From Rhodospirillaceae bacterium (GTDB lineage Bacteria; Pseudomonadota; Alphaproteobacteria; Rhodospirillales; Casp-alpha2), in NCBI GenBank assembly GCA_002686255.1, contig NZAZ01000036.1, positions 1 through 34,960 of the forward strand: DNA of 34,960 nucleotides, given 5' to 3'. The translations under genes and the position numbers were made by a program. Shown here piece after piece: positions 1 to 34,960 of this stretch. The notes under the pieces are model-generated. The model ran no database searches. It was not told the DNA's origin and worked only from the letters and a program-made list of their open reading frames with translations. Each line of letters begins with the position of its first letter. Positions within the stretch are counted from its first letter, which is position 1.

Positions 1-100
1 GCCCCTCACGCCGCCAGATGCGTTCCACCCGCTTGTGATTCACGACCCAGCCCTCGGCCCGCAGCATGGCCGTGATCCGACGATAACCGTAGCGGCCATC
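1..100 (-). pseudogene. IS3-family transposase (OrfB) fragment, cut by window edge
   Basis: Read on the minus strand, this stretch encodes GDGRYGYRRITAMLRAEG, then WVVNHKRVERIWRREG. That is the conserved YGYRRI...NHKRVERIWRREG block of IS3-family OrfB transposases, which lies upstream of the DDE catalytic core. Only about 33 codons are visible. The match breaks off around 95-103, where ABC-transporter coding sequence starts on the other strand. No terminal inverted repeat is visible at the junction, so this is an internal fragment and not an intact IS end. It is either a decayed insertion or deletion scar or an assembly join; the window edge prevents a decision. The family assignment is firm; the subgroup is not. 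Confidence 0.75.
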
Positions 101-649
101 GCCATGGTCTTCCAGGCCGCTAACCTGATGCCGTGGCGCAAGATCAGGGAAAACATCACCCTCGGGCTTGAGGGCATCGAGGTATCGGAAACGGAACGCC
201 AGAAACGGGTCGACCATACCCTGGATCTCGTCGGCCTTGCCGACTGCGGCGACCGCTGGCCGTATCAGCTTTCCGGCGGCCAGTGTCAGCGCATCGGCAT
301 TGCCCGGGCGCTGGCCGTGGACCCGGACATCCTGTTGATGGACGAACCGTTCGGGGCGCTGGACGCCATTACCCGGGCCGGGATGCAGGACGAGCTTCTG
401 CGCATCTGGAGCGAAACCAAGAAATCCATCCTGTTCGTCACCCATGACATCGAAGAAGCGGTCTACCTGGGCGACCGGGTGCTGCTGTTGGGCGGCAAAC
501 CGGCCGAGATCATCAAGGAATACTCCATCACCCTGGACCGCTCCGAGCGCCGCGAGGGCGAGGCCTTCCTGCGCCAGGTGGAAGAGATCAAGGCGGGCCT
601 GTACGAAGCCATCGCCATGACCCATAACGGAAACTCGGACGGCGAGTAG
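98..649 (+). pseudogene. ABC transporter ATP-binding protein, 5'-truncated (nitrate/sulfonate/taurine type)
   Basis: The surviving part starts at the Q-loop (AMVFQAANLMPWR). It continues with the signature LSGGQCQRIGIARAL, Walker B ILLMDEPFGALD and the switch histidine in FVTHD. These features and the PWR motif match the SsuB/TauB/NrtD class of importer ATPases. The Walker A P-loop and about the first 80 residues are missing, replaced by transposase sequence from the opposite strand. The open frame runs upstream to position 35 only by chance through that fragment. As it stands the product could not bind ATP normally. It ends at TAG 647-649, 35 bp before the sulfotransferase-like gene, which may have been in the same operon. 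An intact gene misjoined in assembly is the alternative. Confidence 0.75.
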
Positions 650-684
650 GCGTCCCGAGCGCCAATCAATAAGGAAAAACTATC

Positions 685-1854
685 ATGCCCGTTACTCTTG
701 ATGAACGTCCGGTTTTCGTTATCGGCTCCGAGCGCTCGGGCACGACGCTGATCCTCGCCATCCTGGCTTGCCATCCGCGCATCGCGGTGCCGGAGGTGAC
801 GTGGTTCTACCCGCGCTTCCGGTCCTACCTGCACACCTACGGCGACCTTGCCGACATCGACAATTTCAACACCCTGGCCCACGAAATGGCCTATGGGCTC
901 AGGGTGCCGTTCTGGAACTTGGCTGGCGTCAACCCGGCGACCTGGGGCAAGGAGATCGCCGCCCGCGCGGTCGAGATCGAACAATCCTTCGCCGGCGTCT
1001 TCGCCGCCATGTTCGAACGCTATGCCGAATACGAGAACAAGTCGCGCTGGGGCGAGAAGACGCCGGGCAACGTGTTCTACGTCGAGCGTATTCTCGAAGA
1101 CTTCCCCAACGCCCAGTTCGTCTATATCTACCGCGATTGCCGGGATGCCAGCGCCGAGTTCCTGGATTCACAGTTCGGCCCCACCAACGCCTATAGCGCG
1201 GCCAAGATGTGGAATGACGGGCAGGCGGCGGTAAAGCCGTTCCGTGAAAAGCTCGGCGACGATCAGTGGTTCGACGTCAAGTACGAGGAGTTCGTCGTCG
1301 ACCCGGTCGACCACCTGAAACGGATGTGCGAATTCCTCGGCGAGGATTACACCGACGAATTGATGGAGTTCCACACCACGCCGACGGCCCAGCGCCGCGG
1401 CAGGACCAAGGACAACTGGGCCTTGGCGCACCCCATCACCGACCGCCATGTCGGCATCTACAAGCACATGCTGAGCATCGACCAGCAGCGGATCATGTCC
1501 TCGGTCGCCGGCGGCCTGATGCGGGAACTGGAATACCAGGATATCGCCGAGCCCCTGGAACTGACCGACGAGCAGGTGGCGTTGGCGGTCGAGATGGACG
1601 GCCGTTACCGCGCCGTCACCTTGGACGCGCCGCACGGCTGGATCACTTACGAAAGCTATGGCGACTGGCTCATCGACCAGCGCCAGGCCCGGAAACGGGA
1701 CGGCATCTGGTCCGACGCCGACGCGCCGACCTCGCCGCCCTATCCCGTCGGCACCCCGGACGAGGAGTACTATTCCGGCATGCGCGCCATGCGCCAATGG
1801 AAGGAATATTTCGGCGTCAAGCGCGACTACACCGGCAAGAAGTCGGTGCTGTAA
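685..1854 (+). CDS. Sulfotransferase family protein
   Basis: The 389-residue product opens with VFVIGSERSGTTLILAIL (about residues 10-27). This is the 5'-phosphosulfate-binding loop of PAPS-dependent sulfotransferases. A second region near residues 145-160 (FVYIYRDCRDASAEFLDSQF) corresponds to the 3'-phosphate-binding segment with its Arg-Asp pair. Such enzymes move sulfate from PAPS to a hydroxyl or amino acceptor; the acceptor here cannot be read from sequence. There is no signal peptide or membrane segment, so it is probably cytoplasmic. AAGGA lies about 9 bases before the ATG. It follows a sulfonate-type ABC ATPase remnant, which hints at a sulfur-related or surface-modification locus, but that is inference. 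Confidence 0.8.
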   Translation: MPVTLDERPVFVIGSERSGTTLILAILACHPRIAVPEVTWFYPRFRSYLHTYGDLADIDNFNTLAHEMAYGLRVPFWNLAGVNPATWGKEIAARAVEIEQSFAGVFAAMFERYAEYENKSRWGEKTPGNVFYVERILEDFPNAQFVYIYRDCRDASAEFLDSQFGPTNAYSAAKMWNDGQAAVKPFREKLGDDQWFDVKYEEFVVDPVDHLKRMCEFLGEDYTDELMEFHTTPTAQRRGRTKDNWALAHPITDRHVGIYKHMLSIDQQRIMSSVAGGLMRELEYQDIAEPLELTDEQVALAVEMDGRYRAVTLDAPHGWITYESYGDWLIDQRQARKRDGIWSDADAPTSPPYPVGTPDEEYYSGMRAMRQWKEYFGVKRDYTGKKSVL

Positions 1855-1862
1855 TCGTCTCC

Positions 1863-1885
1863 CGGGGGAAATATAATTTCCCCCG
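1863..1885 (+). terminator. Hairpin after the sulfotransferase gene
   Basis: A perfect 9-bp inverted repeat (CGGGGGAAA / TTTCCCCCG) with a 5-base loop lies 8 bases after the stop codon. It is followed by a loosely T-rich stretch (GGTTTCGTTTTT) and not by a clean U-tract. It may act as terminator between two convergent genes. The remaining bases up to 2001 show nothing else recognisable. Confidence 0.5.
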
Positions 1886-2001
1886 ATGGTTTCGTTTTTC
1901 GAAAAGAGACGTTTTTCTACCCTTGACCGGCGGAACGGTCTTGCGCCGATTTGGACAAACAGGGTCGCCGCAAATTCCGTTCCCTTCATGAAATATCCGG
2001 G

Positions 2002-3705
2002 TTAGGGAGCTTGGCTTATAATTTCCTTGAACGGTAGGGTGATCCGGGTGACTTTCCACCCCGTTCCTTGGCGTTCGAGAACCAAAATCATCCTCAGGGT
2101 CCCGTGCATGACATCGAGTTGGAATGTAAACGGATCCGTGAAGAAGGCGTAATTCAGTTTTTCGTACCAACGTATGATATTCGGCCCCTGAACCGGATAG
2201 GACCGGGCTCCCTTGGAAGCGGGGGTGATTTTTTCCATGCATTTCTTTAGCGATCTCCCTTTTTGGCCGGGATCAAGACCCCGGAGAACACATCGGAACT
2301 CCTTGGAATTGTCAAAAATCGCTATCAGGCCCCTTGGCGTTGCCAGCACATCGGCGATTTGATTGGTGATGGAAAGCGACGACCAACTCAGCGAAAGCCT
2401 GACTCCGCTGTCTTTTGCTCCGCCACCCAATAAATCTCTAGCTTCGGCCTGGGCATAACGGTTGAGGTCTTCCCGGAACCCTTGTCTCAACGATGCCCAA
2501 TCAACCTGTTGTCGAAGCTGGGCTTCATCTCCTCCCTTTAGATAAAAGTAAATCCTCGTAAGGGATGCATATGGCCATACCAGATAGGCCAGCATCAGGC
2601 ACCCGGCCAGAATGGTGGTCCATTTCTGAAGGCGGCCCATTCCATCGGGTTTCCCGTCGCTTTGTTTCAGCTTCCTTCCTTTCGGTTGATCCTTGGTATA
2701 ATGCCGGTCCCCCTTCAACTTCCGCTCCAGGGCCCTTGTGAACAGGTCCCTGTCGGCGTTGCCGCCGGACAGGATCAGCCCCACCTTCCTGCCGGCCATT
2801 CTGTCCCGCTCCTGTATCAACGCCGCCAGCGGCGCCGCGCCGGCGCCTTCGGCGGCGTTATGGGTATCGGTGAAGTAATGGCCCATGGCGGCGAGGATTT
2901 CGTCCTCCGACACCTGGACGATTCGCTCGGCGCCCCGGAGGATCACCTCGACCGCCGCCGCATCAGGCGTCCGGCAGGCCATGCCGTCGGCCAAGGTATC
3001 CGACGAATGGGTCGCCACCGGCTTGCCGGCCTCGAACGACAGCGCATAGCAAGGGGCGTTTTCGGCGACGACGCCGACGATCCTGGTCGTCAGGCCGAGG
3101 CCGTCCCTGGCCGCGATCAGCCCCGAAATGCCCGAGCCCATGCCGATGGGCACGTAAACGGTGTCCAGGTCCGGCTCGGCGGAAAGGAACTCCAGCGCAT
3201 AGGTGCCGACGCCTTCGATCAGCCACGGATGATAAGGCGGGATTGGGCGAAGCCCTTTTTCCGCCGCCAGCCCGCCGGCGTGTTCATAAGCCTCCTGGAA
3301 ATCGGCGCCGTGTTCGATCAGGTCGGCCCCGAAAGCCTTCATGGCGGCGTTCTTTTCCGGGTTGTTGCCGAACGGCACCAGGACCGTCGCCGGGAGCCCG
3401 GCCAAGGACGCGGCCAAGGCGACGCTTTGGCCGTGGTTGCCGCGGGTCGCGGTGATGACCCCGGGGCAGTCGGGTTGCTCGGATTTCAGCTTGTTCATGT
3501 AATTGAGGCCGCCGCGAATTTTAAAGGCGCCGATGGGGGTGTGGTTCTCGTGCTTGACCCAGACCTTGGCGCCGGTCCTGGAGACCAGCAACGGCCAGCG
3601 GATGTGCGGCGTCGGCGCCATGTGGCGGGCAACCACGGCGCGGGCCGATTCGAGTTGTTCGAGGGTGATATCTTTCACAGCATGAGATGCCCGTTCCTGA
3701 TGCAT
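2002..3705 (-). CDS. Threonine dehydratase-like PLP enzyme fused to a membrane DUF2939 domain
   Basis: The N-terminal 330 residues are a fold-type II PLP enzyme of the threonine/serine dehydratase family. The Schiff-base lysine lies in IGAFKIRGG (K62 from the ATG start), a glycine loop in GMGSGISGL and the cofactor-contacting SGGNAD near residue 315. There is no ACT domain. A Lys-rich linker of about 25 residues leads to a transmembrane segment (TTILAGCLMLAYLVWPY) and a DUF2939 domain marked by YLKGGDEAQLRQQVDW. DUF2939 proteins are normally separate. No stop codon separates the parts, but an ATG at 2640 (MGRLQKW) with purine-rich sequence upstream could start DUF2939 independently. The first possible start is TTG at 3714; ATG at 3705 is preferred. 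Dehydratase role: known for the family. Role of the fusion: unknown. Confidence 0.8.
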   Translation of the reverse strand: MHQERASHAVKDITLEQLESARAVVARHMAPTPHIRWPLLVSRTGAKVWVKHENHTPIGAFKIRGGLNYMNKLKSEQPDCPGVITATRGNHGQSVALAASLAGLPATVLVPFGNNPEKNAAMKAFGADLIEHGADFQEAYEHAGGLAAEKGLRPIPPYHPWLIEGVGTYALEFLSAEPDLDTVYVPIGMGSGISGLIAARDGLGLTTRIVGVVAENAPCYALSFEAGKPVATHSSDTLADGMACRTPDAAAVEVILRGAERIVQVSEDEILAAMGHYFTDTHNAAEGAGAAPLAALIQERDRMAGRKVGLILSGGNADRDLFTRALERKLKGDRHYTKDQPKGRKLKQSDGKPDGMGRLQKWTTILAGCLMLAYLVWPYASLTRIYFYLKGGDEAQLRQQVDWASLRQGFREDLNRYAQAEARDLLGGGAKDSGVRLSLSWSSLSITNQIADVLATPRGLIAIFDNSKEFRCVLRGLDPGQKGRSLKKCMEKITPASKGARSYPVQGPNIIRWYEKLNYAFFTDPFTFQLDVMHGTLRMILVLERQGTGWKVTRITLPFKEIISQAP

Positions 3706-3774
3706 GGCATTCAATTAGACTAGGACGGCTCCCCGTGGCCGTCCAGGCAGCCTGATTGGGTTTCGCCAATCGAC

Positions 3775-3811
3775 TTGACTTGGATGGAGTTTCGTATACA
3801 AAATATATAAT
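3775..3811 (+). promoter_or_regulatory. AT-rich promoter/operator region of the toxin-antitoxin operon
   Basis: An unusually AT-rich patch in a GC-rich window contains a perfect TATAAT at 3806-3811 and an alternative TATACA at 3795-3800. TTGACT at 3775-3780 is 25 bp from TATAAT and 14 bp from TATACA, so neither pairing has ideal spacing. The partly symmetric GTATACAAAATATATAATGTAAAC could be the operator for the RHH antitoxin, as is usual for ParD-type autoregulation. This is inferred from position only. Confidence 0.35.
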
Positions 3812-3830
3812 GTAAACATTGAGGTCGAAT

Positions 3831-4094
3831 ATGCCGTCAAACGATACTCTTTCGGTCCGGGTTGATCCGAAGAAGGCCCGCGCCATCGACAAGCTGGCCA
3901 GGGCGACGGACCGGCCCCGCTCGTGGCACTTGGAGCAAGCCCTGGATGCCTACCTGGAGGCCCAGGCATGGCAGGTCGAGCGGGTTCAAGAGGGATTGGC
4001 GGAGTTGGGAGCCGGCAAATCGGTCGCCCACGAGGACGTTGCCGCCTGGCTCTCCCGGTGGGGCACGTCCGACGAGGGTGAGCCGCCTGGATGA
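3831..4094 (+). CDS. Ribbon-helix-helix antitoxin, ParD/CopG type
   Basis: This 87-residue protein has an N-terminal ribbon-helix-helix pattern (TLSVRVDPKKARAIDKLA, then the helix SWHLEQALDAYLEAQ). Its C-terminal tail (GLAELGAGKSVAHEDVAAWLSRWG) is typical of ParD-like antitoxins that wrap the toxin. It should bind its own promoter as a dimer and neutralise the partner. The start chosen is ATG 3831, with GAGG six bases upstream; a TTG at 3819 is also in frame but has no better ribosome site. Its TGA overlaps the next start as ATGA, which indicates translational coupling. The gene pair lies between a metabolic gene and thiD, as expected for a small acquired module. Confidence 0.88.
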   Translation: MPSNDTLSVRVDPKKARAIDKLARATDRPRSWHLEQALDAYLEAQAWQVERVQEGLAELGAGKSVAHEDVAAWLSRWGTSDEGEPPG

Positions 4095-4369
4095 AGATCG
4101 TCTGGTCGCCGACCGCCATCGAAGACCTGAAGCACCTCCGTGCCTATATTGAACAACACAACCCAAGAGCGGCGGCGAAAGTGGCTTCGGCGATCCTGCG
4201 CCGTGTCGAGAGCCTGAACGACTTCCCCGGGCAAGGACGGCCCGGCCGTCTCCCTCATACCCGGGAACTGATCATCCCGGATACGCCTTTTCTCGTTGTC
4301 TACAAGGCCGTGGGAGAGACAATCCAAATCATCGTGGTCCTGCATGCAGCCCGCAAGTGGCCGCAATAG
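4091..4369 (+). CDS. parE: ParE/RelE superfamily toxin
   Basis: The 92-residue product has the ParE pattern: an N-terminal strand and helices (IVWSPTAIEDLKHLRAYIEQ), then LNDFPGQGRPGR and the terminal strands LVVYKAVGETIQIIVVLHAARKWP. The RLPHTRELIIPDTPFLVVYK stretch is characteristic of the ParE branch. Members poison DNA gyrase or, in the RelE branch, cleave mRNA; which applies here cannot be told from sequence. It overlaps the antitoxin stop by four bases. It ends one base before the thiD stop codon on the opposite strand, so the module sits tight against the housekeeping cluster with no room for a terminator. Confidence 0.88.
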   Translation: MKIVWSPTAIEDLKHLRAYIEQHNPRAAAKVASAILRRVESLNDFPGQGRPGRLPHTRELIIPDTPFLVVYKAVGETIQIIVVLHAARKWPQ

Positions 4370-4370
4370 A

Positions 4371-5189
4371 TCACGTCGCGTCGGAGCCATCGCCAAAAGG
4401 CCTCACCGTATGGGCATGGTTCAGCGGTCCGTGGCCGCTACCGTAACCGGGCGCCGAACGGATGGCTTCGATGATGTAATTCCGGGCGCGGATGACGCAA
4501 TCCCTCAACTCCATCCCCTGCGCCAGGCCGATGGCGACGGCCGATGCCAGGGTGCAGCCGGTGCCGTGGATATGGGGAGTGTCGATCCGGGGGCTTTCGA
4601 AACGTTCGGCGCCGCCGGCGGCGACCAGGACGTCGGTGACGGCATCGCCACCCAAATGGCCGCCCGTCACCAGCGCCGCCCCGGCGCCCAAATCCAACAA
4701 AGCCCGGCCGGCGTCTTCCATGTCGGCGACGGTTGTCACCGGGCGCCCCGAAAGCGCCTCCGCTTCCGCCATGTTGGGGGTGACCAGCGCCGCCCTGGAA
4801 ACCAGCCGCGCCTTCATGGCTTCGGCCGCGTCTTCGTCAAGCAGCCGGTCCCGGGCGGACGAGAACATCACCGGGTCGACGACCCATGGAACGCCGCCCG
4901 CGTGCTCCTCAAGCGCCTCGGCGGCGGCCTCGATGATCGGCGCGTCGGCCATCATGCCGGTCTTGACCGCATCGGCGCCCAGGTCCTCCAGCGTCACCCG
5001 GATTTGATCGGCGACGAACCCGGGCGGGGTTTTAAGAACGCCGGCAACGCCGATGCTGTTCTGTGCCGTGAGCGCGGTAATGGCGGTCATGGCAAACCCG
5101 TTCAATGCCGTGATCGTCTTGATGTCGGCCTGGATTCCGGCGCCGCCGCCGGAATCGGAACCGGCGACGACAAGCACGCGCCCTTTCAT
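4371..5189 (-). CDS. thiD: Hydroxymethylpyrimidine/phosphomethylpyrimidine kinase
   Basis: ThiD phosphorylates HMP and HMP-phosphate to HMP-diphosphate, the pyrimidine half of thiamine. The 272-residue product starts with VLVVAGSDSGGGAGIQADIKT, the family's substrate-binding glycine-rich start. It contains VVDPVMFSS and ends its core with HIHGTGCTLASAVA, where GTGC forms the anion hole and carries the conserved Cys. Length is normal. The open frame extends upstream to 5372, but that part is antisense shadow inside glmM; ATG 5189 gives the family start, 22 bases after the glmM stop. It is the last gene of the long minus-strand cluster. thiE lies 20 kb away on the other strand. Confidence 0.93.
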   Translation of the reverse strand: MKGRVLVVAGSDSGGGAGIQADIKTITALNGFAMTAITALTAQNSIGVAGVLKTPPGFVADQIRVTLEDLGADAVKTGMMADAPIIEAAAEALEEHAGGVPWVVDPVMFSSARDRLLDEDAAEAMKARLVSRAALVTPNMAEAEALSGRPVTTVADMEDAGRALLDLGAGAALVTGGHLGGDAVTDVLVAAGGAERFESPRIDTPHIHGTGCTLASAVAIGLAQGMELRDCVIRARNYIIEAIRSAPGYGSGHGPLNHAHTVRPFGDGSDAT

Positions 5190-5211
5190 GGCTGCCCCCG
5201 CCCGATGGATG

Positions 5212-6558
5212 TCAACGGCTGGCCCGTTCGATCTCGACGGCGATATCGCCGACCACCGATTCGACCACGGCTTCGTCCTCGCCCTCGGCCATGACCCGGA
5301 TAACCGATTCGGTCCCGGACGGGCGGACCAACAACCGGCCCGTTTTACCCAACCTGCCTTCGCCGTCGGCAATGGCTTTCTGGACGACTTTGTCTTCCAG
5401 CGGCTTGCCGCCGTTGAATTGAACGTTTTTCAGCGCCTGGGGCAGCGGCTCGAAGACCCGGCAAACCTCGCTCGCCGGTTTGCCGGTGGCGACGATGACG
5501 GCCAAAACCTGCAACGCCGCGATCAGGCCGTCGCCGGTGGTCGAATAATCACTGAGCACGATATGCCCGGACTGCTCTCCGCCGACGTTGTAGCCGTCCT
5601 CGCGCATGCGTTCGACCACATAGCGGTCGCCGACCCGGGTGCGGATCAGTTCCAGGTCAATCCCGGAAAGGTACTGCTCTAGCCCCAGGTTCGACATCAC
5701 CGTCGACACCACGCCGCCGCCCCGAAGACGGCCCTGCGCGGCCCAGTCCTTGGCGATCAGGCCGAGAATCTGGTCGCCGTCCACCAGCGCCCCCTTCTCG
5801 TCCGAGATCAGGACCCTGTCGGCGTCGCCGTCGAAGGCCAGGCCAATGTCCGCCGAATGGGCCATCGACAGGCTGCGCATGTAATCGGTGTCGGTGGACC
5901 CGCAGCCCTTGTTGATGTTGAAACCGTCGGGGTCGACGCCGATGGGGACGACCTCGGCGCCCAGTTCCCACAAGACCTCCGGCGCCGCCTTATAGGCGGC
6001 CCCGTTGGCGCAATCGACGGCGATCTTGAGCCCGTCGAGGCGGAGCCCCCGGGGAAAGGTCTGTTTGACGTATTCGTTGTAGCGCCCGCGCGCGTCGTCG
6101 AGGCGCCGGGCATGGCCCAGATTCGCCGCGCCGGCGCGCTCGCCGGTCATGTCGGAATTCACCCGGGCCTCGATTTCGGCTTCGTCGGCATCCGAAAGCT
6201 TGTAACCGTCGGGGCCGAACAACTTGATGCCGTTGTCCTCATAAGGGTTGTGGGAGGCCGATATCATGACTCCCAAATCGGCCCGCAACGACCGGGTCAA
6301 CATGGCCACGGCCGGCGTCGGCATCGGCCCGACCAGGACCACGTCCATGCCCATGGAGATGAAGCCGGCGGTCAACGCCGGTTCCAGCAGATAACCCGAA
6401 AGCCGGGTATCCTTGCCGATCACCACCTGATGGCGGTGGTCGCCGCGGACGAACCGCGCCGCCGCGGCCATGCCGACCCGGAGCGCCGTTTCGGCGGTCA
6501 TCGGTTCGGTATTCGACGTGCCGCGGATGCCGTCGGTTCCGAAAAGCTTTGCCGTCAT
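5212..6558 (-). CDS. glmM: Phosphoglucosamine mutase
   Basis: GlmM converts glucosamine-6-phosphate to glucosamine-1-phosphate on the way to UDP-GlcNAc for peptidoglycan and LPS. The 448-residue product has the N-terminal [10 protein letters not shown], the phosphoserine loop [10 protein letters not shown] (catalytic serine at residue 102, as in the well-studied enzyme), the metal loop FDGDADR and the C-terminal phosphate-binding [15 protein letters not shown] 6558 is chosen because the upstream TTG at 6567 adds only three residues and AAGGG lies about nine bases before the ATG. glmM downstream of ftsH-folP is a common proteobacterial order. Confidence 0.96.
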
Positions 6559-6655
6559 ACAATTCAATCCCTTCGCAAGCCCTCAGGGGACAACCTTGCG
6601 GTGTTCATATTACAAACCCGTTAATTCCGGGCGTCACGTTTTATTTCAATTCCTT

Positions 6656-7498
6656 TCAGGCTTCCCCGATGGCCTGGGCCAACGCCAGGGCTTGCCGGGT
6701 TTCGGCGACGTCGTGGACCCGGAACATCCGCACCCCTTGGGCCCAGGCGGCAAGCACGGCGGCGAGCGAACCGGGGACGCGGTCTTTCGGGGTTTCGCCG
6801 CGGCTCAGCTTGGCGATGAAGCTCTTGCGCGAAACGCCCAGCAACACCGGCAGACCCAGCTCGTCATAAATATCGAGCCGGTTCAAAATCTCCAGGTTGT
6901 GATCCACCGTCTTGCCGAAGCCGATACCGGGGTCGACGGCGATCCGGCCCCGGGGGATGCCGGCCTCTTCGCATGCTTCGACGCGGGCCTTGAGATAACC
7001 AAACACGTCTTCGGCGGCGTTTTCGTATTGAGGATTGTCCTGCATGGTGCCGGGTTCACCCTGCATGTGCATGAGCACCACCGCCACCCCCCTATCGGCA
7101 ACCAGGCCCAGGGAATCCCCGTCGCCGGTCAAGGCCGTGACGTCGTTGACGATTCCGGCGCCGGCGTCGATGGCCGCCGCCATGACCTCGGCCCGGCGTG
7201 TATCGATGGACACCAGGGCCCCCATTTCCGACAGCCCCTCGACCACCGGCACCACGCGGGCCAGTTCTTCCTCGGCGCTGACCGGCTCGGCCCCCGGGCG
7301 GGTGGATTCGCCCCCGACATCGAGGATATCGGCGCCATCGTCGAGCATCGCCCGCCCACGCTTCAGCGCGTCACTGAGCGCCAGCACCTCGCCGCCGTCG
7401 GAGAAACTGTCGGGAGTGACGTTGATAACGCCGAACAGACGGGGTTTGTCGAGCGAAAGCCCGGCGAACGATGGCGCCGCTTCGGTGGCGCTGTTCAT
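6656..7498 (-). CDS. folP: Dihydropteroate synthase
   Basis: FolP condenses p-aminobenzoate with dihydropterin diphosphate, the sulfonamide-sensitive step of folate synthesis. The 280-residue product shows LFGVINVTPDSFSDGG, GADILDVGGESTRPGA, VNDVTAL, AVDPGIGFGKT, LLGVSRKSFI and the terminal RVHDV. All are pterin- or pABA-site motifs of the TIM-barrel family. The open frame continues upstream into ftsH, but ATG 7498 (MNSATEAAP) gives a normal length and lies 19 bases after the ftsH stop. The gene keeps the ftsH-folP-glmM order. Confidence 0.95.
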   Translation of the reverse strand: MNSATEAAPSFAGLSLDKPRLFGVINVTPDSFSDGGEVLALSDALKRGRAMLDDGADILDVGGESTRPGAEPVSAEEELARVVPVVEGLSEMGALVSIDTRRAEVMAAAIDAGAGIVNDVTALTGDGDSLGLVADRGVAVVLMHMQGEPGTMQDNPQYENAAEDVFGYLKARVEACEEAGIPRGRIAVDPGIGFGKTVDHNLEILNRLDIYDELGLPVLLGVSRKSFIAKLSRGETPKDRVPGSLAAVLAAWAQGVRMFRVHDVAETRQALALAQAIGEA

Positions 7499-7517
7499 GG
7501 AAAAATTCCCGGCCCGG

Positions 7518-9443
<1,926 letters not shown>

Positions 9444-9506
9444 GTTTCACTCCTCCTGGGGGCATCAAAAAACGCGGCGGCGGAAGGCTTATCCGCCGTT
9501 TCTGCC

Positions 9507-10955
9507 CTAATGAGATAGTATGTCAGGTACGGAACGCAAGAAAAACCCCACACTTGACAGGGCCTGGGGTGGACAAAACCGGATTCCCGCCAATTCAGGG
9601 CCCGCTTCCGGGGCCCTCCCGGAGTCCGAAGTATTTTTGACATCAATGTCTTGCCGGCGATCAAAGCCCAGGTGCGGCACCGCGAGAACGCCGTCCTCGT
9701 CGAACAAGGCCGGCAGGCTGCCCCGGGCCGGGCCGGGAACGGGGCCGGCCCGCAGGTCGGGACGAATCCGGACGATTTCCGACCATCCCCGGGAATCCAG
9801 ACTCGCGAGCCTGAGGTCGGCTTCCGCCCCACTTTCGAAGTCACCAAAACGGATCAAGAAACGGCCATCCCATGCCAGCCGTTGTCCGGGGTAGACAGAC
9901 ATTGAATCGGGGAGTCCCCGGACTTCCCGGCAGATGAGAAATTTCCCGCCCTCGGAAATGATACGGCAGCCTCCCAGCGTCCCGGCGAAGGGGGAGGCGG
10001 GGGCGCGGGCGGGTCCGGCGGGGTTGGCGGCAGCGCTAAACATTTCCCCATGAAGGCGCTCCAGCTTAACCAGCCGGGGTCCGTGGTCGCGTCCGCCGAT
10101 GGCGGCAATGACCCTGGATAACGCCCTCAGGGAAACCTCTTCCGGGGCGTGCTCAAGCCGGGCGCGGTCGAGGTGCGCGAACCCCGCCGGATGCACCCGG
10201 GCCGAGCAGGCCAGAACCTGCGAAGCCGCCGCCTCCAACGCTGCCCGGGCGCGCCCGAAGCGGTGCGCCGTCCGGGCCAGCGCCTCTGTGCGGATGTCGG
10301 CGTCCTCTAAGGCCTGGCGGACGCGGATACGGGCGAATTTGACGTCCCGGTTGGACGGGTCTTCGATCCACGCTTGGCACTCGGCCCCGAGGGTCGCCAC
10401 CAGGACCGTTTTCGGCACCTCCAAAAACGGCCGCAGCAGCCGGACATCGGGAGTTTCCCGGATCGCCGACATGGATGCCAGCCCGTCGGCGCCGCTGCCG
10501 GCGCCGAGCCGGAGAAGCATGGTTTCGGCCTGATCGTCCCTTGTGTGGGCCAACAATAGATGCAAAACGCCGGCTTTCCGGCACCAGGAATTCATCAAAT
10601 CATAACGCGCCCGTCTGGCCGCCGCCTGCACCCCCGTCCGGGGCTTGGGCCCCGTCCAGGGAAGGATCCGATGTTCGATGGATAGAGCATCCAGCCACAG
10701 GCCGAGGCGCCGGGTTTCCTCGGCCGCCTCGGGGCGCAGACCGTGATCGACGGTCAAGGCGGTGATGTTTCCTCCCCGCCGTTCGGCCCAACGGTTTGCC
10801 AAAACCGCCAGGCAAAGGCTGTCGGCGCCGCCGGAAACGGCAACCGCCACACACGGCCGGGCCTCGAAGGGCCCGAGCCCGTCCATCATCCGGTCGAAGG
10901 CGCCGTCGGAAAGGGGGATCGTCGCGTCACCGGGCTGAAACGGGTCGGCGGCCAT
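9507..10955 (-). CDS. tilS: tRNA(Ile)-lysidine synthetase
   Basis: TilS lysidinylates C34 of the CAU-anticodon isoleucine tRNA so that it reads AUA. The 482-residue product has the N-type PP-loop SGGADS (41-46) and LTVDHGLRPEAAEE. The substrate region includes GVQAAARRARYDLM and LLLAHTRDDQAETMLLRL, followed by GLASM and a divergent C-terminal half with a proline-rich insertion (GPARAPASPF). Its ATG shares one base with the cpoB stop (TGATG), so translation is probably coupled. This position between the Tol-Pal genes and ftsH is common in alphaproteobacteria. Confidence 0.93.
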   Translation of the reverse strand: MAADPFQPGDATIPLSDGAFDRMMDGLGPFEARPCVAVAVSGGADSLCLAVLANRWAERRGGNITALTVDHGLRPEAAEETRRLGLWLDALSIEHRILPWTGPKPRTGVQAAARRARYDLMNSWCRKAGVLHLLLAHTRDDQAETMLLRLGAGSGADGLASMSAIRETPDVRLLRPFLEVPKTVLVATLGAECQAWIEDPSNRDVKFARIRVRQALEDADIRTEALARTAHRFGRARAALEAAASQVLACSARVHPAGFAHLDRARLEHAPEEVSLRALSRVIAAIGGRDHGPRLVKLERLHGEMFSAAANPAGPARAPASPFAGTLGGCRIISEGGKFLICREVRGLPDSMSVYPGQRLAWDGRFLIRFGDFESGAEADLRLASLDSRGWSEIVRIRPDLRAGPVPGPARGSLPALFDEDGVLAVPHLGFDRRQDIDVKNTSDSGRAPEAGPELAGIRFCPPQALSSVGFFLRSVPDILSH

Positions 10956-12121
10956 CAGGAACAGCCGTATTTCTGTTTCTCGCGGGTGACGGTGTTCTTG
11001 ACTCCCGCCGGGGCATCCGGGAAATCCTTGAGTAATTTCTTGAACGCCGCGCAGGCTTCGCGTTTCTTATCGAGCCCGCCCAGCGACATGCCGAGCTTCA
11101 ACAGGGAATCCGGCGCCTTCGGTCCTTTCGGGTCGGCCTGATAGCCCTCCAGGAATACCTCCGCCGCCTGCACATAGGCGGCACGAACGTAAAAGGTTTC
11201 ACCCAGCCAATACCGGGCGTTACTGGCCAACGGTTCCTTTGGATGTAGATTGACGAATTCCTGCAACGCCAATTCCGCCTTGTCGTAATTGGCTTGGCGC
11301 AAAAGACCGAAGGCATAGCTGTATTGCTCCTTCGCCGTACCTGGCGGCAGGACACCGGTGGCCGCCGTCGAAGCGGTTGGGGCCGGGGCCGCGGGAGCGG
11401 GTCTTCGCGCTGGCGCCAGGGCCGCGGGGGCGGATTTTTGCCCGGGTCCCTTTGCCGAAGAAGGCGGGGTCGCGGCAGACAGGAAGGATTGAGAAACTGT
11501 CCCCAGGGTTCTGGGCGGGGCCGCGAAGCCGCCCGCTTGCCCGGGGATGATCTTTTGCACCGGCGGTGGCGACGGCGCGGCGCTAAGCCGTGGCGGGGCG
11601 GCGGTCCGGGCGCCTGAAACCGCGCCGGGTTGGCCTTGGGCGCGGCCTTCGAGGACACTTAAGCGGTAATCCATGTCGGCCACCAGCTTATCGAGGCGCT
11701 TTTTGATCCCGCCGATTTGAAAGTCGAACTGCTCCATGGCTCCGGTGGCCGAGCGCAGGTCTGCCTCCAGCGCCGAGAGACGGACCTCCATGCGGGCCAG
11801 GGCGGGGCCGCCTTCCCCCCCGGCGGCGGCGCCACCGGGACCTGCCCTAGGAGCCGCCGCAACGGGTTTGGCGCCGCTTACGGTTGGCGTCACGGGGCGG
11901 CCTCGGGAAAGCGAAAGGTTGAGCGTCCGGATATCCCTTTCCAGGCGCTCCATCCGCTCCAGCATCACCTTCAGGTCGCCGGTGTTTTGCGCACCAACGG
12001 GAGTGGCCAAGGACGCGGCAACCACCAACACGGCGACAAGCGTGCCGCCCGTCCAAAGGCGGATTCTTTCGCCGAATGGCCCATCCATCCGCCCATCCAT
12101 CCATTGGCGCCAGTAATTCAT
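10955..12121 (-). CDS. cpoB: Cell division coordinator CpoB / Tol-Pal protein YbgF
   Basis: CpoB is a periplasmic TPR protein that links peptidoglycan synthesis to Tol-driven outer-membrane constriction. The 388-residue product has a signal peptide after a charged N-terminus, with predicted cleavage after LATPVGAQ. An N-terminal coiled coil (LKVMLERMERLERDIRTLNLSL) and a second heptad region around MEVRLSALEADLRS follow. Next comes a Pro/Ala-rich linker, and then three TPR-like repeats starting at EQYSYAFGLLRQANYDKAELAL and ending near the C-terminus. ATG 12121 has GAGG seven bases upstream; the longer frame to 12271 has no such support. The gene is the last of the Tol-Pal set. Confidence 0.9.
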   Translation of the reverse strand: MNYWRQWMDGRMDGPFGERIRLWTGGTLVAVLVVAASLATPVGAQNTGDLKVMLERMERLERDIRTLNLSLSRGRPVTPTVSGAKPVAAAPRAGPGGAAAGGEGGPALARMEVRLSALEADLRSATGAMEQFDFQIGGIKKRLDKLVADMDYRLSVLEGRAQGQPGAVSGARTAAPPRLSAAPSPPPVQKIIPGQAGGFAAPPRTLGTVSQSFLSAATPPSSAKGPGQKSAPAALAPARRPAPAAPAPTASTAATGVLPPGTAKEQYSYAFGLLRQANYDKAELALQEFVNLHPKEPLASNARYWLGETFYVRAAYVQAAEVFLEGYQADPKGPKAPDSLLKLGMSLGGLDKKREACAAFKKLLKDFPDAPAGVKNTVTREKQKYGCS

Positions 12122-12303
12122 GTTTCGGTCCTCATGCAAAAATGACCCGCAAGCCGTCTTCGTGCCCGGGCTTCGCGCCCAGACTTTGTGGCTCTGTCGT
12201 GGCGACATGATGGGAACTATTCTAGGCAAAATTATGGCGCTTGCCCATCCCGACTGCCGCCGGCAGGACAAACGCCAAAACTTTTCCGGTGGTGGCGTCG
12301 CTG

Positions 12304-12816
12304 TTAGGTGCCGGCCCCGGTAACCTTGGTTACGCCACGGCGGTTTTGGCTCCAGGCCGTCTCGTTAGAGCCGGAAGCGACAGGGCGTTCCTTGCCGTAG
12401 GATATGGTCTTCATGCGCGCCGAATTGACGCCAAGCGCGGCCAAATAATCCTTAACGGAATTGGCGCGCCTTTCACCCAGGGCCAAGTTGTACTCGCGGG
12501 TGCCGCGTTCGTCGGCGTGGCCTTCGACGGTGACGGTTACCGAGGGATTGGCCTTCATCCAGGCAGCCTGTTTCTCAAGGGTCTTGCGGGCGTCGGCCTT
12601 GAGGTTGAACTTGTCGAAGTCGAAGAAAACGCGGTCGCCGACATTGACCACCAAGTCTTCCTGAGACCCTGGCTTCACCAACACACCAAGAGGAGCGGTG
12701 AAGGTTTCAACCGGTTTCGCACCGGCGCCACCGGCGCCCGCGCCACCTTCCGGCCCGGTTTCACATGCGGCGACGAGTGCCACGGCCGCCATTAGGCCCA
12801 AAATCTTAAAACGCAT
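12304..12816 (-). CDS. pal: Peptidoglycan-associated lipoprotein Pal
   Basis: Pal anchors the outer membrane to peptidoglycan and receives the Tol signal at the septum. The 170-residue product begins with a lipoprotein signal ending in LVAAC (Cys 18 lipidated). A Gly/Ala-rich spacer follows, then an OmpA-like domain with VFFDFDKFNLKADA, VEGHADERGTREYNLALGERRA and the terminal QNRRGVT. The longer open frame to 12912 has no signal sequence at its start. ATG 12816 follows GGAGAA. Two tandem copies of CACCGGGACAT(T/A) at 12829-12852 lie just upstream. A 165-bp palindromic element separates pal from tolB. Confidence 0.95.
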   Translation of the reverse strand: MRFKILGLMAAVALVAACETGPEGGAGAGGAGAKPVETFTAPLGVLVKPGSQEDLVVNVGDRVFFDFDKFNLKADARKTLEKQAAWMKANPSVTVTVEGHADERGTREYNLALGERRANSVKDYLAALGVNSARMKTISYGKERPVASGSNETAWSQNRRGVTKVTGAGT

Positions 12817-13159
12817 TGAATTCTCCATCACCGGGACATTCACCGGGACATAGTGAATTAAAAAGGCATCGCGCCAATGCGCGGACAAAAACTGTTTGGC
12901 CGAATTGGTCACTAATTACATGTATTAAAGAGTAAAATGGCCAATTCCAAGCTTTTTTTGTCAACCAGCGGATTTAGGGTCCAAACTCATTCAGGTTGCG
13001 AGCTTTGGTTTGGCGGAAATGGCGGGGGATTAGGAGTGAGGACGAAGGACATGCCTCGCATATTCGAGGACGCAGGACGCGATCCCGCGCCATTTGCGCC
13101 AAATCCCTGGCGGGAGCCTGAATGAGTTTGGACCTTAATACATACATTTAAAAAAACCT
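12817..13159. other. pal-tolB intergenic region (343 bp)
   Basis: This gap is long for a Tol-Pal operon. It holds a 12-bp tandem repeat (12829-12852) next to pal and the 165-bp palindromic element at 12974-13138. An A/T-rich stretch at 12900-12965 is left that could carry a pal promoter, though no clear -35/-10 pair stands out. Short open frames on both strands here start with similar VQTHSG peptides only because the element is palindromic; I do not regard them as genes. Confidence 0.6.
12974..13138. mobile_element. Palindromic MITE-like element between tolB and pal
   Basis: Perfect 18-bp inverted copies of GGTCCAAACTCATTCAGG occur at 12978-12995 and 13117-13134. The match extends outward as TTA(G/A) and inward imperfectly: both arms share TTTGGCG(G/C)AAATGGCG(G/C)GGGAT. 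The centre contains CCTCG-CATATT-CGAGG. At about 165 bp with no transposase it looks like a non-autonomous, transposase-mobilised unit or a large REP/BIME-like repeat. It splits the tolB-pal transcription unit and could act as an mRNA hairpin. No target-site duplication is obvious. Confidence 0.7.
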
Positions 13160-14518
13160 CTAACGGATGATCGGCGACCACGCCGGGTCGGAAGCGTCTA
13201 TGGGGGTCAGAATCTCGCGTTCGTTATGGCCGGTCAGGTCAATGGAATAAAGCCGGGACCGCCCGCCCCCGCCATCCTTTGTCGTCCTTTCCTGGCGAAA
13301 GAACATCAACACCCGCCCATTGGGAGCCCAGGTCGGCGCCTCGACTAGGAAATCCTCGGCCAGAAGCCTCTCACCGCTTCCGTCCACCCGCATGACGCCG
13401 ATGTAAAACCGGCCGCTGAGTATCTTGGTAAAGGCGATCAGATCTCCGCGCGGAGACCAGACCGGCGTCGCGTAACGGCCCTTGCCGTAGCTGATCCTCC
13501 TGACCCCGCGTCCGGAAGCGTCCATGATGTAAAGCTGCTGCGTGCCGCCGCGGTCGGAATTGAAGATGATCTGGCGGGAATCCGGGGAATAGCTGGGTGA
13601 GGTGTCGATCGCCGAATGAAAGGTCAATTGCCTAACCGTCCGGGTCCTGAGATCCATGGTGTAGATTTCCGAATTGCCGTCCTTGGCCATGCTCATGATC
13701 ACCCTCTTGCCGTCCGGGGAAAAACGCGGCGCGAAGGTCATGCCCGGGAAATCGCCCAGCACCTCTTGGCGGCCGGTGTCGATATTGAAAATGTAGACCC
13801 GGGGAAGGTTGCCGTAGAACGACAGATAGGTGATCTCCTGAAGGGTCGGTGAAAACCGGGGCGTCAGAACCAGCGCTTCGCCTTCGGTCAGGAACTTATG
13901 GTTTTCGCCGTCCTGGTCCATGATCGCCAGGCGCTTGATGCGCCTGTTCTGCGGCCCGGATTCGGAAATGTAAACGATGCGGGTATTGAAATAACCGTCC
14001 TCGCCGGTAATCCGCTTATAGATGGCGTCGGCGATGATGTGGGCGACCTGGCGCCAATTTTCGCTGACGGTAACGTAAGCCAGCCCCACCATCTGCTGTT
14101 CGGCGAAAACGTCCCAAAGCCGGAACTCGATCCTCAATTGGCCGCCCTGGACAATCCGTGCCTGCCCCTGGACCAGGGCCTGGGCGTTGATCACCCGCCA
14201 ATCCCCGAAACGGGGCAGCGTTTGCAGTGCAATCGCGGTCTGGATGAAGGCCCGTTTGTCGATGGGGCGGAACAGGCCCGAGCGTTCAAGATCGCCGGCG
14301 ATGACTCTCGATACATCCCGTCCATATTGAATCTCGCTGGCGGTGGAACCGACGAAATCGGTGATGGCGATGGGAAGCGGTTCGACCGTGCCCTGGGTAA
14401 TATCGATCCTGAGCTCGGCCCTGGCCGCCGTGGTGGCGGCCGCCAGCCACAACCACGCCAGTGAGCACAGCACAATTCGCCAACCGCGGCGGTGAAAAAG
14501 TCGTTCTGAGATCATCAT
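13160..14518 (-). CDS. tolB: Tol-Pal system beta-propeller protein TolB
   Basis: TolB is the periplasmic partner that exchanges between TolA, Pal and outer-membrane proteins. The product is about 452 residues long. It has a signal peptide (hydrophobic [18 protein letters not shown], cleavage near ARA-EL) and an N-terminal domain with ITDFVGS and the DLERSGLF motif. A six-bladed propeller follows, marked by repeats such as [32 protein letters not shown] and [14 protein letters not shown]. The start is ATG 14518 or 14515, just two to five bases after the tolA stop; both are in frame. The open frame upstream of this is antisense or shadow of tolA. Strong match to the family. Confidence 0.95.
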
Positions 14519-14520
14519 GC

Positions 14521-15402
14521 CTAGAACATATCCCTGGGATCGAAAATCAAGATCATGTTTTGCCATTGTTGATATTTTTCCGGGGGTAGCTTGAGCGGAT
14601 TGCAACGCGGATTCAAGACCGCCCTTAAGGCGCTTTCGGCGGCGGCGCGGAAAAACGGATCGCTTTTCAGCCGCCCTTGGTCGAGAATGCGGGCCTGGCG
14701 CACGGTGCCGTCCGGGTTCATGGCCATCCTTATTTCGATGCTTAAATTCTCGGCTTCCTTGGCCCCGGCGGGCAGGCTCCAACACTCCCTGATCTGCTGA
14801 CGGACCAGATCAATCTCGCTGATCGCCAACGCCCGCGACAGGTCGTGAGGCGCCGTCCGGGACATCAACGCCTGCGCCATCTGCTGTTCGAAAGCCTCTT
14901 TCTTTTCAGGCTTTTTATCCTCTTTCTTCTTTTCCTTCGGCGGCCGCCGGTTCTTCAATTTTTCCACCGTCTTCAACACCGAGGTAAAGGCGTCCGGGGG
15001 TTTCGGCTTGTGCCGGGGCTTGGCCTTGGCCAGCTTGCGTATCGGTTTCGGCTTCGGCTTGGCTTCCGGTTTCGGTTTCGGTTTTGGCTTGGCCTTCGGT
15101 TTCGGTTCCGCGGGCAAGGCGGCGACCTCGGGGTCCTTGGCCGGCGGGGGCGGCGGCGGGGTCGCCGTCTTGGGCGGCTTTTTCGGAGGCGGCGGCGGTT
15201 TTTTTTCGGCTTTCGGTTGCGGTTTCTTTTCCGGCTTCGGCTTCGGCGGCGGGGCGTTGGTCAATTCGGACACATTGACGATTTCGATCATGATCGGGGT
15301 ATCGGTCAAGGCCGGTTCGCGCTGGATATAAGGCAGGCCGAAATACCCGATCACCATGATCACGGCATGAGACAAAACCGAATATACAAGCGCGTCACGC
15401 AT
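14521..15402 (-). CDS. tolA: Tol-Pal system protein TolA
   Basis: TolA transmits proton-motive energy from TolQR across the periplasm. The 293-residue product has one N-terminal transmembrane helix (residues about 4-26) with the SHAV-type motif facing TolQ. A very Pro/Lys-rich periplasmic arm follows (about residues 50-165, with repeated KPKPK units) and a C-terminal TolA/TonB-like domain from about 205, including [20 protein letters not shown] and [11 protein letters not shown]. The arm uses the low-complexity Lys-Pro type seen in alphaproteobacteria, not the Ala-Lys helix of enterobacteria. Its stop almost touches tolB. Confidence 0.93.
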
Positions 15403-15420
15403 GGAAAATCCCTGGAAAAT

Positions 15421-15885
15421 CTAGCGTCGGCTATTTTTCTTCCGGCGGCGCTTTTTCTGTTGCTGGGTCACCAGCGCCACTTTCTTGTATCCGGCGGCGT
15501 TGACGGTCCCCATCACCTCCATGACCCGGCCGTAATTGATCGACGCATCGCCGCGCACGAATATCCGAACGTCGGGATTGTTGGAGGTGATGGCGCGCAG
15601 CCGGGGAACAAGCCCTTCGAGGTCGATTTCCGTATCCTGAAGATAGACCTGTCCCTGGGCGTCGATGGTGATGGCCAGCGGTTCGTCCTGACCCTGGAGA
15701 ATCTTGGCCTTGGTCTTCGGAAGGTCGATTTGCACGCCGACGGTCAGGAACGGCGCCGTCACCATGAAGACAATCAACAGCACCAGCATCACGTCGACCA
15801 TGGGGGTGACATTGATTTCGGACATCGGCGGCGTGCGGATGCGGCTTTTTAAATTCCCGTTCGACCTGTGCGTTTGAAATGCCAT
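15421..15885 (-). CDS. tolR: Tol-Pal system protein TolR (ExbD/TolR family)
   Basis: TolR forms the proton channel with TolQ. The 154-residue product has a single transmembrane helix in INVTPMVDVMLVLLIVFMVTA, whose Asp 31 is the conserved protonatable residue. A periplasmic domain follows with DLPKTKA, VYLQDTEIDLEGL and RGDASINYGRVMEVMGTVNAAG. The C-terminal tail is very basic (KKRRRKKNSRR), which is unusual on a periplasmic domain. The gene starts six bases after the tolQ stop, consistent with coupled translation and fixed stoichiometry. Confidence 0.95.
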   Translation of the reverse strand: MAFQTHRSNGNLKSRIRTPPMSEINVTPMVDVMLVLLIVFMVTAPFLTVGVQIDLPKTKAKILQGQDEPLAITIDAQGQVYLQDTEIDLEGLVPRLRAITSNNPDVRIFVRGDASINYGRVMEVMGTVNAAGYKKVALVTQQQKKRRRKKNSRR

Positions 15886-15891
15886 AACGGC

Positions 15892-16620
15892 CTACTTTTT
15901 CCCTTCCATCTCGCGCGACAGAATGGCTGAGAATTCCCCGGCGAAACTGTCGAGACGGCCGGCATATCGGTCCATGTCCTTGGTCAGCTTGTTGTAGGCG
16001 ACCACCGCCGGTATGGCGGCCAGAAGTCCAAGCGCGGTGGCAAAAAGGGCTTCGGCAATTCCCGGCGCAACGACGGCCAGGCTGGTGTTCTTGGAAATGG
16101 CGATCGACTGAAAGCTGTTCATGATTCCCCAGACGGTGCCGAAAAGCCCGATGAAAGGCGCCGTCGACCCCGTGGTCGCCAGAAAAGTCATATTCCGTTC
16201 GGCCCGGTCCATTTCACGGGCCATGGTAATCTGCATCACCCGGTCGATGCGGTCGCCGACCCCGACCCGGGAATCCCCTTCCGGGCCGCCGTGCGTCGGC
16301 GTTCGCCGCCATTCGCGCATGGCGGCGACGAACACCGCCGACATCGGGTCTCGGGGTTGGCTGGCGATCCGTTCATAAAGGTCGTCAAGGGAATTGCCCG
16401 ACCAGAAAGCTTGTTCGAATTCGGTCGAACGGGCGCTCAGCCGGCGTAGGCCGACGACTTTGTCGATGATGATCGCCCAACACCATATCGAAGCCACCAG
16501 CAGCAACACGATCACCGATTTGACGATCGGGTCGGCACGCAGAAACAGCGCCCAAACAGAAAAATCCAGGTCTTCGACCGAGCCGGCCAGGGTCGCCGCT
16601 TCAATGACTTGGTTTTCCAT
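15892..16620 (-). CDS. tolQ: Tol-Pal system protein TolQ (MotA/TolQ/ExbB family)
   Basis: TolQ is the pentameric channel subunit of the Tol motor. The 242-residue protein has a first transmembrane helix at about residues 34-55 and a cytoplasmic loop (LSARSTEFEQAFWSG). The family block AERNMTFLATTGSTAPFIGLFGTVWGIMNSF and the third helix region EALFATALGLLAAIPAVVAYN follow. The Thr/Ser positions of the channel are conserved. ATG 16620 is used; a TTG three bases earlier is also in frame. The ybgC stop lies 9 bases upstream. Confidence 0.96.
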   Translation of the reverse strand: MENQVIEAATLAGSVEDLDFSVWALFLRADPIVKSVIVLLLVASIWCWAIIIDKVVGLRRLSARSTEFEQAFWSGNSLDDLYERIASQPRDPMSAVFVAAMREWRRTPTHGGPEGDSRVGVGDRIDRVMQITMAREMDRAERNMTFLATTGSTAPFIGLFGTVWGIMNSFQSIAISKNTSLAVVAPGIAEALFATALGLLAAIPAVVAYNKLTKDMDRYAGRLDSFAGEFSAILSREMEGKK

Positions 16621-16629
16621 CAATCAGCC

Positions 16630-17085
16630 TTATTGTTTTTTCGAATGAACATTTCCCCGGAATTCCTCGAGCCGGGATTTGACCGCCGCCGGCAGCCTGG
16701 CCGGCCGGCCGTCAAGGGACATGCAGGCGAGTTTCAGTTCCATGCGCACCAGTTCGGCGTTGTCCTGCTTTACCCGTTGATCGGCGACCAACGAGGCGCC
16801 GTCGACGTCGATTAAACGGGTTTCGACCGACAGCAGGTCGTCGAGCCTGGCCGGTTTGAAAAAATCCACCTCACACCGCCGGACGGCGAAGGCCAGCCCT
16901 TCGGTTTCCATCAACCGGGCGTTTTCGGTGCCGAGGTCGCGAAGCATCTCGGTGCGCGCCCGTTCGGCGTATTTCAGATAGTTGGCGTAATAGACGATGC
17001 CGGCGGCATCCGTGTCCTCGTAATAGACGCGGACCGGATATACGTGGATTCCCTCCGGGGAGGCACCTGAGGTGGGCTTATTCAT
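16630..17085 (-). CDS. ybgC: Tol-Pal associated acyl-CoA thioesterase YbgC
   Basis: This is a hot-dog-fold 4HBT-type thioesterase, acting on acyl-CoA or acyl-ACP. The 151-residue product has [29 protein letters not shown], in which the Asp of the EDTDxxGxVYY motif is catalytic. [19 protein letters not shown] follows. ybgC leads the tol operon in most proteobacteria, and its C-terminus precedes tolQ here. Its first 8 bases overlap the end of ruvB, linking the repair and envelope genes into one unit. Confidence 0.94.
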
Positions 17086-18148
17086 CGTCCTCGATTCCGC
17101 CGATCAACTCCAGTTGGGCGATGCCTTCCGGTTCCGCCAAGCCCAAATGCCTAAACGCTTCCGTCCCCAAGGCCCGGCCGCGGGGCGTGCGCATCAAAAA
17201 CCCCTGCTGAATGAGGTAGGGTTCGATCACCTCCTCGATGGTATCTCGTTCCTCGGAAAGGGCGGCCACCAGCGTCTCGACGCCAACCGGGCCGCCACCG
17301 AACTTTTCGGCGATGCAACCGAGATACCGCCGATCCATGGCATCCAGGCCGCGCCCGTCCACCTCCAGCCGGTTGAGCGCCTGATCGGCGACCTTGGCGT
17401 CGACCTTGCCGTCGCCGTCCAGGTCGGCGAAGTCACGGACCCTTCTCAGCAAACGCCCGGCGACCCGGGGCGTTCCCCTGGACCGGCGGGCAATTTCCTG
17501 GGCCCCGTCGGCCGTCAGGTCCATGTTCAGCAACCCGGCGCCGCGGACGACGATCTGCTCCAGTTCCTGGTCCGAATAGAACGACACCCGCAGGGGAATG
17601 CCGAACCGTTCGCGCAAGGGCGACGTAATCAGGCCCGAGCGCGTCGTCGCCCCGACCAGGGTGAACGGCGGCAGGTCGATGCGCACCGAGCGCGCCGCCG
17701 GTCCTTCGCCAATGATCAGGTCGAGCTTAAAATCCTCCATCGCCGGATAGAGGATTTCCTCGACCACCGGGTTAAGGCGGTGGATTTCATCGATGAACAA
17801 TATTTCCCGGGGCTGCAGGTTGGTGAGGATGGCCGCCAGGTCGCCGGCCTTGGCGATCACCGGCCCCGACGTGGCGCGAAAGCCGACCCCGAGCTCATGG
17901 GCGACGATCTGCGCCAGGGTCGTTTTGCCGAGCCCGGGCGGCCCGTGAAAAAGCACATGGTCCATGGCTTCGCCGCGCTTGGCGGCGGCGGCGACGAAGA
18001 CCGACAGGTTCCCGCATATCTGTTCCTGACCGATGAAATCGTCGAGCCGTTGCGGGCGCAGCCCGGTTCCGGCCCCGTCTTCCAATTTATCTTCCAATTT
18101 GTCCTCGACCGCCTCGGCGGCCGCGACCATGCGGTTGCCGTCACTCAT
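17078..18148 (-). CDS. ruvB: Holliday junction branch migration ATPase RuvB
   Basis: RuvB is the hexameric motor that drives RuvA-bound Holliday junctions. The 356-residue product has [11 protein letters not shown], Walker [10 protein letters not shown] (69-77), Walker [10 protein letters not shown], sensor motifs [18 protein letters not shown] and the winged-helix C-terminal domain ending with [17 protein letters not shown]. The N-terminus carries a short duplication: a 12-bp tandem repeat at 18079-18102 gives DKLEDKLE, lengthening the non-conserved leader. Its ATG directly abuts the ruvA stop. Confidence 0.97.
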
Positions 18149-18778
18149 TTAAACGCTCCCTCTGGCATCGACGGGGGCCAGTTCGCTTAGGCCGCCCCGG
18201 ATCAGGGCCTCGACATCGGCGCCCTCGCCGAGCCGGCCGGCGGCGCGGCTGACGGCGCTCAAGGCCTGGAACGGCTGGTAGCCGAGATTGACCAGGGCCG
18301 ATGCGGCGTCGGATACCGCCCCTCCTACCCCTTCTATCCCGGCCGCCGGTTGACCGCCCGCCGCCACGGCGAGGGCAACGGTTCCGACCTTGTCCTTCAA
18401 TTCGCTGAGGATACGGGTCGCCAGCTTCGGGCCGACGCCGGGGGCCTGGGTAATGGCCGCCTTGTCGGCGGCGGCAATGGCTTGCACCAGTTCGTCCGGC
18501 GACAACACCGTCAACAGGCCGAGCGTCACCCTGGCGCCTACGCCTTGGACGGTTGTCAGAAGACGGAACCAGTCGCGTTCGACGGCATCGATGAAGCCAT
18601 AGAGGTGGATGTGGTCCTCGCGGACATGGGTTTCGACCATGACCTCCGCCCCCTCGCCGACGCCGAGGCGGCCCAGCGTGCGGCCGGAACAGAACACCAG
18701 ATACCCGACGCCGCCGACGTCGATGACGGCCCAGTCCTCGCCAAGGCTGTCGATCAGGCCCTTGAGCTTGGCGATCAT
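18149..18778 (-). CDS. ruvA: Holliday junction binding protein RuvA
   Basis: RuvA tetramers hold the four-way junction open for RuvB. The 209-residue product begins with [20 protein letters not shown] (OB-fold domain I) and has the helix-hairpin-helix region [13 protein letters not shown] and [16 protein letters not shown]. It ends with a domain III helix region ([22 protein letters not shown]) that contacts RuvB. Its start overlaps the ruvC stop by four bases (ATGA) and its stop touches ruvB. Confidence 0.96.
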
Positions 18779-19290
18779 GGCGCCGCCTCCGCCGCCAGCG
18801 CCAGGGAAGCCGCCGCCTGGGGGCTTGAGCGGTGATGGGCATGGCAGATGGCGACCGCCAGCGCGTCGGCCGCGTCGGCGGTCTTGATCGTCGATCCGGG
18901 CAATAGAGTCTTGACCATCATATGTACCTGTTGCTTGGCCGCGTGCCCGGCGCCGACGACCGTTTTCTTGATCAGGTTGGGCGAATATTCGGCGACGCGG
19001 AGCCCGGCGCTTGCCGGCACCACAAGCGCAATCGCCCGGGCCTGGCCCAGTTTCAGCGTCGAGGCGGCGTTCTTGTTGACGAAGGTCTCCTCGACCGCGG
19101 CCTCAAGGGGACGGAACCGTTCGATGATTTCCGTCAGGCCGGTCTGCAACTGCACCAGCCGGTCCGCCAACGGCAATCTCGAATCCGTCCTGATGACGCC
19201 GTCGGCGACATGGCCGAGGCGGTTGCCGCTGGCCTTGATCACGCCCCAGCCGGTATGGCGGAGCCCCGGGTCAATGCCGATCAGTCGAAT
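18775..19290 (-). CDS. ruvC: Crossover junction endodeoxyribonuclease RuvC, apparent ATT start
   Basis: RuvC resolves Holliday junctions. Reading from ATT 19290 gives (M)[19 protein letters not shown]. The catalytic Asp is at residue 7, as in the well-studied enzyme. Later acidic residues are in VEETFVN (middle Glu) and [14 protein letters not shown] (the two C-terminal Asp). The total of 171 residues is a normal length. In this frame the previous stop is the yebC TAG (19342-19344). None of the 17 codons between it and ATT is ATG, GTG or TTG. The first such codon is a GTG at the 17th position, which would delete the active site. A perfect AGGAGG (19296-19301) lies five bases before the ATT. 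A CTG two codons later is the other candidate start. Confidence 0.92.
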
Positions 19291-19341
19291 GGTGTCCTCC
19301 TGTTCATGGTCATGGAATCCCTCGGGGGTCCATTGGTTTTC

Positions 19342-20091
19342 CTAGGCGCTCAACCGTTCGAGCACGTCCTCGGCGACATCGAAGTTAGCCGCCACCCGCT
19401 GCACGTCGTCGTTGTCGTCAAGGGCGTCGAGAAGATTCAACAGCGTGCCGGCGGTGTCTTCGTCGACGGCAACGGCGTTTTGGGGCTTCCAGTCCAGCCT
19501 GGCGTTCTCGGCGTTTCCGAACCTGGCCTCCAGGGCATCCCGGACAGCGGAAAAATCGTCCGGCCCGCACGTCACCTCATAGCCGGCGCCGGAGGACTCG
19601 ACATCCGAGGCGCCGGCTTCCAGGGCCGCCTCGAACATGTCGTCGGCGCTGGCCGCATCAGCGCCGTAAACGATCAGGCCGACGCGCTCGAACATGAAGC
19701 TGACGGAACCGCTTTCGCCCAGGGTGCCGCCGTATTTGGTGAACGCGGCGCGGAGATCGCTTGCCGTGCGGTTGCGGTTGTCGGTCAACGCCTCGACGAT
19801 CACGGCGACGCCCCCGGGGCCGTATCCCTCGTAACGGATTTCCTCGTAGTGGGTGTCGTCATCGCCGCCGCTGGCTTTCTTGATCGCCCGGTTCATGGTG
19901 TCGGATGGCATGTTGGCGGCCCTGGCCGCGGCGATGGCGGTGCGAAGCCGGGGGTTCATGTCCGGGTCGGGCAAGCCCGCCCTGGCGGCGACGGTCAATT
20001 CCCTGATCAACTTCGAGAAAACCTTTCCCCGCTTGGCGTCCTGGCGGCCCTTGCGGTGCATGATGTTCTTGAATTTTGAATGACCGGCCAT
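19342..20091 (-). CDS. yebC: YebC/PmpR family protein
   Basis: The 249-residue product begins [20 protein letters not shown], the hallmark of the YebC/TACO1 family. It carries [22 protein letters not shown] and the central [15 protein letters not shown]. Members were described as transcriptional regulators (PmpR) and more recently as ribosome-associated factors that help translate proline stretches. That second role would fit the Pro-rich TolA and OmpA-like proteins in this window, but this is inference. It is in the same frame as ruvC and its stop lies 51 bases before the ruvC ATT start. yebC-ruvC order is widely conserved. Confidence 0.96.
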
Positions 20092-20139
20092 GGTTTCCTG
20101 GTTAGCCCCCTATATCCTTTAAATTTTAAGACGGCTTAT

Positions 20140-20151
20140 ACTACATGTAGT
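20140..20151. promoter_or_regulatory. 12-bp perfect palindrome upstream of yebC
   Basis: ACTACATGTAGT is a perfect palindrome about 50 bases before the yebC ATG. On the minus strand it is followed at once by a TATAAG sequence that could be a -10 element. An operator for a dimeric repressor is possible; no regulator is identified. Confidence 0.3.
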
Positions 20152-20260
20152 AGGTGAACGCACGGCCGCCGTCCACCTTAATGTCAGACCAATATGTCAA
20201 TAATTGGGCGGCGCCGGGGACCGAAAGGACGCTGTGAAAAGACGGATTTTACGGTGCGGC

Positions 20261-21073
20261 TTAAAGCGGCCACGCCTCGGCGAGGCGCCCGCCCAGGCGC
20301 AACGGACCGACGTGCCGGGTCAGCCCGGTCCTGTCGTCGGTCTCGACATAGACGGCACAGAGCGTCGCTTCCCCTTCCGCCGGTTCAAGCCGCCCCTGCG
20401 GCATCTTGGTGGTAAAGCGGCTGGTCGCCAGTTCCTTCTTCATGCCGATCACCGAATCAAAATCGCCGGTCATGCCGATATCGGTTTGAAAGGCGGTGCC
20501 GCCGGCAAGGATTTGCGTATCCGCCGTCGGCGCGTGGGTGTGGGTGCCGACGACCGCCGAAACCCGACCGTCGAGAAAATGGCCCATGGCCTGCTTTTCA
20601 CTGGTCGCCTCGCCATGAACGTCGACGATGATGGCGTCCACGGTGGCGCCGAGTCGGTGGTTCTTCAACGCCTCCTCGACGGCCTTGAAGGGATCGTCCA
20701 GGGGATCCATGAACAACCGGCACATGGGGTGGACGACCATCACCTTGCGTCCGTCCTTGGTATCGAAAATGCCGGTGCCGACGCCGGGGGTGCCTTCGGG
20801 ATAGTTCATCGGCCTGAGCAGCCGGGGGTCGCCGTCGATGTAATTGATGATCTGGCGCTGGTTCCAGATGTGGTTGCCGCTGGTGATCACGTCGGCGCCG
20901 GCGGCATAGAACGCCGCGCAGATCTTGTCGGTGATGCCGAAGCCATGGGCCGCGTTTTCACCGTTGACGATGACGAAATCCAGTTCCAGGCGGCGCCGAA
21001 GATCGGGCAGGTTTTCGTCGATCGCCCGCCGCCCCGTCTTTCCCACCACGTCGCCGCAAATCAGGATTTTCAT
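20261..21073 (-). CDS. ymdB: YmdB family metallophosphoesterase (TIGR00282)
   Basis: The 270-residue product matches the YmdB family: MKILICGDVVGKTGRRAI, FVIVNGENAAHGFGIT, VITSGNHIWNQ, VDVHGEATSEKQAM and VVGTHTHAPTAD. These supply the Asp, Glu, Asn and His ligands of a di-iron centre. Characterised members hydrolyse 2',3'-cyclic nucleotides and influence RNA turnover and developmental decisions. It sits 170 bp upstream of yebC and downstream of fau, in an order seen in other alphaproteobacteria. The gap before it holds a folded repeat element. Confidence 0.92.
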   Translation of the reverse strand: MKILICGDVVGKTGRRAIDENLPDLRRRLELDFVIVNGENAAHGFGITDKICAAFYAAGADVITSGNHIWNQRQIINYIDGDPRLLRPMNYPEGTPGVGTGIFDTKDGRKVMVVHPMCRLFMDPLDDPFKAVEEALKNHRLGATVDAIIVDVHGEATSEKQAMGHFLDGRVSAVVGTHTHAPTADTQILAGGTAFQTDIGMTGDFDSVIGMKKELATSRFTTKMPQGRLEPAEGEATLCAVYVETDDRTGLTRHVGPLRLGGRLAEAWPL

Positions 21074-21083
21074 GTCATGACCT

Positions 21084-21349
21084 AGTGGCCTGTATCACCT
21101 AAATTGCACCCCTACGATCGCTTTTCCCGTTTCCTCGGCAGGAGGGGGCGCGCAGGCGATGCGGGGACATCGTCAAGCGTTCCCGACGCCCCGAGGGGGC
21201 GGGAAAAGCGACCCTTCGGGCGGCCTTGCGAGGCTTCCGGACGTCGTCGTGCGCCACTTGTGGTGGGTTGGCACCATGGCGCGACGCGCTCCTAGCCGGA
21301 AACCTCGCAAGGCCGTCGTAGGGGTACAATTTAGGTGATACAGGCCACT
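21084..21349. mobile_element. 266-bp element with 34-bp terminal inverted repeats and two internal arms
   Basis: Terminal repeats at 21084-21117 and 21316-21349 are complementary over 34 bp with one mismatch (outer end AGTGGCCTGTATCACCTAA). Inside lie two more inverted repeats. Arm A is 21118-21129 with 21200-21211 (12 bp perfect, CGCTTTTCCCG core), extended by CCTCGG/CCGAGG. Arm B is 21221-21240 with 21296-21315 (19 of 20 paired), extended by GCGCCA/TGGCGC. Arm A directly adjoins the left terminal repeat and arm B the right one, so the whole unit folds as a three-way junction. It has no open frame of note and no clear target duplication. It fills the fau-ymdB gap almost exactly. Confidence 0.8.
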
Positions 21350-21353
21350 TGGA

Positions 21354-21938
21354 TCAACCTATCTCGAACACGTCCTCGTCGGTAACGATCCAGTCCAGGG
21401 GCTGGTCCTCCGGCGATTGCGGCACCCGTTCCACCCGTTGCCCGTGATAGGCGACACCGACGGCGATCACCGGCCCGGCGGCCCTTAAATGGGCCAGGGT
21501 GCGATCGTAGAAACCGCCGCCCCACCCTAACCTCGCACCCCGGCCGTCGAAAGCCAGTAATGGCACGAGCAGCAGTCCGGGAACTTCCTCCGCCGCCTCG
21601 GCCCCGGGATGACGGGTGCCGAAGATTCCGACTTGCAACGCCATTTCCGGCTGCCAACGGCGGAAAATCAGCGGCTTGCCCGAGCCGGCGACGACCGGCA
21701 AGACGATGGTCCGGCCTTGGTCATGGAGTGCCGCCAGCAAGGGCCGCACGTCGATTTCATCGGCCATCGGCCAATAGCCGGCGATGATGGCCGAGGGTCC
21801 CTGTTCGCCGAAACCGGTCTTGGCCCGGTGAAAGTTGGCGGCAAGGCGTTCCGCCGCTTCCCACCCCGCGGCGTGGGCGGCGCGGCGGGTTTCCCGGGCG
21901 GTGCGTCGCAATTCCTGTTTTTCGTCTTCAGCGGCCAT
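21354..21938 (-). CDS. fau: 5-formyltetrahydrofolate cyclo-ligase
   Basis: The enzyme returns 5-formyl-THF to 5,10-methenyl-THF using ATP. The 194-residue product has the N-terminal KQELRRTARETRRA helix, the middle VGIFGTRHPG and the C-terminal signature LLVPLLAFDGRGARLGWGGGFYDRTL. The start is ATG 21938 (MAAEDEKQ) after AAGGAGAACG-type purines on the minus strand's 5' side. The longer frame to 22112 runs through the 6S RNA and is not coding. The 6S RNA-fau linkage is one of the most conserved sRNA contexts in proteobacteria. Confidence 0.93.
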   Translation of the reverse strand: MAAEDEKQELRRTARETRRAAHAAGWEAAERLAANFHRAKTGFGEQGPSAIIAGYWPMADEIDVRPLLAALHDQGRTIVLPVVAGSGKPLIFRRWQPEMALQVGIFGTRHPGAEAAEEVPGLLLVPLLAFDGRGARLGWGGGFYDRTLAHLRAAGPVIAVGVAYHGQRVERVPQSPEDQPLDWIVTDEDVFEIG

Positions 21939-21982
21939 GAAAGGAGAACGCCGGTAATACCAAGGAGGAAACGGATAAAAGC

Positions 21983-22140
21983 TAGGGCGGCCCCACCCAG
22001 CCGTTGGAAGGATATCCTCTGTGGCCTGCTTGTGCAGGTGGGCGCCGTATACCAAACCCACGGGCCTGACAGGGACAGCTCCCGAGGTATCGAAAGCCCC
22101 AGGGATGATCAACCTAACGAACGGGGTAGCGACCGCCCTA
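21983..22140 (-). ncRNA. ssrS: 6S RNA (about 158 nt)
   Basis: The call rests on synteny and fold. The gap lies between zapA and fau, where proteobacterial 6S RNA sits. On the minus strand the ends pair perfectly over 8 bp (TAGGGCGG, 22133-22140, with CCGCCCTA, 21983-21990) to make the closing stem. A GC-rich apical hairpin (GTGGG...CCCAC) lies in the middle, and the rest can form the long, interrupted duplex with a central bubble that mimics an open promoter. 6S RNA binds sigma-70 RNA polymerase in stationary phase. Exact ends are estimates. Confidence 0.85.
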
Positions 22141-22150
22141 ATGGATGAAT

Positions 22151-22486
22151 TTAAGCCTGTTCCAGACGTTCGGCAATATTCTCTATGCGATTGGCCAAAT
22201 CCTCGATATCGGCGCTCAGGGATTCTTCGGCGTTTATTAACGCGACGACGCCCTTATCCGCCGTCCGGGCAACCTCCAATTCCGCATAGGCATCGGACAG
22301 TTCGTCGGCCATCAAAAGCGAAACCATCACCAGAATCTGCGCCTCGTCCGCCTTGCCGACGGCGGCGATGAGTTCGCTGACCCGGTTGTCGACATAGGTT
22401 CCCAGCCGGGAAAGATGCGCTTCCTGACCGTCGTCGCAAACGATCTGGTATTTCCGTCCGTCAATGGTGACCGAGACTTGGGCCAT
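22151..22486 (-). CDS. zapA: Cell division protein ZapA
   Basis: ZapA cross-links FtsZ filaments in the division ring. The 111-residue product has the small N-terminal domain (VSVTIDGRKYQIVCDDGQEAHLSRL) with YVDNRVSEL and then ILVMVSLLMADELSDAYAELE. It ends in a coiled coil (SLSADIEDLANRIENIAERLEQA). The length is usual for the alphaproteobacterial type. It is followed by 6S RNA and preceded 21 bases upstream by another small coiled-coil gene, probably co-transcribed. Confidence 0.93.
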   Translation of the reverse strand: MAQVSVTIDGRKYQIVCDDGQEAHLSRLGTYVDNRVSELIAAVGKADEAQILVMVSLLMADELSDAYAELEVARTADKGVVALINAEESLSADIEDLANRIENIAERLEQA

Positions 22487-22507
22487 GCTTTCGTCCTAGT
22501 TCCTGTC

Positions 22508-22780
22508 CTAATCCCCGATCGCCGTCCTCAGCCGGCCGATGGCGGCATCGAGGCGGGTGGTTACGATTTCGTTGAGCCCCTTGAGGTTGGCATTTTCATC
22601 GCGCAGGCTTTCCAGTTCCTCGACCAACGCCGAGGGAGTCTCGGCGGCCGGTTTCCCGGCGCCGTCGGGAAGCGAATCAAGGCGCCGGTCCAGGGCTTTT
22701 TCCAGCCGGGTCACGGCGCCGTCAAGACGGGTCCTGGCGCGTTCTACCTTGGACGGTTTTTTCAGATTCGGTTTTTTCAC
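22508..22780 (-). CDS. Small coiled-coil protein (DUF4164-like)
   Basis: This is a 90-residue, highly charged protein. It has a basic N-terminus (MKKPNLKKPSKVERARTRL) and two heptad-rich segments: LDGAVTRLEKALDRRLDSL and VEELESLRDENANLKGLNEIVTTRLDAAIGRLRTAI. There is no signal peptide or membrane helix. It directly precedes zapA, and its pattern resembles the DUF4164 proteins that occupy this place in alphaproteobacteria. A role as a ZapB-like division accessory is plausible from position and coiled coil only; no function is shown. Confidence 0.8.
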   Translation of the reverse strand: MKKPNLKKPSKVERARTRLDGAVTRLEKALDRRLDSLPDGAGKPAAETPSALVEELESLRDENANLKGLNEIVTTRLDAAIGRLRTAIGD

Positions 22781-23129
22781 CCTTTATCCTTTCCCGGGAC
22801 TCCCCCAAAGGGGTCTCTCCGGTCCCGCGCCGGGCCTTGAGGCAGGATAGGACGACCCCCTTTGTTACGTCAATCTTTGTCGCAACAAGTCACTATAGCC
22901 ATTTGATATATAACCCAAAACCCTTTCTTGCACCGGCTCGGCCCCAAGTCTTCGCGGCGCAAGAATCCGATTGACGTAAGCGGCCTTTCCCTAGATGGTG
23001 CGGCAACACGAATTCAATCGCTCTGAAGGCCCGAAGGCCCGATGATGATGACGGTGGCGTTTTCAGAACCAGGGACGGAATGATACCGGGAAAAACCGAT
23101 CCCGGTATATTTTTAGGGAGGCCTCAAAA
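22781..23129. other. Divergent intergenic region between the zapA cluster and gap
   Basis: This gap should carry promoters in both directions. For gap, TTGACG at 22971-22976 with GATGGT at 22994-22999 (17-bp spacer) is a candidate sigma-70 pair, leaving a leader of about 120 nt. An AT-rich patch near 22900-22920 (GATATATAAC) may serve the other side. GGGAGG just before the gap ATG is a good ribosome site. No small gene or strong terminator was seen. Confidence 0.4.
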
Positions 23130-24137
23130 ATGGCGGTACGAGTAGCTATCAACGGATTTGGCCGGATCGGCAGACTGGTCCTGCGCGCGATCATGGAATC
23201 GAAGCGCGACGACGTGGAAGTCGTCGGCATCAACGACCTCGGCTCCGTGGAAATCAACGCCCATCTGCTGAAATACGATTCCGTTCACGGCACGCTGGCC
23301 AACGAAATCGTAATCGACAGCGACAGCATGGATGTCGGCACCGGGCTCATCAAGGTGACGGCCGAACGCGATCCGACCAACCTGCCGTGGAAAGATTTGG
23401 GCGTCGACGTGGCCCTGGAATGCACCGGCTTCTTCAACAACAGGGAATCGGCGTCCAAACACCTGGACGCCGGCGCCAACAAGGTATTGATCTCCGCCCC
23501 GGCCAAGGAGGTCGACCTGACCGTGGTCTATGGCGTCAATCACGATCAGCTCAAGGCGCACCACACCGTGGTCTCCAACGCGTCGTGCACCACCAACTGC
23601 CTGGCCCCGGTCGCCGACGTCCTGAACAAGGCGATCGGCATCGAAAAAGGATTCATGACCACCATTCACTCCTACACCGGCGACCAACGGCCGCTCGACA
23701 CCCTGCATTCGGACCCGCGCCGGGCCCGGGCCTGCGGCGTTTCGCTGATCCCGACGTCGACCGGCGCCGCGCGCGCCGTCGGCCTGGTGCTGCCGGAACT
23801 GGACGGCAAGCTGGACGGCACCGCCATCCGGGTGCCGACGCCGAACGTATCGCTGATTGATCTCAAGTTCACCGCCGGGCGCGAGACCTCTGTGGAAGAG
23901 GTCAACGCCGCCATCAAGGAGGCCTCGGAAGGCCACCTGAAGGGTATTCTGGGTTATGTGACGGACGACCTGGTTTCCATCGACTTCAACCATAATCCGG
24001 CGTCTTCCACTTTCGATGCCACGCAAACCCAGGTCGTTGACGGAAATTTCGTCCGGGTGTTGAGCTGGTACGACAACGAATGGGGGTTTTCCAACCGCAT
24101 GCCCGACACCGCCATGGCCATGCATAACGTCGGCTAG
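23130..24137 (+). CDS. gap: Glyceraldehyde-3-phosphate dehydrogenase, type I
   Basis: The enzyme oxidises glyceraldehyde-3-phosphate with NAD(P) and phosphate. The 335-residue product begins [13 protein letters not shown] (Rossmann loop). It has the active-site SNASCTTNC with catalytic Cys 153, followed by [11 protein letters not shown], which carries the base His. S-loop and binding residues lie in [13 protein letters not shown]-type sequence and [19 protein letters not shown] at about 34-39 (Asp after Asn) suggests NAD preference, though this is not decisive. In many alphaproteobacteria pgk and an aldolase gene follow; neither is present here, and the next plus-strand gene is the hypothetical that usually comes after them. 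Confidence 0.97.
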
Positions 24138-24144
24138 GGTCCAA

Positions 24145-24296
24145 TCAGCCCTGGAAAGACGTAATCTCGATTGAGATTTCGACGCGCCGGTTCCGGGACT
24201 GGTTTTCCGGTGTGTCGTTTTTGACCATCGGGCGGCTGTCGGCAAACCCCTGGGCGGTGATTCTCGATGGTAAGACGGCGGCTTGGGTGATCAGGA
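24145..24296 (-). pseudogene. C-terminal remnant of a MotB/OmpA-like protein
   Basis: On the minus strand the last 44 codons before a TGA-type end read SRITAQGFADSRPMVKNDTP, then ENQSRNRRVEIS and a short tail. That is the C-terminal peptidoglycan-binding motif (GFADSRP...NRRVEI) of MotB/OmpA domains. A preceding FLITQAAVLP matches the helix before it. The similarity stops near 24296-24310, where the plus-strand hypothetical gene begins; the rest of the open frame is antisense shadow of that gene. No signal, membrane helix or domain start remains, so it is a gene stump. Confidence 0.65.
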
Positions 24297-24297
24297 A

Positions 24298-24726
24298 ATG
24301 AAAGACCGCCCGATCATTGTGCACAGCCTCGAGGACGCCAGGGCGGCGCTGGCCGCGGCGGCGGACCTCGGTTTGCCGGTGACGCTCCGAAGCGCCCCCG
24401 GCGCCGCCCGGTATCTGGGCGCCACGGTGTTCCGGGACATGATTTCCGAGGCCGCCAAGCCTTATTCCGGCCTTTCCGTGACCGCCGTTTTCGATTGTGG
24501 AAGCGACCCCGGCCTGGCGCTGGGCGCGCTTCGTCACGGGCTGAAGGCGATTCGGGTCGACGTTGCCGCCGACGTCCGCGGCAAGATCACCGACATCGCC
24601 GCCCAATCGGGGGCGCGGGTGGAATTCGGCGACGAAGAAGAAGGCGCCGGGAAAACGGCGCTCGATCTCTTGGACTTGGACGACCTGGAGGCCGCGGTCC
24701 GGACCTGGTTACGGGAAGGCAAATGA
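24298..24726 (+). CDS. Conserved hypothetical protein next to thiE
   Basis: The product is a 142-residue acidic protein with no membrane segment. It starts [21 protein letters not shown] and carries [44 protein letters not shown] and a terminal [14 protein letters not shown]. Proteins with this start and the SAPGAA motif are conserved in alphaproteobacteria near aldolase and thiE genes; no biochemical role is known to me. ATG 24298 is preferred on conserved-start grounds, although AGGA is unusually close; a TTG at 24283 is also possible. The thiE ATG follows its stop by one base. Confidence 0.8.
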
Positions 24727-24727
24727 C

Positions 24728-25363
24728 ATGCGGACCCGGGATTGCCTCCTCTACCTGATCACGCCGCCGCGATTTGATCCGTCGGTTTTCCCCGACATGC
24801 TGGCCCGGGCCTTGGACGGCGGCGACGTGGCCGCCCTTCAATTGCGCCTGAAAGGCGCCGACGACGACGCCCAGCGCCGTGCCGCCGAAGCCTTGCTGCC
24901 GCTGTGCAAGGACCGGGACGTGCCGTTGCTGATGAACGACCGGCCGGACCTGGCCGCCGAAACCGGGTGCGACGGCGTTCATATCGGTCAGCAGGACAGC
25001 GATTACCGACAGGCCCGCGACACCGTGGGCAACGACGCCATCGTCGGCGTCACCTGCCATGATTCCCGTCATTTGGCCATAGAGGCCGCCGAACAGGGGG
25101 CCGATTACGTGGCCTTCGGTGCCTTCTTTCCCACCGCTACCAAGCAGGCGAAGAGTTCCGCTCCGGTCGAGATTCTGGAATGGTGGAGCGGCCTGATGGT
25201 GGTGCCGGTGGTCGCCATCGGCGGCATCACGGCCGAAAACTGCCCTCCCCTGGTCCGGGCCGGGGCCGATTTCCTGGCCGTCGTCTCAGCCGTCTGGGAC
25301 CACCCTGAGGGCCCGGCCGCGGCGGTCAAGGCCTTCAATGAAGCGGTCCGGGGCGCCGCCTGA
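24728..25363 (+). CDS. thiE: Thiamine phosphate synthase
   Basis: ThiE joins HMP-diphosphate and thiazole phosphate into thiamine phosphate. The 211-residue TIM-barrel protein has [19 protein letters not shown] (its lysine contacts diphosphate), [55 protein letters not shown] and [11 protein letters not shown]. These are in the usual order. The canonical Cys of the VGxSC/TC loop is present. Its partner kinase thiD lies far upstream on the other strand, so thiamine genes are scattered here. No TPP riboswitch is visible ahead of it. Confidence 0.94.
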
Positions 25364-25371
25364 GGCGGTCA

Positions 25372-25400
25372 TTGCGTCGTCCATTCCAACCTGTTAGCTT
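25372..25400 (+). promoter_or_regulatory. Candidate sigma-70 promoter of efp
   Basis: TTGCGT (25372-25377) and TAGCTT (25395-25400) are separated by 17 bp. They lie in the gap between the thiE stop and efp, with about 47 bases to the start codon. Confidence 0.4.
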
Positions 25401-25447
25401 CCGCGCCTCGGGTCCGAACCGGCGCCCCGAAAACACGGTTACAAGCA

Positions 25448-26017
25448 ATGAAAATCAACGGCAACGCCATCCGAACCGGGATGGTGATCGAACACCAAGG
25501 CGGCCTTTGGCGGGCCGTCAAGATTCAGCACACCCAACCCGGCAAGGGCGGCGCCTATTTGCAGGTTGAGCTCAAGGACGTCCGCACCGGGACCAAGCTC
25601 AACGAACGCTTCCGCTCGTCGGAAGCGGTCGAACGGGCGCGGCTGGACCAGAAGGAGTTTCAGTTCCTTTACGCCGACGGCGATATGCTCACGTTCATGG
25701 ATGCCGAGACCTTCGATCAGGTGACGATCAACCAGGACCTGCTGGGCGAAGACCGGGTGCCTTTCCTGCTCGACGGCATGACCGTCATCATCGAAAGCCA
25801 CGAGGGCTCGATCATCGGCATCCAGCTTCCCGAAACGGTGTCCCTGGAGGTCACCGAAGCCGACGCCGTCGTCAAAGGGCAGACGGCGTCTTCGTCCTAC
25901 AAACCGGCGATATTGGAAAACGGTGTCCGCTGCATGGTTCCGCCTCACATCGAGGCCGGCAACCGTATCGTCATCAACACCGCCGACGGTTCCTACGTGG
26001 AACGGGCCAAGGGCTGA
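25448..26017 (+). CDS. efp: Elongation factor P
   Basis: EF-P relieves ribosome stalling at polyproline. The 189-residue product has domain I with [20 protein letters not shown] and the loop [15 protein letters not shown]. Lys 33 is in the position that is beta-lysylated in bacteria with EpmA/EpmB. Domains II and III end with [25 protein letters not shown]. This cell makes very Pro-rich envelope proteins (TolA, the OmpA-like protein at 27012), so EF-P should matter. Modification genes are not in the window. Confidence 0.97.
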
Positions 26018-26042
26018 CCCTCCTCTTTCCGGGATTTGTTTA

Positions 26043-26840
26043 ATGGCACAGCGGTCCGCGTTATTGAATGTGATGACAGCCGCGGCCACCAAGGCGGCCA
26101 GGGGGCTGGTCCATGATTTCGGCGAGATCGAAAACCTCCAGGTGTCGAAGAAAGGCCCGGCGGATTTTGTCAGCACCGCCGACAAGAAAGCCGAAGAGGT
26201 CCTGGTCGCCGAGTTGACGAAAGCACGGCCCCGGTTCGGCTTCCTGCTTGAGGAGGGCGGCGAAATCGAAGGCGCCGACACGTCGAACCGCTGGATCATC
26301 GACCCCTTGGACGGCACCACCAACCTGCTGCACGGGATTCCGCACTTTTCCATCTCCGTCGCCCTTGAGCGGGACGGCGAGCCGATGGCCGGCGTTATTT
26401 ACGAGCCGATCACGGATCAGATGTTCTGGGCCGAAAAAGGCCAGGGGGCGTATCTAAACGGTAGGCGAATCAGGGTCTCGGCCCGCCGCCGCCTTGAGGA
26501 ATCGCTGTTCGCCACCGGTGTCCCGTTCGCCGGAAAACAGGACCATGACCGGTTCCTGAGCCAGTTGAAGGCGGTCATGGCGGTTTCGGCGGGAGTCCGG
26601 CGTTTCGGTTCGGCGGCGCTCGACCTGGCCTACGTGGCGGCCGGGCGCTACGAGGGGTTTTGGGAGATCGGCCTGCATCCTTGGGACCTCGCCGCCGGCA
26701 TCGTCCTGGTCCGCGAAGCCGGAGGGTTCGTCACCGACGTGGACGGTGGCAACGGAATGATTGAAAGCGGCGAAATCATCGCCGCCAACGACACCCTGCA
26801 TGGGCCGCTTTTGAAAATTCTCGCCGGCGGCACCTCCTGA
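26043..26840 (+). CDS. suhB: Inositol-1-monophosphatase family protein
   Basis: This is a Mg-dependent phosphatase of the FIG superfamily. The 265-residue product has the metal ligands in LLEEGGEIEG (Glu 70/71), IIDPLDGTTN (Asp 87, Asp 90) and HPWDLAAGIVLVREAGG (late Asp). The start MAQRSALLNVMTAAATKAAR is typical of the alphaproteobacterial SuhB branch. SuhB also has a role in rRNA antitermination in enterobacteria. ATG 26043 is 25 bases after the efp stop; the longer frame overlaps efp and is not used. efp-suhB adjacency is common in this class. Confidence 0.94.
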   Translation: MAQRSALLNVMTAAATKAARGLVHDFGEIENLQVSKKGPADFVSTADKKAEEVLVAELTKARPRFGFLLEEGGEIEGADTSNRWIIDPLDGTTNLLHGIPHFSISVALERDGEPMAGVIYEPITDQMFWAEKGQGAYLNGRRIRVSARRRLEESLFATGVPFAGKQDHDRFLSQLKAVMAVSAGVRRFGSAALDLAYVAAGRYEGFWEIGLHPWDLAAGIVLVREAGGFVTDVDGGNGMIESGEIIAANDTLHGPLLKILAGGTS

Positions 26841-26935
26841 TCCGTCTTCGGTCAGCCAATACCGTAGGGCCACAAAAAAAACATATAAAAATCCTTTTAT
26901 GGTCGGATCCTGGGTGGCTCGGCATCGCAAACCGG

Positions 26936-26965
26936 TTGTCTGTCAGCCGCCCCTTAGGCTATGGT
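26936..26965 (+). promoter_or_regulatory. Candidate promoter of the OmpA-like/MotAB-like trio
   Basis: TTGTCT (26936-26941), an 18-bp spacer and TATGGT (26960-26965) precede the gene by about 46 bases. A similar GCTATGGTG box lies at 34351-34359 ahead of another small gene, which supports a local -10 preference. Confidence 0.4.
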
Positions 26966-27011
26966 GAATCGGCAAGTAGATTGAGGGAAACGGGACATCA
27001 ACGCGATATTC

Positions 27012-28004
27012 ATGAAAACCTTACCAGGACCGTTCCTGGCGTCGGCTCGCCGCCTCATGATGGTAGCGGTACTGGCGGCCGCGTCCCTGTCCTTCGGCGG
27101 CAACGCCGCCAAGGCCCAGGGCGGCGTCGACCTGAGCACCGACAATGTGACTGTCGACCTTAGTGTTATCGAAGATTCCGGCGGCTCGCCGGCAGCGGCA
27201 ATGCCTTATATGGTCCGTCCCCCCGGAACCGGGGTTCGCAGTGGTCTTTTGGTGCCGGGACGGAAAAGTCCCGTGTCACGGCTCCATGTCGCGGTTCCCA
27301 AAAGCCCCCGCATCAAGCTGAAGCCGCCGTCGGCCAAAGGCAAGAAGGCCGCCAAGCGTGTGGCACGGAAAAAGCCCAAACCGAAAAAGCCCGCCATGCC
27401 GGCCGTCGCCGCGGCCAAGCCCCCGGCGCCTCTAACGGCCCGTGTTGCCCGGCCGCCGGAGCCGGCAAAGCCGGCCAGGAAAATGGCAGTGGCCAAGCCT
27501 ACCCCGCCGACCCCACCCCAAGTCAAAAAACCGGTGGTAAAAAAACCGGTCCCACCGCTACCGGTCAAGGCGCCCGAAAAGGCCGCCGAGCCAAAACCGG
27601 CGCCAAAGCCGAAACCGGTAGCGAAGGCGAAGCCGAAACCGGTAGCGAAAGAACAGGCCGCGCTGCCGCCGGCCAAGGAAACCATCAAAACCGGCCGCGT
27701 CCTTCAGGTGGCCTTCGGGGTCACCGCCTCGAAGCTGCCTCCCGAGGCCAAGAACGGCCTGAAAGACCTGGCTGAGAAGCTGAAAGACAAAAAGAACCTA
27801 CGCCTGCAGCTTTTGGCCTATGCCGGCGGTAAGGCCCTTTCCCCCAGCAAGGCCCGCCGGATGTCCCTGTCCAGGGCCTTGTCGGTTCGATCATTCCTTA
27901 TCGAAAACGGGATCCGCAGCACGCGAATTGACGTTCGGGCCTTGGGCAGCAAGACCTCGGAAAAGCCCCTCAATAGGGTCGACGTCAATATCGTCGAAAG
28001 ATGA
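27012..28004 (+). CDS. OmpA-like periplasmic protein with Lys/Pro-rich linker
   Basis: The 330-residue protein has a signal peptide (LMMVAVLAAASLSFGGNAAKAQ) and a short acidic segment. Residues about 95-225 are dominated by Lys, Pro and Ala (KPKPKKPAMPA and many KPxPK units). A C-terminal OmpA-like domain starts near VLQVAFGVTASKLPPEAK and ends LNRVDVNIVER. The domain keeps the helix SRALSVRSFLIENGIRSTRIDVRALG but lacks the usual TDxxG segment (AYAGGK instead), so peptidoglycan binding may be altered. No lipobox was found. It leads a three-gene set with MotA- and MotB-like genes and would span the periplasm. Function unproven. Confidence 0.85.
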   Translation: MKTLPGPFLASARRLMMVAVLAAASLSFGGNAAKAQGGVDLSTDNVTVDLSVIEDSGGSPAAAMPYMVRPPGTGVRSGLLVPGRKSPVSRLHVAVPKSPRIKLKPPSAKGKKAAKRVARKKPKPKKPAMPAVAAAKPPAPLTARVARPPEPAKPARKMAVAKPTPPTPPQVKKPVVKKPVPPLPVKAPEKAAEPKPAPKPKPVAKAKPKPVAKEQAALPPAKETIKTGRVLQVAFGVTASKLPPEAKNGLKDLAEKLKDKKNLRLQLLAYAGGKALSPSKARRMSLSRALSVRSFLIENGIRSTRIDVRALGSKTSEKPLNRVDVNIVER

Positions 28005-28071
28005 TTTCGGCCCTTTCAGGGGTTAATCCCGGGCTCCCCCGAACGCCGCGGAAACAATCTTGAGGGCGACA

Positions 28072-29199
28072 ATGACCCGGCCACGTAAATACCTCATCCG
28101 GATGTTCGTTTTCGTGATCGCCGTCATCGGTTTGTGCGGGTTCCTTTTCCTGCCTCTGCAAGGCGCCTTTATGGCCAACGCGCCGTTAAACGGCCTGATT
28201 GTCGGCGTTTTGGTTATCGGCATCATCTATAACTTCCGCCAGGTGCTGATGCTCTATCCCGAAGTCGCCTGGATCGAAGGATTCCAACAAAACAGCACCC
28301 CCCTTTCCGAACCCCAGCCGCCGAAATTGCTGGCGCCGATGGCGACCATGGTCGGCGATCATAAGGACCGGCTGTCGCTTTCCACCCTGGCGATGCGTTC
28401 CCTGCTGGACGGGATCGTCTCACGCCTGGACGAATCGCGGGATATTTCGCGTTACACCATCGGGCTGCTTATTTTTCTCGGCCTGTTGGGCACGTTTTGG
28501 GGGCTGTTGGAAACGATCGCCTCGATCAGCAATGTCGTCGGTGGGCTCAACGTCGAAGGCGGCGATTCGATCGCCGTTTTCGCCGATCTGAAAAGGGGTT
28601 TGAAGGCGCCCATGGCGGGCATGGGAACGGCGTTTTCAACGTCCCTGTTCGGGCTTGCCGGCTCCTTGGTCCTGGGCTTTCTGGATTTGCAGGCCAATCA
28701 GGCGCAGAACCGGTTTTACAACGACCTCGAGGAATGGCTGTCCACCGTCACCCGGTTGGCGACCAGTTCCTTGTTGGGGGAAAGCGATCAACCGATCCCG
28801 GCCTATGTTCAGGCGCTTTTGGAGCAGACGGCGGAAAGCCTGGAAAACCTGCAACGGACCATCACCCGTGGCGAGGAAAGCCGGATATCGGTCAACAGCA
28901 ACGTCATCGCCCTCGGTGACAAGCTGGAAACCCTGACCGACCACATGCACACCGAACAAACGTTGATGAAAAGCCTGGCCGAAACCCAGATCGAAATGAA
29001 ACCGATTCTGGCCAAAATCGCCGAAGGACCGCCGGCGGCAGGCATGGATGAATCGACGCGATCCCATATTCGCAACCTGGACGTCTACCTGACGCGTTTG
29101 ACCGAAGAACTTTCGAGCGGACGCGAGGAACTGGTCCAACAGCTGCGCAGCGAAATCAAGCTGCTGGCCCGCACCATCGCCGCCTCGGGCGACGATTAG
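28072..29199 (+). CDS. MotA/TolQ/ExbB-family proton channel protein
   Basis: The 375-residue product has four hydrophobic segments: YLIRMFVFVIAVIGLCGFLF, LIVGVLVIGIIYNF, then YTIGLLIFLGLLGTFWGLLE and GTAFSTSLFGLAGSLVLGFL. The last two carry the family's GTFWG and GMGTAFSTSL motifs. A cytoplasmic tail of about 170 residues follows, rich in predicted coiled coil (LLEQTAESLENLQRTITRGEESR and onward). The start is ATG 28072 with GAGGG five bases upstream; a TTG at 28060 is in frame. With the next gene it should form a stator-like ion channel, distinct from TolQR in this window. No flagellar genes are nearby. Confidence 0.88.
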   Translation: MTRPRKYLIRMFVFVIAVIGLCGFLFLPLQGAFMANAPLNGLIVGVLVIGIIYNFRQVLMLYPEVAWIEGFQQNSTPLSEPQPPKLLAPMATMVGDHKDRLSLSTLAMRSLLDGIVSRLDESRDISRYTIGLLIFLGLLGTFWGLLETIASISNVVGGLNVEGGDSIAVFADLKRGLKAPMAGMGTAFSTSLFGLAGSLVLGFLDLQANQAQNRFYNDLEEWLSTVTRLATSSLLGESDQPIPAYVQALLEQTAESLENLQRTITRGEESRISVNSNVIALGDKLETLTDHMHTEQTLMKSLAETQIEMKPILAKIAEGPPAAGMDESTRSHIRNLDVYLTRLTEELSSGREELVQQLRSEIKLLARTIAASGDD

Positions 29200-29218
29200 G
29201 CCGGCCCCCCAGGTTTCC

Positions 29219-30391
29219 ATGGCCGCCCCCGCCCGCCGCCGGCAACGCGCCACCAACATCTGGCCGGGGTTCGTCGACGCCCTGGCGACGCTGTTGATGG
29301 TCATCATGTTTTTGCTGATGGTCTTCGTTCTGGCGCAGTTTTTCCTCGGCCAGGCCCTTTCCGGGCGCGATCAGGCGTTATCCCGGTTGCAAAACAAGGT
29401 CAACGAACTGGCCGAACTTCTGTCGCTTGAAAGGCGCTCCAACAAGGATTTGCGTAAGAACGTCGCGCAATTGTCGGAGGAGTTGCAGATTTCCGTCGCC
29501 CTTCGCGACGACCTGAAAACCACCCTTGGCCAGCTTCGCCGGCGCGCCGAAACGGCGGAACGGGACCTGACGGCGGCGCAGGCGACCATCAAGGCCGACA
29601 AATCGAAAATCGCCGCCCAGTTGGAAGAATTGGCCGACCTGTCCCGGGACATCGCGGCGCTCCGGGCGCTGCGCCAGGAGTTGCAGTCGAAAATCGCCGA
29701 GATGGCGGGCAAGTTAGAGGAATCCGGCAAGGTGCTGTTGGCGGAAAAAGAGCTTTCCAAGAGCGCCCGCGCCCAGGTGGCGCTCCTGAACCAGCAGATG
29801 GCGGCGTTGCGCGAAACGCTGGCGAAAATTTCCGCCGCCCTTGAGGCATCGGAAAAACGGGACGCCGAACAAAAGATCCAAATCGCGTCGCTGGGCAAGC
29901 GCCTGAACGCGGCCCTGGCCAGCAAGGTGCATGAACTGAGCCGTTACCGGTCGGAATTTTTCGGCCGCCTTCGGGACCTGCTGGGGGGGCAAAAAGGGGT
30001 GCGCATCGTCGGCGACCGCTTCGTTTTCCAGTCCGAGGTCCTGTTCGCCAAGGGGGCGGCCGATATCGGCGATGCCGGGAAGAACCAGCTTCTGCAACTG
30101 GCCCGGACACTGAAACAGATATCGCGTGAAATTCCCGCCGATATCGACTGGATCCTGCGCGTCGACGGCCATACGGACAAGGATCCGATCAAGACCGCCC
30201 GGTTTCCCTCGAACTGGGAGCTGTCCTCGGCGCGGGCGATTTCGGTGATCCAATTCCTGATCGATCAGGGGCTGCCCCCCAACCGTCTCGCCGCCACCGG
30301 CTTTGGCGAGTTCCAGCCCCTGGATGACCGCAGCGACGAAATCGCCAAACGCCGGAACCGCCGAATTGAGTTGAAATTAACCCAACGCTGA
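29219..30391 (+). CDS. MotB/OmpA-like stator protein with long coiled coil
   Basis: The 390-residue product has one N-terminal transmembrane helix in WPGFVDALATLLMVIMFLLM. Asp 20 is placed like the proton-carrying Asp of MotB and TolR. About 200 residues of coiled coil follow (LSRLQNKVNELAELLSLERR to about residue 240). The C-terminal OmpA-like domain includes LFAKGAADIGDAGKNQL, VDGHTDKDPI, NWELSSARAISVIQFLIDQG and RRNRRIELKL. Here the peptidoglycan-binding motifs are intact, unlike the first protein of the set. It lies 19 bases after the MotA-like gene, which indicates an operon. Confidence 0.9.
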   Translation: MAAPARRRQRATNIWPGFVDALATLLMVIMFLLMVFVLAQFFLGQALSGRDQALSRLQNKVNELAELLSLERRSNKDLRKNVAQLSEELQISVALRDDLKTTLGQLRRRAETAERDLTAAQATIKADKSKIAAQLEELADLSRDIAALRALRQELQSKIAEMAGKLEESGKVLLAEKELSKSARAQVALLNQQMAALRETLAKISAALEASEKRDAEQKIQIASLGKRLNAALASKVHELSRYRSEFFGRLRDLLGGQKGVRIVGDRFVFQSEVLFAKGAADIGDAGKNQLLQLARTLKQISREIPADIDWILRVDGHTDKDPIKTARFPSNWELSSARAISVIQFLIDQGLPPNRLAATGFGEFQPLDDRSDEIAKRRNRRIELKLTQR

Positions 30392-30456
30392 CCCATTCCC
30401 TATTCCGTACCGAATCTTTTTGAAGGACGGCTCCCAGCCCGGGCTGGCGGCCGTCA

Positions 30457-31698
30457 ATGGGAACCCAGGCATCCATGTTGATTCTCTTTTTCATTGTCTT
30501 CATCGACCTGATCGGCTTCGGCATGATCATTCCGCTGCTGCCTTTCTATGCCGAGTTCTACCAAGCCACCCCGGCCACGGTTGGGCTGGTGATGGCGACG
30601 TATTCGTTCACACAGTTCCTGGCGGCGCCTTTCTGGGGCCGGCTTTCCGATAGGATTGGGCGGCGGCCGGTCCTTTTGATCAGCCTTGCCGGCGCCGCCT
30701 TGTCCTATGTCTGGCTCGGGTTTGCCGAAAGCCTGTGGATGCTGTTCGCGGCCCGGGCCGTCGGTGGCGCCATGGCCGGAAACATTTCCGCCGCCTTCGC
30801 CTACGTCGCCGATATCACGACCCGGGAAAACCGCGCCCAAGGGATGGGCGTCATCGGCGCCGCCTTCGGGCTCGGATTTATCGCCGGGCCGGCCATCGGC
30901 GGCATCCTCGCGGGGTCTGATCCCGTCAATGCCGATTTCCAGAGCCCGGCCTTCGCCGCCGCCGGGCTGTCGGCGGCGGCCTGGATCATGGCCGTGGTGG
31001 TGTTGAAGGAATCGCTGCCGGTTGAAATCCGCCGGAAGCTGGCCGCCCAACCGCCGAAAAAACGCTTAAGGATGTTCCGCGAGGCCCTGGGTCGTCCCCA
31101 CGTCGGGTTGTTGATTCTGATGACCTTTCTGGCGACCTTCGTCTTCGCCGGCCTTGAAGCCACTTTCGCCATGTGGTCCCGGCGGCAGTTCGGTTGGGGG
31201 CCGGAACAAAACGGTTATCTGTTCGCCTTCGTCGGTCTTCTTAGCGCCGCCATCCAGGGTGGTTTGGTCGGCCGGCTGGTGCGCCGGTTCGGCGAAGCGC
31301 GTTTGATTATTCAGGGCGCCGGGGCGCTGGCGGTCGGGGTGTTGCTGATTCCCTTCTCCAACCATATTGCGGTGCTGATAATTGCCATGGCCATTGCCGG
31401 GTACGGCTTTTCCATCGTCTCGCCCCTGTTGAACGGCTTGATCTCGCTTCAGGTCGGCGAAGACGAACAGGGCGGCATCATGGGCGTCACCCGGTCGGCC
31501 TCGACCATGGCGCGGTTTATCGGTCCGGCCTGGGCAGGCCTTCTTTTTGGCGTTTTGGGAAAGGACTGGCCCTATTTCGGCGGCGCCCTGGTCATGTTGG
31601 TCGTCGTGGCCCTGGGCTTAAAGGCCAGGAAAGCCCTCGATCCGACATGTAAAGACCCGGACATCGGGAAATCCTCCCCTGATACCAAGGATCCTTGA
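30457..31698 (+). CDS. MFS transporter, TetA/multidrug-efflux type
   Basis: The 413-residue protein has 12 predicted hydrophobic segments. Motif A is [12 protein letters not shown] (residues 60-71), and the first helix ([23 protein letters not shown]) with its Asp is typical of TetA-like antiporters. The motif C region is [16 protein letters not shown]. The substrate cannot be inferred; such proteins export drugs or metabolites. ATG 30457 lies directly after a GC-rich hairpin (30425-30455) and lacks a clear ribosome site, and an ATG at 30475 is an alternative. The gene is not obviously linked to its neighbours. Confidence 0.88.
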
Positions 31699-31723
31699 AC
31701 CCCGGGGCGGCTTCCCGTATATA
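31695..31723 (+). promoter_or_regulatory. Sigma-70 promoter of rpmE
   Basis: TTGAAC (31695-31700), a 17-bp spacer and TATATA (31718-31723) form the best promoter match in the window. The -35 box overlaps the stop codon of the MFS gene, and the leader is only about 20 nt. Confidence 0.6.
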
Positions 31724-31750
31724 AGGCGCCTCCAAACCGGGACCGAAATA

Positions 31751-31975
31751 ATGAAAAAAGACACACACCCCGATTATCATCAGATCACCGTCCAGATGAC
31801 CGACGGTTCCACCTACACGACCCGCTCGACCTGGGGCAAGGAAGGCGACACGTTGAAGCTGGACATCGATCCGAAAACCCACCCTGCCTGGACGGGGGTT
31901 CACCGCCTCGTCGACAGCGGCGGCCAATTGGCCAAATTCAATAAGAGGTTTAAGGATTTGGGCCTTAAGGGCTAG
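31751..31975 (+). CDS. rpmE: 50S ribosomal protein L31, zinc-independent form
   Basis: The 74-residue product matches L31: [39 protein letters not shown] and [20 protein letters not shown]. It has no cysteine, so this is the C-minus type without the zinc ribbon; in many bacteria the two forms are exchanged under zinc starvation. In several alphaproteobacteria this cysteine-free form is the only L31, so zinc control cannot be assumed. It has its own promoter. Confidence 0.95.
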
Positions 31976-32037
31976 GCGCGGCCCGAAGCCGCCTCCCCGG
32001 CCCCCGGCCGCCCCGGAAAACAAAATTTCCGCCACCG

Positions 32038-32066
32038 CTTGCGGGCGCAAAACGGCCTTCCTATAT
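32038..32066 (+). promoter_or_regulatory. RpoH (heat-shock) type promoter of hsp20
   Basis: CTTGCGG (32038-32044), 15 bp, then CCTATAT (32060-32066). CTTG plus C(C/T)TATAT-like boxes at this spacing match the alphaproteobacterial sigma-32 consensus. It predicts a 5' leader of about 185 nt. Confidence 0.6.
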
Positions 32067-32227
32067 CAGTCTCGGACGACGGATGCCTTCCCTATAGGGT
32101 CCGGGGTCCCGTAACGCCCGAGGGCCGTCGGCAAGGCTTTTCTCCGCGACGCCCCCCGGGATGAGCAGTGGGGTTCGACCAACAAAGGCCCTGCCCGTGC
32201 GCGGGCGGCCCCGGTGAGCCCCGTAAA

Positions 32228-32257
32228 CCATGTAGCTTCGAAAAGGAGGATATGGCT
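32228..32257 (+). promoter_or_regulatory. Possible RNA thermometer hairpin over the hsp20 ribosome site
   Basis: In the transcript, CCAU (32228-32231) can pair with AUGG (32252-32255), and CUUC (32236-32239) with GAGG of the Shine-Dalgarno (32246-32249). An irregular internal loop lies between and the apical loop is short. ROSE-type thermometers ahead of alphaproteobacterial hsp20 genes mask the ribosome site in this way. Pairing is weak and was judged by eye. Confidence 0.35.
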
Positions 32258-32713
32258 ATGCGTACCATTGATTTCTCTCCCCTCTTCCGTCATTCCGTCG
32301 GCTTTGACCGCATGCAGCGTATGTTGGACGCGGCAACCCGGATGGATTCTTCGGCCAACGCCTACCCGCCCTACAACATCGAACAGGTGGGCGAGGACAA
32401 CTACCGCATTTCCATGGCCGTCGCCGGCTTCGGCGAACAGGATCTGGACGTGACGGTCAAGGAAAACACGCTGGTCGTTTCCGGTAAAATGGCCGACGAG
32501 GACGAGGATGCGACGTATCTTCATCGCGGCATCGCCGGACGCGCCTTCGAGCGCCGGTTCGAACTGGACGATCACATCAAGGTGGTGGGCGGCAGCCTGG
32601 TCAACGGCTTGCTGAACATCGACCTCCGGCGCGAAGTCCCTGAAGAGAAGAAACCGCGCAAGATCGCCATCGAAACCAAGAGCGCCAAGCGGATCGAGAA
32701 AAAGGCCGCCTAA
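32258..32713 (+). CDS. Small heat-shock protein, Hsp20/IbpA family
   Basis: This ATP-independent holdase keeps denatured proteins refoldable. The 151-residue product begins MRTIDFSPLFRHSVGFDRM, a common Hsp20 start in this class. The alpha-crystallin domain runs from about YNIEQVGEDNYRISMAVAGF to LVNGLLNIDLRREVPEE. The conserved GLLNIDL stands for the canonical GxL motif, and a charged tail ends EKKAA. ATG 32258 is preferred over 32252 because GGAGG (32245-32249) is eight bases away and not two. It is regulated by the RpoH-type promoter and possibly the leader structure just upstream. Confidence 0.93.
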   Translation: MRTIDFSPLFRHSVGFDRMQRMLDAATRMDSSANAYPPYNIEQVGEDNYRISMAVAGFGEQDLDVTVKENTLVVSGKMADEDEDATYLHRGIAGRAFERRFELDDHIKVVGGSLVNGLLNIDLRREVPEEKKPRKIAIETKSAKRIEKKAA

Positions 32714-32733
32714 CGTGATTAGCTGATCGACAT

Positions 32734-32763
32734 GGATGGGGAGCGCCAGGGCGCACCCCATCC
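32734..32763 (+). terminator. Long GC-rich hairpin after hsp20
   Basis: GGATGGGG-A-GCGC-CAGG-GCGC-A-CCCCATCC forms an almost perfect 30-nt hairpin 20 bases after the hsp20 stop. No U-tract follows, so it may protect or trim the mRNA 3' end instead of terminating transcription. Confidence 0.45.
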
Positions 32764-32787
32764 ACTCTCGCGGAAGGGATTGGCGGT

Positions 32788-33045
32788 ATGATCGGAAAGA
32801 TGGGTAATATCGAGATTGTGATTTACTGGATCGTCAAGTTGATCCCGGCGGCAGCGCTGTTCTCGCTGTTTTTCACCATGGAAGACAGCTTACGTTGGCT
32901 TGGCCTGTTGGGCACCCTGCCGCTACTATTGGCGACGCAGAAGGGTTGCCCAAGCTGTGGCCCGCTGAACCGATCCTGCGACACGCGGAACAAGGATGAG
33001 GGCGGGGACAGGGGCTATAGCTGGCATCCCTGGCCGGGACACTGA
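32788..33045 (+). CDS. Small membrane protein with C-terminal cysteines, unknown
   Basis: The 85-residue product has two hydrophobic stretches (EIVIYWIVKLIPAAALFSLFF and LRWLGLLGTLPLLLATQ). A soluble tail with CPSCGPLNRSC follows, that is, a CxxC pair plus a third Cys that could bind metal or be redox active. GGAAGGG lies about ten bases upstream of the ATG. It follows the hsp20 gene and its hairpin, so read-through heat-shock expression is possible. It loosely resembles small DUF2892-like inner-membrane proteins, but I cannot assign it. Confidence 0.6.
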   Translation: MIGKMGNIEIVIYWIVKLIPAAALFSLFFTMEDSLRWLGLLGTLPLLLATQKGCPSCGPLNRSCDTRNKDEGGDRGYSWHPWPGH

Positions 33046-33077
33046 CCCGCCGGCCAACGGCCCTGCATGCATCCCGA

Positions 33078-33509
33078 TCAACTGAATTTCTCGAACACGC
33101 CGCGCATGGGCGCCGGGATGGGCTGGGATTTGAGGCTGTCTGAATCCACGAACACATGGACGAAATGCCCGGTTGCCGCGGGGGTCTCGTCGTGTTCCCC
33201 GAACAACGCGATGGCGAAGGTGACACTGGAATTGCCGATCCTTTCAACGCGCAGCCCGGCGTCGACGGTTTCGGGAAAGCTGAGCGGACGGTGAAACCGG
33301 CACAGGATTTCCACCGCCTGCGGGGAAACCGCGTCGTTGATCCAATCGACGCCGGCCTCCTCCATCTGGAACCGGACGACGACGGCCTCGAAATAGCGGT
33401 AATAGAGCACGTTGTTGACATGGCCGAGCATGTCGTTATCGCTCCAACGCGTCGGAATTTGGATCAGGTAGGGAAAATCCTCGCGGGTCTGGCGGGTCGG
33501 GTCGGACAT
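33078..33509 (-). CDS. Acyl-CoA thioesterase, 4HBT hot-dog family
   Basis: The 143-residue hot-dog protein has YLIQIPTRWSDNDMLGHVNNVLYYRYFE, where the DNDxxGHVNN motif holds the catalytic Asp. VEILCRFHRPLSFPETVDAGLRV and [11 protein letters not shown] follow. It belongs to the 4-hydroxybenzoyl-CoA/FcbC-like thioesterases; substrate unknown. ATG 33509 (MSDPTRQT) is chosen by alignment with the neighbour. It is a clear paralogue of the upstream gene and starts 19 bases after that gene's stop, so the pair is a tandem duplication in one operon. Confidence 0.88.
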   Translation of the reverse strand: MSDPTRQTREDFPYLIQIPTRWSDNDMLGHVNNVLYYRYFEAVVVRFQMEEAGVDWINDAVSPQAVEILCRFHRPLSFPETVDAGLRVERIGNSSVTFAIALFGEHDETPAATGHFVHVFVDSDSLKSQPIPAPMRGVFEKFS

Positions 33510-33528
33510 GGCGGGTTTTGCCACCTCC

Positions 33529-33963
33529 CTAAACCTTGATCCGCTCGAGCGCGCTTCGGATGGCGTCCGGAATCGGCGCCGGCCTGCCCGTGGCGCGGTC
33601 GACGAATACATGAACGAAGTGGCCCATGGCGGCGGCGGCGGCGGCGCCTTCCTGGAAGATTCCGATCTCGTAGCGAACGCTCGAATGGCCCAGTTTCCCT
33701 ACCCTCAGGCCCGCTTCGAGGACCTCGGGATAGGCCAGGGGTTTGTTGAATTTGCACATCGTTTCGACAGCCACGCCGATGACGCCGCCGGTCTGGATAT
33801 CGAGACCGCCTTGGTCAATCAAAAAACAATTCACCACGGTGTCGAAATAGGAATAGTAGGTCACGCTGTTGACGTGGCCATAGATGTCATTGTCCGACCA
33901 TCGGGTCTGAATGCTCAGAAAATGGGGGTAGCGGTCCCGGGTTTCGATGCTCTCTTTGCTCAT
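33529..33963 (-). CDS. Acyl-CoA thioesterase, 4HBT hot-dog family (paralogue)
   Basis: The 144-residue product has [54 protein letters not shown] and [16 protein letters not shown]. These match the next gene almost motif for motif. A run of Ala (GAAAAAAAM) interrupts the strand before [10 protein letters not shown], absent from the partner. Hot-dog enzymes act as dimers or tetramers, so a hetero-oligomer of the two is possible. A hairpin (GGGGGC 34007-34012 with GCCCCC 34028-34033) lies in the leader about 45 bases upstream. Confidence 0.88.
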
Positions 33964-34179
33964 GTCACGGGATGCCCCTGGACATCAAAGGGGAGGCAAA
34001 ATTTTTGGGGGCCACCGTCAACCGGCAGCCCCCATTATTTTGTAGCCTCAAACCTGTTAAACTCGCCAGAATTCTTCAACGGCAAAGACACTACCCAAGG
34101 GCGCCCCCGCGGGTCAACCCTTCCAAAGGAGATAAATCGACAAGCAAAACCCGTGCCTTGTTTCTCCATGATCGAGATT

Positions 34180-34210
34180 AAAAAAAAGCGCCGCCCCCGA
34201 AGGGGCGGCG
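34180..34210 (-). terminator. Rho-independent terminator, minus strand
   Basis: A 9-bp perfect GC stem (34202-34210 with 34189-34197, loop UUCG on the minus strand) is followed by eight Ts on the minus strand (34187-34180). It is the clearest intrinsic terminator in the window. No minus-strand protein gene lies directly upstream; the nearest ends at 34638 beyond a plus-strand gene. Confidence 0.85.
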
Positions 34211-34265
34211 AGTTCAACAGGGAGGCGTCGAAGTTGAATGGATGATGTTTTTATCTCATCCACGG
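34180..34265 (-). ncRNA. Candidate small RNA with CCUCCC hairpin loop
   Basis: On the minus strand three hairpins follow each other. The first is TGGATGA/TCATCCA (34256-34262 with 34239-34245, 10-base loop). The second is TTCAAC/GTTGAA (34233-34238 with 34213-34218), whose 14-base loop contains CCTCCC. The third is the terminator stem with its T8 tail. A CCUCCC-type anti-Shine-Dalgarno motif in a hairpin loop is a feature of several alphaproteobacterial sRNAs. The 5' end is unknown; an AT-rich stretch lies at 34288-34302. Confidence 0.5.
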
Positions 34266-34402
34266 AGACACCCTATTCGAGACATCTTAATTTTTATTTA
34301 ATGGCTGGCTCACGGCCCCGGAGCCGGGCCTGAAAGCCTTGGTATTCCGTGCTATGGTGGCTTTATCACTGAACCTGAAGCGCCACCAAGGGAGGAGCGC
34401 CC

Positions 34403-34624
34403 ATGAGCCCGGCCGCCGCGTGGACCCTATTGATCGTCGGCTTCGTTCTGCCCCTCATTCATGTCGGGGTTTCCGCCCGAAGCGGCCCTTGGAAGGCGCC
34501 GCGGGGGTCGGGCTGCCCGATCGGCCCCCGTTGGGGATGGCTGGTGATCGTGTTGCTTTTAGGGCCTATCGGTTGGTTGATGTTCATGACCAAACGCCGG
34601 TCCCGGCCGCCGGCGGCCCCCTGA
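34403..34624 (+). CDS. Small two-helix membrane protein, unknown
   Basis: The 73-residue product has two hydrophobic helices (AAAWTLLIVGFVLPLIHVGV and GWLVIVLLLGPIGWLMFM) separated by a Gly/Pro/Trp-rich loop. It ends in a basic, Pro-rich tail, so both termini probably share one side of the membrane. GGAGG lies about ten bases before the ATG. A TGCTATGGT box at 34350-34358 fits its promoter. No family recognised. Confidence 0.65.
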   Translation: MSPAAAWTLLIVGFVLPLIHVGVSARSGPWKAPRGSGCPIGPRWGWLVIVLLLGPIGWLMFMTKRRSRPPAAP

Positions 34625-34637
34625 TCCCGGCCCCGTC

Positions 34638-34826
34638 CTATTTCTTGAAAAACCGTTCGGCGCCGGCGCGGGCGTCCTGCTTGCCGGCGATGGTTTGGCC
34701 AACGCGGACGATCTCGGCTTCAAGTTCGGCGATGTATTCCTCAAGCGCCCCGATGGACATTTCTTCCAGATTCTTCGGCGGCGGCTTCTTTTTCTGGTGT
34801 TGAGGCTGCAGATCGTCTTCGTCCAT
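34638..34826 (-). CDS. DUF1192 family protein
   Basis: The 62-residue product begins MDEDDLQPQHQKKKPPPKNL and then has the family core LEEMSIGALEEYIAELEAEIVRVGQTIAGKQDARAGAERFF. This is a short coiled coil widely conserved in alphaproteobacteria. Function is unknown to me. ATG 34826 is chosen because the extension to 34916 reads through sequence without the family pattern. The remaining bases to 34960 show no gene. Confidence 0.85.
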   Translation of the reverse strand: MDEDDLQPQHQKKKPPPKNLEEMSIGALEEYIAELEAEIVRVGQTIAGKQDARAGAERFFKK

Positions 34827-34960
34827 TGTTCGCCTTCCCGGTATTGTGTAAGTGAGTATTAACCCGACATTCCCCAGATAGCCTCCTGGTTCGCGGAAAT
34901 CATACCACCGTGCCACCGTCGGGGGAACGGAACCATTTCCGCCGCCACCCGATGACCTGA

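Follow-up and report, generated by a model that had tools for sequence, protein, structure and literature searches.

A putative, conserved AUU start codon behind a strong Shine-Dalgarno sequence in ruvC of a small group of uncultured Alphaproteobacteria

Translation of ruvC in a 34,960-nucleotide stretch of DNA from a Rhodospirillaceae bacterium (GenBank assembly GCA_002686255.1, contig NZAZ01000036.1, positions 1 to 34,960; hereafter the window) very probably starts at an AUU codon (19290-19288, minus strand), and comparison with relatives indicates that this start is both real and conserved. On this evidence ruvC would be a new gene in the known class of rare-start genes, within a small group of uncultured Alphaproteobacteria. 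The favoured explanation, in which good confidence is placed, is that the AUU start is rescued by a strong Shine-Dalgarno (SD) sequence, giving low RuvC output that would be sensitive to initiation factor IF3. Few AUU starts are well documented, and ruvC would add a conserved case in a core recombination gene. A literature search, with subscription journals mostly outside its coverage, found no account of a rare ruvC start.

Start region and product of ruvC

In the ruvC frame, the TAG of yebC (19344-19342, minus strand) is followed by 17 codons containing no ATG, GTG or TTG and then by ATT at 19290-19288, while the hexamer AGGAGG (19301-19296) is separated from this ATT by a spacer of five bases, ACACC. 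These observations had been made in a first-pass annotation of the same DNA and were confirmed, as was, from the codon positions, its statement that the first conventional in-frame start, GTG 19242-19240 at codon 17, would cost the product Asp 7, the codon for which (19272-19270) lies upstream of that GTG. Gene finders restricted to ATG, GTG or TTG would begin ruvC at this GTG and so drop Asp 7, and the list of open reading frames does open the gene there (18775..19242). The relevant features are given below, loci being termed ATT-only when no ATG, GTG or TTG follows the upstream stop before the homologous start codon is reached.

19342..20091, minus strand: yebC (PF01709 and PF20772), its stop 51 bases ahead of the ruvC ATT.
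19281..19313, minus strand: short out-of-frame ATG frame across the ruvC start, ten protein letters with a TGA end, seen in six of the eight ATT-only loci and in 13 of the 28 other loci from the family.
19296..19301, minus strand: AGGAGG, putative SD sequence of ruvC, spacer 5; found at this spacing in 8/8 ATT-only loci, the hexamer also occurring within 20 bases of the start in 2/103 others.
19288..19290, minus strand: ATT, the proposed ruvC start codon, with no ATG, GTG or TTG back to the upstream stop; present in 8/8 ATT-only loci and 11/11 clade loci.
19282..19284, minus strand: CTG, codon 3, a rival start at spacing 11; CTG in seven and TTG in one of the eight ATT-only loci.
19240..19242, minus strand: GTG, first conventional in-frame start (codon 17), with Asp 7 lost from the product.
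18775..19290, minus strand: ruvC coding sequence, from the proposed ATT to the stop (PF02075, 158.4 bits), matching solved RuvC chains.
18786..18790, minus strand: GGAGG, likely the own SD sequence of ruvA, spacer 7, as judged from sequence; not uniform across the clade.
18149..18778, minus strand: ruvA (PF01330, PF14520 and PF07499), its ATG start overlapping the ruvC stop (ATGA).
17078..18148, minus strand: ruvB, ATG start (PF05496, PF17864 and PF05491).

The genes thus stand in the order yebC, ruvC, ruvA, ruvB, all on the minus strand. Read from ATT, the window protein is a complete RuvC (PF02075, with the score given above), the N-terminus of which lines up with those of solved RuvC chains, chain 7w8d aligning from residue 2 with zero offset. 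Asp 7, the Glu of AVEE and the two Asp of DAAD, presumably the catalytic acidic residues of the enzyme, are present in all 11 RuvC sequences from the clade described in the next section. Values of dN/dS for ruvC were 0.09-0.26 in deep pairs within this clade and 0.21-0.52 among the four closest genomes, for which the counts are small.

Distribution of the ATT start among relatives

Start regions of ruvC were collected from three sets: the window together with 60 relatives, where 59 of the 61 gave a match; the family, where 45 of 48 did; and the best 80 of 561 named genome contigs. Loci of ruvC were available for part of those genomes, and removal of 14 repeats from the 125 loci entered left 111 that were distinct. 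Eight of these proved to be ATT-only, namely the window (G000), G008, G001, G002, G009, G020, G007 and G003, and each has the arrangement AGGAGG-N5-ATT. The alignment of starts in relatives proposed by the first-pass annotation consequently bore out its reading of the start site, the same codon and spacing being found in the window and seven relatives. All eight loci fall within one clade consisting of the window's genus plus a single sister-genus genome (G020), with support of 0.995 for the clade and 0.752 for the genus itself in a tree built from YebC, RuvC and RuvA; they were accordingly treated as one lineage and not as independent events. AGGAGG was found within 20 bases of the start in ten of the 111 loci, comprising the eight ATT-only loci and two with a TTG start, and in none of the 63 with ATG, an association with the ATT-only state (Fisher, 1e-10) that is inflated by shared ancestry.

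Conventional starts in relatives, which the first-pass annotation had named as evidence that would count against an ATT start, are indeed the rule in the rest of the family, where the homologous codon was ATG, GTG or TTG in 28 of the 28 other genomes examined (34 had a match). Since the conventional start occupies the same codon in these genomes, AUU appears to have replaced it, and the comparison points to a replacement retained together with a strong SD sequence.

The situation was ambiguous in the three remaining clade members, G004, G005 and G006, which keep ATT, have no AGGAGG, and carry an in-frame ATG upstream by two codons (G004 and G005) or four (G006). Their best SD matches, AAGG in G005, AGGTGAT in G004 and GGAG in G006, are, in the alignment, spaced 5 to 8 bases from ATT and overlap or almost touch the upstream ATG, a geometry suggesting that AUU may be used as the ruvC start in these genomes also. 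Because G004 and G005 are sisters in the tree, the upstream ATG was likely gained twice within the clade, repeated loss of an old ATG being a less economical account of the same sequences.

The ATT codon is unchanged in all 11 clade ruvC loci, and the codon just before it varies. Divergence within the clade is considerable, identity at fourfold sites being 52-57% in comparisons of the window with four deep clade members. Among the eight ATT-only genes, only 12 of the 82 codons with an invariant amino acid (Met and Trp excluded) were also invariant as codons, and both of the other invariant Ile codons varied. It is argued from such sequence comparisons that ATT and AGGAGG have been retained through a time long enough for their loss.

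Proposed mechanism and the role of IF3

The comparison suggests that AUU took the place of a conventional ruvC start in the ancestor shared by the genus and its sister genus, and that a strong SD sequence was either kept or gained as compensation. AGGAGG would then anchor the 30S subunit such that the initiator tRNA could be accepted on AUU despite the third-position mismatch. As AUU pairs with the initiator anticodon at two positions only, IF3 would be expected to destabilise initiation, and RuvC would be made at a fraction of the AUG-started level, rising when free IF3 is scarce. Given an AUU start, reduced and IF3-sensitive output of this kind is likely, both properties being drawn from established work on other genes; the strong SD sequence may restore output, in which event RuvC would not actually be low.

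PMC9410913 gives the AUU genes of E. coli as two, infC and pcnB, both of which resemble ruvC here in combining an AUU start behind an SD sequence with limited output. E. coli infC differs in that its control is a feedback on IF3 itself, whereas ruvC would be a target without feedback. In Streptomyces, PMC5472188 describes sigR as starting at GTC with AGGAGGTG and as being repressed by IF3, as shown by mutants. That gene shares with ruvC a rare start accompanied by a very strong SD sequence (AGGAGGTG), genus-wide conservation, and a downstream partner with its own ribosome-binding site; it differs in having GTC instead of AUU, in encoding a stress sigma factor, and in that repression by IF3 is proven by mutants there and proposed by analogy for ruvC.

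According to PMC13009471, reporters with AUU or AUA starts and an extended SD sequence reached, in S. aureus grown in poor medium, about 10% of the output obtained with AUG. The staphylococcal genes cvfC1 (AUU), ccpN and infC (both AUA) are, like ruvC, read from a rare start directed by an extended SD sequence, and for cvfC1 and ccpN both elements are reported there as conserved. These cases differ in that their starts were mapped by ribosome profiling and that they concern other genes in another phylum, the ruvC start being deduced from sequence. In a cell-free system, little full-length product was made when AUU was paired with the CAU anticodon, or with similarly weak pairs, the phenomena measured being internal drop-off and restart (PMC10158994).

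Within the clade, infC begins with ATA straight after a stop codon in ten of the ten genomes other than the window's, additional in-frame codons being an ATG five codons on in G020 and a GTG 12 codons on in G001 and G002. The IF3 of G002 is full length when read from ATA (178 codons), and the ATT start of E. coli infC was recovered as a control (NC_000913). More widely, ATA or ATC stands at the infC start place in 41 of 41 infC loci (from 40 of 58 genomes with a match); 17 of these loci also have ATG or GTG a little downstream and 13 have no stop within 24 codons upstream, so that other infC starts are possible outside the clade. The window's own assembly gave no match for infC (IF3_N), in contrast to the ten other clade genomes, probably as the result of an assembly gap. 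Since infC has an AUA start in the clade and IF3 represses rare starts elsewhere, discrimination by IF3 against the ruvC AUU is plausible and can be taken as a fair assumption.

A physiological link between RuvC and the supply of IF3 is considerably more doubtful. Tentatively, and with a probability well below even, infC (AUA) and ruvC (AUU) might form a small IF3-controlled set in which free IF3 sets the level of the Holliday-junction resolvase relative to that of RuvAB from the same mRNA, an arrangement that might extend to the three clade members in which an ATG lies upstream, since there too the best SD match is in register with ATT. If this were true, free IF3 would act as a readout of ribosome state, tying recombination capacity to translation status; and should control by IF3 prove real, the amount of a junction-cutting nuclease would follow the supply of an initiation factor.

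The first-pass annotation had further proposed that RuvA and RuvB are made freely from the operon while RuvC is restrained. In the window, ruvA has an ATG start and its own GGAGG seven bases upstream, and with a ribosome-binding site of its own the operon could yield less RuvC than RuvAB. Against this, ruvA starts with TTG in two clade members and with GTG in one, and several lack a clear SD sequence; because the GGAGG is not uniform in the clade, the idea of a shifted RuvC:RuvAB stoichiometry is of moderate weight. Translational coupling through the ATGA overlap of ruvC and ruvA in the window could, moreover, lower RuvA too. As a whole, the earlier interpretation was partly supported, its ATT start having been upheld through the relatives, its possible tie to IF3 having gained indirect backing from the AUA start of infC and from the repression of rare starts by IF3 elsewhere, and its free production of RuvA and RuvB having been borne out only in part. 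Across the family sample, ruvA begins with TTG or GTG in L006, L007, L010, L013, L021, L022 and L026-L028, indicating that start-codon strength varies along the operon within the family.

Alternative explanations

One alternative shares its start site with the favoured explanation and disputes only the control: AUU would be used and merely tolerated, having arisen by drift, with the strong SD sequence restoring output and the level of IF3 playing no physiological part. This account was given an appreciable probability, somewhat short of even. It fits the fact that the strong SD sequence is exactly in register in all eight ATT-only loci, in agreement with the compensation between start codon and SD sequence described in PMC5622118, and no second convincing AUU gene with AGGAGG was found in the genome. 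However, a change from ATT to ATG requires a single base, and is absent in 11 of 11 clade members despite their deep divergence; PMC5622118, moreover, records the change from AUG to AUU for just one of 61,358 ancestral AUG starts.

Initiation might alternatively occur at codon 3 (CTG 19284-19282), giving a product beginning MIGIDPG in which Asp 7 is retained, a possibility regarded as quite improbable. The codon is CTG in seven ATT-only loci and TTG, a conventional start codon, in the eighth (G009). The spacer from AGGAGG would, however, be 11 bases instead of five, CTG is itself a rare start, and relatives in which ATG stands two codons earlier commonly have CTG or TTG at the same Leu codon. 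Starting there would also shorten the first strand of the protein, and would leave both the fixed ATT and its five-base spacing unexplained.

A similarly small probability attaches to the suggestion that ruvC is fed by a short +1 frame (ATG ACC ATG AAC AGG AGG ... TGA), either through restart at AUU after the TGA or through a frameshift. The frame is present in six of the eight ATT-only loci (G000, G008, G001, G002, G007 and G003; L002-L005, L011 and L012), always with the same TGA just inside ruvC, and is missing in all three clade members with an in-frame ATG. Against it, the frame is missing in G009 and G020, and its presence in 13 of 28 family loci with conventional starts indicates that it is not tied to ATT. 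The encoded peptide is unconserved save for the Arg-Arg encoded by the SD sequence and the part overlapping ruvC, while only a -1 shift would lead into the ruvC frame, and no slippery sequence for one was seen by eye. The restart version would still use AUU, and restart from the short overlapping frame is a live addition to the mechanism proposed for that codon.

An error of sequencing or assembly at 19288-19290, or a pseudogene that recently lost its start, is extremely improbable: the window's assembly does consist of 167 contigs with 92.95% completeness and 5.6% contamination, but the same codon and SD sequence occur in seven other assemblies, three of them public records with different accession prefixes (L032, JADFNT010000095.1; L034, JACPJY010000242.1; L053, JABMOG010000220.1), and the dN/dS of 0.09-0.26 for deep pairs and the retained acidic residues speak against a pseudogene.

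Genome-wide scan and features near the start

The motif AGGAGG-N4-7-ATT occurs at 50 sites in the window's genome as against 39 for a reversed control, the bare motif thus being ordinary. Such sites were examined in 30 loci and 17 stretches, with 52 placements in all, some counted twice where loci overlap, and six placements begin a frame of 40 codons or more that lacks an upstream conventional codon. These six frames are that of ruvC, two in which a conventional codon follows at codon 2 or codon 12, and three 73-codon frames that were unconvincing by eye. Among AGGAGG-N4-7-ATT sites, ruvC is therefore the only convincing gene without a conventional start. A general loosening of start choice was rejected on this result, within a survey defined by AGGAGG-N4-7-ATT.

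A conserved hairpin hiding both the SD sequence and the start was likewise considered as a shared control element, and rejected. Within a 21-base element, the pairing CAG-GA-GGA/UUC-GA-CUG forms in G000, G008, G001, G002 and G020, weakly in G003, and in neither G009 nor G007; when more flanking sequence is included, it gives way to another fold in G002, stays weak in G003 and, at the greatest length, is lost in G020.

All 11 clade sequences have CGA at codon 2 of ruvC (window 19285-19287; L002-L012), as against two of 25 other distinct family loci, and CGA accounts for none of the 53 Arg codons at codons 3-150 of the eight ATT-only genes. With CGA, the fold of the 21-base element was less stable than with CGC and no more stable than with CGU in all eight cases, but less stable than with CGG in only four of the eight, and AGA left it as open or more open in eight of eight. 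Keeping the SD sequence open would thus explain the conserved CGA only in part.

With respect to the translational apparatus, the 16S tail AAGGAGGTGATCC was found in two of 12 genomes and in none of the eight genus genomes searched, the anti-SD sequence of the genus being assumed. The E. coli-type initiator stem GGGCTCATAACCC was found in none of ten genomes and a variant stem AGGCTCATAACCT in six of 12, G000 not among them; ARAGORN called tRNA-Met (CAT) in four of the five loci scanned, out of seven, and returned nothing in L218. An altered initiator tRNA was rejected on these stem patterns and ARAGORN tRNA-Met (CAT) calls. The three G-C pairs of the anticodon stem matter for initiator selection. 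In the putative initiator tRNAs of the order (L217-L223), the first of these three pairs is replaced by A-U, AGG/CCT occurring in six of 12 genomes and GGG/CCC in none of ten.

A further rare codon was seen outside the clade, four Azospirillum records (L044, L045, L047 and L049) having GTA at the homologous ruvC start and no conventional codon in frame upstream until a GTG at a distance of 15 codons.
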